Origin: Thiothrix subterranea
GTDB lineage: Bacteria > Pseudomonadota > Gammaproteobacteria > Thiotrichales > Thiotrichaceae
Direction: 5' to 3'
Length of the DNA: 64,000 nucleotides
NCBI RefSeq assembly: GCF_030930995.1
Contig: NZ_CP133217.1
Location: 3,028,001-3,092,000 of the forward strand
The notes beneath the pieces are model-generated. The model made no database searches, had not been told where the DNA came from, and was given only the letters and a program-made list of their open reading frames with translations. The position numbers and the translations under genes are program-made. This document shows positions 1 through 64,000 of this stretch, piece by piece; position 1 is the stretch's first letter; each line of letters starts with the position of its first letter.

Positions 1-2
1 GC

Positions 3-53
3 TTAGAGCGGCGGCATCATGCGGATGAGATTGAGCAGTGGGTGGTAAAATGA
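3..53 (+). CDS. possible C-terminal end of an upstream gene (partial)
   Basis: From the left edge one frame stays open for 16 codons, ending in residues ADEIEQWVVK and a TGA. The composition (acidic/basic, one Trp) is protein-like, and a promoter-like sequence begins 29 bases further on, which fits the end of a transcription unit. There is too little sequence to name a family, and it may be chance. Confidence 0.3.
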   Translation, partial: LERRHHADEIEQWVVK

Positions 54-81
54 GAATTGCTGTGAAGCGATTACCCTACAT

Positions 82-109
82 TTGCCCTGTTATTTTTCCA
101 TAGTATGAT
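82..109 (+). promoter_or_regulatory. sigma70-like promoter for the aminotransferase
   Basis: TTGCCC (82-87) and TATGAT (104-109) are separated by 16 bases and lie 36 bases upstream of the ATG at 146. This is a match by eye only; no operator is obvious nearby. Confidence 0.4.
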
Positions 110-145
110 TGAGGTTTTACCTCATTTAGTAGAGAACTTTGACGC

Positions 146-1327
146 ATGACCGTGAAATCTTTCCACCCCCCCGTTCGCACTCTCATGGGGCCTGGCCCTT
201 CTGACGTTAGCCCGCGTGTGCTGGGGGCAATGGCTCGCCCGACACTGGGGCATCTTGACCCGATGTTCGTCGGCATGATGGACGAAGTGAAAGCGATGCT
301 GCAATACGCTTTCCAAACCAAAAATGAGCTGACGATGGCGGTGTCGGCGCCCGGTTCTGCGGGCATGGAAACCTGCTTTGTGAATCTGGTTGAACCGGGT
401 GATAAGGTCATCGTCTGCCAAAACGGTGTATTCGGCGGGCGCATGAAGGAAAACGTCGAGCGTTGCGGCGCAACCGCGATCATGGTGATGGATGACTGGG
501 GCAAGCCGGTTGACCCGAACAAAGTGGAAGCTGCACTCAAGGCAAATCCTGATGCCAAAGTCGTGGCGTTTGTTCATGCGGAAACTTCCACAGGTGCGCA
601 ATCCGACGCACAAACGCTGGTGAAATTGGCGCACGATTACGGTTGCTTGACCATCGTGGATGCGGTCACTTCATTGGCAGGTACACCGCTGAAAGTGGAT
701 GAGTGGGAAATCGACGCGATTTATTCCGGCACGCAAAAATGCTTGTCGTGCGTCCCCGGCATTTCCCCGGTGAGTTTCGGCGAACGGGCGATTGAACGCA
801 TCAAAAACCGCAAAACCCCGGTGCAAAGCTGGTTCATGGACATGAATCTGGTCATGGCTTACTGGGGCGGTGCGGGCAAACGCGCTTACCACCACACCGC
901 TGCGGTCAACACGTTGTACGCGCTGCACGAATCACTGGTGATGTTGCAGGAAGAAGGCTTGGAAAATTCATGGGCACGTCATGCGCGTAACCATCAAGCC
1001 CTGAAAGCCGGTATCGAAGCAATGGGCTTGCGGTTTGTGGTGGATGAAGCTTACCGCTTGCCACAACTGAACTCCGTCACCATCCCTGAAGGTGTGGATG
1101 AAGCGGCGGTACGCACTGCCCTGTTGAACGATTACAGTCTGGAAATCGGCGCGGGCTTGGGCGCATTGGCAGGCAAAATCTGGCGCATTGGCTTGATGGG
1201 CTTTGCCAGCAATGAGAAGAACGTGCTGAATTGCTTGGGCGCGTTGGATGCTGTGCTGTCCGGCATGAATGCGCAGATTAATAGCGGTGTTGCGGTGCGG
1301 GCGGCAAAGCAGGCTTTCGCCAAATAA
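146..1327 (+). CDS. class V PLP aminotransferase (serine/alanine-glyoxylate type)
   Basis: Full-length 393-residue fold-type I, class V aminotransferase, a cytoplasmic PLP enzyme. The start sequence HPPVRTLMGPGPSDVSPRVL is the typical N-terminus of serine--glyoxylate / alanine--glyoxylate aminotransferases. Asp172 (in VDAVTS) would contact the PLP ring nitrogen, and Lys198 in SGTQKCL is the Schiff-base lysine. The family moves the amino group of serine or alanine to glyoxylate; the exact substrate cannot be read from the sequence. The gene is single, with a promoter-like sequence upstream and a 12-bp palindrome between it and the convergent Fic-fold gene. The start is the first ATG, and the family begins within a few residues of it. 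Confidence 0.9.
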   Translation: MTVKSFHPPVRTLMGPGPSDVSPRVLGAMARPTLGHLDPMFVGMMDEVKAMLQYAFQTKNELTMAVSAPGSAGMETCFVNLVEPGDKVIVCQNGVFGGRMKENVERCGATAIMVMDDWGKPVDPNKVEAALKANPDAKVVAFVHAETSTGAQSDAQTLVKLAHDYGCLTIVDAVTSLAGTPLKVDEWEIDAIYSGTQKCLSCVPGISPVSFGERAIERIKNRKTPVQSWFMDMNLVMAYWGGAGKRAYHHTAAVNTLYALHESLVMLQEEGLENSWARHARNHQALKAGIEAMGLRFVVDEAYRLPQLNSVTIPEGVDEAAVRTALLNDYSLEIGAGLGALAGKIWRIGLMGFASNEKNVLNCLGALDAVLSGMNAQINSGVAVRAAKQAFAK

Positions 1328-1347
1328 CCAACCTCAATCTCCATCCC

Positions 1348-1375
1348 GTAGAGACGCAAAATCTTGCGTCTCTAC
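1348..1375. repeat. perfect 12-bp palindrome between convergent genes
   Basis: Arms GTAGAGACGCAA (1348-1359) and TTGCGTCTCTAC (1364-1375) flank a 4-base loop. The right arm overlaps the last codon and stop of the minus-strand Fic gene by 4 bases. There is no T-tract, so it is either a weak bidirectional terminator or a dispersed palindromic repeat. The GTAGAGACGC...GCGTCTCTAC pattern is one I recall as a dispersed repeat in several bacterial genomes. Confidence 0.65.
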
Positions 1376-2526
1376 CGCGCACTAGACCACCGCTCCCACT
1401 CCGAAGGGCGCAGCCCATAACGCGCTAACACGCCCTCATGCAGCCGCCGCAATTCCTCAATCAGCAAGGCTTGCACTTCCTGACGTTCCGCCACGTCAAC
1501 CGTTTGCACTGCTTGGCGGATCATGTCTAGCGGGTCAGTGTTGGGCGCAAGCACCACTTCCCGAATCACACGCTTAATCAGCTCCCGATAGCGCAGCCGT
1601 AGCGGGTCGGGTTCAGTCAGATTTTGTTTAAGCGCAATGTATTCTTGGGTCGAACGCTCATACGCCCACACGAACACATCCCGCAACAATTCCACGCGGG
1701 TCATTTCGTAAACACCCAAAACAGCTTGGCTGTAAGCCGCTTCCGGCACATCCAAAAAGGTCAACGGACAAAGATTATGCTGCAACAGTGACAGGTTGGC
1801 AGCCAGCCGCGAGGTGCGCTTATTCACATCCGCAAAGGGTTGCAAATAAGGCAGATGCACCATCACGAAAAATGCCTGTTCAAACGGGTCAGTGATCTGA
1901 TTCGCTTTATCCAACACTTGATCAAACTGGATGGCAATCTGTGGCGGGACATCCAGCGGGCGAAACGTACTGTGGCTAATTTCCACTACATGTTGGCGCA
2001 AACGCCCCTCATCCGCCGGATTGGCTAACAAGTTTTCTGATAACGCACTGTGTAAATTCATGACGGTATAGCGGTTAAAACCGGCGGTACTGATATTGTC
2101 AATCAGCAGTTCAATCGCCGCCTTGTGGTTAAGGATCATCTGCGTTTCAGTTATCGCTTTGCCAGCCGCTACCGTGCCTTGTTCAATCAAAGCGCGGGTA
2201 TCCAGACGCGAATAAGTGTTGCCTTCCAAATGGCTGGATGCCCACGACAAATCAATCAGCAAGCGGTTGAGAATCGCCCGTCCATACGTACCCGCTGGGC
2301 GCGTACTTACGCCCGTATTGCCCATTTTGTGCAATTGCCGACGCAATGATTCGGGCAAGTAAGCACTACGGTTGGGCTGATAACTGTCGAGGAAATCACG
2401 CTGATAACCAATCGGTTTACGCGCTGAAAGTGGCTGATTGATATACACCAGAATATCGCGGCTATCGGCAGAGAGCGGGATATGCGCGGGAAAACTCTCG
2501 TGTATTAAGGTTTGCTTTGAAATCAT
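1372..2526 (-). CDS. Fic-fold family protein with a substituted catalytic motif
   Basis: 384 residues. An inhibitory-helix motif of the (S/T)xxxE(G/N) type is present at 97-103 (SSHLEGN), N-terminal to the Fic core, as in class II Fic proteins. The active-site loop at 229-240 reads QPFADVNKRTSR. The canonical loop is HPFx(D/E)GNGRxxR, so the catalytic His is Gln and both glycines are replaced (Val, Lys), while Phe, Asp, Asn and both Arg remain. Canonical Fic enzymes transfer AMP to Ser/Thr/Tyr of target proteins; with this loop normal AMPylation is doubtful. A winged-helix-like C-terminal region (about 300-384) may bind DNA. I recall this variant loop in other Fic proteins, so it may define a subfamily rather than a dead gene. 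The gene stands alone, convergent with the aminotransferase and divergent from the retron. Confidence 0.88.
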   Translation of the reverse strand: MISKQTLIHESFPAHIPLSADSRDILVYINQPLSARKPIGYQRDFLDSYQPNRSAYLPESLRRQLHKMGNTGVSTRPAGTYGRAILNRLLIDLSWASSHLEGNTYSRLDTRALIEQGTVAAGKAITETQMILNHKAAIELLIDNISTAGFNRYTVMNLHSALSENLLANPADEGRLRQHVVEISHSTFRPLDVPPQIAIQFDQVLDKANQITDPFEQAFFVMVHLPYLQPFADVNKRTSRLAANLSLLQHNLCPLTFLDVPEAAYSQAVLGVYEMTRVELLRDVFVWAYERSTQEYIALKQNLTEPDPLRLRYRELIKRVIREVVLAPNTDPLDMIRQAVQTVDVAERQEVQALLIEELRRLHEGVLARYGLRPSEWERWSSAR

Positions 2527-2633
2527 GCGTGTTGTCCGTGGCGCGAATCAGTAACGATAGTGGCGCGATTATGGCGCGTATTGCCTATTCACGCCATTGT
2601 GATTATGCGCAATGCCCGTTCATCCGCCCAGAT

Positions 2634-2662
2634 TTGACCAAATAAATTAATTTTATTATATT
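2634..2662 (+). promoter_or_regulatory. retron ncRNA promoter
   Basis: TTGACC (2634-2639), a 17-base spacer rich in A/T, and TATATT (2657-2662) form a strong sigma70-type promoter. Transcription would start near 2669, exactly where the a1 arm of the retron ncRNA begins. Confidence 0.7.
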
Positions 2663-2668
2663 AATCCC

Positions 2669-2876
2669 ACAGTAAATGAACCCTTGCCTGTTGAACAGTG
2701 GATCGCTGTTCGCGCATAAAGCCTGTCAAAGCGACATCAGCTTGCTCTTTACTAGGGCGAGGGCTAACGGGTAGTGCGAATTGCATTGCGTTTCTAGGAA
2801 ACCAATATCGCACTACCCGTTGCCCTCGCATCGAGTGTAGCAAGCTGATCTTCTGGATGAACGAAGGTATTTACTG
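2669..2876 (+). ncRNA. retron msr-msd ncRNA
   Basis: Template and primer RNA for the adjacent retron reverse transcriptase. The a1 arm CAGTAAAT (2670-2677) plus ACCCTT (2680-2685) pairs with the a2 arm AAGGTATTTACTG (2864-2876). Just after a1, the G at 2686 in TTGC is a candidate branching guanosine, as in other retrons. A small msr hairpin is GAACAG/CTGTTC (2693-2711). The msd base is a perfect 11-bp inverted repeat, ATCAGCTTGCT (2736-2746) with AGCAAGCTGAT (2839-2849). Inside it is a 22-bp stem (2757-2779 with 2808-2829) with a single bulged T, topped by GTTTC/GAAAC. The order promoter, a1, msr, msd, a2, RT matches known retrons. The branching base and exact ends are inferred. Confidence 0.85.
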
Positions 2877-2879
2877 CCC

Positions 2880-2904
2880 AATAGCCGACTTCGTGTCGGC
2901 TATT
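2880..2904 (+). terminator. hairpin between retron ncRNA and RT gene
   Basis: Perfect 10-bp stem AATAGCCGAC/GTCGGCTATT with a 5-base loop, 3 bases after the a2 arm and 32 bases before the RT start codon. The following tract is only weakly T-rich (TTTCATT), so it could act as a partial terminator or attenuator that lets the ncRNA exceed the mRNA, or protect the RNA 3' end. Confidence 0.55.
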
Positions 2905-2936
2905 TCATTAAAAATAACGAAAAATCAGGGATTTGC

Positions 2937-4607
2937 ATGAGCCAACTCACCCGCCAGCAACTCTACGACAAGATTAAAGAAACCTCCAAGGATGAATACA
3001 TCCTCAGTGAGATGCAACGCTTGGGCTACTGGAAGGAAGATGCACAGCCGACGCTGGCAGCATCCCTGATCAAACGCCGTGGCGATTTGCAACGCCAAAT
3101 CAATGCCTTATCGTCGCAAATTACTGACCCGAAAGCCGCCCTAAAAGCCATCCACCAAGAACGCATGGCAACGGCACGTCAGCAACGCATTGATACCAAG
3201 GTCAAACGCGAAGTCGAGCGTTACCAACGCGCCCAAGCGTGGCATGAAAAGCAGCAAAACCACATCCATTACCTCGGTGACGCTGCCGGATTTAAACCCG
3301 CCGCCGCCGATGATGTATCCGATGCAGAACGCCTCAACCGCCTCGGCTTACCTCTCTATTCCAATGCCGCCGAACTCGCCGCAGGCATGGGCATTACCCT
3401 CAACGAATTGCGCTTTCTGACCTACAGCAATCAAGTGTCGCGGGTGTGCCACTACCAACATTTTGCGATGCAGAAAAAATCCGGCGGTACACGCCTGATT
3501 TCCGCGCCGATGCCACGCTTAAAACGCCTGCAATACTGGGTGCTGGACAACATTCTGCAACCGCTGGAACTCACCGAACAAGCGCACGGTTTCGTCACCG
3601 GGCGCAGCATTGTCAGCAATGCCCAACCACATCTGGCGCAAAAAGTCGTGATCAATATGGATCTGAAAGACTTTTTCCCCACCGTCACTTACCCGCGTAT
3701 CAAAGGCACGTTTGCGCAACTTGGCTACAACAACGAAGTCGCCTCCTTGCTCGCGCTGCTGTGTTCCGAAGCGGAGACGCAAACCGTGGAAATGGACGGG
3801 CAACGTTATTACCTCAACAGTACTAGCCGACGCTTGCCGCAAGGCGCACCTACCAGCCCCGCTTTGAGTAATGTGATTTGCCGCACGCTGGATAAACGCT
3901 TGCAAGGTTTGGCGACCAAACATGGCTTTGCTTACACCCGTTACGCTGACGATTTGACGTTTTCCGGCACGGATACCGCCGCCGTTCCCGCCCTGATGTA
4001 CGGCGCAAAAGCCACGGTGACAGCGGAAGGTTTCAACATCCATCCCGACAAAACCCGCATCATGAAACAGGGCAGCAAACAAGAAGTAACCGGCATCGTC
4101 GTCAATCAACATCTGTCGGTCGATAACAAAAAGCTCAAGCAATTCCGCGCCCTTTTGTTCCAGATCGACAAAGACGGCTACGGCGACAAAAGCTGGGGCA
4201 ATGGTTACAACATCCTAGCCAGCATCAAAAGCTACGCCCATTACGTGCGCATGGTGAACCCAGAAAAAGGCAGCCAATTTCTGGAGAAGATTGCAGCCAT
4301 CCAACAAAAACACGGCAAGCCCAAGGTGGCGATGAAGTTCAGCACGACGCAATTCCGCGAACGCGCCGCGCAAGGCCAGTTACCGCTGGACTCGATGCGC
4401 GTTGCAGCAGCCAAGCCGCAACCGACGCTGGAAGACACGCTTCAGCACCGCGATGTCTTGCCGCAAGTAGAAGCTGCACTAGGTTTGTCTGTACTCAAAG
4501 CTGTGGAAACTGCACCCGAATCTACACCTACTACAACACCTGCAACACCCGCCCAACCGCAAGGTTTGGTATCCACCCTGATGTCACTGTTGAGAGGTAA
4601 ATCATGA
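2937..4607 (+). CDS. retron reverse transcriptase
   Basis: 556-residue RT that would make branched msDNA from the ncRNA just upstream. The retron hallmark NAxxH (NAQPH, 228-232) is followed by motif A (DLKDFFP, 242-248), motif B (QGAPTSP, 302-308), the catalytic YADD (336-339) and the retron VTG motif in the thumb (384-386). Residues 1-120 are a long charged, probably helical extension, and 470-556 is a low-complexity Pro/Thr-rich tail, so the protein is much longer than the roughly 320-residue minimal retron RTs. A CAGGGA ribosome site lies 5 bases before the ATG. The stop overlaps the next start as ATGA, so the partner genes are translationally coupled. There is no maturase domain or template/variable repeat pair, which argues against a group II intron or a DGR. 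Confidence 0.93.
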   Translation: MSQLTRQQLYDKIKETSKDEYILSEMQRLGYWKEDAQPTLAASLIKRRGDLQRQINALSSQITDPKAALKAIHQERMATARQQRIDTKVKREVERYQRAQAWHEKQQNHIHYLGDAAGFKPAAADDVSDAERLNRLGLPLYSNAAELAAGMGITLNELRFLTYSNQVSRVCHYQHFAMQKKSGGTRLISAPMPRLKRLQYWVLDNILQPLELTEQAHGFVTGRSIVSNAQPHLAQKVVINMDLKDFFPTVTYPRIKGTFAQLGYNNEVASLLALLCSEAETQTVEMDGQRYYLNSTSRRLPQGAPTSPALSNVICRTLDKRLQGLATKHGFAYTRYADDLTFSGTDTAAVPALMYGAKATVTAEGFNIHPDKTRIMKQGSKQEVTGIVVNQHLSVDNKKLKQFRALLFQIDKDGYGDKSWGNGYNILASIKSYAHYVRMVNPEKGSQFLEKIAAIQQKHGKPKVAMKFSTTQFRERAAQGQLPLDSMRVAAAKPQPTLEDTLQHRDVLPQVEAALGLSVLKAVETAPESTPTTTPATPAQPQGLVSTLMSLLRGKS

Positions 4608-7600
4608 AACTGATTCGCCGTACTACCCTGCGCTTTCAGGACGGCTCGTCCGACAAAGTGTACGAAGTTGACATTGTGGAAGCCGCTGATGACAGCTATC
4701 TGGTCAATTTCCGCTACGGACGTTCCGGCAAACCCTTGACCGAAGGCAGCAAAACCACCGCGCCCGTGGATTCTGCCAAAGCCAAAAAAGTCGCCGACAG
4801 CCTGCTGGTCAGCAAGATGAACAAAGGCTACCAAGTGCTGATGGGCTACAACCCTGTGACGGGCGAAACCATCGGCGCAAGTGCCGCTGCACAACCCGCA
4901 ACCGCGCCGCGCAAAGGCAAAAAAGCCCAAAGCCGCGACCAGCAAATCCTCGAACGCCTGCACAAGTTTGCCGAAGGTGACAAACATACCGACAGCGCAG
5001 GCGTGATTGACAGCTACAGCCTGAGCCGTAGCGTGTGGAAAGCGGGCGAATTGCGCATCCCCGAACTCGCCCCCGCCCTGCAAACCTTACTCGCTAATTT
5101 GCCCGCAAAAGCCAAAGACGATGCCATGACGTATTACAGCATCGCATGGGCAGCCGGACGCACTAAGGACAGTGCCGCATTTACCGTATTGCAACAGCTA
5201 CAAGACAAAATCCCCGCACACTTGTACCAATTTGCGTGTTTACAAGTCGGGCAACATCCAGAAAGCTGTTTGCCGCAACTCGACCAAACGTTGGATGCGG
5301 TACAAGCCATTGAAGCCATCCAAGCCTTCGACCATTACGCCGCGATGTCTTTCGACCGTGTGAACAAGGATGATCGGACGTACATCCAGTATGTGTTGCA
5401 TTGGCAAGGGCTGACGACCGCTATCGAACAGGCATTGAGCCAAACGGTGTTGACAGATGCCGATCAGGATTTCATGCAATTGCGTGTCGATGCCGCCAGT
5501 TACGCCACGATTCAGGCAAACAAAGCCGCCGTGCCGGAACTCGAACCCGCGATTATGGATGTGCTGCGCTACCACTATAACGCCCTGCTGGATCAGAAAA
5601 AGCACGAATACCAAGCCGATTTCGACCTGTATATTCAACTTTTGGCGGGCATGAATCTGGAAACTGTGCTGGCAAACGATACCTGGAATATTGCCCGCGC
5701 CAACGAAGGCAATGTGCAATACCTGTGGGGCGACTCCAAACGCAACCTGCAAAATGCTCTGAAAGCCACTGGCAAAGTAAAAAATATCAGTAGCTTGTGG
5801 CAGCGGGTGATCAATTACTACGAACTGCAAAGCAAACGCCAGCAAGAAGTCTCCGCCGACCGTTTGCAACAATGCTATGCCATCCTGCAAACCCACCATG
5901 CGTATGATGATGTGGTCAAGCGCATCGTCCCCGCGATCAATGCAGACCGCTGGTTCTATGGCTACCAACACGAGGTTAGCTCCGCCATCCGCAGCAAATA
6001 CGACACCTCGCTGGCATACCATGTGCGCCGCCTGTTCATGGATCGCTTTGCTGATTTACGTCAGGAAGCTCTCCAACCCAAAGAACAATTGCTGGAACAT
6101 TACAGCCAGCAAGTGGTAAGTTTGTACGCGCTTGCCAGCATCCAGCCGGACAAACGGGCGGTGGCGTTCACTGCTATCCAACATGCGCCAGTCAACCAAT
6201 CGTTTACCGCATCGTTCCGCAAACTCTACAAAATGGCAGAGTTTTTGGATGACCACGAAGCCTTAGCCGTGTTGAATCATCGGTTGGAAACCACGCCAGA
6301 CGATGGCAGACGGCAAAGCTGGCGCGAAGAAAACCCCAGCTTCACCCAGCAAAGCAAACGCTATTTGCGCCGCCGTACCGTGCGCCATTTACGCAACTTA
6401 GGTAAGTTTGCGCCCAATGATTATTTGCAACTGGCACGGGAAATTCTGGTATTGGCGGACGATGCCTCACCCGTTGCACAACGCACCCCGAAAAAACAAC
6501 TGATTCATTTCCCCGACTTGCTGGCGATGAATTTCATCCTGCACCATCACAGCCACTTATACGAACAAGACTACAAGGGTGCATGGTTTTTGCAGGAAAA
6601 CCGTTCCACCGAAGCCAACCAGCCAGAAGCGTTTGCCACACTGTGGGCGTATGCGGGTCAGGATTTGCTCTACATCCTGCGCCACTGTAAAGCCGCAATG
6701 GTGAACGACTTTGCCTACCGTCGCCTGCAACCGCAAACTGCCTTCTTGCAGGAGCAAACGCAAGCAACGTGGTTGGAGCTGGTGGTGCGCCCTTACGAAA
6801 ATACCGCGCTGCTGGCGTTGGAACATTTGCGAGACAGCTTGCAGCAAACCGAGGTGGTATTCGCGCTCTTAAATGCGCAGTTTGCCGCCATCCGCCATAA
6901 CGGTTTGGCGAATCTGACCCCGGCGCATTTTGCGGAAAACCCCGATTTGTTGTTGGATTTGCTGCTTTCGCCACACGATGATGTGCAGTTGTTCGCCAAG
7001 AATTACGTGTACGCGATGCCCAACAACCATACGCTGTTGCTATTGTTATTGGCTCGTCCCGAACCTGCGCTGCAAGCCTTGGGTATTGCGCTGATTGGCA
7101 AATTAAGCGATGCCGAAAAACGCGAATACCGCGTGCTGCTGTTCAATGCGCTGACGGATGAAAATGCTGAATTGCGCCGTGGAGCGCGGCTGGCGGTGTT
7201 GTCGGTCAACGATGCCGACTTTCAGAAAGACATTTTCGCGCACATTCTACCGGTGCTGTTCAAAGCCGAGCCTGTTGAAGGTTACAGCGACGATATGCTG
7301 GCAATTGTGCAAGCGGTTGCAGCGATTCATGCCGATATTGATCAGAACTTGCTGTGGCGTTTACTCACGGCGAAAAGCAAATTGGCGGAACGTGCAGGAG
7401 CATTGATCTTGCCCGCCCACCCTGCTGGCGCGTTTTCAGTCAAGCAGTTGGCGATGTTGACCAAAATTCCCACCTTGCAAGTGCGGACGTGGGCAATGGC
7501 AGCGTTGCAAGTCGATTCCGCACGGGTGACGGAGCAATTCTCCGAAGCCGTGCGGATTTTGGATAACCGTTGGGACGATACCCGCGCCCAAGCGATTACG

Positions 7601-8101
7601 CTGTTTGCAGCGTTTGCGGCGGATTTTTGGACAAGCGAGCGCGTCGTTGCGGTGTGTGATCAGGTCTACCACGACGTGCAGCAATTCGGGCGCGAACTGG
7701 TCTTGCGTGGCTTTGAACAGGGCGAAGGCGAAACCTATTTGCTGCAACTCAGTCAGCACCCTGCCAACAACGTGCAATTGTTCGTGTCGAATTTCTTGCA
7801 GCAATACGCCAGCGGCAAACCCGATACCATCCTCAAGTTGCAAGGCTATTTCAATACGGTTTTGTCGCAGGTGAATCGTGGGCGTTTGGTGAAAGATCGG
7901 GTGATTGCATTCCTGTTCACCGAATCCGGCAAGGATGAGCAAGTGGCACGCATGGTGGCGGCATTGTTTACCGACCAATCCCTGAGCCGCGTGATTGCCG
8001 ATAAAGCACGTTACATCAAGACCTTGTTTGAATTGCAAAATCGCTACGGCATCCAACAAACGCCGGTCAAAATCATTGCGCCAACGGTGAGGGCTTACTG
8101 A
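4604..8101 (+). CDS. WGR-domain and HEAT-like repeat protein, retron effector candidate
   Basis: 1165 residues. The N-terminal ~85 residues form a WGR-type domain (FRYGRSGKPL near residue 36, then KGYQVL near 75), a fold found in PARPs and MolR-type proteins and linked to nucleic-acid or protein binding. From about 100 to the end the protein is a continuous helical-repeat solenoid, clearest in 760-1100 where Leu/Ala-rich helix pairs of HEAT/ARM type recur. I see no nuclease, NTPase or transmembrane motif, so toxicity, if any, cannot be assigned to a known active site. It overlaps the RT by 4 bases and is followed directly by the SWIM gene (TGATG overlap). From memory, ARM-like plus WHSWIM partners define the retron class called type XIII; that assignment needs an HMM search. 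Confidence 0.82.
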   Translation: MKLIRRTTLRFQDGSSDKVYEVDIVEAADDSYLVNFRYGRSGKPLTEGSKTTAPVDSAKAKKVADSLLVSKMNKGYQVLMGYNPVTGETIGASAAAQPATAPRKGKKAQSRDQQILERLHKFAEGDKHTDSAGVIDSYSLSRSVWKAGELRIPELAPALQTLLANLPAKAKDDAMTYYSIAWAAGRTKDSAAFTVLQQLQDKIPAHLYQFACLQVGQHPESCLPQLDQTLDAVQAIEAIQAFDHYAAMSFDRVNKDDRTYIQYVLHWQGLTTAIEQALSQTVLTDADQDFMQLRVDAASYATIQANKAAVPELEPAIMDVLRYHYNALLDQKKHEYQADFDLYIQLLAGMNLETVLANDTWNIARANEGNVQYLWGDSKRNLQNALKATGKVKNISSLWQRVINYYELQSKRQQEVSADRLQQCYAILQTHHAYDDVVKRIVPAINADRWFYGYQHEVSSAIRSKYDTSLAYHVRRLFMDRFADLRQEALQPKEQLLEHYSQQVVSLYALASIQPDKRAVAFTAIQHAPVNQSFTASFRKLYKMAEFLDDHEALAVLNHRLETTPDDGRRQSWREENPSFTQQSKRYLRRRTVRHLRNLGKFAPNDYLQLAREILVLADDASPVAQRTPKKQLIHFPDLLAMNFILHHHSHLYEQDYKGAWFLQENRSTEANQPEAFATLWAYAGQDLLYILRHCKAAMVNDFAYRRLQPQTAFLQEQTQATWLELVVRPYENTALLALEHLRDSLQQTEVVFALLNAQFAAIRHNGLANLTPAHFAENPDLLLDLLLSPHDDVQLFAKNYVYAMPNNHTLLLLLLARPEPALQALGIALIGKLSDAEKREYRVLLFNALTDENAELRRGARLAVLSVNDADFQKDIFAHILPVLFKAEPVEGYSDDMLAIVQAVAAIHADIDQNLLWRLLTAKSKLAERAGALILPAHPAGAFSVKQLAMLTKIPTLQVRTWAMAALQVDSARVTEQFSEAVRILDNRWDDTRAQAITLFAAFAADFWTSERVVAVCDQVYHDVQQFGRELVLRGFEQGEGETYLLQLSQHPANNVQLFVSNFLQQYASGKPDTILKLQGYFNTVLSQVNRGRLVKDRVIAFLFTESGKDEQVARMVAALFTDQSLSRVIADKARYIKTLFELQNRYGIQQTPVKIIAPTVRAY

Positions 8102-9744
8102 TGGAATTTTCCCGCAAATACCACGGCAACTCGCAAGTCTCGAACAATAGCCGTGAAACGAATATGTCCTTCGTGCCGGATGCATTGCGTAACCCGGCGT
8201 TTTTTGCGGCGGATTTGGGGCAACATATCCCCTTCCGCGAAGCCATGTCCGCGCTGCATCAGGTGGTGGTGTCGGATATGAGCTTCCAGCCTAAAGACAA
8301 ATCCGATTACAAAGCGTGGTTGAAAGCGCAAGAAGAGGTGTTTTTAGCGGGAGCGATGGCAAAACAAGGGCAAATCAAAGCGCAACTGGATGATTTACGC
8401 CAGCAAATGCGCGAAGTGCAGCACGCAGAACAAGCGGTGTTGTCGCCGTTCTACACGGCACGTTCCAAGTATTTCCAGTATTTGTACAAGAACGATATGG
8501 ATGCGTGGTATGTGCTCGACCCGGTGATCACGGTTCACCCTGACAGTATTTTCTTTGAATGTTTTTCTCAGGACGAATCGAGTTACGGCAAATTGAGCTG
8601 CCGCTACGAAGTGTTCCAGAATGTGCGTGAACACGCCTACGGCACGACTAATATCGACTATTCGCACGAGTTGTATCAGGAATTCCAGAAAATCCGCGAT
8701 TACAAACGCACCGAATTTGTGATTGATCCGTCGGGATTTGAGGTTAAAACTGACCTCAGCGACGACTTCAAGGAAGAGAAAATCGACCTGCCCGACAGTT
8801 GGGTACGTGGTTTTCTGCAAGTCAGTTCGGCGATGAGTTTACCGTTTACGACATTCAATCTGCACCCGATGGATATGTACAATATCCTGCTGTTTTTAAA
8901 GCGCCACAAGGAAAAGACAGGCCCTCGTTCGTTACGGTTTTGCCTGACACCGGATCAGCCAATTCAAGTGAAGTTTGATCCATGGGGTGAAACCTTGACG
9001 TGTCCGCGCAGTATTTACACCGGCAATACGGCGCAGGAAGTGCGGATTTGGGGACGGCGGCGTTTGTTCATACTGGAACGCTTGCTACCCATCGTGAAGC
9101 ATTTCCGCGTGAGCCTGTTGGGTTCAGGCTTGCCGAGTTTCTGGGTCGCGGAAATGGAACACATGACCTTCACGCTGGGTTTGTCGGGTTGGAGTGCCAA
9201 TGACTTTTCGCGCATGGGCAATTTCGATTTGATGGCTCCACGGGGTGAAGTCGATAGCGTGACTGCCGAGCGCGTGTTTGCAGCGTTGCAAATCACTTGG
9301 CAGGAAAGTGCGACTTCACTGGCGTTGCGACTGGGGCTGGATGAGTTGACGGTTAAATCCGCACTGGGGATTTACTCGCAATACGGGCGTGTGTTGTACG
9401 ACATGGATAAGAATGTGTACCGCATCCGTGAACTCAGCAAAGACCCGTTACCGATGGATAAACTGCGTTTCAGCAATGAGCGCGAAGCGAAAGCGGATAA
9501 TTTCCGTAAGGCGGGTTTGGTGACGGTGATTACACGAGAATCACAGCAGAACGGACGGCAGTTAGTGCGTGGCGAAGTGATCGACAATGCGCATACTTAC
9601 CAGCCGGAGATTACGCTGGATGCGGATATGCGACTGGTAGAAGCCAAATGTTCCTGCCATTTCTACATTCAGAACAAGCTGAATCAAGGACCGTGTGAGC
9701 ATATGTTGGCGGTACGCTTGGAAACCAATAACGCTAATTCCTAG
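8101..9744 (+). CDS. winged-helix/SWIM zinc-finger protein, retron partner
   Basis: 547 residues. The C-terminus holds a SWIM zinc finger, CxCxnCxH: Cys517-x-Cys519 and Cys532-x-His534 (CSC...CEH), a motif that binds DNA or partner proteins. Residues about 390-450 look like a winged helix (ALQITWQESATSLALRLGLD, then GRVLYDMDKNVYRIRE), giving the WH-SWIM layout. The middle of the protein is mixed alpha/beta with no recognised catalytic motif. The ATG overlaps the stop of the WGR gene and has GAGGG 7 bases upstream, so the three genes are coupled. SWIM and WGR proteins also occur together in MoxR/VWA conflict clusters (as in the E. coli yeh region), so this pair may act as one module. Confidence 0.82.
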   Translation: MEFSRKYHGNSQVSNNSRETNMSFVPDALRNPAFFAADLGQHIPFREAMSALHQVVVSDMSFQPKDKSDYKAWLKAQEEVFLAGAMAKQGQIKAQLDDLRQQMREVQHAEQAVLSPFYTARSKYFQYLYKNDMDAWYVLDPVITVHPDSIFFECFSQDESSYGKLSCRYEVFQNVREHAYGTTNIDYSHELYQEFQKIRDYKRTEFVIDPSGFEVKTDLSDDFKEEKIDLPDSWVRGFLQVSSAMSLPFTTFNLHPMDMYNILLFLKRHKEKTGPRSLRFCLTPDQPIQVKFDPWGETLTCPRSIYTGNTAQEVRIWGRRRLFILERLLPIVKHFRVSLLGSGLPSFWVAEMEHMTFTLGLSGWSANDFSRMGNFDLMAPRGEVDSVTAERVFAALQITWQESATSLALRLGLDELTVKSALGIYSQYGRVLYDMDKNVYRIRELSKDPLPMDKLRFSNEREAKADNFRKAGLVTVITRESQQNGRQLVRGEVIDNAHTYQPEITLDADMRLVEAKCSCHFYIQNKLNQGPCEHMLAVRLETNNANS

Positions 9745-9828
9745 AAAAACGCTAAGGTTTATGGGTAATCGTCACAAAGAGCTTCTACAATCCAATCATC
9801 GTAATATTGATAGCAAGAGGAAAACGTT

Positions 9829-10245
9829 ATGTTTAATCCCATTGAAATTCCCTTTGGCGCAACGATGTTATTCAATGTTGTTGATTTGAAAGAAGGCGTC
9901 ACTGTTGAAGATGTCGAGTTATTATTGGGCGAAATGTGTAATGTCGTCAAAAATAACTACGGCGATGACAACGGCGGATTTATCGGTGGACAAGTCTACC
10001 GCAATGCCGGTTTTATTTCCGAAGAAGGCAGCGTCGGTAGCGATGACAGTCACAAAAATAAGCGCGTTAAGCAAAACATGGGCGATATTGTCATCGTGAC
10101 TTATTGGAAGTCTTTTGAACAACACGAAAAATCTCATGCTGACAAATTGTTTAAAGAGAAATTCTCACAATTAGCCGCATTTTGTGATGATACCTACGAA
10201 GTCGGCTATGAAATGTTGTGGCAGGGCGTCCCTGAAGTACATTAA
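9829..10245 (+). CDS. conserved hypothetical protein, dimeric alpha/beta-barrel-like
   Basis: 138 residues, with an AAGAGG ribosome site 8 bases before the ATG. The stretch IVIVTYWKSFEQHEKSHADK resembles the beta strand plus His-containing helix of antibiotic-biosynthesis-monooxygenase-like (ABM) domains, which form dimeric barrels. That similarity is by eye and the function is unknown. It starts 84 bases after the SWIM gene on the same strand but has its own A/T-rich upstream region, so membership in the retron operon is possible but not supported by overlap. It converges on the transglycosylase gene with a 7-base gap. Confidence 0.6.
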   Translation: MFNPIEIPFGATMLFNVVDLKEGVTVEDVELLLGEMCNVVKNNYGDDNGGFIGGQVYRNAGFISEEGSVGSDDSHKNKRVKQNMGDIVIVTYWKSFEQHEKSHADKLFKEKFSQLAAFCDDTYEVGYEMLWQGVPEVH

Positions 10246-10252
10246 ACACACA

Positions 10253-11485
10253 TTAGTTGGCTGTCTTTTCAGCAACACGTTGGCGCAATGCATTCAAATG
10301 CTGTAACGTCGCATAACCATCCGCTGGTAAATTGTTATCCATTTGCCAGCGGCGTACCGCAGCACGGGTGTTTGGTCCCAACTTACCATCCAAGCCATCC
10401 GTACTGTAACCCGCTGCCGTCAACAAGGTTTGCAACTCAACTTTTTCTGCATGACTTAGCGGCACATCTTCTTTAGGCCACATTGCTAACAGCGGGGGCT
10501 TTCCCTGAATGCGATCACCTAAATAACCAACAGCGAGTGCATAGTTCTGCGCATTATTGTACTTGAGAATTGCATCAAAGTTGCGTAACGCCAAAAACGC
10601 TGGCCCGCGATACCCCGCAGGCAGCAGCACAAACGCATTGCTAGTGCTGCTATCCAACGACTGCCCATTCACGGCAGTCACCCTCGCAATCTTGCCCCAA
10701 ATATTCAGCGGCAACCAGAAATCCACATCCGCTTGTGACCAATCAAATTTAGCAGGCAAGCGCACTTCAAAACCCCAAGGCTGATCGCGTTCCCAGCCGG
10801 AACTGGCGAGATAATTGGCGGTGGAAGCCAGCGCGTCGGGGATGCTATTCACCAGATCGCGATGCCCGTCGCCATCAAAATCAACCGCGTAGCTTTCAAA
10901 CGTTGTGGGAATAAACTGGGTGTGCCCAATAGCGCCTGCCCACGAACCTTGCATCGAAATCGGCGGCATATCGCCATTTTGCACAATTCTTAAGGCTGCA
11001 ATGAGCTGTTTCTGCCAGAATTCTCGCCGTTCTATTTCCCCCGCATACGCCAGCGTCGCTAAGGAACGTACAATGCTGTAACGCCCGGTATGGCTACCAA
11101 AATTGCTTTCCAACCCCCAAATGGCCAAAAGGTATTCGGGCTGTACGCCGTATTGTGCGTGGATGCGCTGTAGCAGCGGTGCATAATCACGCAGGAGCTT
11201 TTGTCCGTTGGCAATGCGTTCGGTTGACGCGGCGGTTTCGAGGTATTCCCAAACGGTTTTGGTGAATTCGGGCTGATGCGATTCCAGACGTAGGACTTTT
11301 TTGTCAGGCACTAGACCACGCAAAGCCCTATCCACGGTTTCGGCGTGAATGCCTTCTTTAATGGCAACCTGACGAAATTGCTGCTTCCATGCATCAAACG
11401 CACTGTCAACGGTGGTGCTGTATCCGAACAACACCACAACCAGCAATAACACTACCGGCAACCCATGTAACCACTTCTGGTTCAT
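10253..11485 (-). CDS. lytic murein transglycosylase, MltB type
   Basis: 410 residues. An N-terminal hydrophobic segment (about 8-21) serves as signal or anchor for the periplasm. The SLT_2 domain follows, with catalytic Glu126 in IWGLESNFG and the typical GAIGHTQFIPTTFESYAVDF substrate-cleft motif. A C-terminal peptidoglycan-binding domain has LDGKLGPNTRAAVRRWQ near 365. The family cleaves the MurNAc-GlcNAc bond with 1,6-anhydro formation. A second paralogue lies at 44460-45629. The gene appears monocistronic. Confidence 0.92.
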   Translation of the reverse strand: MNQKWLHGLPVVLLLVVVLFGYSTTVDSAFDAWKQQFRQVAIKEGIHAETVDRALRGLVPDKKVLRLESHQPEFTKTVWEYLETAASTERIANGQKLLRDYAPLLQRIHAQYGVQPEYLLAIWGLESNFGSHTGRYSIVRSLATLAYAGEIERREFWQKQLIAALRIVQNGDMPPISMQGSWAGAIGHTQFIPTTFESYAVDFDGDGHRDLVNSIPDALASTANYLASSGWERDQPWGFEVRLPAKFDWSQADVDFWLPLNIWGKIARVTAVNGQSLDSSTSNAFVLLPAGYRGPAFLALRNFDAILKYNNAQNYALAVGYLGDRIQGKPPLLAMWPKEDVPLSHAEKVELQTLLTAAGYSTDGLDGKLGPNTRAAVRRWQMDNNLPADGYATLQHLNALRQRVAEKTAN

Positions 11486-11563
11486 TCAGCCGTTCCGCAC
11501 ACTCGACAAATCATCGGGGTATAATAGCAGAGTTCGGTAAAAACGCTTGCGAGAGACCAAACT

Positions 11564-11902
11564 TTAGTCTTTTTTCTTGCCCGCAGGACGTGCGAACGGG
11601 CTGACATTGCCCGCCACACTGCCGGATTCGAGCGCATGGATTTTACTGACACCCGTGTGCTCCACCTCGTCGATGCGAATCACCGAGTGGATGGGAATGA
11701 AACTGCGCTTGACAGCTTCAAACTCCGTTTTGAGGCGCTCTTCACCGGGGTCAATGACCACCGTGCTTTGCGTACCGAAAACGATTTCTTCAACCACAAC
11801 AAAGCCATACAAGTCTGATTCATAGACTTGTTTAGCAAAGATTTCGTAAATCTTGTCTTGGTTGACGAAAGAAATGCGGTAGATGCTGCGGTCGCTGCTC
11901 AA
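11564..11902 (-). CDS. DUF1820 family protein
   Basis: 112 residues matching DUF1820 along nearly all its length: IYRISFVNQDKIYEIFAKQV at the start, then a central VVIDPGEERLKTEF and FIPIHSVIRIDEVE. The family is small, cytosolic and of unknown function, common in gammaproteobacteria, and resembles small beta-rich regulatory domains. The C-terminal tail (about 95-112) is Gly/Lys rich and likely disordered. It lies just downstream of fumarase on the same strand, 66 bases away. Confidence 0.88.
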   Translation of the reverse strand: MSSDRSIYRISFVNQDKIYEIFAKQVYESDLYGFVVVEEIVFGTQSTVVIDPGEERLKTEFEAVKRSFIPIHSVIRIDEVEHTGVSKIHALESGSVAGNVSPFARPAGKKKD

Positions 11903-11968
11903 CGGTAGTGCCTCAAGGAATAATAGTGGGGAAAATGGGCTTAGTTGTAGCAGAAAACCGGCGGGAAG

Positions 11969-13486
11969 TCACTTTCCCGCTAACATTCGCGCATCAATGA
12001 TCGCCTTCCACGTCGCAGGGCCGGTGTTATGCACCGATTCGCCATTGCTATCCACCGCCACCGTGACCGGCATATCCTTGACCTCGAATTCGTAAATCGC
12101 TTCCATACCGAGTTCGGGGAACGCCAGCACTTTCGCGCCCGTAATCGCTTTGGACACCAAATACGCCGCCCCACCGACTGCCATCAGGTACACCGCGCCG
12201 AATTCCTTGATCGCTTCAATCGCAATCGGGCCGCGTTCGGATTTACCAATCATGCCCAGCAAACCGGTTTGTTGCAGGATTTGGCGGGTGAATTTGTCCA
12301 TACGGGTGGACGTGGTGGGGCCAGCAGGGCCAACAACTTCATCACGCACCGGGTCAACCGGGCCGACGTAGTAAATGAAACGCCCTTTCAAATCAACGGG
12401 CAGTGTTTCGCCTTTATTGAGCATGTCGATCATGCGCTTGTGTGCAGCATCGCGCCCGGTGAGCATTTTGCCAGACAGCAAAACGGTTTCGCCCGGTTTC
12501 AGGTTGCGTACTTGTTCTGGGGTGATGGTGTCGAGGTTAACGCGGGTGGCAGATGCACCGCCGTCCAGCGAAATTTGCGGCCAATTGGATAAGTCTGGCG
12601 GGGTTTGCAAGGCTGCACCTGAACCGTCCAGCACGAAATGCGTATGGCGCGTCGCCGCACAGTTAGGGATCATGCACACGGGCAAAGAGGCGGCGTGCGT
12701 CGGGAAGTCTTTGATTTTGACATCCAGCACCGTGGTTAAACCGCCCAAACCTTGTGCACCTAAGCCGAGGTTATTGACCTTTTCGTAGAGTTCCAGACGC
12801 AATTCTTCGACGCGGTTTTGTGCACCACGCGCTTGCAATTCGTGAATGTCGATGTGTTCCATCAGCACCTCTTTCGCCAATACGGCCGCTTTTTCAGCCG
12901 TGCCGCCGATGCCAATGCCGAGCATTCCCGGTGGACACCACCCTGCTCCCATTTCTGGCACGGTTTTCAACACCCAATCCACAATGCTGTCGGAGGGGTT
13001 GAGCATAACCATTTTGGATTTGTTTTCAGAACCGCCGCCTTTCGCCGCCACGTCAAACGACACGGTATCACCGGGAACGATTTCGTAATGGATGACCGCT
13101 GGCGTATTGTCTTTGGTGTTTTTCCGCGCACCCGCAGGATCAGCGAGGATGGAAGCACGCAAGACGTTATCCGGGTTCAGGTACGCACGGCGCACGCCTT
13201 CGTTGATCATGTCGGTGAGGCTCATGTCGCCTTCCCATTGCACATTCATGCCGACTTTGACGAACACGGTAACAATGCCGGTATCTTGGCAAATAGGGCG
13301 ATGCCCTTCGGCACACATGCGCGAATTGACGAGGATTTGCGCGATGGAATCCTTCGCGGCGGGGGATTCTTCACGCTGCCACGCTTGGTGCATCGCTTCG
13401 ATGAAGTCGAGCGGGTGGTAGTATGAGATGAATTGCAGCGCATCCGCGACACTGGCGATTACGTCGGCTTGCTTAATAATGGTCAT
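11969..13486 (-). CDS. fumA: fumarate hydratase, class I (4Fe-4S)
   Basis: 505 residues from the ATG at 13486; a longer frame reaches 13546, but family members begin near TIIKQADVIASVADALQF and AAGGGAA precedes this ATG. It interconverts fumarate and malate in the TCA cycle. Class I features are Cys residues placed to bind an oxygen-sensitive 4Fe-4S cluster (ICQDTG near 82, CMIPNC near 275) and a C-terminal swivel domain (GPTTSTRMDKFT, AVGGAAYLV). It is unrelated in sequence to class II FumC. The gene is divergent from tsaD across a 155-base intergenic region. Confidence 0.93.
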   Translation of the reverse strand: MTIIKQADVIASVADALQFISYYHPLDFIEAMHQAWQREESPAAKDSIAQILVNSRMCAEGHRPICQDTGIVTVFVKVGMNVQWEGDMSLTDMINEGVRRAYLNPDNVLRASILADPAGARKNTKDNTPAVIHYEIVPGDTVSFDVAAKGGGSENKSKMVMLNPSDSIVDWVLKTVPEMGAGWCPPGMLGIGIGGTAEKAAVLAKEVLMEHIDIHELQARGAQNRVEELRLELYEKVNNLGLGAQGLGGLTTVLDVKIKDFPTHAASLPVCMIPNCAATRHTHFVLDGSGAALQTPPDLSNWPQISLDGGASATRVNLDTITPEQVRNLKPGETVLLSGKMLTGRDAAHKRMIDMLNKGETLPVDLKGRFIYYVGPVDPVRDEVVGPAGPTTSTRMDKFTRQILQQTGLLGMIGKSERGPIAIEAIKEFGAVYLMAVGGAAYLVSKAITGAKVLAFPELGMEAIYEFEVKDMPVTVAVDSNGESVHNTGPATWKAIIDARMLAGK

Positions 13487-13641
13487 GGCTCTATTCCCTT
13501 GGTGGTTGATCAACTGCGGGCGGAGACTGTTTTTGTTGTGGCGCACAATCGTAGGCGAAAATGCGCGTGAATACCATTATTTCATGCCGTGACGTTAAGC
13601 TATATACTGTTTCACCTCTTGTTTAACCCTAGAAGACCCTC

Positions 13642-14643
13642 ATGCGCGTACTTGGAATTGAAAGCTCTTGTGATGAAACCGGCGTGGCGCTGTACGACAC
13701 CGACAAAGGCTTGTTGGCGCATCGTTTGTTCAGCCAGATTGCGATGCACGCGGAATACGGCGGTGTCGTGCCGGAATTGGCATCGCGGGATCATATTCGC
13801 CGCGTATTGCCGTTGTTGCGTGAAGCGTTGGTGGATGCGGGCATGACGATGAAGGATATTGATGGCATTGCCTACACCGCAGGGCCGGGGCTGATCGGGG
13901 CATTGCTGACGGGGGCTTCGATTGCACGGTCGATGGCATGGGGCTTGAATGTTCCTGCCGTGGGGGTGCATCACATGGAGGGGCATTTGCTCGCGCCGAT
14001 GTTGGAAGAAAATCCGCCGGAATTGCCATTTGTGGCGTTGCTGGTGTCGGGTGGGCATACCATGCTGGTGGATGTGCCGCGCATTGGCGAATACCACATT
14101 CTGGGCGAAAGCGTGGATGATGCGGCGGGTGAGGCGTTTGATAAGACCGCGAAACTGATGGGCTTGGATTATCCGGGCGGGCCGTTGCTGGCGAAGCTGG
14201 CAGAACAGGGGCGCGAAGGGATTTACAAATTTCCACGCCCAATGGTGGATCGACCGGGCTGTGATTTCAGCTTTAGCGGCTTGAAAACGTTTTCACTGAC
14301 GACCTGGCAAAAGTCTGGGCAGACGGAGCAGGATAAGGCGGATATTGCACGGGCGTTTGAAGACGCAGTAGTAGACACGTTGTTTATCAAATGTCGGCGG
14401 GCGTTGGAACAAGCAGGACGTAAGCGGCTGGTGGTGGCGGGCGGCGTGGGCGCGAATCGACGTTTGCGGACGCGATTGGCGGAGTTGAAGGCGGAAGTGT
14501 ATTTCCCGCGTTTGGCGTTTTGCACCGATAACGGCGCAATGATTGCGTATGCGGGCGCGTTAAGGTTACTGGCAGGGGCAAGTGAAGCGGCAGTGATTAA
14601 TGCGCGTCCGCGTTGGCCATTGACCGAACTGGACGCGATTTAA
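13642..14643 (+). CDS. tsaD: tRNA N6-threonylcarbamoyladenosine transferase TsaD
   Basis: 333 residues, the usual length. TsaD transfers the threonylcarbamoyl group from threonylcarbamoyl-AMP to A37 of ANN-decoding tRNAs, with TsaB and TsaE. The signature start [19 protein letters not shown], the metal-binding HMEGH (111-115), and the ASKHA phosphate loops (LVSGGHTML near 135; [13 protein letters not shown] near 270) are all present. The start is the first ATG and matches the family N-terminus. Confidence 0.96.
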
Positions 14644-14685
14644 TCGCATGGAAACCGTTTAACCATGCCCTGCTCTACCCGTTAC

Positions 14686-15654
14686 TTATGCGACCACGGT
14701 GTAAATCAACCAGCCGGTATACCCGAAGTAGACGCTTAACATCAAAATGCCTTCCCAATGGGTTAGGTGTCCCGGTTTACGGAAACCATACGCCATAATG
14801 AATAAGCCGACGGTAACAGCAAACATCACAGCCCAGTCACGGCTGAGCACTTCCGGCCCTACCGCCATCGGCTGAATAACACCCGCGATACCCACCACTG
14901 CCAGCGTATTAAACAGATTCGAGCCGACAACGTTACCCAACGCCAAATCCGCCTCACCTTTACGCGCCGCCGCAATGGAAGCGGCCAATTCCGGCAACGA
15001 CGTGCCAAACGCCACAATGGTCAAACCAATAATCAACTCACTAATGCCCAAACCTTGTGCAATGCTAACCGCGCCCCAGACCAACATTTTCGAGCTTGCC
15101 ATCAGCAATAATAAACCAATCACCAACCACATCACCGCAGCCTTCAACGTTAACGGGTGTTCAATCAGTTCTTCTGCCATTTCAGCGCTTAAGGCATCCT
15201 GTTTGCTGCGCTTGGCGGAATACACCATCCAGCCCATCAGCGCACACAACACCACTAACAACACAATGGCATCGGCACGGCTCACTTCGCCATCCCATAA
15301 CTGCCAGCCTGCCAATAACGTTACACCTAATAAAATTGGCAGTTCCTTACGAACCATGCTGGAATGCACCGCAATGGTGGCAAACACGGCTGACAACCCT
15401 AAAATCAGGGTAATATTGATAATGTTAGAACCGTAAGCATTGCCCAATGCCAAGGCTGGCTTGCCATCCAATGCAGCAAAAGCAGACACCACCATTTCCG
15501 GGGCAGATGTCCCAAAGCCTACCACCACCATCCCGATCAATAAGGTCGAAACCCCCAAATGTTTCGCGGTGGCAGCAGCACCATCCACAAATTTATCCGC
15601 ACTCCACATCAACAGGGCAAAACCAGCCAAGATGGCAAGTAAGGGCATTAACAT
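14686..15654 (-). CDS. calcium/sodium antiporter, CaCA superfamily (YrbG-like)
   Basis: 322 residues from the ATG at 15654, chosen because AAAAGGA lies 8 bases upstream; the frame stays open to 15696. Inner-membrane exchanger with about ten transmembrane helices in two inverted halves. Each half carries the alpha-repeat of the family: GFGTSAPEMV near residue 45 and AFGTSLPELAAS near 215, with GNAYGSN / GNVVGSN following. A charged cytoplasmic loop (about 145-165, KRSKQDALSAEMAEEL) separates the halves. The family exchanges Ca2+ for Na+ or H+. Confidence 0.92.
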   Translation of the reverse strand: MLMPLLAILAGFALLMWSADKFVDGAAATAKHLGVSTLLIGMVVVGFGTSAPEMVVSAFAALDGKPALALGNAYGSNIINITLILGLSAVFATIAVHSSMVRKELPILLGVTLLAGWQLWDGEVSRADAIVLLVVLCALMGWMVYSAKRSKQDALSAEMAEELIEHPLTLKAAVMWLVIGLLLLMASSKMLVWGAVSIAQGLGISELIIGLTIVAFGTSLPELAASIAAARKGEADLALGNVVGSNLFNTLAVVGIAGVIQPMAVGPEVLSRDWAVMFAVTVGLFIMAYGFRKPGHLTHWEGILMLSVYFGYTGWLIYTVVA

Positions 15655-15794
15655 TGGCATAATCCTTTTTATTGCAACACACATTAAATAATTCACAAGG
15701 TCACTGCCTTGCTTGTCACAGGTTTATGCCATTTTTGAATCGGGTCTGCTAGTATCCCCTACCTCTAACCAGCCAATGCCACGACAATAACCCC

Positions 15795-16856
15795 ATGCTT
15801 AAACTGCTTAATAACTGGTATACCCGCCACTTCTCCAACCCCCAAGTCGCCATTTTAGCGTTGTTATTATTATTGGGCTTAAGTGTCATTGTTTTTGCCG
15901 GAAAAATACTCGCGCCGCTGTTAGCCGCCGTCATTATTGCCTACCTATTGGATGGCGCAGTACATTTGTTACGGCGCTGTAAGCTGCCACGCTTTGCCGC
16001 GATTCTGTTGGTATTCAGTCTGTTTGTACTGCTGCTGTTATTGGTGCTGGTGATACTCGCCCCGCTCATGTTCAAACAAGCGACACAATTCGCGCTGGAA
16101 ATTCCGGGCATGATTGCCAGCGGACAAAGCGTGTTAGTGACATTGCCTGAAAAATACCCCACCTTGATTTCCGAACAAGCCATCGTGGAGTTACACAATA
16201 GCCTGCGCAATGAGTTGACCCAGTTATCTCGGCATGTGTTGAGTTTCTCCTTATCATCGGTATTTAACCTGATCGCTTTTGTCGTGTATTTGGTGGTAGT
16301 GCCATTGCTGGTGTTTTTCTTTTTGAAAGACAAAGACATGGTGTTGGCATGGTTTGGCAGTTTCCTGCCCAGTGACCGCGAATTGGTGATGCAGGTCTGG
16401 CGCGAAGTCAACGCCAAAATCGCGGGCTATGTACGCGGTAAGTTTCTGGAAATTCTGATCGTATGGGCAGCGTCTTTCATCGCGTTTGTGGCGTTTGACT
16501 TGCGTTATTCGATGCTATTGTCATTTTTGGTAGGCGTTTCGGTGCTGATTCCCTACGTGGGTGCTGCGGTGGTAACGTTGCCAGTGGCGATTGTGGCGTA
16601 TTTCCAATGGGGATTTAATGCCGATTTTGCCTATGTCATGATCGCCTATGGCATTATCCAGTTCCTCGACGGGAATGTGCTAGTGCCGTTGCTGTTTGCG
16701 GAAATGGTCAATTTACACCCCGCCGCGATTATTACGGCGGTATTATTTTTCGGCTCGATTTGGGGCATTTTGGGTGTGTTTTTCGCGATTCCGCTGGCAA
16801 CCTTGATCAATGCGGTAATCAATGCTTGGCCTCGACCCATCAGGGCTGTGTCATAA
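15795..16856 (+). CDS. AI-2E family transporter (PerM/YdiK-like permease)
   Basis: 353-residue integral membrane protein with the AI-2E family layout: two N-terminal helix pairs, a soluble loop (about 100-150), and a C-terminal helical bundle with LIPYVGAAVVTLPVAIVAYF and FLDGNVLVPLLFAEMVNLHP. Members export diverse small molecules or ions (autoinducer-2 in TqsA, Na+/H+ in some); the substrate here is unknown. Its 3' end overlaps the convergent P-type ATPase gene by 6 bases. Confidence 0.88.
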   Translation: MLKLLNNWYTRHFSNPQVAILALLLLLGLSVIVFAGKILAPLLAAVIIAYLLDGAVHLLRRCKLPRFAAILLVFSLFVLLLLLVLVILAPLMFKQATQFALEIPGMIASGQSVLVTLPEKYPTLISEQAIVELHNSLRNELTQLSRHVLSFSLSSVFNLIAFVVYLVVVPLLVFFFLKDKDMVLAWFGSFLPSDRELVMQVWREVNAKIAGYVRGKFLEILIVWAASFIAFVAFDLRYSMLLSFLVGVSVLIPYVGAAVVTLPVAIVAYFQWGFNADFAYVMIAYGIIQFLDGNVLVPLLFAEMVNLHPAAIITAVLFFGSIWGILGVFFAIPLATLINAVINAWPRPIRAVS

Positions 16857-19505
16857 GTGTAAGCGTATTTGCTTTTCCAGCTCCACCAGCACGAACAGCA
16901 CCACCCCCATGCCCAGCACCAGTAAACCGTCGGCAAGCCCCACCGCTTGCGTGCCAAACACTGCCTGTAACGCTGGCAAATACGTAATAGCCGCCTGTGC
17001 CACTATCACCACAACCACCGCCAGCCACACCATTTTCGTGCCGCGCACTGCCTGCCAGGTCAGTGATGTGCTGTAGAGGTTGCGGATAAAGAACAGGTGG
17101 AAAATTTCCATCACTACCAAGGTATTCAGCACCAGAGTACGCGCCAGTTCCAGCGAATAACCTTGATCCAGCGCATACGCATAAATGGCGAACACGCCGC
17201 ACAGAAACAGTGTCGTTACCAGCACAATATGCCACAGCAAACCACCGCTGAGGATAGGCTGGTCACGCGGGCGCGGCGGGCGTTGCATGGTGTTGCTTTC
17301 CGTCGGTTCAAACGCCAACGCCAGCCCCAAGGTTGCCGCCGTAATCATATTCACCCACAAAATTTGCAGCGGCGTAATCGGCAACAACATCCCCAGCAAC
17401 AATGCCAACACAATCACCGCCGCCTCCCCGGTGCTGGTGGGCAATGTCCAACTGATCACTTTTTTAATGTTGTCATACACCGTGCGCCCTTCGCGTACCG
17501 CTGCCACGATAGAGGCGAAATTATCATCTGCCAGCACCAATTCAGCGGCTTCCTTGGCGGCGGCACTGCCTTTATTACCCATCGCAATGCCCGCATCCGC
17601 CCGTTTCAGCGCGGGCGCATCATTCACGCCGTCACCCGTCATGGCGACAATCAGGCCGTGCGCTTGCAAGGCCGTAACCAAGCGCAATTTGTGTTCCGGC
17701 GTAGTGCGGGCAAATACGTCGTGATCCAATACTGCTGAAGCCAGTTCCGCGTCGTTCAATAAGTCTAGTTCACCCCCTGTCAAAACCTTATCCGGGTATT
17801 GCAAGCCGACTTGCTGCCCAATCGCCGCCGCAGTAGCGGCATGATCGCCGGTAATCATTTTTACGCGAATGCCTGCCCGATGGCATTCCGCAATCGCCGC
17901 AACCGCTTCCGGGCGTGGCGGGTCAATCAAGCCTACCAGCCCCAGCAGGGTCAAATGCTCTTGCACATCCGTCATGTCCAGTACGGTATGGTGTGGCGGC
18001 ACAGTGCGGCTGGCGAATGCCAATACCCGCTGCCCACGAGCGGCAATGGTTTCCGCCTGTTGCTGCCAATACGCGCTGTCCAGTGCTTGCGCTTGCCCAT
18101 CTGCGCTGCGTTGCTGTTGGCACATTGCCAGCAATACTTCGGGCGCACCTTTGACGATGATATGCGCGTGTTGAGTGTGATTGTGATGCAGGCTTGCCAT
18201 GAATTTGTGGCGTGAATCGAAGGGAATTACGTCAGTGCGTGTCCAGTCACTGCGGTGGTGATGCCCGGTTTTAGCGGCGAATGCCAGTAATGCGCCTTCC
18301 ATCGGGTCGCCTTCCACCTGCCAAGTATCAGCGTGCTGTTTGAGTTCCGCATCGTTGCATAGCAAGGCTGCCAAGCCGATTTCTGTGACGGTTGCCGCTT
18401 CCTTGGGCTGCGGCTCGATATTGCCTTGCGGGCTATAGCCTTCGCCATCCACGCTGTATGCCTGCCCAACGGTGATGACACTTGCCACCAGCATTTCATT
18501 GCGGGTCAGTGTGCCGGTTTTATCGGTGCAAATGACGGAAACTGCGCCGATGGTTTCAATCGCAGGCAAGCGGCGTACAATCGCATTGCGCTTTGCCATT
18601 GCCTGCACCCCGACCGCGAGGGTAATCGTCAGGACGGCAGGTAAACCTTCAGGAATCGCCGCAACCGACAAACCCACCACGGCCATGAACAATTCGGCAA
18701 ACTCCTGATGCTGCACGAAATAGCCGAATGCCAAAATCAGGGCTGCCACGGTGAGAATGAACAAGGTCAGCCATTTGGCGAAGACGCTCATTTGTTCCAC
18801 CAGCGGCGTGGTAAGGGTTTCGACCCCTGCGAGCAAACCGCTGATGCGCCCGATTTCGGTATGCCCACCAATTGCCACCACCACGCCTTGCGCTTGCCCG
18901 CTGGTGACGGTCGTGCCGCTGAATGCCAGATTGGTGCGGTCGCCTAACGCAGCATCGGCGGGAACGCTTTCCACCTGCTTATCAACCGGGACGGATTCGC
19001 CGGTAAGAATGGCCTCCTGCACTTGCAAGCCGTAAGCCTGCAACAAGCGCAGGTCGGCTGGCACTTTATCGCCCGCTTCCAGCAACACGATGTCACCGGG
19101 TACGAGCATTTCCCCCGCAATGGTGGTGCGTTTGCCGTCACGTAATACCGCCGCTTGGGGGGCAAGCATCTGGCGAATGGCTGCCATTGCCTGTTCTGCT
19201 TTGCCCTCTTGCAAAAAACCGATAATCGCATTGACCAGCACCACCGCCACAATCACGCTCGTGTCGACCCAATGATCCAGCAAGGCCGTCACCGCTGCTG
19301 CCGCCAGTAACACGTAAATCAGGATATTGTGGAATTGCAGCAGGAAGCGGATCACGGGGCTGCGTTTGGGTGGGGCAGGCAAACGGTTTGCGCCGTGGGT
19401 GAGATGGCGTTCCTGAGCGGTGTGGGTATCAAGACCCGCCGCTTGGCTGCCCAAACGGGTTAGGGTGTCATCAGGGGGAAGTGCGTGCCACGCTTGCTTG
19501 TCCAT
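16851..19505 (-). CDS. P-type ATPase, type II cation pump (Ca2+ likely)
   Basis: About 885 residues from ATG 19505 (an in-frame GTG lies 4 codons upstream). The order is N-terminal cation_ATPase_N domain, A domain with LTGESVP, PEGLP in TM4 (the type II Ca2+-site helix), phosphorylated Asp in [12 protein letters not shown], the N domain (KGAPEVL), and the P domain with MITGDH and [13 protein letters not shown]6 reads [16 protein letters not shown] rather than the SERCA-type NLVTD; this is the form I associate with bacterial CtpF/PacL-like pumps, so ion choice is uncertain between Ca2+ and other cations. It exports cations at the inner membrane. Confidence 0.92.
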
Positions 19506-19622
19506 GTGGGTTCTCACTTGTTATGACTGTTCCCTCTGAGGGTAACAGGGAAACTGGAAATGGCAAACCCCTGATTCTTGGTGTAATCTTTGTAGATATA
19601 CTGTTGAGAAGGAGGTTTCGCC

Positions 19623-19829
19623 ATGTCCACGACAGAAGACACCCGCCCATTCGTTGCCCCCTGCCGCCGACTTGATACGACTGCGCCCCTGCGCTGGCTA
19701 AAGTTGGGGTTTCAGGATTTCCGCCAAGCACCATTACAGATCGGTTATGCAAGCTGGCGGGGTTATCGGGAAACCATTATCAGTGATGAATGGGAACAAG
19801 ACCCGGATACGGTGTCCAGGGTTACTTGA
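19623..19829 (+). pseudogene. N-terminal remnant of a DUF2189 membrane protein
   Basis: A 68-codon frame with a strong AAGGAGG ribosome site. Residues 14-42 (CRRLDTTAPLRWLKLGFQDF, then RQAPLQIGY) match the start of DUF2189 proteins, where they precede the first membrane helix. After IGYA the family sequence stops and the remainder (SWRGYRETI...) is unrelated and ends at a TGA, so the six-helix body is missing. The full-length relative at 27978-28763 shows what is lost. It overlaps the minus-strand 57-aa gene by 8 bases. It might instead be a genuine short protein. Confidence 0.5.
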
Positions 19830-19995
19830 CCATTACAGGCGCATCCTCACCTTGCAAAACGACTTTGCCGTCTTGCCAAAGTACTGCGTAATGCCCTAAA
19901 CGGCGTTTCCTCTCCAAAGTCTGGGTGGCTGTTTTGCGCAGGCTTTCCAGCATAAGCTGTGTTTTTGTGCTTGGGGTTTTCGTGACAATTTTCAT
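19822..19995 (-). CDS. 57-aa protein coupled to the zeta-like kinase
   Basis: A short frame starting [20 protein letters not shown] and ending APVMVK. Its ATG overlaps the stop of the zeta-like gene as ATGA, so it is translationally coupled to it. It is basic in the middle ([12 protein letters not shown]) and has a short beta-rich C-terminal half ([13 protein letters not shown]). By position it could be the antitoxin or a regulator of the kinase, though in most zeta systems the antitoxin comes first. I do not recognise a family. Confidence 0.6.
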
Positions 19996-20573
19996 AGCCC
20001 AGCCTCCTTTAACAAAAGCTGATAGTAAGCAGATTCAATGATATTACGCTCATCACCGTGTTGCTCGAAAATCAATTCCGGTTGGCTGGCAATGTTCATA
20101 AAGCACTGGCAGTTGTCCACGATGTGACTGAACTCCTCCAGCAAATTGCGCAAGCTGCGGGCGAAACGCCGTTCAATATCCTGGAGCGGGATATTATGCC
20201 CGCCGTGTGCTACCCGTTCGGCAACGCGCTGTTTGGACATTTCCAGCGATGGCAGAGCGAAATACGCCAGTTCCACCTGCCATCCGCCCGCTTTCATGCG
20301 CTGAATCAGTTTCAGATAGGTACGGCCTGCCAGTGTGGTTTCAAAGGCGAAATCTTCGCGGCGCTGAATTGCCTCCCCGATTTCCCGCAGGAAAATCCGG
20401 CTGGCGGCTACCAGTTCACGTTCGGGGGCTAATGGCGACAAACCGGCTGCAATCAGGTCGGCGTTGATGAAGCGGGAACAGTTCGCCACGTTGGGCAGGT
20501 AATCCAGCGCGAAAGTGGTTTTTCCTGCGCCATTTGGGCCTGCGATGATGGTGCAAATAGGTTTATTTGTCAT
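19992..20573 (-). CDS. zeta-toxin-like P-loop kinase
   Basis: 193 residues from the ATG at 20573, which has GGAGG 7 bases upstream; a longer open frame to 20606 lacks a ribosome site. A Walker A motif, GPNGAGKT (12-19), is followed by [13 protein letters not shown] and FAFETTLAG, the pattern of zeta toxins and their chaperone-like relatives. Zeta toxins phosphorylate UDP-N-acetylglucosamine and block peptidoglycan synthesis; many chromosomal members of this short form have unproven activity. It is followed by a coupled 57-aa gene and preceded by the HNH/ATPase/hsdMS genes on the same strand, so it may be part of the same defence island. Confidence 0.78.
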
Positions 20574-20624
20574 GCACTTACCTCCAGCAAGTCGCGTGAT
20601 ATTCAAGTTAACAAATATAAAGAA

Positions 20625-21443
20625 TTACCGTTCAAAAACAGCGGCGATAATCGGTTCACTGCCCTTTTTCCTAATACAAGCCTCAGCGACAGATGAAAAC
20701 TCAGCTTCGTATTTGACCCTATCCTTTAATCTGCTAAGTGCCATATTTTTCATTAACCAAACCAATGCCTTCGCCCCTTGATCTCTCGCCCCCTGATATT
20801 CATTAATCTCACGTAGGCACTCATCCCAAATCCTGCCACGCTTCTGATTCAGGCGATCCAGCCTGTTCAACCCTAGAATATCTATGGTCTGCTCTGCCAT
20901 GAATCGCTCAACAGAATAATCAACTCCCCCTGCTAATACTGCGATACAACCATCATCATCACGCTCGTATGAGATTAAGCGAGTCTGATCAGTTAATGGG
21001 TCTATCAGTGCCGCACCTTCCAAACGGAGTTGAGCCTCAGAACAATTTTCCCGTGCCCGATATTCACCTTCGCAGATAGGAAAGTAATCCCGCTTCTTAA
21101 CATTGATAAGCTGCCCAGCAATGACATAGTTTTTGTAGTTGAAAGACAGCCACCAGTAACCCGATTCTGTAGACCCATCAGGATTCGTGATTCGGCCTTT
21201 AGGGCGAAAATGGTCAACGTGAATCGAAGAAACACTCTCTGCGGCTTCCGTGTACCAGCATTTATTAGCAAACTGTTGCAATAACCAGTTACGTATACGG
21301 TTATCACGCCAGAGATTTTCATTGGCTTTAATGATGACATGTCTGGCGGCTTCATCGGATGCTGCCTGTAGCTGGGCCGTTAGCCGATCTGCATCATCAA
21401 GCCAGTCTTGCGGCGGAGTACCAGTGATTACGACCTTTCGCAT
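20625..21443 (-). CDS. HNH endonuclease, Septu PtuB-like
   Basis: About 272 residues from the ATG at 21443 (AAGGGG 5 bases upstream; a GTG two codons earlier overlaps the ATPase stop). The HNH/beta-beta-alpha-Me core is visible: Cys64 in NKCWYTE, then HVDHFRPKG (77-85 counted from the GTG), and a downstream Tyr/Trp-rich segment (GYWWLSFNYKNY). This Cx..HxDHFRPK pattern is typical of the HNH partners of defence ATPases in Septu and some retrons. It lies directly after the AAA ATPase, as PtuB follows PtuA. It would cut DNA or RNA when licensed by the ATPase. Confidence 0.85.
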   Translation of the reverse strand: MRKVVITGTPPQDWLDDADRLTAQLQAASDEAARHVIIKANENLWRDNRIRNWLLQQFANKCWYTEAAESVSSIHVDHFRPKGRITNPDGSTESGYWWLSFNYKNYVIAGQLINVKKRDYFPICEGEYRARENCSEAQLRLEGAALIDPLTDQTRLISYERDDDGCIAVLAGGVDYSVERFMAEQTIDILGLNRLDRLNQKRGRIWDECLREINEYQGARDQGAKALVWLMKNMALSRLKDRVKYEAEFSSVAEACIRKKGSEPIIAAVFER

Positions 21444-21445
21444 TC

Positions 21446-23233
21446 TCACCCCTTAGCTTTTATTGCCAATTCTTGAGCAATTTTTGAGAGTTCATCAATT
21501 CTCTCAGCTTTTACCAGCTCTTCAATAATCTGCTCGGCAAGCTGGTTTTGCGCCTGAATTTCTTGTTTCGTCAGCAATTCATTCAGAGGTTTGCGGCGAA
21601 CTTTATACATCTGTTCGATAAATAGCTGATACATGGGGTCACGGTATTCGCGTGAAAAGCCAAGATCTTCCAGTCGCGTTACCAGATATTCCAGTTCCTG
21701 TTCTTCGTCAGGTGTTAAGCCTGCTTCCCTGCGTTTGGCCAATAGATCATTCCGGCATTGCAGATCATCCATGGTTTGACCATCGAGAGTGGATGGCAAG
21801 CCAAAGATTTCACTTTTCAACAAACCAGATACCCCCATACCTTGAGGATGCTCATCAGGTTGCACCACTTCGGTTTGTTGACCATGTTTTCGCAAAATAT
21901 GCACCTGTTCACGTTTGAGACCACCGATCATCATCGGGTCGTGGGTCGTAATCAGGACTTGTGACTCACCTTGTACAATGGCATCCGGGCGGGGTTTCAG
22001 GACATTCTCAATATCATCGAAGTAGCGCAGTTTCCAAATCGGATTGAGGTGGGTATCCGGCTCATCCAGCAGGAATAGGCAGTCATCTTCATTGGTGATT
22101 CGCATCAACCCCAGTACCGTCAGCATTTGCAGTTCACCTTCGGATAGCTGGGTGAAACTGACTTTACCGCCGTGTTCGTCACGCTTTTTGACGGTAATGC
22201 GGACTTCTTCGATCAGGTCGCCGATGTATGCGCCTTCGGCATAGCGGAAAAAGCTGCTGGGTGAGCCGATCAATTCGCCCAATTCACGCAGTTTTTCTTT
22301 GTCGGGAACAAACAAGTAAAGCTGTTTTTGCCGTTCACGCCTGCCACGAAAATCAATCAGTTTGGGTTCTTCGTGCTGGATAGGAGCCCATGCGACTTGC
22401 CACAGTTTATCCAGAAATTCGGATACTACGTTGCCGCGTGCGTACCAGAAACGTGGGTCGCCTTGCAGAATGTCGTCCTCTTCCAAACGGCGCAAGCGAT
22501 GCGGCTGTTTCAGCACGAACAAGGCTGATTCCAGCGATTCGATATTCAGGTTTTCGAGAATTTTCTGGAAGACAGGATCGTTAGAAAGCAGGCAAGCCAA
22601 TAACACCAGTTGGCTATGCCCTCCACGGCAGTAAAACAGCCGCCGCAAACGATCATCACCAAGTTGCCTTAGCAGCTCTTTTTCACGCTCCTCCAATTCT
22701 TTCACAGTATTTTCAGGCGTAACTTCCTCAGCCGTAATTTCCTGGCGACGATTAAAACGGCGTTGATGTTCCTGAAAAAGAATTTCCATACGTTCATTAC
22801 GCCCCGAGTAATAAGCAAAGATATGTGACGGCAGTAAACGTGGCCCTTTATGTGGGTCGTAATTCTCTTTTCTGGGATCATCATTTATGCGGAGGTAATC
22901 AAGAAACTTTTTCTCCCCATCAACCCAAACCAATGGTCTTTTCTGTTGGGCTAGATCACCCTTTACTTTTATCACATATCCACGAATTTTGTATTCAAGC
23001 TCGTAGTCAAACTCCACATCCAAACCTAAATCAATGCCGCGAAAAATGGAAATGATCGCCTCCATCAGATTGGATTTACCCGTGCCATTCTGACCAATCA
23101 GCGCATGGCTGCGGATTGCTTTCCGCTCTGTACTGGCGGGCTGTCTTGGTGATGGTTCGTAATACTCGGCGAAATCTACCGTTACATCACGCAGGTTGCG
23201 GAACTGTTTGAGCCAAAGGCGTTGCAATCGCAT
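21446..23233 (-). CDS. restriction-associated AAA ATPase, Septu PtuA-like
   Basis: 595 residues, an ABC/SMC-like ATPase. The Walker A GQNGTGKS is at 47-54, the signature-like LSEGELQML near 365, and the Walker B FLLDEPDTHLNP near 393 followed by the ITTHDP switch. A long helical insert separates the two halves of the nucleotide-binding fold, and the C-terminal 100 residues are helical. This is the family that NCBI calls restriction system-associated AAA ATPase. It starts 1 base from the end of hsdS and is coupled to the HNH gene, so hsdM, hsdS, ATPase and HNH are one transcription unit. Confidence 0.88.
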   Translation of the reverse strand: MRLQRLWLKQFRNLRDVTVDFAEYYEPSPRQPASTERKAIRSHALIGQNGTGKSNLMEAIISIFRGIDLGLDVEFDYELEYKIRGYVIKVKGDLAQQKRPLVWVDGEKKFLDYLRINDDPRKENYDPHKGPRLLPSHIFAYYSGRNERMEILFQEHQRRFNRRQEITAEEVTPENTVKELEEREKELLRQLGDDRLRRLFYCRGGHSQLVLLACLLSNDPVFQKILENLNIESLESALFVLKQPHRLRRLEEDDILQGDPRFWYARGNVVSEFLDKLWQVAWAPIQHEEPKLIDFRGRRERQKQLYLFVPDKEKLRELGELIGSPSSFFRYAEGAYIGDLIEEVRITVKKRDEHGGKVSFTQLSEGELQMLTVLGLMRITNEDDCLFLLDEPDTHLNPIWKLRYFDDIENVLKPRPDAIVQGESQVLITTHDPMMIGGLKREQVHILRKHGQQTEVVQPDEHPQGMGVSGLLKSEIFGLPSTLDGQTMDDLQCRNDLLAKRREAGLTPDEEQELEYLVTRLEDLGFSREYRDPMYQLFIEQMYKVRRKPLNELLTKQEIQAQNQLAEQIIEELVKAERIDELSKIAQELAIKAKG

Positions 23234-25206
23234 CAGTCTGCCTCCTTCTCCAGCATTTGCGCCCCAGTGGGTTCAGCAATCCAGCCGTGCCTCACTTCGG
23301 TTTTAAGCTGGGCGTAGAAAGCGTCAATTTCCCCGCCGAAGCGTTGCCACAAGTCATTTGCACCCATTTCACCGTTATGACGGGCAAGCAGGCTTGCCAA
23401 TGGGGCTTGGGTATTGCTGGAAGGTTGAACTGTCCCCAAACGCACCGGGGCTTTCAATTCGGTTTTTGGGACTTTCATAGGTTCCTCCTGTTGCAGGGTA
23501 GAAATACCAGTCAGACTTGCAATAGCAGCCGTCGCCAAACGTTCAGCCGTCTTCTGAGCGGAACTACGCTTTACTTCTAACGTATCGCAAAACTGCATCA
23601 AGGCTTGTAGTTTCTCTATGATTTTGATCTGAACATCAATCGGCGGCAAAGGTATAGATAACTCATGAATTACCTGACGAGAAACATTACGCATCGAATC
23701 GCTTGTACCTGTTGCCCTCACTCGATAATAAGCTCGTGCGTAACTTGAGTTATTCACCAAATTAACCCATTTTTTTACCCTATGATCAATAAAGTATAAC
23801 CTGACAATCTTATCACTCATCATCAATCTTTCCGGGCAACCGGCAGGAACAATAACACTTTTAGCAACCAAATCAGCAGTATTGGCGCGTGACATTAAAA
23901 AATCATTTGGCTTTGCTTCATATTCTGCTTTTGGCTCTAAAGATAATGGCAGCTTTTTATTCTCTCCACTGTTAAAAACACCCCAAGTAACTGCACTAAC
24001 TTTAAGAACACCCCATTGATCATTTTGACGTGGCTCGGAATCACACTGGGGACTCCAGCCAGAATCTGAACCTAATAACAAATCCTCAAGCAATACCCAA
24101 GACCAATTTTCTGGCAAATCAAAACTTGCTTCGGCTTCTTTAAGCTTTGCGAATCTTTTACTTTTCTTTATTGTCTTTACTTCTTCCACGAAGTTTTTAA
24201 CAGAATCAGGTGAGTTCTCATCCAACAGTAGCCCTTTTATTGCCATGTCAGAAATCAGAATGCGAAGTTCTGCAACATCCTCCGCCTCAGCAAAAAGATA
24301 CGAGAAATTCCCCGCCAATCGTTCCCAGCTATTTTGCAACTCTTTCGGGCTTTCCGCATTGGCAACCGCTTGCAAGACAGACTGACGCAACTTGTTCTGT
24401 AACTTGCGTTTTTTCTGTTGTTGGGTTTCGAGTTTGTCGCAAAGAGCCATGAGTTCATCGACTTTGGCAACAATGCGGGATTGTTCTTCTGTTGGAGGTA
24501 AAGGAATAGGATAGGTAGCAAAAAACTCTGTAGGTAGACGTTTCTGACCCGCAGTTCCTGTCATATTTTTCTCACCTTCAACCTTAAAATAAGGAGATCG
24601 AAGGAATATATAAACATAATTAGGCAATACACCTTTATGGATCAGACGAACCACATGTAACTCAGTAGTACCAGCACCTATTCCCAGTTCACTTTTCAAA
24701 CCACGGATAACAGCAGCTTTTCCATTCTCAAAACATGGAGTTATTTTTGCAACTACAACGTCATTATTGGCAAAATGAGTATAACCTTTTTTAATTTCAT
24801 CCCACCGACGAACCTCGCTAACCAAAGCCACCTGATGTGACTCAGAAATACTGTGCATAGGTATAAAGTCAGCCAGACTGCCATTTTCATCGTCTAATTT
24901 ATTTTTTGGGCTAACTTCACCTATATCTAACAGTCGAGTCCACACCCAACTGTTAGGAATACTAACATTCCCAGGAATTAGCAGAATCTCCTTTTCCAAC
25001 TTTGGGATTCGCTTATATTTGTTTTTCTTTATCAGCTTCTCGCGCTCTAGTTCAATTTTTCGCAGCAAACTCTCAGCCTCTTCAACTTGCTGACTTAACA
25101 AACCTGTAATAGCTAACTGATAAATCATTTCCCGAAGACGCTGCACACCATTAGGTGCATTGGCGATGTGTCCAAACTCGGCTAGAAACTGTTTGGCATC
25201 CATCAA
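23233..25206 (-). CDS. hsdS: type I restriction-modification specificity subunit HsdS
   Basis: 657 residues with two target-recognition domains (about 85-245 and 365-545), each closed by the conserved helix motif: PLPPTEEQSRIVAKVDELMA and PLPPIDVQIKIIEKLQALMQ. These set the two half-sites of a bipartite DNA target. The protein is longer than the common 400-450 residues because of an N-terminal helical region (1-80), a long linker between the TRDs and a C-terminal ~90-residue extension after TAAIASLTGI. It overlaps hsdM by 4 bases. The target sequence cannot be inferred. Confidence 0.93.
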   Translation of the reverse strand: MMDAKQFLAEFGHIANAPNGVQRLREMIYQLAITGLLSQQVEEAESLLRKIELEREKLIKKNKYKRIPKLEKEILLIPGNVSIPNSWVWTRLLDIGEVSPKNKLDDENGSLADFIPMHSISESHQVALVSEVRRWDEIKKGYTHFANNDVVVAKITPCFENGKAAVIRGLKSELGIGAGTTELHVVRLIHKGVLPNYVYIFLRSPYFKVEGEKNMTGTAGQKRLPTEFFATYPIPLPPTEEQSRIVAKVDELMALCDKLETQQQKKRKLQNKLRQSVLQAVANAESPKELQNSWERLAGNFSYLFAEAEDVAELRILISDMAIKGLLLDENSPDSVKNFVEEVKTIKKSKRFAKLKEAEASFDLPENWSWVLLEDLLLGSDSGWSPQCDSEPRQNDQWGVLKVSAVTWGVFNSGENKKLPLSLEPKAEYEAKPNDFLMSRANTADLVAKSVIVPAGCPERLMMSDKIVRLYFIDHRVKKWVNLVNNSSYARAYYRVRATGTSDSMRNVSRQVIHELSIPLPPIDVQIKIIEKLQALMQFCDTLEVKRSSAQKTAERLATAAIASLTGISTLQQEEPMKVPKTELKAPVRLGTVQPSSNTQAPLASLLARHNGEMGANDLWQRFGGEIDAFYAQLKTEVRHGWIAEPTGAQMLEKEAD

Positions 25207-27008
25207 GCGGCATCCTCTTCTGCGAAGTGGTGTGCTAAGGCTGCTGCCAATTCACTTTTCAGGGTGTTTTCGGTTTCTTCGATTTCGCCGAGTAGTTTTT
25301 TGTACTTGTCCAGTAATATGTCAGGGTCATGGATTTCTTCTTCTGCTGAATTCGGGTTTTTCAGGTCGAGGTTGAAGATAGGCCAGTAGATGCGGTCGCC
25401 CGCTGCCTTGGCATCACGCGCTTTCAGGTAGAGCGGTTCGTATTGCGCTTTCAGGTCGTCAATCTGCTTATCAACCTGTTTACGATACTCGGCATCCGTG
25501 CCGCCAACCAGACTTTTGCGTAGTTCTTTGGCTTGATTCTCCAAGTTTTTAGCTTGGTTGTTGAGTTCTTCCGCTCTTGCCCAATGCGGCTTGGCTTCTG
25601 CCAGTTTTTCTGTACGCAGGGTTTTGAAGTCAACTTTCCACGCCAGTTCGCTTTCTTCACGGTCGGTAAAGTCGTTGTCTTCCGTTCCCCACCATGCCTT
25701 TTCTGCGTCGAACTCTTCCAGCCGGATCGGTTTGGTTTTGGAATAGCTTTTGTAACCGGACGGATACGGATGCTCATAAAACCAGATCGTTTCAGTTGCG
25801 AAGATTTCATCCTGATCCGCATCATCCGCCACCTTTGCCTTGTGCCGAGTAAAGAACAGCAGGTTGGTTTTGATAGTGGTATAAGGCGCGAACACACCTT
25901 TGGGCAAGCGCACAATCGTATGCAGCTTACATTCCTTCAACAGCTTTTCTTTCAGCTTGCCCTTGATACCATCGCCAAACATGAAGCCATCCGGCAACAC
26001 CACCGCAGCCCGCCCACCGTCATCTTTCAGCAGCTTCTTAATGATCAGTGCCATGAACATGTCAGCAGTTTCACGGGTACGCAGGTCAACGGGATAGCCG
26101 CCCCCTACGCTGTCCTCCTCATAACCACCAAACGGCGGATTGGTCACAATGCAATCAAACTTTTTACTCTCATCCCAGTCGCCCCAAGCTTTTGCCAAAG
26201 TATTGCGATGTTCAATCTGACTGGGCGTATCAACGCCGTGTAACAGCAAATTGGTCGTACACAGCAGATGGGGTAACGGTTTCTTCTCAAAACCAAAAAT
26301 CAAGTCTTCAATTAACCGCTTATCATCTGGACTAGGTTTATCCGCAAGCTGATGATTGAAATACTCAATTGCCGCTGTCAAAAACCCTCCCGTACCACAA
26401 GCAGGGTCAAGTACCTTATCTTTTTTATCCAGCCTTGGACTAAGCCGATTAACCATAAACTGAGTAATCGCCCTTGGCGTATAAAACTCCCCCGCATTAC
26501 CTGCACCACGCAAGTCATTGAGCATTTGCTCATACACATCACCCAGATTGGCGCGAGTCTTGAAATCGTGGAGGTCGATAGCCTCGTCCAGCTTCTCGAT
26601 TACTTCCTGCATCAACTGCCCGGACTTCATGTAGTTATGGGATTCGCTGAAAACCGTATGGACAACCTTCTCTTTTTTGCCAAGATCGGGGTTCACCCTC
26701 TGCAAGCCCGGAAACAGCGTATTGTTCACAAAGTCGATCAATTTATCGGCAAGCATATTGGGCTGTTTCTTACCCTGTGCATCCTTGACGGGTTCTGCCC
26801 AGTCACACCAGCGCAAACCATCTGGAATCGGTGATACGTAGTCTGTTTTGTTATCCTTCGCATCCTTTTCCCAGTCTTGTTCCCGCTGATCAAATACTTT
26901 CAGGAACAGCATCCAGGTCAACTGACCAATACGCTGCGCATCGCCATCGACACCCGCATCCTTGCGCATAATGTCCTGAATACTCTTGATGGTACTGCTG
27001 AGATTCAT
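25203..27008 (-). CDS. hsdM: type I restriction-modification methyltransferase HsdM
   Basis: 601 residues from the ATG at 27008 (AAGGAA upstream; the frame is open to 27050 without a ribosome site). N-terminal HsdM_N helical domain, then the N6-adenine methyltransferase core: SAM-binding DPACGTGG (201-208) and catalytic NPPF (290-293) in IVTNPPFGG. A charged helical C-terminus (about 440-601) would contact HsdS. It methylates adenine in the DNA site set by HsdS. There is no hsdR in the window; the position it would occupy is taken by the AAA ATPase and HNH genes. Confidence 0.94.
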   Translation of the reverse strand: MNLSSTIKSIQDIMRKDAGVDGDAQRIGQLTWMLFLKVFDQREQDWEKDAKDNKTDYVSPIPDGLRWCDWAEPVKDAQGKKQPNMLADKLIDFVNNTLFPGLQRVNPDLGKKEKVVHTVFSESHNYMKSGQLMQEVIEKLDEAIDLHDFKTRANLGDVYEQMLNDLRGAGNAGEFYTPRAITQFMVNRLSPRLDKKDKVLDPACGTGGFLTAAIEYFNHQLADKPSPDDKRLIEDLIFGFEKKPLPHLLCTTNLLLHGVDTPSQIEHRNTLAKAWGDWDESKKFDCIVTNPPFGGYEEDSVGGGYPVDLRTRETADMFMALIIKKLLKDDGGRAAVVLPDGFMFGDGIKGKLKEKLLKECKLHTIVRLPKGVFAPYTTIKTNLLFFTRHKAKVADDADQDEIFATETIWFYEHPYPSGYKSYSKTKPIRLEEFDAEKAWWGTEDNDFTDREESELAWKVDFKTLRTEKLAEAKPHWARAEELNNQAKNLENQAKELRKSLVGGTDAEYRKQVDKQIDDLKAQYEPLYLKARDAKAAGDRIYWPIFNLDLKNPNSAEEEIHDPDILLDKYKKLLGEIEETENTLKSELAAALAHHFAEEDAA

Positions 27009-27210
27009 CCGGTTTCCTTGTTGATTATCGGCGCTTGAGAAGCCAGCCAAACCAAGGGTTTTTACCGACTAATTGCCAACGAGTAAAGCGTCTAATGGTA
27101 GGCTAACTGACATAACTATCCAGCCAGTTCCTGATATAACGCCTGTTCCAGCCCTCTGACGGCTTAATTGTATTGTTCAGGACTACCGAAAATTAAAGCC
27201 ACATTCGTGA

Positions 27211-27981
27211 TTAATCCGCAGGCCGCCACACCGTGACGGTAAACAAACAACCCTCACGGTCGTCCTTGAAATCAATCTGAGGCCACGCTTCCAACGCTCG
27301 CAGAATCCCTGAACCTAAGCCACGGTAGGGCAACAGTTTCTTGGCAATGAACGATGCCAAGATGGGATTACGCAAATTCGAGTTACCCGCTTTCACTTTT
27401 TCAACAGTAAGATTATTAGGCAAATGACCGGGGCTAACAATCTCAATACGGTTAGCGTAAACCAGCACCCGAATCGGCGCACTGATAAAATAATCGCGAT
27501 GGATCAAGGCATTAACCAGCAACTCTTCAAATACCAAACGCGGCACTTCCGGCTCACCCACCGAATTAAAACTTTGCTGCCCTTGCCGCTTATGCAGGTT
27601 ACGCATAATAAAACGCAAGGTATCATCAAACACGTCGCGTAGCCTGCCTCCAATATCTTCGCTATCCACATAGCTGCTGGATTCAATCACATTGCCGGGA
27701 AATGTCACCGCTTTGACGATGAAGTCTGGGTTAATATGATGAGGTCGTTTAGCAAAAAACAAAACAGCAGCAAGGTTTATATTACCCTGCTCTGTTGCAA
27801 GGTTCAGGTCTTGTAACAAACACAGCAAATCAATGTTCTGCTCAGGAGCATCCAAAAGATCAGCTATTTGTAAAAACTCAAACAAAGTACGACGGTCGAT
27901 TTCATCAATGCTTGTATCATAGCTTAGTTCTCCAGTATTGACACACCCTAGAACTTCATTGTTGAGTTCCTCAAGCGTCAT
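27211..27981 (-). CDS. AlbA-type ATP-binding transcriptional regulator lacking its N-terminal domain
   Basis: 256 residues. The C-terminal two thirds match the HATPase_c_4 part of AlbA_2/ATP-binding proteins: EELLVNALIHRDYF (the N-box analogue), IEIVSPGHLPNNLTVE and YRGLGSGILRALE. Family members normally carry about 150-200 more N-terminal residues with an AlbA_2 domain of the VEFK...GG type; here the frame begins directly in the linker. The ATG overlaps the DUF2189 stop, so it may be a real short form or a truncated gene with a fortuitous start. 202 bases separate it from hsdM; I see no certain gene there. Confidence 0.7.
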   Translation of the reverse strand: MTLEELNNEVLGCVNTGELSYDTSIDEIDRRTLFEFLQIADLLDAPEQNIDLLCLLQDLNLATEQGNINLAAVLFFAKRPHHINPDFIVKAVTFPGNVIESSSYVDSEDIGGRLRDVFDDTLRFIMRNLHKRQGQQSFNSVGEPEVPRLVFEELLVNALIHRDYFISAPIRVLVYANRIEIVSPGHLPNNLTVEKVKAGNSNLRNPILASFIAKKLLPYRGLGSGILRALEAWPQIDFKDDREGCLFTVTVWRPAD

Positions 27982-28763
27982 ACCGCCTCAACCATATCGC
28001 GGTAAGCGTGCCAACTGGCATACGAAATCAGCGGCATGGCAATGATCAACCCAAGGCTAAACGGCAATAAGCCCGCGCTAATAATCACCGCAATGGTGGC
28101 CGCCCACGCCAACATCACTTTCCAGTTGATGAGGATGGCGCGAATGCTGGTATTCAATGCCGTCACCAAACTCACCTTGCGTTCCAGCAACATCGGCACC
28201 GTCGCCACGCCCGTCACGAAGGACACTACCGCAAACAACAGCCCCACTGACATAAACGACAACGTGAACAGCCAACCCATTTTTGACCCCAGCAATGCCG
28301 CCATAAAGCCAATGTAACTGTGCTGCTCCGCTACCGCCGTATCTTGCAGAAAAATATCCAGCACAATGGAAGACATCCGCAGCCACAGCAACACCAATAC
28401 CCCCAACATCACCGAGTACAGGATCAAATTAACCGGGTTACGTTTTAACGCCAACGTCGAGCGCAAAAAATTGACCGGATCACCGTGTTCACGTCGCAAG
28501 CTTAAATCATACAAACCCAGCGCAAGAAACGGCCCCCACAACATAAATCCCGCCGCTTCTGCCATAAAAAAACCGGGATTATTGGCAGACAACAGGCTCA
28601 TACCCATCCCCACCAGTGCGAAAACAATGCCATACAACAAGCTAGACCAAGGGTTCGCTCTAATATCCTCCGCACCTTGGCGTAACCACTTGGGAATATT
28701 GGCAAATTCGACCTGACGCACGGGGTATTCAGTGAACGGCTGTTCGGTGCTGATTGATTGCAT
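27978..28763 (-). CDS. DUF2189 family membrane protein
   Basis: About 261 residues from ATG 28763; an alternative ATG three codons upstream lies only 2 bases from the AGGAGG. The N-terminal motif VEFANIPKWLRQGAEDIRAN precedes six hydrophobic helices (starting near residues 43, 65, 110, 160, 180 and 220). DUF2189 is an inner-membrane family of unknown function. It overlaps the following ATPase by 4 bases and lies 59 bases after mrpG on the same strand. A fragment of a paralogue is at 19623. Confidence 0.82.
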   Translation of the reverse strand: MQSISTEQPFTEYPVRQVEFANIPKWLRQGAEDIRANPWSSLLYGIVFALVGMGMSLLSANNPGFFMAEAAGFMLWGPFLALGLYDLSLRREHGDPVNFLRSTLALKRNPVNLILYSVMLGVLVLLWLRMSSIVLDIFLQDTAVAEQHSYIGFMAALLGSKMGWLFTLSFMSVGLLFAVVSFVTGVATVPMLLERKVSLVTALNTSIRAILINWKVMLAWAATIAVIISAGLLPFSLGLIIAMPLISYASWHAYRDMVEAV

Positions 28764-28821
28764 AATTATCATTTCCTCCTTAATGGATTTTCATCATACG
28801 AGTCTGTCATCCCTGATTCAA

Positions 28822-29133
28822 CTACGGTTGGCGTGTGCGCTCCACCTGCTTCACCCGCAAATGCAGCGCCGCCTTCGCCATCATGTGCGCACTCACCGGT
28901 GCTGTCATGAATAAAAACAACGTCACCAGCACTTCATGCAAGCTTACCCCATCGGTATTGAACGAAAAATACAAGGCCGAAGCCACCAACACTGACCCCA
29001 CACCAATGGTCGTCGCCTTGGTCGGCCCGTGCAGGCGCATAAAAAAGTCCGGCATTTTCGCCAAACCCCACGAACCCACCAGCGTAAAAAACGCCCCAAC
29101 CAACACCAATACTGCCAAGATCACATCCAACAT
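28822..29133 (-). CDS. mrpG: Mrp Na+/H+ antiporter subunit G
   Basis: 103 residues, three transmembrane helices. The MrpG/MnhG signature is clear: LVLVGAFFTLVGSWGLAKMP at the start and DFFMRLHGPTKATTIGVGS in the second helix region. It is the last subunit of the hetero-oligomeric Mrp antiporter in the inner membrane, which exports Na+ using the proton gradient. It starts 4 bases after mrpF. Confidence 0.93.
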   Translation of the reverse strand: MLDVILAVLVLVGAFFTLVGSWGLAKMPDFFMRLHGPTKATTIGVGSVLVASALYFSFNTDGVSLHEVLVTLFLFMTAPVSAHMMAKAALHLRVKQVERTRQP

Positions 29134-29137
29134 CGCC

Positions 29138-29407
29138 CTACTCCATAATATCGCCGCGCAGCAAATACTTGCTCAACGCAATCGTACCCACAAAGCCCAT
29201 CACCGCAATCAGCAAGGCCGCCTCGAAATACAAGGCACTGCCTTGCAACAACCCAAACAATACCAGCAAGGCAATCGTATTCAGGTACAACGTATCCAAC
29301 GCCAGAATCCGATCAGGCACATCTGGCCCCACCAGCAAGCGGTACAAACTCAACAACAACGCCAACGACACCATACCGAATGCCCAAGGCAACACCATAT
29401 TCAACAT
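29138..29407 (-). CDS. mrpF: Mrp Na+/H+ antiporter subunit F
   Basis: 89 residues with three helices; the MrpF motif LLVGPDVPDRILALDTLYLN is present at 25-44. It overlaps the end of mrpE by 7 bases and is followed closely by mrpG. Essential small membrane subunit of the Mrp complex. Confidence 0.93.
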   Translation of the reverse strand: MLNMVLPWAFGMVSLALLLSLYRLLVGPDVPDRILALDTLYLNTIALLVLFGLLQGSALYFEAALLIAVMGFVGTIALSKYLLRGDIME

Positions 29408-29901
29408 TCGCGTAACACCTCTATCAATGGTTGCTCGTAACGCTGCTTCATTTCCCGAATGCTCGCCTCCACATCCGTCACATGCAGCGCATGAACCAGC
29501 AATTGCCGCCGGTCAGCCGACACCTCACACGAAACCGTCCCCGGTGTCAGCGAAATCGTATTAGCCAGCAAACTCACCCCTAACGGCGAACGAATATCCA
29601 ATTCCAACACCATAAACGCAGGCTGGAGCTTGCGGGTAGACCCCAAAATCAACGCCGCCACATTCAGGTTTGCCACCACAATATCCCACAACACCACCGC
29701 CACAAACTTCAGCAATACCCACGGGCGCTGCACACACACCCGTTCCGGCCAAAATCCCACCGTCACAAACGGAATCAGCAACGCCAAACCCGCACCCAAC
29801 ACCACATGCCCCATTGCGACGGTATTGTTCAACAACAACCAGATCAGCAACAGGAACACACTCAATAGCGGATGCGGCAACAATCGTTTCAACATGCTCA
29901 T
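29401..29901 (-). CDS. mrpE: Mrp Na+/H+ antiporter subunit E
   Basis: 166 residues, with two N-terminal helices followed by a cytoplasmic domain. The MrpE hallmark LANTISLTPGTVSCEVSADR is at about 111-130, and an HALHVTD motif follows. It overlaps mrpD by 4 bases and mrpF by 7, so it is translationally coupled in the operon. Confidence 0.93.
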   Translation of the reverse strand: MSMLKRLLPHPLLSVFLLLIWLLLNNTVAMGHVVLGAGLALLIPFVTVGFWPERVCVQRPWVLLKFVAVVLWDIVVANLNVAALILGSTRKLQPAFMVLELDIRSPLGVSLLANTISLTPGTVSCEVSADRRQLLVHALHVTDVEASIREMKQRYEQPLIEVLREC

Positions 29902-31433
29902 TTACCTCCCACCGCAGGGTCAAACACTGCCGCCCGATAGCCTGCCGTATCCAAGGTTTGCGCGGCGATTTGCTGCATCACTTCAGCAACCGGATGCGCC
30001 AACACCACCAGCAACGGCACGGCAGCCAACAACCACAACACCGCCACCAGACTCAGCCCAAACGCCGGAATCCGTGTCGGCAATACAGGGTCAGCCGCAT
30101 CAGATCGGTCTTTCACCTTGTAAAACAGCACCGAACCGCTACGCGCCAACGCAATCAGCAACAAAGCACTGCTGATCAAGACCGTTGCCAACACCGCCCA
30201 ACGCCAAGGATGTTCCAATGCCGCCTGCAAAATCCACAACTTGCCAAAAAACCCCGACAACGGCGGCAAACCCAAGGCCGCCACCGCCGCCAACATAAAC
30301 AAGCCACCCAGCAAAGCATGGTGTGGCAAGCGCATACCGGGGTCAAAACGGTCGGCATACGCCCCACGTCCGCGCACAATCACATCCGCCAGCAAAAACA
30401 AACCGCCTGCCAGCAAGGTCGAATGCACCAAATAATACAACGCCGCCGCCAGCCCCGTTTCAGAATGCAGCCCGACCGCAATCAACAACATTGCCACCGA
30501 AGCCAGCACCAAATACGCCACCTGAAAACGCAAGCGAAACGCTGCCAGCACGCCCAACGCCGCCAGTAACAAGGTAATCAGCCCCAGCCCCAGCAACCAA
30601 GGCGCGTAGAAATACGCCAAACTGCCCGCATCTTCACCAAACACCGTGCCATGCACCCGAATAATCGCGTACACCCCAACTTTAGTCATAATCGCAAACA
30701 AGGCCGCCACCGGCGCAGAAGTCCGCGCATACGCCGCAGGCAACCACAAATACAGCGGAAACATTGCCGCCTTCAGCCCAAACACCAGCAACAGCAACAA
30801 ACCCGCCGCCATCACCAGCCCTTCACGCTCAGCCGGTAATTCCGCCACTTTTGCCGCCATATCCGCGATATTCAGCGTCCCCAACGCGCCGTACAACGCT
30901 CCCAGCGCAAACAGAAACACCGTCGAACCGACCAGATTTACCACCACATAATGCAGCCCCGCCGCCGTGCGTTCCTTACCACCGCCATGCAGCAACAAGC
31001 TGTAAGAAGCCAGCAACAACACCTCAAAGAACACGAACAGGTTAAACGCATCCCCGGTCAGGAACGCCCCGTTCAAGCCAAACAATTGCATCTGGAACAA
31101 CACATGGAAATGGCTACCTTGCGCATCAATTTTCGTGACAATCGCATACCACAACGCACCGACTGCCAGTATTGCCGTCACCAACAGCATCAAGGCCGCA
31201 AGCTGGTCAAACACCAAGGTAATGCCGAATGGCGCAGGCCAGTTGCCCAGCGCATACACCTGCCGCTGCCCCGCCAGTGCACTATCAAACAACCACACTA
31301 CCAGCATTAGCAAGGCAAACGCGGCGGCAAAACCCACCATCCGCTGCACCTGCAAACCCAGCGGACGCAGTAACAGCAAAAGGATTCCCGCCAGCAAAGG
31401 CAATAGGATCGGAAGAATCGGCAAGTGCATCAT
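29898..31433 (-). CDS. mrpD: Mrp Na+/H+ antiporter subunit D
   Basis: 511 residues, about 14 transmembrane helices, homologous to the proton-pumping NuoN/NuoM subunits of complex I. The conserved stretch LTGDAFNLFVFFEVLLLASY (near 120) holds the essential helix-5 Glu, and lysines in later helices (MTKVGVYAIIRVHG near 250) form the putative proton path. It is coupled to mrpC by a 4-base overlap. Confidence 0.94.
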   Translation of the reverse strand: MMHLPILPILLPLLAGILLLLLRPLGLQVQRMVGFAAAFALLMLVVWLFDSALAGQRQVYALGNWPAPFGITLVFDQLAALMLLVTAILAVGALWYAIVTKIDAQGSHFHVLFQMQLFGLNGAFLTGDAFNLFVFFEVLLLASYSLLLHGGGKERTAAGLHYVVVNLVGSTVFLFALGALYGALGTLNIADMAAKVAELPAEREGLVMAAGLLLLLVFGLKAAMFPLYLWLPAAYARTSAPVAALFAIMTKVGVYAIIRVHGTVFGEDAGSLAYFYAPWLLGLGLITLLLAALGVLAAFRLRFQVAYLVLASVAMLLIAVGLHSETGLAAALYYLVHSTLLAGGLFLLADVIVRGRGAYADRFDPGMRLPHHALLGGLFMLAAVAALGLPPLSGFFGKLWILQAALEHPWRWAVLATVLISSALLLIALARSGSVLFYKVKDRSDAADPVLPTRIPAFGLSLVAVLWLLAAVPLLVVLAHPVAEVMQQIAAQTLDTAGYRAAVFDPAVGGK

Positions 31434-31807
31434 GACGACTTACCCCCCATCCCCAACCCTTCCCCCGCAAGGGGTGAAGGGGGCACATCCTTCCCATCCA
31501 CATGATCACTGCCCGTTTCGCCCCGCGCTTTCAACGCCAGTACGATGGCAAACGCCGTCATCCCGAAGGCAATCACAATCGCCGTCAACACCAGTGCTTG
31601 CGGCAACGGGTCGGCATATCCTGCGGCATCCGGGCGCACAATCGCAGGCACACCAATGGCCAGCCGCCCCATCGCAAACAGGAACAGATTGGTGGCATAC
31701 GACAACAAGGTCAGCCCCATCACCACCGGAAAGGTACTGGCACGCAACACCAGATACACCCCGCAAGCCACCAGCACCCCAATACTCAAGGCAATCAATA
31801 ATTCCAT
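31430..31807 (-). CDS. mrpC: Mrp Na+/H+ antiporter subunit C with a repeat-derived tail
   Basis: 125 residues, NuoK-like with three helices. Characteristic MrpC sequence includes GVYLVLRASTFPVVMGLTLL and PLPQALVLTAIVIAFGMTAF. The last ~15 residues (PPSPLAGEGLGMGG) are not family sequence but the translation of a REP-type palindrome at 31443-31488, read in frame to the stop. The protein body is complete before it, so function is probably unaffected. The start shares a base with the end of the mrpA-B fusion. Confidence 0.93.
   Translation of the reverse strand: MELLIALSIGVLVACGVYLVLRASTFPVVMGLTLLSYATNLFLFAMGRLAIGVPAIVRPDAAGYADPLPQALVLTAIVIAFGMTAFAIVLALKARGETGSDHVDGKDVPPSPLAGEGLGMGGKSS
31443..31488. 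repeat. REP-type palindrome inside the 3' end of mrpC
   Basis: A C-rich/G-rich palindrome (stem CCTTC-CCCC with GGGG-GAAGG around GCAA, 31457-31483) preceded by CCCCATCCCC. The sequence is the familiar dispersed element whose translation gives PLAGEGLGMGG; here it supplies the C-terminus of MrpC. Confidence 0.7.
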
Positions 31808-34629
31808 TACACCTCTCCTTGCAGCACAGGTGCGGGCGTATCCAGCCGGTTCAGCTTGCCCAGTTCCACCAGAATCATCACGGTTGCGCCAACGACCACC
31901 AGAAACACGCCAGTATCAAAGAACATCGCACTTGCTACCTCAAAATCACCCACCACAGGCCAATCCACATGCGTATAAGCCGACGTGAGGAACGGATACC
32001 CCAGTGCCATTGCCACCAGCCCCGTACCTGCCGCCACCAGCAAACCCGCCGCCAGCCACGAATGCATGTCAGAACGAATCCGTTGCGCCGTCCAGCCAAT
32101 GCCATTGGCAAGGTTCTGCAACACAATCGCCAATGCTGCAATCAGCCCGGCAATAAACCCGCCACCCGGCAAGTTATGCCCGCGCAGGAACACAAACACC
32201 GCCACCATCAACATCAGCGGGAACAATACCCGGCTAAAGGTTTGCAAAATGAACGGATTCGCCTCCAACGCCCACATACGCCCGCTGCTATCGGTGGCCG
32301 GTGCGTACAGTTTAAGATGCTGCAACAAGGCAAAAATCCCCAGCCCCGCCAAGGCCAGCACCGCTATTTCCCCCAAGGTATCAAAACCCCGGAAATCCAC
32401 CAGAATCACGTTAACCACATTCTTGCCACCACCGCCCGGCACACTTTGCGTCACGAAATAATCCGCCAATGTCGCCGTTTCACGGGTCATTACCGCCAAC
32501 GCCAATACCGCCGCCCCCAAGCCCAGTAAACCCGCCAAAATACCGTCACGCCACTTACGCCACACCGCACTGACACGCGGGGTATATTGCGGCAAGAAAT
32601 ACAAAGCCAGCATCAGCAACACAATCGTGACGATTTCCACCGACAATTGCGTCAAGGCTAAATCCGGCGCGGAAAATTTCACGAACGCCAGCGACACCAC
32701 CAAGCCCACTGCACCCAGCACCACCAACGCAATCAGGCGTTCCCGATGCAATACCACGCTCAACAGGCTGGCAAGAATCAAGGTTGCCCCCACCGCCAGA
32801 CTCACTGCATCCAACGGCAACAATGCCCGCTCACCCAACAAGGGCGCAGCACTCGACAAGAAACCCGCTGCGCCCATCAGCAACGTAAAACCCAACACCC
32901 AGAACAGGTTATCCTGCAACGAACCCCGGTCAAACCCACGGGTCACGCCACGCGCCACCTGCAACAGCTTGTCGATTTTCCAGTCATACAAATGCCGCAA
33001 TTGCTGACCACGCACCCGTGATTCATACCACGCAAACAAAGGATTACGCACCGCATACACCGTAATCCCACCCACCAGCGCAATAAAACTCATCAGCAAC
33101 GGCTCATTCAACCCATGCCAAATCGCCAGACTGTATTCCGGTGGGGCAGCCTGTAAGGTGCCTTGCACCGCCACTGCCAGCAACGGTGCTACCGTGAACA
33201 TCGGCAACATCCCCACCGCAATGCACAACACCACCAGCACATCCACCGGAATCCGCATAAACGGCGGCGGTTCGTGCGGCATTTTCGGTAAATTCACTGG
33301 CTCACCGTTGAAAAACACGTCATGGATAAAGCGCAGCGAATACGCCACTGAAAACACCCCGGCCAGCGTTGCCATCACCGGAATCGCCTGCCCCCACAAC
33401 GATTCCCCGGAAGCCACCACCGCCTGATCAAAAAACATTTCCTTGCTCAAAAAGCCGTTCAGCAACGGCACCCCCGCCATTGCCGCTGCCGCAATCATTG
33501 CCAGTGCCGCCGTGTGCGGCATGTATTTCAGCAAACCATTAATCCGGCGCATATCCCGCGACCCGGTTTCATGGTCAATAATCCCCGCCACCATGAACAA
33601 CGAAGCCTTGAAGGTGGCGTGATTGATAATGTGGAACAGTGCCGCCACCGCCGCCAGTTCCGTTCCCAGCCCGAACAGCAGCGTGATCAGCCCCAGATGG
33701 CTAATGGTCGAATACGCCAGCAAACCTTTCAGATCGTGCTGGAACAAAGCCACGAATGCGCCCACCAGCAAAGTAATCATCCCCACCGTGCCGATCAGCC
33801 ACGACCATTCCGGCGTACCCGCCAACACCGGGAAAAACCGCGCCAATAGGAAAATCCCCGCTTTCACCATCGTGGCGGAGTGCAAATACGCAGAAACAGG
33901 AGTGGGTGCTGCCATCGCATTCGGCAGCCAGAAATGGAATGGGAATTGTGCCGATTTGGTAAATACCCCAATCGCAATCAACACCAAAGTCGGCAAATAC
34001 AGCGCATGGGCACGAATTTGCTCACCTGCCAGCAATACGTCTGACAAGTTGTAACTGCCTGCCATCTGCCCCAACAGCAAAATTCCTGCCAGCAATGCCA
34101 AGCCGCCGCCGCCAGTGATTGCCAACGCCATTCGCGCCCCTTGCCGCGCATCCTCACGGTGTTGCCAGTAACTGATCAGCAGGAAGGAACTTAATGAGGT
34201 CAACTCCCAAAACACCATCAATTGCAGCAAGTTTTCCGACAATACCACGCCCAGCATTGATCCCATAAAGGTCAGCATGTAGGCAAAAAATCGCCCCATC
34301 GAATCTTTGGCTGAGAGGTAATAACGCGCATAGAGGATGACCAACAGGCCAATGACAAGGATCATCAGGGCAAACAATGCGCCTAGACCATCCAAACGGA
34401 AGGCAAAATCCAGCCCGATAGCAGGCATCCACGCCCAAGATTGAATCACCGTCTCACCGGCAAACACGGCAATCAATGCAGGGTACAACAACCCCAACGC
34501 CAATAATGTTGTGACTCCCGCCAGCCATGCCGCTGCCACTCGATGAAAATGCGCTGCCCACGCCACCACCACCGCTCCCACAAAGGGCAACAACACCGCT
34601 AACGGCAGATTAATCGTTGAAACATCCAT
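31807..34629 (-). CDS. mrpA: Mrp Na+/H+ antiporter, fused subunits A and B
   Basis: 940 residues, an MrpA-MrpB fusion. Residues about 1-480 are the NuoL-like proton-conducting part: FWELTSLSSFLLISYW near 140 with the essential Glu, and FPFHFWLPNAMAAPTPVSAYLHSA near 228. Residues about 600-700 are the MrpA C-terminal/MbhE-like helices (VKFSAPDLALTQLSVEIVTI). Residues about 790-925 correspond to MrpB (VFVFLRGHNLPGGGFIAGL). Fused A-B is a common form of the group 2-type Mrp operons. It is the first gene of the operon mrpA(B)CDEFG, which exports Na+ and supports pH homeostasis. Confidence 0.94.
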   Translation of the reverse strand: MDVSTINLPLAVLLPFVGAVVVAWAAHFHRVAAAWLAGVTTLLALGLLYPALIAVFAGETVIQSWAWMPAIGLDFAFRLDGLGALFALMILVIGLLVILYARYYLSAKDSMGRFFAYMLTFMGSMLGVVLSENLLQLMVFWELTSLSSFLLISYWQHREDARQGARMALAITGGGGLALLAGILLLGQMAGSYNLSDVLLAGEQIRAHALYLPTLVLIAIGVFTKSAQFPFHFWLPNAMAAPTPVSAYLHSATMVKAGIFLLARFFPVLAGTPEWSWLIGTVGMITLLVGAFVALFQHDLKGLLAYSTISHLGLITLLFGLGTELAAVAALFHIINHATFKASLFMVAGIIDHETGSRDMRRINGLLKYMPHTAALAMIAAAAMAGVPLLNGFLSKEMFFDQAVVASGESLWGQAIPVMATLAGVFSVAYSLRFIHDVFFNGEPVNLPKMPHEPPPFMRIPVDVLVVLCIAVGMLPMFTVAPLLAVAVQGTLQAAPPEYSLAIWHGLNEPLLMSFIALVGGITVYAVRNPLFAWYESRVRGQQLRHLYDWKIDKLLQVARGVTRGFDRGSLQDNLFWVLGFTLLMGAAGFLSSAAPLLGERALLPLDAVSLAVGATLILASLLSVVLHRERLIALVVLGAVGLVVSLAFVKFSAPDLALTQLSVEIVTIVLLMLALYFLPQYTPRVSAVWRKWRDGILAGLLGLGAAVLALAVMTRETATLADYFVTQSVPGGGGKNVVNVILVDFRGFDTLGEIAVLALAGLGIFALLQHLKLYAPATDSSGRMWALEANPFILQTFSRVLFPLMLMVAVFVFLRGHNLPGGGFIAGLIAALAIVLQNLANGIGWTAQRIRSDMHSWLAAGLLVAAGTGLVAMALGYPFLTSAYTHVDWPVVGDFEVASAMFFDTGVFLVVVGATVMILVELGKLNRLDTPAPVLQGEV

Positions 34630-34758
34630 TCAGCACCATTGCAACAAAGCCGGGTCGCTTCCGGCGGTGTCCCGATTCTACCCGAACAAAAGCATGAAGT
34701 GCTGATTTCGTCACGCTGGCGGGGTTAATGTGATACTGATCCCGCTCACCCAACGCGC

Positions 34759-35118
34759 TTAAAAGCGGTATTGCCATTCCACCCGATCGCGCTTCAGCCG
34801 CCAGCGTGCTTTGGCATTGGAACGCCCATTCGCAAACACTTTATCAGACAAGTTATCGAACACATTCTCGCGCACGTTATCCCTGAGGCGGAAATCACGC
34901 CGCACCACCGCATCACAATCCTGCATCAGCAAATAGCTATTGGTGCACTGGCGTTGCTGCAACTGCATATCATGGGTGCGCAACGCAAACGGTTTGGTAA
35001 TCGAATGGATAGAATGATAAGACAGCGGCGTAGATACCGTGCCACAAGCTGTTACGTTCAACAGCATCCCCAACATCAGCAAGCCCTTTACTGATGCCGT
35101 TTTCGTCGTAGTCTTCAT
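34759..35118 (-). CDS. small lipoprotein of unknown function
   Basis: 119 residues from the ATG at 35118 (GAGG 9 bases upstream; the frame extends to 35160 without a ribosome site). The signal peptide SVKGLLMLGMLLNVTAC ends in a lipobox with Cys25. The mature part has two further Cys (QCTN, QDCD), which could form a disulphide, and many charged residues. No family is recognised. Confidence 0.68.
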   Translation of the reverse strand: MKTTTKTASVKGLLMLGMLLNVTACGTVSTPLSYHSIHSITKPFALRTHDMQLQQRQCTNSYLLMQDCDAVVRRDFRLRDNVRENVFDNLSDKVFANGRSNAKARWRLKRDRVEWQYRF

Positions 35119-35407
35119 TAATAAACACCTCGCGTTTTGAGGTATTTTACCCGTGACCAACCAAAATGGCTATTTTTTATTCAGCAAAACGAGACTATAA
35201 ACCAAACTGTGTAACTGCTCCCGACCGACTACCCTTAGCAGGGTAAATAAGGAGTAAGAGACACAATGGAACGCACAGGATTTTCAATACCGAAGCTGAC
35301 ATAGCCGTAGACCCCCTTCGGCTGATGCATTGAATGGGCTATTATTTAATCACATATTATATTTAAAACCTATGACAGTTATCACATAACTTATAGCCAA
35401 TGTAACG
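35119..35407. other. 289-bp intergenic region between lipoprotein gene and hrcA
   Basis: Contains a plus-strand AAGGAG followed by a 12-codon frame (35266-35304, MERTGFSIPKLT) and then an A/T-rich stretch. The short frame could be a leftover gene start or a leader peptide with nothing behind it. No RNA gene or clear terminator is seen. Confidence 0.4.
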
Positions 35408-36466
35408 TCAATGCCGAGATTTCAACGCCAGACTCAATAATTTCGCGGTAATGTCAACGACGGGAATCACCCGTTCATACGGGATGCGTTTGGGGCCAAT
35501 CACGCCGAGTACGCCTAATTGCTCGCCATCGACTTCATAGGGCGCTGTCACCAGACTGCATTCGTCGAATACCGCTTGACCGGATTCGCGCCCGATGAAG
35601 ATTTTCACGCCATCCGCCTGCAAGCATTTATCCAGCAAACCCAGAATATCGCGTTTGCGGGTAAAGGCGGCAAACAATTCGCGCAACTTGGTAATATCGG
35701 ACAAATCGTCGTAACCCATCAAGTTGGTTTCGCCCGCAATCACGCAATCTTCATCTTGCTTTTGATCGCCTAAATCCGCGACCGTTTTTTCGCCCAGCTC
35801 AATCGCGGAGAGCATCATGCGATTCATGTCTTCGCGGTGTTCGCGCATCTCTTCCAGCAAGGCGGCGCGGGCTTGCTGCAAATCTTTGCCAATCAAACGT
35901 TCGTTGAGGAAGTTGGCGGCTTGTTGCAATTCTGAGGAACTCACATCCGCGTCGAGCTGGATAATGCGGTTTTGTACTTCGTTGCGGTTCATCACCAGAA
36001 TCGCCAGCACTTGGCGACTCGATAAGCTCAGGAATTCAATCTGGCGGATGGACGACGGATTGCGGCGCGGCAAACTCACCACGCCCGTCAGTTGGGTAAT
36101 GCAGGAGAGCAAGCTGGAGGCGGATTGGATTAATGCGGCGGGGTCGCGTTCCGCTTTCAACTGCCCTTGCAGGATGTGCATGGCGTGCTGTTCGAGCGGC
36201 TTGATATTGACCAACGCATCGACGAAGAGGCGGTAGCCTTGCGAGGTGGGGATGCGCCCTGCCGAGGTGTGCGGCGCACGGATGTAACCCATATCCTCCA
36301 AATCCGCCATCACATTGCGGATGGTGGCGGCGCTTAAATCCAAGCCGCTGCTGCGGGCAAGGTTGCGCGAACCGACCGGCTGTCCGTCTTGGATATAGCT
36401 TTCCACCAACACTTTGAGGATGTGGCGGGCGCGTTCGTTGAGTTCTGGGTGCTGGCGTATTGTCAT
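35408..36466 (-). CDS. hrcA: heat-inducible transcription repressor HrcA
   Basis: 352 residues from ATG 36466; upstream codons to 36502 are open but not family sequence. A winged-helix DNA-binding domain is N-terminal (PVGSRNLARSSGLDLSAATI, about 37-56), followed by the conserved GYIRAPHTSAGRIPTSQGYR and the GAF-like HrcA domain. HrcA represses groE and dnaK operons by binding CIRCE. I see no CIRCE element in the 104-base region between hrcA and nadK, so self-regulation through that site is not evident here. Confidence 0.95.
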   Translation of the reverse strand: MTIRQHPELNERARHILKVLVESYIQDGQPVGSRNLARSSGLDLSAATIRNVMADLEDMGYIRAPHTSAGRIPTSQGYRLFVDALVNIKPLEQHAMHILQGQLKAERDPAALIQSASSLLSCITQLTGVVSLPRRNPSSIRQIEFLSLSSRQVLAILVMNRNEVQNRIIQLDADVSSSELQQAANFLNERLIGKDLQQARAALLEEMREHREDMNRMMLSAIELGEKTVADLGDQKQDEDCVIAGETNLMGYDDLSDITKLRELFAAFTRKRDILGLLDKCLQADGVKIFIGRESGQAVFDECSLVTAPYEVDGEQLGVLGVIGPKRIPYERVIPVVDITAKLLSLALKSRH

Positions 36467-36570
36467 GCCATCATTTATAGGGGCAAAGTGCCGTAGATAC
36501 AAGCCTGTTTAACTTGCAATTTATTCCCAGCTTTGCCAGCCTTACCGCTTTACTCACACAAGCATCGGTT

Positions 36571-37437
36571 ATGAACCCGTTTTCTCACATCGGTCTGTTT
36601 ACCAAACCCAACGATACCCGCGTCGACAAGACGCTGTTTCAGTTGCACGAATTCCTGTTGGAACGCGGTTATCACGTCCATTGCGACCGCGATGCAGGCA
36701 TTATTTTAGGCTTGCCCACCATGCCCTCCGACCTATTGGCGCGGCAAATTGACCTTGCCATTGTCGTCGGCGGTGACGGCACATTGCTCTCCACCGGACG
36801 CTTACTCGCCGATCACGAAGTGCCGTTGATTGGTATCAACTTGGGGCGCGTCGGTTTTCTGGTGGATATTTCCCCCGCTGAAATGCTCACCCAATTGGAG
36901 CAAATGTTAGCGGGGCAATACAAAGAAGAAGCCCGTTTCGTGCTCCACGCCGACGTTATCCGTGAAGAGGAAATCATTGGTAGCGGTGAAGCCCTCAACG
37001 ACGTGGTGCTGCATGTGCGCAATGAAGTGCGTATGATCGAATTCACCACCCGCATTGACGGTTATTTTGTGAACACCCAACGCGCCGACGGCATTATTAT
37101 TACCACGCCCACCGGCTCAACCGCCTACGCACTTTCCAGTGGCGGCCCCATTTTGCACCCGGCCCTGCAAGCCTTGGCACTGGTGCCGATTTGCCCGCAC
37201 ACCCTGAGTGATCGCCCCTTGGTCATCAGCAATCAAAGCGTGATCGACATCCATCTGTGCGAAGACCGCGATATTCCCGCCCGCGTCTCTTTCGATGGGC
37301 ATAACAATATTGAGCTGGAATCCGGCGATGCGTTGCGCATTCATACTCGCCCGGAAAAAGTGCGCTTATTACACCCGCAAAGCTATGATTATTACCATAT
37401 TTTGCGTGAAAAACTGCATTGGGGAGTGCAACCGTAA
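36571..37437 (+). CDS. nadK: NAD kinase
   Basis: 288 residues from the ATG at 36571 (a longer frame to 36514 is not family sequence). It phosphorylates NAD to NADP with ATP. GGDGT at 67-71 with catalytic Asp69, the ALNDVVLH motif near 138, and TPTGSTAYALSSGGP near 178 are all intact. It is divergent from hrcA and 3 bases upstream of recN, the usual gammaproteobacterial order. Confidence 0.96.
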   Translation: MNPFSHIGLFTKPNDTRVDKTLFQLHEFLLERGYHVHCDRDAGIILGLPTMPSDLLARQIDLAIVVGGDGTLLSTGRLLADHEVPLIGINLGRVGFLVDISPAEMLTQLEQMLAGQYKEEARFVLHADVIREEEIIGSGEALNDVVLHVRNEVRMIEFTTRIDGYFVNTQRADGIIITTPTGSTAYALSSGGPILHPALQALALVPICPHTLSDRPLVISNQSVIDIHLCEDRDIPARVSFDGHNNIELESGDALRIHTRPEKVRLLHPQSYDYYHILREKLHWGVQP

Positions 37438-37440
37438 GCC

Positions 37441-39111
37441 ATGTTGACCCACATCCACATCCGCGATTTTGCGATTATCGACACGCTGGAGCTCGAACTG
37501 CATTCCGGCATGACGGCCTTAACCGGCGAAACCGGCGCAGGCAAATCCATCCTACTCGATGCCATCGGCTTGGTGCTTGGCGATAAAGCCGACAGCAGCA
37601 CAGTACGCCACGGCGCAGACAAAGCCGAAATCACCCTGAGCGTCGACATTACCCAAACCCCTTCCGCCCGCGTGTGGCTAGAAGCGCAAGGCATAGAAGG
37701 CGCGGATGACACCTGCATCCTCCGCCGCGTCATTTCCGCGCAAGGCAAATCACGCGCCTGGATCAACGGCTCTCCCGCCAACCTTACCCAATTGCGCGAA
37801 CTCGGTGAACAACTGGTCGACATCCACGGTCAGCACGAACACCAATCGCTGATGAAAAAAGATGCGCAACGCCAGATGTTGGATGCCTTCGCCGACAACG
37901 ATACGCTACTGGACAACACCCGCCGCGCATGGTCAGCATGGAAAAAATTGCACGAGCGCGTCACTCTATTAAGCAGCCAAAACCAGCAGCACCAAGAACG
38001 CATCGACTTATTGCGTTTTCAGTCGCAAGAACTCGAAGCCCTCGCGTTGCAACCCAATGAAACCGAGCAGCTTGATGAGGAACTCAACCGCCTTGCCAAT
38101 GCCGAACAACTCCGTAGCACTGCCGCGCAAGGTTACGCGCAACTCTACGACGACGAGCCGTCGCTGTATTCGGCCTTGGGTCGCCTGATTCACGATCTTG
38201 CCCAGCAAGCACGGGTGGATGCGCACTTAGAACCGTCGCTGGAATTGCTCACCAGCGCCCAGATTCAACTGCAAGAAGCCGCTGCACAATTGCGCGATTA
38301 CGCCGAAAGCCTCGACATTGACCCGGCACGCCTACAAGCGGTCGAAAATCGCATTGCTGACATTCGTAGCCTTGCCCGCAAATACCGCACCGAACCGCCC
38401 GAACTTCCCGCACGTTTAGCGCATATCCAGCAAGAACTGGCGCAACTTGGCGGCGGTGATTACGACCTTGACGCGCTCGAACAACAATTACAAGCGGCGA
38501 CTGAGACTTACCGCGAACAAGCCAGTCTGCTGAGTCAAGCGCGGCAGCAAGCTGCGCAACAACTTTCCGCCGGGGTTTCGCAAGCCATGCAACAACTGGG
38601 AATGCAGGGTGGCAAATTTGCGATTCAAGTGGTTCACGATGCCGCCAATGCTTTTCAGGCAACGGGCATGGATAGCATTGACTTCACCGTCAGCGCCAAC
38701 CCCGGTCAACCGCTGAAACCGTTGATGAAAGTCGCATCCGGTGGCGAACTGTCACGCATTAGTTTAGCGATTCAAATGATTGCCGCGCAAAAAGTTACCC
38801 TGCCTGCGCTGATTTTCGACGAAGTGGATACCGGCATTGGCGGCGGCATTGCCGAAGTGGTCGGCAAACAACTGCGCACTCTCGGCACGAATCGCCAAGT
38901 TTTGTGCGTCACGCATTTACCACAAGTCGCCTCGCAAGCACACCAGCATTACAAAGTGACCAAGATCAAAGGCGCGGAATATACCAGCACGGGCATTGTG
39001 CATTTGACGCAAACACAGCGCGTGGAGGAAGTGGCGCGAATGATTGGCGGGATGGAAATCACGCACGCAACCCGCGCGTTGGCAAAAGAGATGCTTACAA
39101 CTGGTTCCTAA
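37441..39111 (+). CDS. recN: DNA repair protein RecN
   Basis: 556 residues, SMC-like. The Walker A GETGAGKS is at 29-36; two long coiled-coil arms (about 160-230 and 310-380) flank a short hinge; the C-terminal half has the ABC signature VASGGELSRISLAI and Walker B LIFDEVDTGIGGG. RecN supports double-strand break repair by holding DNA ends. The gene is probably co-transcribed with nadK and is commonly LexA-regulated, but I see no clear LexA box between the two. Confidence 0.96.
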   Translation: MLTHIHIRDFAIIDTLELELHSGMTALTGETGAGKSILLDAIGLVLGDKADSSTVRHGADKAEITLSVDITQTPSARVWLEAQGIEGADDTCILRRVISAQGKSRAWINGSPANLTQLRELGEQLVDIHGQHEHQSLMKKDAQRQMLDAFADNDTLLDNTRRAWSAWKKLHERVTLLSSQNQQHQERIDLLRFQSQELEALALQPNETEQLDEELNRLANAEQLRSTAAQGYAQLYDDEPSLYSALGRLIHDLAQQARVDAHLEPSLELLTSAQIQLQEAAAQLRDYAESLDIDPARLQAVENRIADIRSLARKYRTEPPELPARLAHIQQELAQLGGGDYDLDALEQQLQAATETYREQASLLSQARQQAAQQLSAGVSQAMQQLGMQGGKFAIQVVHDAANAFQATGMDSIDFTVSANPGQPLKPLMKVASGGELSRISLAIQMIAAQKVTLPALIFDEVDTGIGGGIAEVVGKQLRTLGTNRQVLCVTHLPQVASQAHQHYKVTKIKGAEYTSTGIVHLTQTQRVEEVARMIGGMEITHATRALAKEMLTTGS

Positions 39112-40060
39112 GCATTAACTCTTTGGGGTGCGGATTCAGGTAATGCTGGCGTTCAATATACGGTTGCGGATGCCGCCGGAAATGGTGCTTCAACAAGGTA
39201 ATCGGCACGACCAGCGGCACATAGCCGTGCCGGTATTGGTGGATCGTATCCAGCATTTCCTGCCGATCTGCCGCGTCAATGCAGCCTTTCAAATAGCCCA
39301 TCAAGTGCATCAGCACATTAGCATGTTGCCCGCGTGTTACCCGTTTTTCCAATGCGGTCATGAGTAAGCGAAAATAATCTGCCGCCAATGCGGGCAAATC
39401 GTCTACAACCCCTGCTTGGGCAACCATTTGCCCTAATTCACGCGCAATATCTTGGTCATGCGCCATCAGTACGTATTTGTGATCAGCATGAAAATCGACC
39501 AAATCAGCCGCTTTCAACCCCGCCGCGAGTAATTGTTGCCAGCGGTGATACACAAAAATCCGCCCGATAAAATTTTCCCGCAGCACGGGGTCGCACAACC
39601 TTCCCTCCTCCTCAACGGGTAACAAGGGAAATTTTTCGCGTAACGCCTGCGCAAAAATACCAACACCATCGCGATCTGGCGGCAAATTTTGCTTCACCAA
39701 TGTGTAAACTTTCACCCGCTCCATGCCGCAACTGGGCGAGTTTTTCTTCAGAATATAGCCGTGGATACCTGCTAACTGCGGTAGCGATTGTTCAAAATAG
39801 CGAGATAATGCATCCGTATGATCAATCGTTGGATCTTTCACATTCACTGCCCGCAACGAGCCGTCATTACGCACCAAATGCAAAGTCGGGCGCGGCACAC
39901 CCAAGCCGATGCCCACTTCCGGGCAGAGCGGCACAAAGTCAAAATACAGGCCAAGCGTGCCGGTAATATAACCGTCATGCTTGTGCCCGCCATCAAAACG
40001 CACTTGCTGACCCAACAAGCAAGCGCTAATCCCAATTTTTATTTTGTCTTCATGCTGCAT
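39095..40060 (-). CDS. DUF523 and DUF1722 protein (YbgA-like)
   Basis: 321 residues in two parts. Residues about 8-160 are DUF523, with GISACLLGQQVRFDGGHKHD and the Cys-containing KKNSPSCGMERVK and CPEVGIGLGVPR. Residues about 190-315 are DUF1722 (HADHKYVLMAHDQD, HVLMHLMGYLK-like segment, ending in QHYLNPHPKELMLRNQL). Proteins of this fused type are conserved but of unproven function. The 3' end overlaps recN by 17 bases (convergent). Its start shares one base with the end of the peroxidase gene. Confidence 0.9.
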   Translation of the reverse strand: MQHEDKIKIGISACLLGQQVRFDGGHKHDGYITGTLGLYFDFVPLCPEVGIGLGVPRPTLHLVRNDGSLRAVNVKDPTIDHTDALSRYFEQSLPQLAGIHGYILKKNSPSCGMERVKVYTLVKQNLPPDRDGVGIFAQALREKFPLLPVEEEGRLCDPVLRENFIGRIFVYHRWQQLLAAGLKAADLVDFHADHKYVLMAHDQDIARELGQMVAQAGVVDDLPALAADYFRLLMTALEKRVTRGQHANVLMHLMGYLKGCIDAADRQEMLDTIHQYRHGYVPLVVPITLLKHHFRRHPQPYIERQHYLNPHPKELMLRNQL

Positions 40061-40638
40061 TACGGCAAGTTCGCTTCAATTAATTTCACCAGTTTATCAC
40101 TTTGCGGGGTCACAAAGCTGGAAAAACTGCCGATTAACTCGCCCTTGGTATTCAGCACGTATTTATGGAAATTCCAACTAGGGTGCTCTTTCGCCATTTC
40201 CCCTAGCACTTTGTAAAGTGGCGACGCATTGTCTTTGAGCACTTGGGTTTTCTCAAACATGGGGAATTTAACCCCATAGGTCAGCTCGCAAAAATCCTTA
40301 ATCTCTTTTTCTGAACCGGGGTCTTGCCCAGCGAAATCGTTGGAGGGAAACCCCAGCACCACCAAACCCCGGTCTTTGTAGTCGCTATACAATTTCTCCA
40401 AACCGTCAAATTGCGGGGTGAAGCCACACTTGCTGGCGGTATTCACCATTAACACCACCTTGCCCTTGTAGGCTTCGCACAAATTAACCGTTTTCTCCGA
40501 ACCCAATTCACGCAAGGTGAAATTCAGCGCCGCCGGGCAACCATTGTCGGTAGCAGGCCCTGCCACGGGTTCAGCCAGTGCATTGCTGGCGGCAAACAAA
40601 CTGATTGCCAAGCCGAAAAGTTGCTTAATCATGGTCAT
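40060..40638 (-). CDS. periplasmic glutathione peroxidase-like thiol peroxidase
   Basis: 192 residues from ATG 40638 (another ATG two codons later is equally possible; the frame continues far upstream without family sequence). A signal peptide (IKQLFGLAISLFAASNALA) directs it to the periplasm. The fold is GPX: catalytic Cys in NTASKCGFT, Gln in SNDFAGQDPGS, and Trp-Asn in SWNFHKYV complete the tetrad. It is a Cys-type, not selenocysteine, enzyme. It reduces peroxides, most likely using thioredoxin-like donors. It is divergent from aguA. Confidence 0.9.
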   Translation of the reverse strand: MTMIKQLFGLAISLFAASNALAEPVAGPATDNGCPAALNFTLRELGSEKTVNLCEAYKGKVVLMVNTASKCGFTPQFDGLEKLYSDYKDRGLVVLGFPSNDFAGQDPGSEKEIKDFCELTYGVKFPMFEKTQVLKDNASPLYKVLGEMAKEHPSWNFHKYVLNTKGELIGSFSSFVTPQSDKLVKLIEANLP

Positions 40639-40817
40639 CTGCTCTCTGTCATAATGGTAAATATAAGTATTGTCCCACCTTTGTCGCATTTTGGTTAAAT
40701 AGCTACAAGCAAATAAGGGGAAAATAACCGTATGCGCCAATGCAGAATAACAGTCGCCCTTAACAAAACAGCTTTGTATAATCGCGGCTTTGTTAGCCGA
40801 TGATGTGACCAAATCTG

Positions 40818-41858
40818 ATGGAAAATCGTGACTTTCTTGCCGAATGGCATCCCCAATGGGGCGTTTTATTGGCATGGCCGCACCCCGACACCGACTGGGC
40901 GGACAATCTGGAGGCTGCTGAAACCTGTTACGCCGAAATCGTCAGTGCCATCAGCCACCGCGAAAACGTGCTATTGCTCTGTCACGATGCACCGCATCAG
41001 GCACACATTGCCACCGTATTAAGCACGCAAACCTACCGACCAGAACGGGTACATTTCGTGCAAGTTCCTTACAACGATACCTGGGCACGGGATTTCGGAT
41101 TCATCACCGTGATGCGCGATGGCAAACCCTTATTACTGGATTTCACCTTCAATGCTTGGGGCGGCAAATTCGGCGCGGAACAAGATAACGCAGTCAATCA
41201 GCAACTCGCCGCGCTCCCCTTGCTTCAACACAATACCTTGAAAACGCACACGCTGGTGATGGAAGGCGGCAGCCTCGAAACGGATGGGCAAGGCACGTTG
41301 CTGACCACGGAAATTTGCCTGCTCAACCCCAACCGCAACCCAACACTGGATAGAACCGCAATCGAAGCCGAATTGCGCCAAACACTCGGCGTTACCCGCA
41401 TTTTGTGGCTGGCACACGGGCATTTGGAAGGCGATGATACCGATGCGCACATCGACACGCTGGCACGCTTTGCTGACGCTGACAGTATCGTGTACATGAG
41501 CTGCACCGATTCAGCCGATTCGCATTACCCTGCGTTGCAAGCGATGCAAACGGAATTGCAAGCCTTGCGTCAAGCCAATGGTGAACCGTACCGGCTGTTC
41601 CCAATCCCCATGCCGGAAGCGATTTACGCAGAGGGGCGGCGCTTGCCCGCGAGTTACGTCAACTTCCTGATCATCAATGGTGCGGTATTGTTGCCCGTGT
41701 ATGCCGATGAATGTTTTGATCCGGTCGCCATTGAGCAAATGCGAGCAGCCTTCCCGCAGCATGAAATTATCCCGATTGATTGCCGCGCCTTGATTGCTCA
41801 GAATGGCAGTCTTCACTGTATCACCATGCAAATTCCGCAAGAGGTCGTTAGCGTATGA
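40818..41858 (+). CDS. aguA: agmatine deiminase
   Basis: 346 residues, amidinotransferase (pentein) fold. Converts agmatine to N-carbamoylputrescine and ammonia. Substrate-site motifs include WPHPDTDW at the start, NDTWARDFGF near 91 and the His-containing LAHGHLEGDDTDAHID near 195. Catalytic Cys334 is in GSLHCIT at the C-terminus. The next gene overlaps by 4 bases and encodes the next pathway enzyme. Confidence 0.94.
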   Translation: MENRDFLAEWHPQWGVLLAWPHPDTDWADNLEAAETCYAEIVSAISHRENVLLLCHDAPHQAHIATVLSTQTYRPERVHFVQVPYNDTWARDFGFITVMRDGKPLLLDFTFNAWGGKFGAEQDNAVNQQLAALPLLQHNTLKTHTLVMEGGSLETDGQGTLLTTEICLLNPNRNPTLDRTAIEAELRQTLGVTRILWLAHGHLEGDDTDAHIDTLARFADADSIVYMSCTDSADSHYPALQAMQTELQALRQANGEPYRLFPIPMPEAIYAEGRRLPASYVNFLIINGAVLLPVYADECFDPVAIEQMRAAFPQHEIIPIDCRALIAQNGSLHCITMQIPQEVVSV

Positions 41859-42742
41859 GTCGTCATTTAAGCGTCGCCGTGGTGCAACACAGCAATACGG
41901 CTGATTACGCCGTTAACCTGGAACAGAGCATCGCGGGGATTCGCCGTGCTACCGCGCAAGGCGCACAGTTGGTGATGTTGCAGGAATTGCATACCGGGCT
42001 GTATTTCTGCCAAGTCGAAGACACTGATTACTTTGACCTTGCCGAAACCATCCCCGGTCCTAGCACCGACACCTTGGGCAAACTCGCCGCCGAGTTGGGT
42101 ATTGTGATTGTGTGTTCCTTGTTTGAAAAACGCGCTACGGGTTTGTATCACAACACCGCCGTGGTGCTGGATACCGATGGCAGCATTGCGGGGAAATACC
42201 GCAAAATGCACATCCCCGATGACCCCGGCTATTACGAAAAATTCTACTTTACCCCCGGCGATCTGGGTTTCACCCCAATTAAAACTAGCTTGGCAACCTT
42301 AGGTGTGCTGGTTTGTTGGGATCAGTGGTATCCCGAAGCGGCACGGCTGATGGCACTCGCTGGGGCAGAATTGCTGCTCTACCCCACTGCGATTGGCTGG
42401 AACCCGCAAGATACACCGGAAGAGCAAGCACGGCAGCGCGAAGCGTGGATCACGATTCAACGTTCGCACGCGGTTGCCAATAATATTCCGGTATTAAGCG
42501 CGAATCGCATCGGTTTTGAAGGCGACCCCAGCGGGCAAACCGCAGGCAGTCAATTTTGGGGATCGAGCATGATTGTCGGCTGGCAAGGCGAATTGCTGGC
42601 ACAAGCCGACACCACGACTCCTGCCGAACTGGTGGTCACACTCGATTTAGACCGCACCGAGCAAGTCAGGCGCTGGTGGCCTTACCTGCGTGACCGGCGG
42701 ATTGATGCGTATGCCGACTTGGTACGCCGCTATCGCGATTGA
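41855..42742 (+). CDS. aguB: N-carbamoylputrescine amidase
   Basis: 295-residue nitrilase-superfamily enzyme that hydrolyses N-carbamoylputrescine to putrescine, CO2 and ammonia. The Glu-Lys-Cys triad is visible: Glu in LQELHTG near 44, Lys in YRKMHIPDDPGYYEK near 117, and Cys in VLVCWDQWYPEAAR near 153. It is coupled to aguA, giving a complete arginine-decarboxylase-dependent putrescine route from agmatine. Confidence 0.95.
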   Translation: MSRHLSVAVVQHSNTADYAVNLEQSIAGIRRATAQGAQLVMLQELHTGLYFCQVEDTDYFDLAETIPGPSTDTLGKLAAELGIVIVCSLFEKRATGLYHNTAVVLDTDGSIAGKYRKMHIPDDPGYYEKFYFTPGDLGFTPIKTSLATLGVLVCWDQWYPEAARLMALAGAELLLYPTAIGWNPQDTPEEQARQREAWITIQRSHAVANNIPVLSANRIGFEGDPSGQTAGSQFWGSSMIVGWQGELLAQADTTTPAELVVTLDLDRTEQVRRWWPYLRDRRIDAYADLVRRYRD

Positions 42743-42789
42743 GCCAAAGTCAATAAAATTTTTATTAAAAACAAAATTTCCTTTATAAA

Positions 42790-42805
42790 TGTGAACCTGC
42801 TCACA
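42790..42805. promoter_or_regulatory. CRP-family operator-like palindrome
   Basis: TGTGA-N6-TCACA, a perfect match to the CRP/Vfr consensus half-sites, 82 bases upstream of the ATG of the small secreted protein at 42887. A second A/T-rich block with TATTAT-like sequences follows near 42830-42846 and could hold the -10 element. Which CRP-family protein binds is unknown. Confidence 0.6.
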
Positions 42806-42886
42806 GCACAAGACAACTAATGTGCGCGATAATATATCTTATTATAGATCGCTGGGCTGGTTAGAACACCAATAGAGGAACTTATC

Positions 42887-43147
42887 ATGTGCAAAGTTGT
42901 TGCATTAGGGGCATTATTTATTGCAACCTCACTCGCTGCGTCACCGGTTGATGCTCGCCTGAAACATCACCCGATGGCGCAAGACACCACTCACACCGCT
43001 TTCGAGTTACCTTACTTGTACGAAAAATTGCGTACTTTATTGGGTGATAGGCTTTACCAAGATTTATTGCAAAATGACGAATTCATCGTTTTACAGGATT
43101 TGGTTATGACCCATTTGGAGAATCACTACCCCGTAGTGGCAAAATAA
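42887..43147 (+). CDS. small secreted protein of unknown function
   Basis: 86 residues, AGAGGAA ribosome site 8 bases before the ATG. Residues 1-23 form a signal peptide (KVVALGALFIATSLAASPVDA). The mature 60-odd residues are helical and acidic (LPYLYEKLRTLLGDRLYQDL). A CRP-like site lies upstream and a strong hairpin terminator follows. No family is recognised. Confidence 0.68.
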   Translation: MCKVVALGALFIATSLAASPVDARLKHHPMAQDTTHTAFELPYLYEKLRTLLGDRLYQDLLQNDEFIVLQDLVMTHLENHYPVVAK

Positions 43148-43148
43148 A

Positions 43149-43172
43149 AGGGGCAAGAAACCTCTCGCCCCT
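43149..43172. terminator. bidirectional terminator between convergent genes
   Basis: AGGGGCAAGA / TCTCGCCCCT stem-loop with a T-rich tract on the minus-strand side (TTTTATTTT). It serves the aspartate aminotransferase gene and probably the 86-aa gene. Confidence 0.7.
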
Positions 43173-43188
43173 TCATCGGTAACCAAGG

Positions 43189-44364
43189 TTAGACGGACGC
43201 GATGCGCTCTAAAGCATTTTCCAGATTTGTCATGCTGGTCGCAAAAGAAATGCGGATGTGCCCCTCCAGACCAAACGCTGAACCCGGTACCACCGCTACA
43301 CCGGTTTTATCCAGCAAATAGCTGGCAAGAGCAGTGTCGTTTTCCAACCCCAAACGTTGGATCATGCCTTCTACATTCGGAAAACTGTAGAACGTGCCGT
43401 CGGCTGGCAAACATTCCACTCCATCCATCGCATTAAAGGCTTTCACCACAAACGCGTGACGCTGTTCAAACGCGCTGACCATCGTCTGAATGAAGCTCTG
43501 ATCGCCATCCAACGCCACTACCGCCGCGTATTGCGAAATCGAGGTAGGGTTCGAGGTGCTTTGTGACTGAATAATATTCATCGCCTGAATCAGCTTTTCC
43601 GGGCCACCAGCGTAACCAATCCGCCACCCGGTCATGGAATACGCTTTGGAAACCCCGTTCAGCACAATGGTACGCGCGTACAAATCCGGGCAAACATTCA
43701 GAATATTGACAAACTTTCTGCCTTCAAACAGTACATGCTCGTACATATCATCTGTCGCAATCAAAACCTGGGGATGACGCCGCAACACTTCACCGAGTGC
43801 TGCCAATTCTTCACCCGTATACGCCACTCCCGTCGGGTTTGAAGGGCTGTTGATCACAAATAAGCGGGTTTTCGGCGTAATCGCCGCCTCTAATTTAGCG
43901 GCAGATAGCTTGAAGTTTTCTGCTTGACCAGCCGCAACGATGACCGGCACTGCATCGGCTAATAACACCATGTCGGGGTAGGATACCCAGTATGGCGCAG
44001 GAATAATCACTTCGTCCCCCGCATTCAGCAGCGCTTGGCATAGGTTATAAAAACTCTGTTTGCCACCGCACGAGACCAAAATTTGCTTTGGGGTGAAATC
44101 TAAACCGTTATCGCGTTTGAATTTACGGATAATCGCCTGCTTCAAAGCAGGTGTACCGTCTACTGCCGTGTAGCGGGTTTGACCGGTTTGGATGGCTTCG
44201 ATACCCGCCTGCTTAATGTGATCCGGGGTATCAAAATCGGGTTCACCCGCCCCCAAACCGATAATATCGCGACCTGATGCTTTAAGCTGAGCTGCCAATG
44301 CCGTGATGGCAAGTGTAGGCGAAGGTTTGACGCGCCCAACGCGCTGTGAAAGTTGTATATCCAC
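43189..44364 (-). CDS. aspartate aminotransferase, class I
   Basis: 391 residues from a GTG at 44364, chosen because the family begins (M)DIQLSQRVGRVKPSPTLAIT; a TTG three codons upstream is possible. PLP enzyme moving the amino group between aspartate and 2-oxoglutarate. The conserved segments are LGAGEPDFDTPDHI, INSPSNPTG, DDMYEH, and the PLP lysine in LNGVSKAYSMTGWRIGY. It belongs to the subgroup Ib type common outside enterics. Some members also accept prephenate, which cannot be judged by eye. Confidence 0.92.
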   Translation of the reverse strand: MDIQLSQRVGRVKPSPTLAITALAAQLKASGRDIIGLGAGEPDFDTPDHIKQAGIEAIQTGQTRYTAVDGTPALKQAIIRKFKRDNGLDFTPKQILVSCGGKQSFYNLCQALLNAGDEVIIPAPYWVSYPDMVLLADAVPVIVAAGQAENFKLSAAKLEAAITPKTRLFVINSPSNPTGVAYTGEELAALGEVLRRHPQVLIATDDMYEHVLFEGRKFVNILNVCPDLYARTIVLNGVSKAYSMTGWRIGYAGGPEKLIQAMNIIQSQSTSNPTSISQYAAVVALDGDQSFIQTMVSAFEQRHAFVVKAFNAMDGVECLPADGTFYSFPNVEGMIQRLGLENDTALASYLLDKTGVAVVPGSAFGLEGHIRISFATSMTNLENALERIASV

Positions 44365-44459
44365 TGAAACCAACCGTATTACGTGTTATCCATAAACTCG
44401 GCAAGCGTTACCCGTTGCCGTACCTGTATACCTATTTTGCGGTGGGTAATGTTACTGCA

Positions 44460-45629
44460 TTACAGACGTGCCAGCAATTCGGGATCAGGGTAGCCATCCA
44501 CCGGCAGCCCTAATTTTTGTTGCACCTGACGCACTGCTTCGCGAGTTTCCTCACCGATAATCCCATCGACTTTGGAAATAGCCTGTCCCTGTGCTTGCAA
44601 TTTCGCTTGTAACTGTTTGGTTTGCGAGACTGATAGCACCGTAACCTGTGCATTACCTGTACGCATGACGGGCGCACCAGCTAAACGGGTGGCGAAATAG
44701 CCCGCAGTTGTGGCATACACCGTTGATTCGTTCCATTGCAGAAACACCTCGAAATTCGGAAAAGCGAGAAACGCGGGACCATTCCTGCCCATTGGTAACA
44801 GCAAAGCAGCCTCGCCACTGCCACTTAACGGGCTGCCATCGGCATCCTTGACACCTTGTACCGCCCAATCTTCCAAAGGCAAGCGACTATTTAAACGGGC
44901 AAGTGACCAATTCATATCCGCCGGTACTTTCACCTCTTGCAACCAAGGTTCACCTGCCCGCCACCCGTTAACTTTGAGCAAATTCGCCGCAGACGCCAAG
45001 GCATCCGCACTGGAATGAATCAGATCACGGTGCTTATCGCCATCAAAATCTACCGCATAGCGATCATAACTGGATGCCATAAACTGCAATTGCCCCACCT
45101 CCCCCGCCCAAGCACCGCGCATCTTTCCGGGGGTCAAATCGCCTTTTTGCACCAATTGCAGCGCACTGAGCAATTCAGCACGAAACATCTCCGGGCGACG
45201 GCAATCGTGTGCCAAGGTCACGAGCGAACGCAGCGTGGAAAAATCCCCCGTAACTGCCCCGAAATCGGTTTCCAAGCCCCATAGCGCCACCAAAATTTCA
45301 GCCGGTACGCCGTATTCCTGCTCGATGCGATTCAGCAAAGCCGCGTGTTTTTTCAGGTGGGTACGCCCCAAGCCCAAACGGTTCGCACTGACTTTCTTGG
45401 TCGCAAAGGTGAGAAAATCCTGCGCAAACACTTGCTGCGAACGGTCGCGCTTAATCACGGCGGGATCAGGTTGGAGATTATTGAGGACGTCTGCTGGCAA
45501 ATCAGCTGCCCTAGCTTCTTGCTGGAAAGCTGTCATCCAAGGCTTAAAATCCGGCGGGGTACAATCGGCTTGCACGATTGCACCTGACAACATTCCCATA
45601 GTAAACAACACGGTTTTTAAATACTGCAT
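44460..45629 (-). CDS. lytic murein transglycosylase, MltB type (second copy)
   Basis: 389 residues from the ATG at 45629; upstream codons to 45719 are not needed. Signal peptide LKTVLFTMGMLSGAIVQA. SLT_2 domain with catalytic Glu120 in LWGLETDFG, then GEVGQLQFMASSYDRYAVDF where the paralogue at 10253 has GAIGHTQFIPTTFESYAVDF. A C-terminal peptidoglycan-binding domain has VDGIIGEETREAVRQVQQ. The two copies are clearly diverged, so they are old paralogues rather than a recent duplication. Confidence 0.92.
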   Translation of the reverse strand: MQYLKTVLFTMGMLSGAIVQADCTPPDFKPWMTAFQQEARAADLPADVLNNLQPDPAVIKRDRSQQVFAQDFLTFATKKVSANRLGLGRTHLKKHAALLNRIEQEYGVPAEILVALWGLETDFGAVTGDFSTLRSLVTLAHDCRRPEMFRAELLSALQLVQKGDLTPGKMRGAWAGEVGQLQFMASSYDRYAVDFDGDKHRDLIHSSADALASAANLLKVNGWRAGEPWLQEVKVPADMNWSLARLNSRLPLEDWAVQGVKDADGSPLSGSGEAALLLPMGRNGPAFLAFPNFEVFLQWNESTVYATTAGYFATRLAGAPVMRTGNAQVTVLSVSQTKQLQAKLQAQGQAISKVDGIIGEETREAVRQVQQKLGLPVDGYPDPELLARL

Positions 45630-45752
45630 GGTGCGGCTGATTCCTTTTAGCATCCCAATAATACGACGGATTATAGCAGGCTGACGGTTATGGTGGCGGA
45701 AACTGCAAAATGCTAACAAAAATACTGGCAGCCAGCAGTAGAGTTAGGTAGT

Positions 45753-45988
45753 ATTAGCGCCCTACCTCAGTCCCTCCTGCCCGGATGGTGAAATCGGTAG
45801 ACACAAGAGACTTAAAATCTCTCGCTGGTAACAGCGTGCCGGTTCGAGTCCGGCTCCGGGCACCAATTCTTTCAAGGCGTTGCGCCATTTTACCCGCTGC
45901 ATCATTTTTGCCCGTTTTGAGCGGGGTCATGTTGGGGTCATTCCTGCGATTTTTGCGGGGACAAGCCGCAAAAGATTAGCGCCCTACC
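45753..45988. repeat. 14-bp direct repeats flanking tRNA-Leu
   Basis: ATTAGCGCCCTACC occurs at 45753-45766 and again at 45975-45988, exactly the same in both, on either side of the tRNA gene. The second copy lies 7 bases before the minisatellite. Confidence 0.6.
45779..45865 (+). tRNA. tRNA-Leu (UAA)
   Basis: Acceptor stem GCCCGGA / TCCGGGC followed by encoded ACCA. The anticodon stem AGAGA/TCTCT holds loop CTTAAAA with anticodon TAA at 45813-45815. A long variable arm and GGTTCGAGTCC T-arm mark a class II leucine tRNA. It stands alone next to the mobile element. Confidence 0.97.
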
Positions 45989-45995
45989 CTATACC

Positions 45996-46366
45996 GTCGC
46001 AACCTGAATGTCGCAACCTGAATGTCGCAACCTGAATATCGCAACCTGAATGTCGCAACCTGAATGTCGCAACCTGAATGTCGCAACCTGAATGTCGCAA
46101 CCTGAATGTCGCAACCTGAATGTCGCAACCTGAATGTCGCAACCTGAATGTCGCAACCTGAATGTCGCAACCTGAATGTCGCAACCTGAATGTCGCAACC
46201 TGAATGTCGCAACCTGAATGTCGCAACCTGAATGTCGCAACCTGAATGTCGCAACCTGAATGTCGCAACCTGAATGTCGCAACCTGAATGTCGCAACCTG
46301 AATGTCGCAACCTGAATGTCGCAACCTGAATGTCGCAACCTGAATGTCGCAACCTGAATGTCGCAA
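45996..46366. repeat. 14-bp minisatellite, 26.5 copies
   Basis: Unit GTCGCAACCTGAAT repeated head to tail without interruption; only one unit (near 46038) differs, with A for the first G. The last half unit runs into the A-tract of the next hairpin. Because 14 is not a multiple of 3, every minus-strand frame reads a 14-residue repeat; these frames are not genes. Confidence 0.97.
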
Positions 46367-46395
46367 AAAAAAGCCGCATCAGATGACACGGCTTT
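46363..46395 (-). terminator. terminator of the 98-aa membrane protein gene
   Basis: AAAGCCG/CGGCTTT stem with eight T on the minus strand. Its first 20 bases (46363-46382) are repeated exactly at 63851-63870. Confidence 0.7.
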
Positions 46396-46417
46396 CTTGA
46401 TCAGGTTTTGATGCACA

Positions 46418-46714
46418 CTAGAGAATGGCGATGAACCACGCAAAGCCGTTTAGGTAACATCCGACAATGAACTGCCAAAAATCCCCGCCCACGTCTAAAA
46501 AATTCTCTTCCAGCTTTTTTTCTTTGGGGAATATCAACCCTGCGGATACGGTAAACAGTACGGTTTGAACGAAGCCTGTTCCCCACCACAGTTCTTTGAT
46601 TTCTTGCCAGCCTGCGCCGTGAATTAATTGCTCCGGTTTTATCAGCCATCCGACCATTAATAATATCAGGATGGCATAAACCGCCCGCGCCCATTGTTTC
46701 CAGTCTTGATACAA
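46418..46714 (-). CDS. small membrane protein of the mobile element
   Basis: 98 residues from a TTG start with GAGG 8 bases upstream. Three hydrophobic stretches (about 10-25, 50-65 and 80-97) suggest three membrane helices. It lies after the terminator of the long minus-strand element operon and ends in its own terminator. No family recognised. Confidence 0.55.
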   Translation of the reverse strand: MYQDWKQWARAVYAILILLMVGWLIKPEQLIHGAGWQEIKELWWGTGFVQTVLFTVSAGLIFPKEKKLEENFLDVGGDFWQFIVGCYLNGFAWFIAIL

Positions 46715-46754
46715 AATAATTACCTCACTGACAGATTAATAAAAATGTTAATAG

Positions 46755-46779
46755 AAAAAAGCCGAGAATAATCCCGGCT
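46755..46779 (-). terminator. terminator of the minus-strand element operon
   Basis: Hairpin AGCCG...CGGCT (46760-46779) followed on the minus strand by six T. It sits 14 bases past the restored stop codon (46793-46795) of the IS-split membrane gene. Confidence 0.65.
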
Positions 46780-46815
46780 CTTTGATGGTCACTTAATGCG
46801 GGTCAGGTGCTACCC

Positions 46816-48253
46816 CATACGCGCCAACTTAAGCCCCTATCCCCTTGATTAAACACGGCTCAACGCCATTTCTCGGCATTGGTTCAACAGAGCAAGAATG
46901 GGGCTAGGCAAACATTGCAACGTCCGCTTTCTGGGGCGTTCGCTCAAACTCTTGATGTTGTCATCCTCAAAGCGGGCATCAACAGGGAAACAGGCTTTGA
47001 TGCCCGCGTTGAGGTCATCCGCGACGGTTTTCCAAAGTCGCCAATCGGTGAGTCGGCGGGGGTTATCGAGTTTACGTTTGGCATTGGCAAAGCGACTTTG
47101 CGTCATCTTTTCCAGCACGGCGGCGTACAATAATTTGCCGTGTAGATACAGTTCAGCCAGTTTTGAGCCTTTGTGCGCCCGTAGCTCATCGACATTCAGC
47201 AAACTTTTGAGACGTTTGATCACCAATTCAACCTGCCAGCGGACACGGTAGAGTGCGGATGCGGTGGTGGTACACAGGACTTCAGGCGGTAATGACGTGA
47301 AAATCAGTACCCATTCGCTCAGGCAAAGGGCTTCCGTGCTGGGGTTGCGTCCTTGTCTTTGGCGCGTTGTTTGGCTTTGCGCCGCGCTTGTGCGGCTTTT
47401 TCTTCGGGTAAGGGGATCGCGTGAAGGTAGCCCTGGATGCGTTTGTTGCCATGACATAACCAAACCGGCACACAACTGGGGCGTTTGCCCAGCTTGCGTA
47501 AGCGCGTGTACCAGTCGATTTTGACTAGGCGTCCGGCATCATCTCCTTCGCCATCTTCATACAGGTTCATGCTGTGGACGTTGTAGCGTAATACCACATC
47601 ACCGCCTCGGTCGATGAAAGGGACAAGCGTTTTGGGTTGGTTATAACCCCGGTCAATCAGCACCACATCGCCTGCTGCCAGCGTGTAATGGTCGAGGTTT
47701 TCGCCTTCTTTATCGGTAGTGACTTCCACTTGATGCAGGCTGAGGTTGATCAAATCAATGGCGATATGCAGGCGGTACGTCGTGGCTGTCGCACCCGGTT
47801 CTTGCACGGTCGAACCGTCAATGACAATGAAGCGGAGTTTGCCGCTATCGACAATCTCGCTTAGCCCAAATACGCCTGCCAGCAGGGATTTTACCCACGG
47901 AACACAAGCCTCCAGTCTTTTTTTACGGCTGTATCACTGAGATAGCCCTGCCTCTGGGCAACCTCCCCGGCGCAACTGCGTAGCGACAAGTCCAAGCCGC
48001 AGTACGCCAGCACTAACTGGAGCAATTGCAGCGGGCTTTTGATCTTGCGGGGACGGGCGAAGGCTTTGAAGGCATACGCTTGTTCGTGATAATCGGCAGG
48101 TAACACTTGCAGGAATTGGGCAAAACGGGTATCTAATAATGGTGGCAACTTCATGGGAACTTTCACTTTGGTCGGTAAAAGTATCCTACATGGAGTTGCC
48201 ATATCTTGTTTTCAAGAGGAAACAAGGGGTTAGGGGCTTAAGTTGGCGCGTAT
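46816..48253 (-). mobile_element. IS4-family element, copy A (inactive)
   Basis: Left end CATACGCGCCAAC, right end GTTGGCGCGTAT, about 1.44 kb. Nearly identical to copies B and C. It carries a one-base deletion in the transposase. Its right end abuts copy B directly. Confidence 0.88.
46849..48202 (-). pseudogene. IS4-family transposase, copy A, frameshifted
   Basis: Three pieces: the N-terminal part at 47891-48202, a middle part at 47319-47807 and a C-terminal part at 46849-47475. The first break is at the A7 run (47918-47924) shared with the other copies. The second break is unique to this copy: one C is missing near 47350 where copy B reads CGTCCCTTG. The C-terminal piece keeps the IS4 YREK signature (YRVRWQVELVIKRLK). 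The DDE enzyme is therefore inactive here. Confidence 0.88.
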
Positions 48254-49682
48254 AACTTAAGCCCCTATCCCCTTGATTAAACACGGCTCAACGCCATTTC
48301 TCGGCATTGGTTCAACAGAGCAAGAATGGGGCTAGGCAAACATTGCAACGTCCGCTTTCTGGGGCGTTCGCTCAAACTCTTGATGTTGTCATCCTCAAAG
48401 CGGGCATCAACAGGGAAACAGGCTTTGATGCCCGCGTTGAGGTCATCCGCGACGGTTTTCCAAAGTCGCCAATCGGTGAGTCGGCGGGGGTTATCGAGTT
48501 TACGTTTGGCATTGGCAAAGCGACTTTGCGTCATCTTTTCCAGCACGGCGGCGTACAATAATTTGCCGTGTAGATACAGTTCAGCCAGTTTTGAGCCTTT
48601 GTGCGCCCGTAGCTCATCGACATTCAGCAAACTTTTGAGACGTTTGATCACCAATTCAACCTGCCAGCGGACACGGTAGAGTGCGGATGCGGTGGTGGTA
48701 CACAGGACTTCAGGCGGTAATGACGTGAAAATCAGTACCCATTCGCTCAGGCAAAGGGCTTCCGTGCTGGGGTTGCGTCCCTTGTCTTTGGCGCGTTGTT
48801 TGGCTTTGCGCCGCGCTTGTGCGGCTTTTTCTTCGGGTAAGGGGATCGCGTGAAGGTAGCCCTGGATGCGTTTGTTGCCATGACATAACCAAACCGGCAC
48901 ACAACTGGGGCGTTTACCCAGCTTACGTAAGCGCGTGTACCAGTCGATTTTGACTAGGCGTCCGGTATCATCCCCTTCGTCATCCTCATACAGATTCATG
49001 CTATGGGCGTTGTAGCGTAATACCACGTCACCGCCCCGGTCGATAAAAGGGACAAGCGTTTTGGGTTGGTTATAACCCCGGTCAATCAGCACCACATCGC
49101 CTGCTGCCAGCGTGTAATGGTCGAGGTTTTCGCCTTCTTTATCGGTGGTGACTTCCACTTGATGCAGGCTGAGGTTGATCAAATCAATGGCGATATGCAG
49201 GCGGTACGTCGTGGCAGTGGCTGCCGGTTCTTGCACGGTCGAGCCATCAATGGCGATGAAACGTAGTTTGCCGCTATCGACAATCTCGCTTAGCCCAAAT
49301 ACGCCTGCCAGCAGGGATTTTACCCACGGAACACAAGCCTCCAGTCTTTTTTTACGGCTGTATCACTGAGATAGCCCTGCCTCTGGGCAACCTCCCCGGC
49401 GCAACTGCGTAGCGACAAGTCCAAGCCGCAGTAAGCCAGCACTAACTGGAGCAATTGCAGCGGGCTTTTGATCTTGCGGGGACGGGCGAAGGCTTTGAAG
49501 GCATACGCTTGTTCGTGATAATCGGCAGGCAGCACTTGCAGGAATTGGACAAAACGGGTATCTAATAATGGTGGCAACTTCATGGGGACTTTCACTTTGG
49601 TCGGTAAAAGTATCCTACATGGAGTTGCCATATCTTGTTTTCAAGAGGAAACAAGGGGTTAGGGGCTTAAGTTGGCGCGTAT
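48254..49682 (-). mobile_element. IS4-family element, copy B (left end truncated)
   Basis: Same element as copies A and C, but its left end begins ACTTAAGCCCC and lacks the outer ~10 bases CATACGCGCC, being joined straight to the right end of copy A. Its right end is complete and is followed by an extra 23-bp piece of the same terminus. Confidence 0.88.
48277..49631 (-). CDS. IS4-family transposase, copy B (two frames)
   Basis: N-terminal frame 49320-49631 (103 codons) and C-terminal frame 48277-49236 (319 codons, open further upstream). The two frames join by a -1 shift at a run of seven A on the minus strand (49347-49353). The DDE residues are in FIVIDGSTVQ-type, VLIDRGYNQPK and YRVRWQVELVIKRLK; the last is the Y-x2-R-x3-E-x6-K IS4 signature. 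It may need frameshifting to be made. Confidence 0.85.
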
Positions 49683-49705
49683 AGGGGCTTAAGTTGGCGC
49701 GTATG
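49683..49705. repeat. orphan right-end fragment of the IS4-family element
   Basis: AGGGGCTTAAGTTGGCGCG plus TATG repeats the right terminal inverted repeat a second time, immediately after copy B and before the split membrane gene. Confidence 0.85.
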
Positions 49706-50937
49706 AGGGGATTCGTCGCTAAACATTTTACCGGCGTTATATTCCTGCATTTGTTCCTGATACAAACGTTGCACATTTTCCAATTGTTCCGGTGATTGTT
49801 TCATGTGTGCCGGTTTAATTTCGGGCTTGTCTAATTCAAGCGCTTCAGGTTTTTTAATTGCGGATTCGATTGAATCACCAACGGTTTTTAAAACATCGCC
49901 TGTCTTTGCCGCCATCTGTTCGCGGGCATGTTGCGCACGCGCATATTCGGTTGCTATCACTTCGGGGGATGCTTTTAAGCCTTCCTCAATTTTTGCCGCG
50001 TATTCGCTCACGGTTTGCTTTGCAGCGTTGGCACTACTGGTGAATGCCGATGCGGGAGCGGATTCGCTGCTACGGTCGGAATAGGTGCTGATGCTGCCAT
50101 CAAATTTGCGCGGTGGTTGGCGTAAATGACGGGTCACGTCATAGCCGTGCGCCATCAGGTATTCACGCGCCGCCGCGAACTGCCCGCCTAAGTAGTGGAA
50201 GGCGTACTCGAAAAAGCTGATGATGATTAGCGAGATGAGAAACGAGCCGATTGTGCCAGACACACCGAACGTTTCACGCAAGACGCTCACCAGTGCAGCA
50301 TAATTCTTTTCGTCTTTTTCCATCGCTTTAGCGGTTGCAGCGAGGGCTAGGGCTTGTGATTGGCTTGCCGTTGCATGGCCTGCAATCATCTTGTTGACGG
50401 CTTCAACACGCGCTTTGCTACCTTCACAGTGCTTTTCCTTGCCTTGTGCGAGGCGCTGCTCACATTGCGCTAATTTCACCTCAGCGGCTTGCAGGTCGGC
50501 AGAGTAGGGCGATGCACTGGCACTGCCACCAATCGCGCCTACAATGGCCTTATAGGTTGGGGACTCTTGGCTTTTGGTTTCCATGCGGATTGTATCGCGC
50601 TCCATGCCTTGCCCGACTTCGGATAGCAGGGAGAAGGACACAGCCACCACGACCGCTAGAACGGTCGCTTTTTTGCCGCCTGCGACATTGCCCGCGCCGT
50701 AGAGGATAAATTGGTATCCGGTCATAACGGCAGTGATGCCGACAGCTACGATACCATTAGCCCACTGGGATGCATCCCATTCTAATACGTGCAAATTGCC
50801 CGCCAGATAGCCCACCACAAAGTAAGAACTCATCAGGAAGGCTACCGCCGCCGCCAGCATGTAGAACGCTTGGCGGGTCTTGTAATCGCTGTAAGCAAGA
50901 CCGGCGTTGAATTTGTTGTTATCCATGATTATTTACC

Positions 50938-51294
50938 TCAGAACCAATAGCTTAAAAGAAGTACGGCAAACGCGAACAGGATAGCCCGCGCTCCGTGTTT
51001 GACTTGTGCAGCGACGAAACAGGCCAGACACAAGGTCAAGCCCATCAGGACATACAGCCAATTGCTTGCAGCAGGGAACATGCCCGCGTAATGCAGGCCG
51101 AATGCCGTAGGAATCAGCAGAAACGTCGCCCAAACGAATCCGGCAAACAGGAAGGCTATCCACGGAATGAGCGCGTGGAGGCGTTCCCAGTTGATCGGGT
51201 CGTTATCGGATAGAGTAGGGGTGTCAAAGTGCTGTAACGCTCTCACAGAGGCAACATGCGCTTGTTGATCGGGTGTCAGTAGTGGATTGCTCAT
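50938..51294 (-). CDS. element membrane protein, 118 aa
   Basis: Soluble N-terminus (1-40) followed by hydrophobic segments at about 42-65, 78-96 and 100-117. It overlaps the preceding 57-aa gene by 4 bases and lies 11 bases before the split membrane gene. Unknown function; the arrangement resembles small virion or assembly membrane proteins of filamentous-phage-like elements, but nothing in the sequence proves it. Confidence 0.6.
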   Translation of the reverse strand: MSNPLLTPDQQAHVASVRALQHFDTPTLSDNDPINWERLHALIPWIAFLFAGFVWATFLLIPTAFGLHYAGMFPAASNWLYVLMGLTLCLACFVAAQVKHGARAILFAFAVLLLSYWF

Positions 51295-51464
51295 GACTTG
51301 CCACTCCCAATAGGTTCACTCACTAATTCAACTTTCGTTGCGCCGTGCCATTGCTTCAGAAAGGTGATTGCCTCCGCTGTGGTTAGCGCTGTTCCACCGC
51401 GCCCGATTCGTTGGGGCAGTATCACAAACGATTTACCGTGATAGATTTTGAAGTGCTGAATCAT
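51291..51464 (-). CDS. 57-aa element protein
   Basis: Taken from the ATG at 51464 (MIQHFKIYHGKSFVILPQRI), which overlaps the end of the preceding gene as expected in this operon; a longer frame to 51518 is Gly-rich and unlikely. Basic, soluble, beta-strand-like start. Unknown function. Confidence 0.5.
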   Translation of the reverse strand: MIQHFKIYHGKSFVILPQRIGRGGTALTTAEAITFLKQWHGATKVELVSEPIGSGKS

Positions 51465-51655
51465 GACATTGCCCCCACTACTGCCCATAGCACCGCCACT
51501 GCCAGCAACATAATCCACGCTAAGCCATCCATGACAGGTGGCTTTTGTGGTTTGGGTTGTGGCGCTGGTGCGGGTTGCTTGTGTTTTGGTTGGGGTTTTG
51601 CCTGCGGTGGCACTTGTCCGGGTTGCAGGTAGACGTACTTGATGTGCTTACTCAT
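51461..51655 (-). CDS. 64-aa proline-rich single-pass membrane protein
   Basis: Residues 11-40 are Pro/Gln/Lys-rich (QAKPQPKHKQPAPAPQPKPQ) and residues 43-62 form one membrane helix (GLAWIMLLAVAVLWAVVGAM). It overlaps the rep stop by 4 bases. The layout, a short disordered head and a C-terminal anchor, is unusual; function unknown. Confidence 0.55.
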   Translation of the reverse strand: MSKHIKYVYLQPGQVPPQAKPQPKHKQPAPAPQPKPQKPPVMDGLAWIMLLAVAVLWAVVGAMS

Positions 51656-53475
51656 GCCGCATCACCTCCGATTTTTTGAGCGTGGGAAGTTGTTCCAACG
51701 AGTCCGAGTCCGAGGGGCGGTGAACCGCCCAAAGCGGAAGAGGAGGAGGGGGAAAACATGACGATTCCGGCGCGTTCTGCCAGCTTGTGCAGCTTGCCTT
51801 GTGTCTTGGCCTGATCAATCACGCCTTGAATATCGTCACTGAAGGTCGGGGCGAGGTCTGATTTTTTGGTGTCGGACTCACGAAGGAACTTTTGCACCAG
51901 CAATTTGTTCAGTGAGCCGATGTTCAGCAGATACCAGTCTTTCAGGCGGGTGCGGATTTCAGCACCGTCTACCAGCAAACCGCGTACCTGATTGATGACT
52001 TCGCCGTATTGGTTGTGGGCGTCGGTAGCGGTTTCTGCATCTTGCTTGGATTCGCGCATCATGCGAATGGGGCGATTGCGGGCAGAACAGGCCGCGCCGC
52101 CGTTTATTTCGGTGTATGCCTTCCAGTCTTTGCCGTGCGCTGCTTGGCGTGCAGATTCGAGCAATGGGTTCTCTTGCACATCGGTGATGCGGCGCAATTC
52201 GCGCCACGCCATGACGCTTGGCGCGTTCCAGAAAGCGTATTGACGCAAGCCCCACACGGACTTCCTAGCCATGATTTTTATGATGGTTTGATCGGATGGC
52301 ACGCCCGCTTGCAGGTCATCCCAATCAGCGCCGGTTAAGCCCTTGGTGATGTACTTGACCATGTACGACACCATGCCCGCCGCGCTGGTCATGATCTTGA
52401 AACTGAGGCGGCGTTCGGTTGCGCCGCGTTCGGTGGCGTCACGCGCTAGGCCATAGACACATTCGCCTTTTTTGGTGAGGCGGTCGGTGTGCGCACCTCT
52501 GAGGGCTTTGTTGTAAAAAATCTCTACGGCGCGTTGCGCGTCCTTGGCCTTCACCCAAATAGCGTAATGGTAGTGGCTCACGCCGTCATGGTGGGTTTCA
52601 TCCATGCGGAATCCGTAACCGTCAATAGGGCGGATGTGCTTCGTTTTGCGCTTCCACGTGGTTTGGGTGAGCTTCCAAGTCTCTTGCAACCAGTCGCGGG
52701 CATCGGCTGGCGTTTTGCTGGCGTCGTATTTGTCATTCAGCTTCAGCTTGCCATTGTTGCGGGTGCTGTAGCGATGGAAACGTGATGGCGTGGTGAGGGT
52801 GAAAAACACGCCTACCCATGATTCTGGATCAGCAGACTCAAACACAGTGAGTTCCTGAATGTCTGCCAATGCGCCGCCGCGTTTGCCGGTGGTCATGTGT
52901 TCCGGCAGTGCATCGACAATATCAGCCGACACGTAGTCGTCACTGGCGATGGCTGACATTCCGTTTACACGCACCATGAATTCGGCAAACTTGATGAATG
53001 CCGCCGTATGCTCACGATCAGCATCATCAAGGCTGTGTTCGTCGCCTTCATTGGAAATCAGCCATGTGTTTTTTTTCCATGCGTCTAGCAGCGTTTGGCG
53101 GTACTGGTAGTTATCCACGGCCTCTTGTGAGGCGTAGGGGGATGCTTCCTTGCTGACATTGCCCGCGCGGATTTGCGCGGCCTCTGCATCCCGGCGGTGT
53201 TTTTTGGTGCGCTGGGCATCCCACCATTCGACTGAACAGAGGCGGGATTTAACCGCCGCTTGGCTGTTGGGCTTATGCGGGTCGGTTTCCTCTTTGGGGT
53301 AAGCAGGGACGCGCACGCCTTGACCACGCGCCCATGCTGCGGTGGTGTCGAGATCGGCAATTTGCAGCATTTTCGCGGCTGTGTGAGCAAGGCGGTGCTT
53401 GGCTTCTAAGCGCTTGTCGCCCGACGCCAGCGTCAAGGATTCGATGGTTGATCTAGCCCATTAAACCCGGACACC

Positions 53476-54345
53476 TCAACTTGTGAGGAATTGTGCTTCA
53501 AAGTCCAGCGGGCTGAGATAGCCCAAGGTACTGTGCAAGCGGTGACGGTTGTAATCGGTTTCGATGTACTCGAAAACGGTTTGTTTCATGGCATCCCGTG
53601 TGGCAAAGCGTTCACCGTGGATGCATTCTACTTTCATGGAATGGAAAAAGCTTTCGGCGCAGGCGTTGTCATAGCAATTGCCTTTGGCACTCATGCTGCC
53701 ATGCAGTTGGTGCTGTTGTATCAGTTGTTGGTAAGCTTGGGAGCAATATTGGCTGCCACGGTCGGAATGGACAATCACGCCCTTGGGATGTTTACGTTTC
53801 CAAAGTGCCATTTGCAGAGCATCACCAACCAAATCAGCGGTCATGCGTTGATCCATTGCCCAACCAATCACTTGACGGGAAAATAAGTCAATGATAACAG
53901 CCAGATACAGCCAGCCTTCGTCTGTCCACAAATAAGTGATGTCACCGACCCACTTCTGATTTGGGGCGGTCGCGGTAAAGTTCTGTTCCAGCAGATTGGG
54001 CGACACTGGCAACGAATGGCGGCTATGGGTGGTTGCCTTGAATTTCCGCGCTGCTTTGGCGACTAATCCCTGACGTTTCAAGCTGTTGGCAATGGTTTTG
54101 CGGTTGTAATGCTGCCCATCCTTTGCCAATAGTTTACATAAACGCCATGCGCCATAGCAGCCTTTCTTGGACTGGAAGGCGGCGGCAACCTGAGTATCGA
54201 GTGATGCCTGGCGTTGCTCACGTTGCCGATAGTTGGATTGTCGCTCCAGCCATTCATAGTAACTGCTGCGGGCAACACCCAATGCTTGGCACAGGCGGGG
54301 AATGCAGAATTCACGGCTATGTTGTTGAATAAAAGCGTACTTCAC
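53476..54345 (-). CDS. IS3-family transposase OrfB, copy 1
   Basis: 289 residues, integrase catalytic domain with DDE residues in [22 protein letters not shown] and [14 protein letters not shown]. An N-terminal HTH_21 segment ([20 protein letters not shown]) is present. It is in the -1 frame relative to OrfA and overlaps it by 4 bases; OrfAB is made by frameshifting. Confidence 0.93.
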
Positions 54346-54638
54346 TTGAGCTGTCTCGCAAAGTACGCGCTGGCCTTTTTTAGGATAGCCACCTCTTCTT
54401 GGGCTATCAACAGTTCCCGTTTGAGTTTCGCGATTTCAGCCGCTTGCTCTTGTTCGCGGCTGCTAACCGTTTGTTGATGCGACTGTTTGGCTCGCCAGCC
54501 GTAGAGTTGCGATTCATGTAAACCCAATTGACGCGCAGCTTCCGTGTAACCGATTCGATCGGCTAGTTTCAGGGCTTCCGCTTTGTAGCTCTCGGAACGG
54601 CGTGTGTAGGGCTTGGTGGTCGGTTTGCTTGGTTTCAT
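54342..54638 (-). CDS. IS3-family transposase OrfA, copy 1
   Basis: 98 residues: helix-turn-helix ([20 protein letters not shown]) followed by a leucine-zipper coiled coil (about 58-90). A run AAAAAAG near the 3' end is the usual -1 frameshift site. The same protein is encoded in copy 2. Confidence 0.92.
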
Positions 54639-54911
54639 CTTTCACCTCAAGTGTCGAGTATAGTGTACTCACTTCTTGGGATGTCCGGGTTTGCTGGGCT
54701 AGATCAGGTCTCCCTGAACCATACGTTAGTGTTCCGGCGGCGCTCACCTTCGTGTTGGGTGTCGGTGTTGCTCAGGTAGCGTTCGCCGTATTGCGCACGC
54801 ACAATGGCGTGGAAGTCTTCGGGGATTTTGGCGAGTTGCTTTTCAATCCATACGCCATCATGCAAGTGATGGGTGAGCAATACCTGCTTGTGTTTGCCGT
54901 TTTCGATCAGG

Positions 54912-55118
54912 TTAAGCATTGGTGTTGCCCTCCGTTTCGCGCTTCAGGCCGGTGCGGATTTCGTGGAGTTCATCCAGAATCCGCACAACCTTAGTGAGCA
55001 TTTCTTGCTTGCGTAGATCGGTGCAATAGGCGTTAGTTGCGCCTTTTGCATAGATAGCCAAGGTTGACGCGCCGCTGTATTTGAGTTTTTCCAGCAGAGT
55101 AACGATTTGTGGATTCAT
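54912..55118 (-). CDS. 68-aa element protein
   Basis: From the ATG at 55118, which overlaps the previous stop (ATGA); the longer frame to 55262 is the shadow of the neighbouring gene. Helical, charged: MNPQIVTLLEKLKYSGASTL to LKRETEGNTNA. It overlaps rep by 8 bases. Unknown function; could be a replication accessory factor by position. Confidence 0.55.
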   Translation of the reverse strand: MNPQIVTLLEKLKYSGASTLAIYAKGATNAYCTDLRKQEMLTKVVRILDELHEIRTGLKRETEGNTNA

Positions 55119-55456
55119 GACGCTTTGCCCTCCATTTTCTTCAGAAAGCGACGGGCGACGCGGACACACACCGCCGCGTCGATTTCGTGCTCTTCTGCGA
55201 GTGCTACCAGTTGGCGGATGCATTCTAGGGCATAGCCCAATTCTTCGAGAGCGCTTTCCCACGGCTTGATCATGTAGCCGCTGAAACGACGGTGAAGTTC
55301 TTCGATGGCTTGCTCTTGGTGCGCACCTAGCAGGTAAGCAAGTTCTGAGTGCTGATGCGCGGCTTCCAGCAAATTACTGGTTGCGGTGCGGGGTGCTTGC
55401 CCGCTGTTGCAAAGTTCTTGTGCGAGCTTTACCAGTGATAAGGTTTGTTCGTTCAT
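55115..55456 (-). CDS. 113-aa helical element protein
   Basis: All-helical, acidic protein (SLVKLAQELCNSGQAPRTAT at the start; ALECIRQLVALAEEHEIDAA near 70). Overlaps both neighbours by 4 bases in the rep operon. No family recognised. Confidence 0.58.
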   Translation of the reverse strand: MNEQTLSLVKLAQELCNSGQAPRTATSNLLEAAHQHSELAYLLGAHQEQAIEELHRRFSGYMIKPWESALEELGYALECIRQLVALAEEHEIDAAVCVRVARRFLKKMEGKAS

Positions 55457-55656
55457 AGACCTACACTCCGATTAATCCAACGCACATAGTGGTATGCAGA
55501 AAATGCATAAGTGTTGTCGGGTTGCGCTAATTCTTTGCGGCGCTTGACCTCTGCATGGGTTTTGGTGAGGCGGTCGAGCCATTCTTGTGACACGAGCTTG
55601 ACCATTTCGGGGTGCAAGTCGAGTACCGGGGTTAAGTGGGTGTTCGGGTGGCTCAT
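55453..55656 (-). CDS. 67-aa element protein
   Basis: Short, basic protein (VKLVSQEWLDRLTKTHAEVK, then SAYHYVRWINRSVGL). Coupled by 4-base overlaps to genes on both sides. Unknown function. Confidence 0.52.
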   Translation of the reverse strand: MSHPNTHLTPVLDLHPEMVKLVSQEWLDRLTKTHAEVKRRKELAQPDNTYAFSAYHYVRWINRSVGL

Positions 55657-55967
55657 TTGCGCACCCCGCGCCCGTCGGTGACGGTGTGAGCATCTAAAAA
55701 GGCGTCGAGTACCGATTTACGGTAACGCACGCTTCGCCCGATGCGAATGTGTGGCAGGCGGTCGGGGTGCGTATAGCGCCATTTTTCGAGGGTGCGAGGG
55801 GCAAAACCGACATAAGGAGCGGCTTCACGCTCCATAAAAAGCGGGTCGCCGTTGATGGTATAGCCGGGGATTTGCTCAATAATTTGTGAACGACGGATTG
55901 CATCGCGGTTGCGACGTATCCGGCGGGTGGTACGGTTGGGGGTGGTGGTGGCGACGATTTTGCTCAT
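55653..55967 (-). CDS. AlpA/excisionase-type helix-turn-helix protein
   Basis: 104 residues. The C-terminal half is a winged/MerR-like helix-turn-helix of the HTH_17 type: REAAPYVGFAPRTLEKWRYT followed by PHIRIGRSVRYRKSVLDAFL. Such proteins act as excisionases or regulators of integrated elements. The N-terminus is very Arg-rich (NRTTRRIRRNRDAIRRSQ). It is the likely regulator of this rep operon. Confidence 0.75.
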   Translation of the reverse strand: MSKIVATTTPNRTTRRIRRNRDAIRRSQIIEQIPGYTINGDPLFMEREAAPYVGFAPRTLEKWRYTHPDRLPHIRIGRSVRYRKSVLDAFLDAHTVTDGRGVRK

Positions 55968-56197
55968 TTTGCACCATCCTGTAACGCTGCCAACATATCG
56001 TTATGCAGGTTTTTGGCTTCGGGGAAGGTGGTGTAGGCTTTTTCGGTCGCCATCACCAATACGTGCTTGGTGCTATCCAAATCAAGGACGTTGTGCGGCT
56101 CCATCGAGTCAACACAGATTTGCAAGAGGTTGTGCAGGTTTTCGAGGTCTTCGTAGATACAGCCGATTTTTACCACGCGGTTTGCTGGGGAAATCAT
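55964..56197 (-). CDS. 77-aa element protein
   Basis: Acidic helical protein (YEDLENLHNLLQICVDSMEP), overlapping its neighbours by 4 bases each. No family recognised. Confidence 0.52.
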   Translation of the reverse strand: MISPANRVVKIGCIYEDLENLHNLLQICVDSMEPHNVLDLDSTKHVLVMATEKAYTTFPEAKNLHNDMLAALQDGAK

Positions 56198-56544
56198 TGC
56201 ACACCTCCGTTGCTGAAGGTGGTGCGGATGAATTGCATGGCTTCGGGGAGGGTGTCGAAAAAAGCGGTTTCCATGCTGATTCCGTGGGTGTTTTGGCGGT
56301 GATAGGCCACATCCACGAATTTAACGAGCTTGCGCTGCTTGTTGAGCTGGCCTTGATGGTAGCCCAGTACTAACCATGCTAACGGCGTGCCTTTGCGGTA
56401 GGCGATGTATCCGGTACGGGATTGGTTGAAGACGATGTGAGCGGGCGCTGCTTTGGGTTTGGGCAGGGCGGGTGCAAATGGGAGGTGTGGCAGGCGTGCC
56501 AAGGGATTTTGGGCAGTGTCGCCCATTGTGCTGATTGCTGTCAT
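56194..56544 (-). CDS. 116-aa element protein, first gene of the rep operon
   Basis: Taken from the ATG at 56544, which has GGAG 8 bases upstream; the frame is open to 56961 but the extra codons read through likely promoter DNA. A Pro/Ala-rich stretch (LPHLPFAPALPKPKAAPAHI) is followed by a compact mixed domain (GYIAYRKGTPLAWLVLGYHQ). Unknown function. The operon promoter should lie between here and 57050. Confidence 0.52.
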   Translation of the reverse strand: MTAISTMGDTAQNPLARLPHLPFAPALPKPKAAPAHIVFNQSRTGYIAYRKGTPLAWLVLGYHQGQLNKQRKLVKFVDVAYHRQNTHGISMETAFFDTLPEAMQFIRTTFSNGGVQ

Positions 56545-57050
56545 GATGACCGCTCCGAGTTGTTGAGTTTTAGATTTGGGCAAAAATTGCCGGGTACATC
56601 TATCGCTCACTCGGAACACGACGCGCTTATTCGGAATTGCTTCCTCTGGTAGTCCACGCATACCCGGCATAAAACCGCTTGCGTAGTCTACAGACGAAAA
56701 AAAACCGCCTGCATCGTGTTGGCGGTGTTGCCGCCGAGTTAAGGGATAGATGTCCCAGAATTTTGCTGTTTGCCGATGATTTGCATCGACAGGGACAGTA
56801 TGGGGGACAAACGGGGATTCGGTCAACTTATCGACGAATAAGGATCTTTTGGTTTTTTGGGATGATTGCGCGGAATCATTCTGTTTTGTGCTTGGGCGAT
56901 GGAATGTTTTTGTGTGTCGGGTTATCATATCGGCTGTACTTTTTTCTAAGGCCAGCGGCATTGCTGGCCTTTTTTTATTGTGCCGATTTTTTACTTATAG
57001 TCTCGAAAATCACCAAAAACTACCAAAAATTACCAAAAACCTCCAAACGA
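56545..57050. other. 506-bp non-coding control region of the element
   Basis: Between the rep operon and the IS-split gene. It holds a strong plus-strand hairpin with T-tract (AGGCCAGC/GCTGGCCT, 56949-56976) and, next to it, four 10-base phased units of the type YACCAAAAAY (57011-57049, last unit degenerate). The units resemble iterons or a protein-binding array and the region is a candidate replication or transcription control site. Long open frames here look like shadows. Confidence 0.5.
57011..57049. repeat. phased 10-bp iteron-like repeats
   Basis: CACCAAAAAC, TACCAAAAAT, TACCAAAAAC and CTCCAAACGA follow one another, one helical turn each. Confidence 0.6.
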
Positions 57051-57732
57051 TTACTTACCAGCTTTTAGCGCTTCTCTAATCATTTTCTCGCTACATTCCG
57101 CACGTTTCGCCGCCTCCTCTACCAATATGCCTTTCTTGGTTGAAACGCCCATTTCGTTCGTTACTTCCTGATAAATAGCTCTGCGATGTTTTTCTTTTTC
57201 GAGTTGGTAGGCGCTCTTTTTTTGTGGTGGTGGTACTGGCTCTGGTAGCAGTTCGGGTGATAACTGTTGATCGTCTCCAAAAATTTCACCTAATAAATAC
57301 TTCCTATATTTTTCTGATTCCTCTTTTCTTTCCTTAATATAATTTTGCCACACGGTAAGACCCAAAATAATTTCATAGCCTTGCGGTCTTGTTTCGGCAA
57401 ACTTATTTACATCGTTTACATTTACCGGTTTCCTAATTATTTGTTCGTACTCTTCGTCTGAAAATGCAAAGACAAAGTACGGATGCTCTTCTTGCCAAAT
57501 TACTAACTCAACCCCTAAAGATTCCAACAAGTTATGCTCAAATGTAATCCGGCTCTCACTATATTCGAGCATCGGAAAAACCATGCAGGCAAGCATTAAT
57601 ATACTCATTTCTTCTGAAGCGTTCCGACGTGCAAGAATTGCTCTTGACCATAAAATATTAGCTTTGATCTAGCCCAGCAAACCCGGACACCCCAAGAAGT
57701 GAGTACACTATACTCGACACTTGAGGTGAAAG

Positions 57733-58029
57733 ATGAAACCAAGCAAACCGACCACCAAGCCCTACACACGCCGTTCCGAGAGCTACAAAGCGGAAGCCCT
57801 GAAACTAGCCGATCGAATCGGTTACACGGAAGCTGCGCGTCAATTGGGTTTACATGAATCGCAACTCTACGGCTGGCGAGCCAAACAGTCGCATCAACAA
57901 ACGGTTAGCAGCCGCGAACAAGAGCAAGCGGCTGAAATCGCGAAACTCAAACGGGAACTGTTGATAGCCCAAGAAGAGGTGGCTATCCTAAAAAAGGCCA
58001 GCGCGTACTTTGCGAGACAGCTCAAGTGA
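57733..58029 (+). CDS. IS3-family transposase OrfA, copy 2
   Basis: 98 residues, the same protein as in copy 1: HTH then leucine zipper. A slippery AAAAAAG run lies at 57990-57996, after which the -1 frame leads directly into OrfB. Confidence 0.93.
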
Positions 58030-58895
58030 AGTACGCTTTTATTCAACAACATAGCCGTGAATTCTGCATTCCCCGCCTGTGCCAAGCATTGGGTGTTGCC
58101 CGCAGCAGTTACTATGAATGGCTGGAGCGACAATCCAACTATCGGCAACGTGAGCAACGCCAGGCATCACTCGATACTCAGGTTGCCGCCGCCTTCCAGT
58201 CCAAGAAAGGCTGCTATGGCGCATGGCGTTTATGTAAACTATTGGCAAAGGATGGGCAGCATTACAACCGCAAAACCATTGCCAACAGCTTGAAACGTCA
58301 GGGATTAGTCGCCAAAGCAGCGCGGAAATTCAAGGCAACCACCCATAGCCGCCATTCGTTGCCAGTGTCGCCCAATCTGCTGGAACAGAACTTTACCGCG
58401 ACCGCCCCAAATCAGAAGTGGGTCGGTGACATCACTTATTTGTGGACAGACGAAGGCTGGCTGTATCTGGCTGTTATCATTGACTTATTTTCCCGTCAAG
58501 TGATTGGTTGGGCAATGGATCAACGCATGACCGCTGATTTGGTTGGTGATGCTCTGCAAATGGCACTTTGGAAACGTAAACATCCCAAGGGCGTGATTGT
58601 CCATTCCGACCGTGGCAGCCAATATTGCTCCCAAGCTTACCAACAACTGATACAACAGCACCAACTGCATGGCAGCATGAGTGCCAAAGGCAATTGCTAT
58701 GACAACGCCTGCGCCGAAAGCTTTTTCCATTCCATGAAAGTAGAATGCATCCACGGTGAACGCTTTGCCACACGGGATGCCATGAAACAAACCGTTTTCG
58801 AGTACATCGAAACCGATTACAACCGTCACCGCTTGCACAGTACCTTGGGCTATCTCAGCCCGCTGGACTTTGAAGCACAATTCCTCACAAGTTGA
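58026..58895 (+). CDS. IS3-family transposase OrfB, copy 2
   Basis: 289 residues with the intact DDE triad in the integrase core, starting at a GTG that overlaps the OrfA stop. The fusion OrfAB produced by frameshifting at 57990-57996 would be the active transposase. Both copies look intact and could still move. Confidence 0.94.
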
Positions 58896-59154
58896 GGTGT
58901 CCGGGTTTAATGGGCTAGATCACTTCATCATTGCCATTGTTCACAGCAGACAAGCTTTTTCTGATTCGCTCTATATTTGTTGTATCCAAAGGACAAGGAA
59001 AGTTTAAAAACATTTTTCTATGCCATTCGGGGAGCGTTAGAAAATCCTCACGCTCTTTTGCTCCAAGTTCTCCATCCCATTGGTTGCGCCCTGTTTGCTG
59101 TTGCACCATACTTCTATTTCCTGTCAGATAGTCAGATCATCCACGGGAACATGC

Positions 59155-59187
59155 AAAAGGGGAACTCTCAACAGTTCCCCTTTTTTT
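59155..59187. terminator. bidirectional terminator
   Basis: AAAAGGGGAACT/AGTTCCCC stem, 6-base loop, seven T on the plus strand and four on the minus. It probably ends the minus-strand 107-aa gene. Confidence 0.75.
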
Positions 59188-59257
59188 ATGTCGTTAGGTT
59201 GTCGACTGTCTGTCAATCGGCTGTATAGATCAAGTCGCCCGTTGATTTGAACGTGGC

Positions 59258-59581
59258 TTAATATCCGCTCAACTGGTTGCTTGGGGTCATCGGTTGCACG
59301 ATGTATGAACTAGCACCTTGTATTGTTTCAGCTTTGTATAGCGGTTTGAGCAGGTCGCTACCGTGTACGGTGTAGTATGTTTGATGGTCAGTTTCTGCCT
59401 GTATTCGCGCCACACGGCACGCGCTTGCATAGCTGTCATGCGCTGAATGATGAACCCCGCCCCTCAATACCGTGAACATTCCCCATTTTCCCCCGTTATG
59501 TTCCCCGCCGCGCCGTCGCCCACTTGCCCCACCGCACCCGCCGAATTTGTCTATACGAAAAATATGCACTTGGTCACGCAC
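59258..59581 (-). CDS. 107-aa hypothetical protein of the element
   Basis: Basic Gly-rich N-terminus, then a better-ordered C-terminal half (DHQTYYTVHGSDLLKPLYKA and SSYIVQPMTPSNQL). A terminator follows its stop, which supports expression. No family recognised; start uncertain. Confidence 0.42.
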   Translation of the reverse strand: MRDQVHIFRIDKFGGCGGASGRRRGGEHNGGKWGMFTVLRGGVHHSAHDSYASACRVARIQAETDHQTYYTVHGSDLLKPLYKAETIQGASSYIVQPMTPSNQLSGY

Positions 59582-60038
59582 CTCTAACCCTTGTCGGTAT
59601 AAGGCTTGATGCGGTTTTTGTCACTTGCAGTTTCTATGCAAAACCATGCAGCTACTTGCAAAAGCAAAAAAACCGGCTTGGTACGTGCAAGCCGGTTAGA
59701 TAACGGTGAATCGGGATGATTTTCAAGCTGTCAGGCAGTCGCTAACCGCGTTAAATGCCGTAAGGTCTTGGACTCAGTGGCGCGTCTGCACCGTACTTCT
59801 GTTGACGTATTTCAGAACTCACCTTTTCCGCTTTCGCCCGTTGTTGTGCCGTTGGGAAATTGTCACTTGCTGGTTCTTCACGCCCGCTAGTGTTCCATTC
59901 ATCCAGCTTGGCTTTGTAGGTGATGCCGATCTTGTCAAGCAAAGCGTTTTCATCAGGATCAGATGTCAGGCTTTCCGCAATGGTACGATTCAAGATAGTT
60001 TGGTAATCACTTGGCGGGAAATGGCGTAGGCTTTCCAC

Positions 60039-61477
60039 CATACGCGCCAACTTAAGCCCCTAACCCCTTGTTTCCTCTTGCAAACAAGATGTGGCAACCC
60101 CACACAGATGCTTTTACCGACCAAAGTGAAAGTTCCCATGAAGTTGCCACCATTATTAGATACCCGTTTTGCCCAATTCCTGCAAGTGCTGCCAGCCGAT
60201 TATCACGAACAAGCGTATGCCTTCAAAGCCTTCGCCCGTCCCCGCAAGATCAAAAGCCCGCTGCAATTGCTCCAGTTAGTGCTGGCTTACTGCGGTTTGG
60301 ACTTGTCGCTACGCAGTTGCGCCGGGGAGGTTGCCCAGAGGCAGGGCTACCTCAGTGACACAGCCGTAAAAAAAGACTGGAGGCTTGTGTTCCGTGGGTA
60401 AAATCCCTGCTGGCAGGCGTATTTGGGCTAAGCGAGGTTGTCGATAGCGGCAAACTGCGTTTCATCGTCATTGATGGCTCGACCGTGCAAGAACCGGGAG
60501 CCACTGCCACGACGTACCGCCTGCATATCGCCATTGATTTGATCAACCTCAGCCTGCATCAAGTGGAAGTCACCACCGATAAAGAAGGCGAAAACCTCGA
60601 CCATTACACGCTGGCAGCGGGTGATGTGGTTCTAATTGACCGGGGTTACAACCAACCCAAAACACTTGTCCCCTTCATCGACCGGGGCGGTGACGTGGTA
60701 TTACGCTACAACGCCCATAGCATGAACCTGTATGAGAATGGCGAAGGAGATGATGCCGGACATCTGGTTAAAATCGACTGGCATACCCGCTTACGCAAGC
60801 TGGGTAAACGCCCCAGTTGTGTGCCGGTTTGGTTATGTCATGGCAACAAACGCATCCAGGGCTACCTTCATGCCATCCCCTTACCCGAAGAAAAGGCTGC
60901 TGAAGCCCGGCGCAAAGCCAAACAACGCGCCAAAGACAAGGGACGCAACCCCAGCACGGAAGCCCTTTGCCTGAGCGAATGGGTACTGATTTTCACGTCA
61001 TTACCGCCTGAAGTGCTGTGTACCACCACCGCATCTGCACTCTATCGTGTCCGCTGGCAGGTTGAATTGGTGATCAAACGCCTCAAAAGTTTGCTGAATG
61101 TCGATGAACTACGAGCGCACAAAGGCTCAAAACTGGCTGATCTGTATCTACACGGCAAATTATTGTACGCCGCCGTGCTGGAAAAGATGACGCAAAGTCG
61201 CTTTGCCAATGCCAAGCGTAAACTCGACAATCCTCGCCAACTCACTGATTGGCGACTGTGGAAAACCGTCGCGGACGACCTCAAAGCAGGCATCAAAGCC
61301 TGTTTTCCTGTCGATGCACGCTTTGCGGATGACAATATCAAGAGTTTGAGCGAACGCCCCAGAAAGCGGACGTTGCAATGTTTACCCAGCCCCATTCTTG
61401 CTCTGTTGAACCAATGCCGAGAAATGGCGTTGAGCCGTGTTTAATCAAGGGGATAGGGGCTTAAGTTGGCGCGTATG
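60039..61477 (+). mobile_element. IS4-family element, copy C (complete)
   Basis: 1439 bp. Inverted repeats CATACGCGCCAACTTAAGCC and its complement, flanked by an 11-bp target duplication AGGCTTTCCAC (60028-60038 and 61478-61488), the length expected for the IS4 family. The orientation is opposite to copies A and B. It is the reference copy for reading the damaged ends of A and B. Confidence 0.94.
60108..61444 (+). CDS. IS4-family transposase, copy C (two frames)
   Basis: N-terminal frame 60108-60401 (start ATG in CAGATGCTTTTACC; upstream sequence differs by an indel from the other copies) and C-terminal frame 60485-61444. A -1 shift at the A7 run (60368-60374) joins them into roughly 440 residues. 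DDE residues: FIVIDGSTV, VVLIDRGYNQPK and the YREK motif YRVRWQVELVIKRLK. The same break in all three copies suggests programmed frameshifting or descent from one parent. Confidence 0.87.
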
Positions 61478-62278
61478 AGGCTTTCCACCATGTTAGCGAC
61501 TTCGCTGTTAATCCGTGCGCTACCATCGAATGCTAATTCTTGAGGAAGTGCCAACAATGCCGCCGCTTTGAGTTGATCAAACCTTGCAGAGAAAACCTTC
61601 AATTCTGCTTCTACTTCGCCATACAATTCAGCGTAGTAATCTTCTAATGCCTGTTTGAATATTGTTGCTTTGATCTTCTTAAACATATTGAGCTTAAGCG
61701 TTAGCAAGCTAACAGCATTAATCGCATTTTTTAGGCGTTGCTGGGCTGCGGTTTGGTTGATCGCCGCAAGGTCAATATCTTTCACATCCATTTCAAAATC
61801 ACTTAACAATGCAACTGAATGATTTCTTATGGTTTCCTGATACGCTGCTTCATTGCGCTTTATATCCAACTCTGCTTCATGCCGTGCATTTTCCGCTTTT
61901 TTGATTTGCATTTCTGCTTTTGTTATACATGCCGCTATAAACTGATAAGCCGCCGGTTTGTTATCAGCTTTTCCGAATACGCCATCAGCCAGCCGCTGCG
62001 CTTTATCTAATTCTCTAATCTCTGGATATTTTGACGCTACCCGCCCATATTCAATAGATGAAACTTCATCTTTACGCCTAAAGAAATCATGAGGCAATTC
62101 TTGAATATGCGCCATGCCGATAATTTTTTCTTCAATCAGATTGATAGAATCTTGTAGCTTTTCCATTATTTAAAATCCATTAGTTATAAAGATTTCATTA
62201 TATCACTAATTAGATTCATATCCATTATTAACAATAAGCGATATAATAAAAACCTTAACCAAAACAGGAGCATATAAC

Positions 62279-62503
62279 GTGCCATCTTCCGAAATGACAA
62301 CACACACCTTTAACAACCAAGAAACTGAACTGTTGCAGATCATCCAGATGCATACCCGCTGCTCTGAGAAATCCGCCATAGAATTGCTTACCGACATAAA
62401 GCACTTGGTAGACGGAAAAACCGAATCCATGAAATTCCGAGGCAATACTGCTAATAAAATGGTTTCACACCCCGACACGGACAGAAAACGCGGCTTTTTT
62501 TAA
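62279..62503 (+). CDS. 74-aa element protein, duplicate 1
   Basis: GTG start with ACAGGAG 8 bases upstream. Helical middle (ETELLQIIQMHTRCSEKSAI, then ELLTDIKHLVDGKTESMKF) and a basic tail ending DRKRGFF. Differs from duplicate 2 by four substitutions (Glu/Lys5, Arg/Leu54, Asp/Asn68 and the last residue). Unknown function. Confidence 0.72.
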   Translation: MPSSEMTTHTFNNQETELLQIIQMHTRCSEKSAIELLTDIKHLVDGKTESMKFRGNTANKMVSHPDTDRKRGFF

Positions 62504-62535
62504 CTGTCAACTCAACCAAAACAGGAGCATATAAC

Positions 62536-62760
62536 GTGCCATCTTCCAAAATGACAACACACACCTTTAACAACCAAGAAACTGAACTGTTGCAGATCAT
62601 CCAGATGCATACCCGCTGCTCTGAGAAATCCGCCATAGAATTGCTTACCGACATAAAGCACTTGGTAGACGGAAAAACCGAATCCATGAAATTCCTGGGC
62701 AATACTGCTAATAAAATGGTTTCACACCCCGACACGAACAGAAAACGCGGCTTTTTATAA
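62536..62760 (+). CDS. 74-aa element protein, duplicate 2
   Basis: Same GTG start and ribosome site as duplicate 1, with the four substitutions listed there. A strong terminator follows at 62781. The retention of both open frames suggests the duplication is young or tolerated. Confidence 0.72.
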   Translation: MPSSKMTTHTFNNQETELLQIIQMHTRCSEKSAIELLTDIKHLVDGKTESMKFLGNTANKMVSHPDTNRKRGFL

Positions 62761-62780
62761 GCTATTTTCTGACCACTGAC

Positions 62781-62819
62781 AGAACAAAAAGCCGGATAAA
62801 CTCCGGCTTTTTTCTGTTC
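62781..62819 (+). terminator. rho-independent terminator after the duplicated genes
   Basis: Long stem GAACAAAAAGCCGGA / TCCGGCTTTTTTCTGTTC with a 5-base loop and T-tract. Confidence 0.85.
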
Positions 62820-62956
62820 AGGTTTTACTATTCAGCGAGTGGATAACATGCCGCCTCTTGTCGCCTCACATTAGGTGTCAAAGCGGGCTTGTAATACCTT
62901 CGTCAACTTGTGCATCAGTTCTGCTCTGATCAGCATGTTGGCGGCTTTTGTCATAT

Positions 62957-63310
62957 TTATTCGATGATACCGGCGAGTATTTCAAGCACTTCATCGACAA
63001 TGCTATCAGGTGCGGTTTCTATTCGTTTCGCCCCTCTGCCCACTAGATCAAGGGTTCTTACTGCGCTAACCAGAATAACGCCTTGTGTTTCCGTTCCACT
63101 GCCCATTAATGGCACGGCGAACCCTGCTACCCGTGCAAGATTGCCGCCTTGGGTAATCGGGGCAACCAAAGCAGTTCCGACAGTGTTATTGAACTCACGG
63201 GTCGAAAGCACCAATGCGGGGCGCATATCGCCTTGCATCTCACGCCCCACAGTTGGGTTAAAACTCACCCTCACAATATCGCCACGCTCAAACCCGCCGC
63301 GCTTTACCAT
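62957..63310 (-). CDS. MazF/PemK-type mRNA interferase toxin
   Basis: 117 residues. The PemK-like SH3 barrel is clear: FERGDIVRVSFNPTVGREMQ, GDMRPALVLSTREFN, TALVAPITQGG and QGVILVSAVRTLDLVGRGAK. Arg in RPALVL and Thr in PITQ are the usual catalytic residues. It would cleave mRNA at short sites when free of antitoxin. It overlaps the antitoxin gene by 7 bases. Confidence 0.92.
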   Translation of the reverse strand: MVKRGGFERGDIVRVSFNPTVGREMQGDMRPALVLSTREFNNTVGTALVAPITQGGNLARVAGFAVPLMGSGTETQGVILVSAVRTLDLVGRGAKRIETAPDSIVDEVLEILAGIIE

Positions 63311-63570
63311 ACTTCATTCCCCGTCGCTGGTAGGTTGTCCCATTCGGTTACGGCTGTTGGGATAGGTGCGGATGGGTCACACTTACTTAGCAGGTCTGCT
63401 AATTTGTATTTTTTGCGTCTAGTCGCTGATTTTGGCTGTAATGTGAGCTTGCCGCCTTCGATGCTCATTTCTACTTTTGCGCCTGCTTCCAGCCCTAACA
63501 TGGATAACCATTGCTTAGGGATTACCACAGCGACGGAATTACCGACGGTGCGCAATGTTGCGGTGGTCAT
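63304..63570 (-). CDS. MazE/ChpS-type antitoxin, AbrB fold
   Basis: 88 residues. N-terminal SpoVT/AbrB swapped-hairpin DNA-binding domain (TLRTVGNSVAVVIPKQWLSM, then KVEMSIEGGKLTLQP) and a flexible C-terminus that would bind the toxin (SAPIPTAVTEWDNLPATG). It precedes the toxin, the normal order, and should autorepress the promoter just upstream. Confidence 0.9.
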   Translation of the reverse strand: MTTATLRTVGNSVAVVIPKQWLSMLGLEAGAKVEMSIEGGKLTLQPKSATRRKKYKLADLLSKCDPSAPIPTAVTEWDNLPATGNEVW

Positions 63571-63602
63571 TCTGCATCCTCCTTAGTTGGTTGATAGCTT
63601 CC

Positions 63603-63608
63603 ATTATA
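63603..63608 (-). promoter_or_regulatory. -10 element of the mazEF-type operon
   Basis: TATAAT on the minus strand, 33 bases before the antitoxin ATG. No clear -35 is seen, which is common for AbrB-controlled TA promoters. Confidence 0.5.
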
Positions 63609-63731
63609 GTTGTATTTTCCATAAAGAAAATTCTATTTTATTCAGCACTTACCCTGTAACCGCGCTGTCATGCGCATATCTTGGGCAACGATAATCGGCA
63701 GTGTTCTTTTTTTGTCGCTCATTGCCGCTAG

Positions 63732-64000
63732 GCTAGTGGGGTGCAACCATGTTGCACCCCTTGCAGTAGTTTACTTTCAGAAAGCGAGTCAAGGTTAAAG
63801 TGAACGGGCTACGCCCGACCTTGACACGTAAGCAGGCCGGGGAATAGCAGGCAAAAAAAAGCCGCATCAGGTGCGGCTCTTCGGGGTCAATGATGTGATC
63901 GTCTGGTATGGGTTCGCGGCGCTTGTGCTTGTGTAGGCGGCTGCCTTCGCACCACGGACAACCGCCGTGATTCCTGCATGAATTAGCAATGAGTTTGCCG
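63732..64000 (-). CDS. zinc-ribbon-like small protein, cut by the window edge
   Basis: From the right edge the minus strand reads KLIANSCRNHGGCPWCEGSR followed by a basic stretch LHKHKRREPIPDD. The C-x2-H-x2-C-x2-C pattern is a likely zinc site. The frame remains open to a TAG at 63732-63734 but passes through the terminator at 63851-63877, so the real gene may end earlier through a mutation or the last 40 codons may be non-genuine. Its start is outside the window. Confidence 0.5.
63738..63760. other. perfect 10-bp hairpin
   Basis: GGGGTGCAAC/GTTGCACCCC with a 3-base loop and no T-tract on either strand. It may be a replication or recombination site of the element; function unknown. Confidence 0.6.
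63788..63825. other. nested inverted repeat
   Basis: Outer arms GTCAAGGT (63788-63795) and ACCTTGAC (63818-63825); inner hairpin CGGGC-TAC-GCCCG (63805-63817). Together with the hairpin 28 bases to the left this is a strongly structured stretch, a possible single-strand origin of the rolling-circle element. Confidence 0.5.
63851..63877 (-). terminator. terminator sharing a 20-bp repeat with 46363-46382
   Basis: GCCGCA/TGCGGC stem with eight T on the minus strand. The first 20 bases are an exact direct repeat of those at 46363. Confidence 0.65.

Follow-up and report, generated by a model that had tools for sequence, protein, structure and literature searches.

In Thiothrix subterranea, the methyltransferase and specificity genes of a type I restriction system are followed by a Septu-like gene pair and, judged from their sequences and order, hsdM, hsdS, ptuA and ptuB are one conserved unit. 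The gene for the motor-nuclease, hsdR, is dispensable to this unit. We suggest that the four genes may serve in defence, with the HsdM-HsdS methyltransferase as sensor, PtuA-PtuB as effector and HsdR as an optional second effector. We hold this proposal tentatively and regard it as only slightly less probable than its opposite.

The window (the whole 64-kb stretch of DNA that was analysed) carries the four genes, all intact and all on the minus strand, at positions 20625-27008. The original prediction spoke of four overlapping or abutting minus-strand genes; coordinates and gene families agree with it, the successive overlaps being 4 nt (hsdM/hsdS), 1 nt (hsdS/ptuA) and 4 nt (ptuA/ptuB). The hsdM gene (25203-27008, minus, ATG at 27008) encodes a type I N6-adenine methyltransferase subunit of 601 aa with a C-terminal extension. 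Its product matches PF02384 (N6_Mtase, 208.7 bits), PF12161 (HsdM_N), the PADLOC family MTase_I (919 bits) and PDB entry 3ufb (E 8e-94), and contains the motifs DPACGTG and NPPF. The specificity subunit encoded by hsdS (23233-25206, minus, 657 aa) matches PADLOC Specificity_I, PDLC03096, with 750.9 bits over residues 2-656 of 657; Pfam Methylase_S covers it as a single stretch, and a domain profile finds an extra C-terminal domain of about 80 aa. The PtuA-like ATPase (21446-23233, minus, 595 aa) is recognized by PADLOC PDLC00293 (PtuA, 640 bits over 1-577) and by Pfam AAA_21/AAA_15. Its Walker and signature motifs are intact, and the key residues of GQNGTGKS, LSEGE and LLDEPDTH are invariant across 12 aligned rows. 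The PtuB-like HNH protein (20625-21449, minus, 274 aa) has an intact HVDHFRPK motif and matches PADLOC PDLC00333 (PtuB) with 323 bits; Pfam gives no match. A profile of its family matches PtuB chains in the PDB (E 3.5e-5 at best to 1.6e-3). Its AlphaFold model is poor (mean pLDDT 63.5, below 50 in the nuclease core). Foldseek with this model found nothing at E<=0.001; a chain of the retron Ec78 complex came only at rank 16, with E 2.2.

As the original prediction also had it, the motor-nuclease is missing from the window: tblastn with 39 HsdR proteins and a profile search found no HsdR reading frame in the 64 kb. What is left, directly upstream of hsdM, is a relic of the hsdR 3' end (27128-27193, minus), about 22 codons long and with an in-frame stop. 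This relic was noticed in the bases upstream of hsdM and was scored on stop-masked frames. Against a profile of the HsdR tail it reaches 25.6 bits (i-E 4.5e-7), while the second-best place in the window has 1.8 bits; against the full HsdR profile it scores only 3.8 bits (i-E 0.06). Since 22 residues of the relic stand at the position of hsdR, the gene was lost in place. That an assembly gap conceals an hsdR can be rejected, as the assembly has 2 contigs, is rated 100% complete and was searched throughout with HSDR_N and SWI2_SNF2. The idea that a different nuclease gene alongside has taken the place of hsdR is likewise rejected for the window, where the upstream neighbour is a shortened HATPase_c_4 accessory gene (27211-27981, minus, PF13749, 256 aa). 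In a genome of the same genus (G001) this gene is 386 aa long and stands upstream of a different hsdRMS. The proteins encoded upstream in two E. coli loci (L179 and L176) have no Pfam match and, because of this, may include an unrecognised effector. On the other side of the unit, a zeta-like kinase gene (19992-20606, minus, PF06414, 40.4 bits) adjoins ptuB downstream. Its membership of the unit is uncertain; zeta-like genes about 62% identical to it stand between hsdS and ptuA in two other loci (L044 and L045).

Conservation of the gene order, a search for which the original prediction had called, was followed in 71 related loci (the window being one, and L102 included) that were collected by searches with PtuA only; 14 genomes with weaker partial ATPase matches (E 1.6e-15 to 5.7e-4) and E. 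coli H50 lie outside this set. When E. coli genomes were compared with a Klebsiella locus, megablast gave only matches of 40-57 bases among the 40 of 87 records listed, and the distant mode found the loci. The predicted order is borne out: in 71/71 loci ptuA follows hsdS in the same orientation, nothing but the zeta-like gene of L044 and L045 intervenes, and hsdM is present in all loci but 4, whose contigs stop there. Such an order is far beyond chance. Phage records searched with the locus DNA gave no match at E<=1e-30.

The state of hsdR is much more variable: 44 of the 71 loci have it intact, 3 have it broken and 6 are unreadable, while the other 18, out of 65 readable ones, have none or only a relic. 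Relics occur next to intact M, S, A and B genes in the window, L130 and L173-175. At least seven changes of hsdR state are required on the PtuA tree, which has very long branches and a root whose position is not known. HSDR_N matches nothing in two genomes that carry the unit and are rated 100% complete (G468 and G728); for SWI2_SNF2 one of them has no match and the other a single match below the cut-off. Among the nearest relatives, 46 GTDB loci found by the PtuA-only search, an HsdR of about 810 aa is encoded upstream of hsdM, as in L010, where it carries an EcoEI_R_C domain and immediately precedes hsdM; of the 41 readable loci, 38 have it intact and 3 broken. The prediction of a hybrid between type I restriction and Septu thus holds in that there is a single conserved unit to which hsdR is dispensable, and does not hold in that hsdR-lessness is uncommon in close relatives. 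The 38 intact genes mean that the window represents a derived loss with a relic and not a founding hybrid without hsdR, and that PtuAB is usually an addition and not a replacement.

The original prediction had further named, as evidence against itself, homologous loci in which the two halves are found apart. This applies to one half only. Relatives found by searching with HsdM have hsdR in 32/32 cases, and among the 29 with enough contig for the check none has PtuAB; PtuAB of the window's family without hsdS was met in 0/71 loci. Intact hsdR is lacking in 15 of 58 distinct PtuAB loci and in 0/32 of the HsdM-found loci (Fisher p 0.002 with n=29, 0.0008 with n=32), and for the close branch only, where 6/44 lack it, p is 0.075 (n=29) or 0.036 (n=32), the compared rows being neither independent nor sampled alike. 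We had considered the HsdS C-terminal domain and the HsdM extension as a dock for PtuAB. Leaving the window out, the domain is present in 51 of 70 PtuAB loci and the extension in 47. In the HsdM-found loci the domain occurs in 2/32 (L131, which has no PtuAB, and L097, which is cut by the contig end), and the extension profile matches 29/32, mostly with its second half only. The dock is rejected, as both features are confined to the close branch and the domain is also present in L131 without PtuAB; such confinement to one branch means that shared descent accounts for them equally well.

One hsdR-less group of nine loci, five of them near-identical, has all four genes intact and, where this is measurable, under purifying selection. 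In its pairs neither saturated nor near-identical, HsdM has a dN/dS of 0.066-0.085 and PtuA one of 0.062-0.078; most pairs of the comparison have a dS close to saturation or past it. One HsdS target domain has been replaced (18-35% identity) between hsdR-less loci with HsdM proteins 85-88% identical, which is expected if the sequence recognised still matters in the absence of HsdR.

Repeated loss of hsdR in relatives suggests that the Septu pair is a weapon against phage under direct control of the marking enzyme. A type IB-like hsdRMS-ptuAB operon would have come first and its hsdR would then have decayed in place. HsdM-HsdS would bind PtuAB and hold it idle as long as sites bear host methylation; on meeting unmethylated (phage) DNA it would switch PtuAB on, and the activated pair would cleave nucleic acid, either DNA or tRNA. 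A possible but rather doubtful version is restriction free of HsdR, in which the methylase reads a two-part site and unmethylated phage DNA turns on the Septu pair to cut tRNA (or DNA). Here ptuAB would have joined hsdRMS and hsdR would have been shed many times, the outcome possibly being arrest of translation. If true, sequence-specific reading of DNA has been joined to a swapped-in effector. We are about equally doubtful, perhaps a shade more so, of a guard or toxin-antitoxin arrangement like that of PrrC with EcoprrI: HsdMS (with HsdR if present) would sequester PtuAB without reading the methylation of phage DNA, and an anti-restriction protein of the phage, by disturbing the methylase, would free PtuAB, which would stop growth, e.g. 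by tRNA cleavage. PrrC is sequestered within a type I complex (PMC3874165), PMC2610378 describes an invariable link between PrrC orthologues and type IC loci, and in PMC11555353 retron PtuAB halts growth and degrades tRNA-Tyr, with its retron partners tested as antitoxin candidates; the tight linkage of hsdS to ptuA also fits. Yet a purely structural lock needs neither NPPF, which is kept in 66/67 HsdM matches (the exception, in L021, is a 50-aa fragment at a contig end), nor exchange of target domains, which continues without hsdR.

It is improbable that hsdR was simply lost by chance, leaving hsdMS as a solitary (regulatory) methylase and ptuAB as an unrelated passenger Septu system. In favour of decay, what the window retains of hsdR is only a relic, the gene upstream is shortened, and G001 has a different, complete hsdRMS at this site. 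Methylation kept without hsdR could serve regulation, which counts against the sensor-effector reading. Against decay stand the four intact and closely linked genes, the number of state changes, the divergent hsdR-less group kept intact, and the presence of hsdR in every HsdM-found relative when so many PtuAB loci lack it. Supply of HsdR in trans by another type I system of the genome is very improbable. There are seven HSDR_N places in the whole genome, and the original prediction had proposed to look there for an hsdR that pairs with this hsdMS. None of the matching subfamily was found: the best identity to the cognate subfamily, which the HSDR_N model does detect (33.8 bits), is 35%, versus 72-99% among its members. 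Each place lies near an HsdM match of its own, although that of L067 contains a stop and that near L064 is weak (E 4e-5). According to PMC3874165, type I families were defined in part by complementation, and G468 and G728 keep the unit with no HSDR_N match at all.

Among openly licensed PMC papers we found no report of hsdMS combined with PtuAB, and the PADLOC names suggest that profile-based annotation would probably give an incomplete type I system and a neighbouring Septu. The comparative pattern points instead to a single unit in which PtuAB accompanies the methylase, not vice versa, and HsdR is expendable where PtuAB is present. It makes testable the question of whether a restriction system can exchange its effector and retain its DNA reader. 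HsdMS would offer the Septu proteins a natural control partner, and the unit may account for some of the hsdMS genes that seem to stand alone in E. coli or on plasmids.

We know several systems with which the unit can be compared. With Septu it shares PtuA and PtuB by PADLOC, and the ATPase and HNH motifs are of the same types. However, Septu is described in PMC13096335 as ptuA plus ptuB, a free-standing two-gene arrangement that differs from the one here, where hsdS is upstream in all 71 loci and in the window the genes overlap. Characterised PtuAB relatives cleave tRNA-Tyr (PMC11555353 and PMC13096335), the former paper also citing earlier work on DNA cleavage, and the review PMC12904381 lists phage SSB as the trigger of free-standing Septu. 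In retron Ec78/Eco7 PtuAB is the toxic effector within a larger system (PMC11555353). Here the partner is a DNA methylase, no reverse transcriptase is present among the scanned neighbours (the nearest being Zeta_toxin, HATPase_c_4 and DUF2189 proteins), and the NCBIfam retron models score far below their cut-offs (PtuA 19.4 of 500 bits, PtuB 26.7 of 150). MADS, by NCBIfam names of MAD2, MAD3 and MAD5, also has an AAA ATPase together with a methylase and a specificity protein, and PMC12904381 lists it as methylation-based with an unknown restriction step. In contrast, our unit has four genes with an HNH partner, and the MADS equivalog models remain far below cut-off (MAD2 89 of 720 bits, MAD3 33 of 420, MAD5 32 of 400). 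In EcoprrI-PrrC, according to PMC2610378 and PMC3874165, an ABC-type ATPase toxin is invariably tied to a system of type I, which is the point of likeness; the differences are a two-protein PtuAB in place of PrrC, whose family is not among the best 25 of 102 PADLOC families for PtuA, a type IB-like HsdR if any, and the repeated absence of hsdR. In its methylase half the unit resembles the type IB systems, among which PMC3874165 lists EcoAI and EcoEI: HsdM and HsdS are shared, and most close relatives encode the HsdR of about 810 aa with EcoEI_R_C immediately upstream, whereas the window has only the relic of HsdR, an extra C-terminal domain in HsdS, and PtuAB downstream.

The four-gene arrangement of the original prediction is borne out: hsdM, hsdS, ptuA (the Septu-like ATPase gene) and ptuB (the HNH protein gene) are all intact on the minus strand (window 20625-27008), with overlaps of 4 nt (hsdM/hsdS), 1 nt (hsdS/ptuA) and 4 nt (ptuA/ptuB). 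HsdM has N6_Mtase and HsdM_N domains; HsdS has a Methylase_S match, and the PADLOC specificity model covers almost the whole protein. The ATPase matches AAA_21/AAA_15 and PADLOC PtuA (640 bits). PtuB matches its PADLOC model (323 bits) and no Pfam family. The NCBIfam model TIGR04435 ("restriction system-associated AAA") gives 137.9 bits with the ATPase, below its cut-off of 300, so a cousin of this protein was already on record as a neighbour of restriction genes.

The search for relatives used only the ATPase, which kept out any assumption about hsd genes. In all 46 loci found in GTDB genomes hsdS lies upstream of ptuA, in L044 and L045 with a zeta-like gene between them. In the 41 whose contig is long enough 5' of hsdM for hsdR to be read, an HsdR of about 810 aa is encoded upstream of hsdM, intact in 38 and broken in three: split by inserted DNA (L034), missing its N-terminal half (L037) or frameshifted (L027). 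They share 72-99% identity with one another; that of L010 is of the EcoEI_R_C type. The window has no such HsdR, and the best HsdR of the window's genome is 35% identical. What the window does contain, at 27193-27128 (minus strand), is 22 residues from the end of this same HsdR, with an internal stop. They were detected in stop-masked frames with an HsdR-tail profile (i-E 4.5e-7; the second-best place in the window reaches 1.8 bits), and their match to the full-length HsdR profile is weak (3.8 bits, i-E 0.06). An hsdR was thus once present here and has decayed.

The wider census comprises 71 loci (the window, L008-L053, L102, L130, L158-L162 and L166-L182) and leaves out 14 genomes with weaker ATPase matches. 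By hand-assigned labels, hsdR is intact in 44, absent or a relic in 18, broken in three and unreadable at a contig end in six (L016, L019, L021, L028, L033, L166). On a maximum likelihood PtuA tree (quick search, unrooted, with some very long branches) the presence of hsdR changes at least seven times, or ten with the broken genes counted. The window is nested within an hsdR-bearing group, beside two Vibrio loci (SH-aLRT 99). An hsdR-less group (SH-aLRT 92) unites nine rows, L159, L161, L171 and L177-L182, of which L178-L182 are near-identical E. coli copies. These copies lie on an integrase-bearing island near ygbA and hyp genes, with a Fic gene downstream and, in L179-L182, a 494-aa protein encoded upstream (no Pfam match in the L179 copy scanned).

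Loss of hsdR recurs elsewhere. In L130, a contig from a virus collection, a phage integrase gene precedes hsdM and a relic of HsdR residues 725-807 remains. A common island in three E. coli genomes (L173-L175; 3 of 5,426 matched) still carries pieces of hsdR that correspond roughly to residues 364-445 and 742-807, L173 being the copy scanned more finely. Further out, in each of the five plasmid records found at 31-33% PtuA identity, hsdS precedes ptuA; on four of these records neither HSDR_N nor SWI2_SNF2 matches at any position. Eight E. coli genomes matched over about a tenth of a Pantoea ptuA; in all seven read (H50 was left out) the order is hsdM-hsdS-ptuA-ptuB, and hsdR is absent from the 20 kb read. 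A phylum sample (398 genomes) has the ATPase at E<=1e-70 in two genomes besides the window's own; both loci have hsdMS and lack hsdR. Neither genome has an HSDR_N match, and SWI2_SNF2 gives none in one and a single sub-cut-off match in the other.

The other genes appear to stay under functional constraint without hsdR. PtuA has LLDEPDTH in 71/71 loci and Walker A in 69/71 (exceptions L050 and L172, both split), PtuB has [DE]H[FYW]xP[KR] in 70/71 (exception L045, truncated), and HsdM has NPPF in 66/67 (exception L021, a contig-end fragment). Split frames occur in hsdM (L026, L049), hsdS (L040, L049, L050), ptuA (L045, L050, L172) and ptuB (L045, L049). Large losses were seen in hsdR alone, loss of ptuA being invisible by design since the loci were found through it. 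Within the hsdR-less group HsdM has a dN/dS of 0.066-0.085 and PtuA one of 0.062-0.078, taken from pairs whose dS is finite and which are not near-identical. Saturation affects most of the remaining pairs, and the near-identical L178 and L179, with few changes, give 0.24 and 0.14. Among L159, L177 and L178 one HsdS target domain has been exchanged: it is 18-35% identical across 160-200 columns. Identity is 58-98% in most of the flanking blocks, 42-52% in boundary blocks and 85-88% in HsdM. PtuB has likewise been exchanged (33% identity, L177 vs L178). Two PtuB types are also seen in close loci, with 50-71% (L008-L015, L049) or about 30% (the others) identity to that of the window. The PtuA match extends to the C-terminal tail (590-595) only alongside the first type, hinting that this tail may contact PtuB.

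Searching 369 and 398 genomes with HsdM brought in another 32 loci, each of which was read. HsdR is present in all 32 and PtuAB of the window's family in none, with contigs too short to tell in L097, L139 and L149 and only about 0.5 kb 3' of hsdS in L134 and L146. Weakly PtuA-like proteins near L150 and L152 (100 and 26 bits) were left out of this count. L131 encodes full-length HsdM and HsdS of the PtuAB-linked type, with a HamA-helicase (Hachiman) pair (L131:1945-4958) adjoining hsdRMS where ptuAB would stand. Thus the hsdRMS half does occur alone, but the PtuAB half was seen without hsdS in 0 of 71 loci. hsdR is lost or broken in 15 of 58 distinct PtuAB loci vs 0 of 29 HsdM-found loci (p 0.002), but in 6 of 44 vs 0 of 29 within the close branch alone (p 0.075), both p values coming from samples drawn differently and with related rows.

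The genomic site looks like a hot spot for exchange of restriction loci. Between the same DUF2189 and Na_Ca_ex genes, a genome of the same genus (G001) has a different complete type I set: a longer form (386 aa) of the gene that stands upstream in the window, together with HsdR (1017 aa), HsdM, DUF1016 and HsdS. In G012 and G004 at most about 1 kb separates the DUF2189 gene from the P-type ATPase gene, and neither hsd nor ptu genes gave a match. GC is 0.41-0.49 within the unit vs 0.48-0.59 in the flanks read. The window's HATPase_c_4 gene (27211-27981) is shortened, without the N-terminal region of the 386-aa homologue that heads the different hsdRMS operon of G001, and is probably a remnant of a locus swap. 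Immediately 3' of ptuB is a zeta-toxin-like kinase gene (19992-20606); since L044 and L045 (Methylococcaceae) have genes about 62% identical to it, placed between hsdS and ptuA, such a kinase seems to accompany the unit now and then. A DUF1016/YhcG PD-(D/E)XK gene (domains read on the L012 protein) occurs in 21/71 loci, mostly between hsdM and hsdS (e.g. L012:6917-8014), and is absent from the window. Five loci (L008, L009, L011, L015, L027) encode a 451-463-aa protein after ptuB (PLDc_2 in L008) and one of about 300 aa before hsdR (Mrr-type in L008), possibly further effectors. The window's genome has a second decayed type I locus (L067, G000:C2 2980792-2984131), with an HsdM fragment containing an internal TGA and an open HsdR reading frame of 499 aa.

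Gene linkage, co-occurrence of PtuAB with HsdS and expendability of HsdR are observed directly; we infer that PtuAB is under the control of HsdM-HsdS. Two versions of this control would fit. We lean, tentatively, towards methylase bound to unmethylated DNA activating PtuAB, because NPPF is kept and target-domain exchange is ongoing without hsdR. Somewhat less probable, by analogy with PrrC and EcoprrI, is that the methylase would be a lock and PtuAB its guard. PrrC is described as held sequestered within a type I complex (PMC3874165), the linkage of its orthologues to type IC loci as invariable (PMC2610378), and RM guardians as a recognised class (PMC12707154). For the pair in the window the substrate could be either tRNA or DNA, since characterised PtuAB differ: that of a retron is reported to be a growth-arresting toxin degrading tRNA-Tyr, and Septu PtuAB of another E. 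coli to act on DNA (both PMC11555353), while an E. coli Septu is reported to cut the variable loop of tRNA-Tyr, requiring Walker and HNH residues (PMC13096335).

Each part of the unit is already known. No description of hsdMS combined with PtuAB, or of the hsdR-less form, was found in the openly licensed PMC literature searched. There are precedents: PrrC as an accessory in type I systems, MADS as a methylase with an ATPase (PMC12904381, as described there and in NCBIfam names), and the Hma systems, in which Septu is reported to be embedded (PMC12255303).
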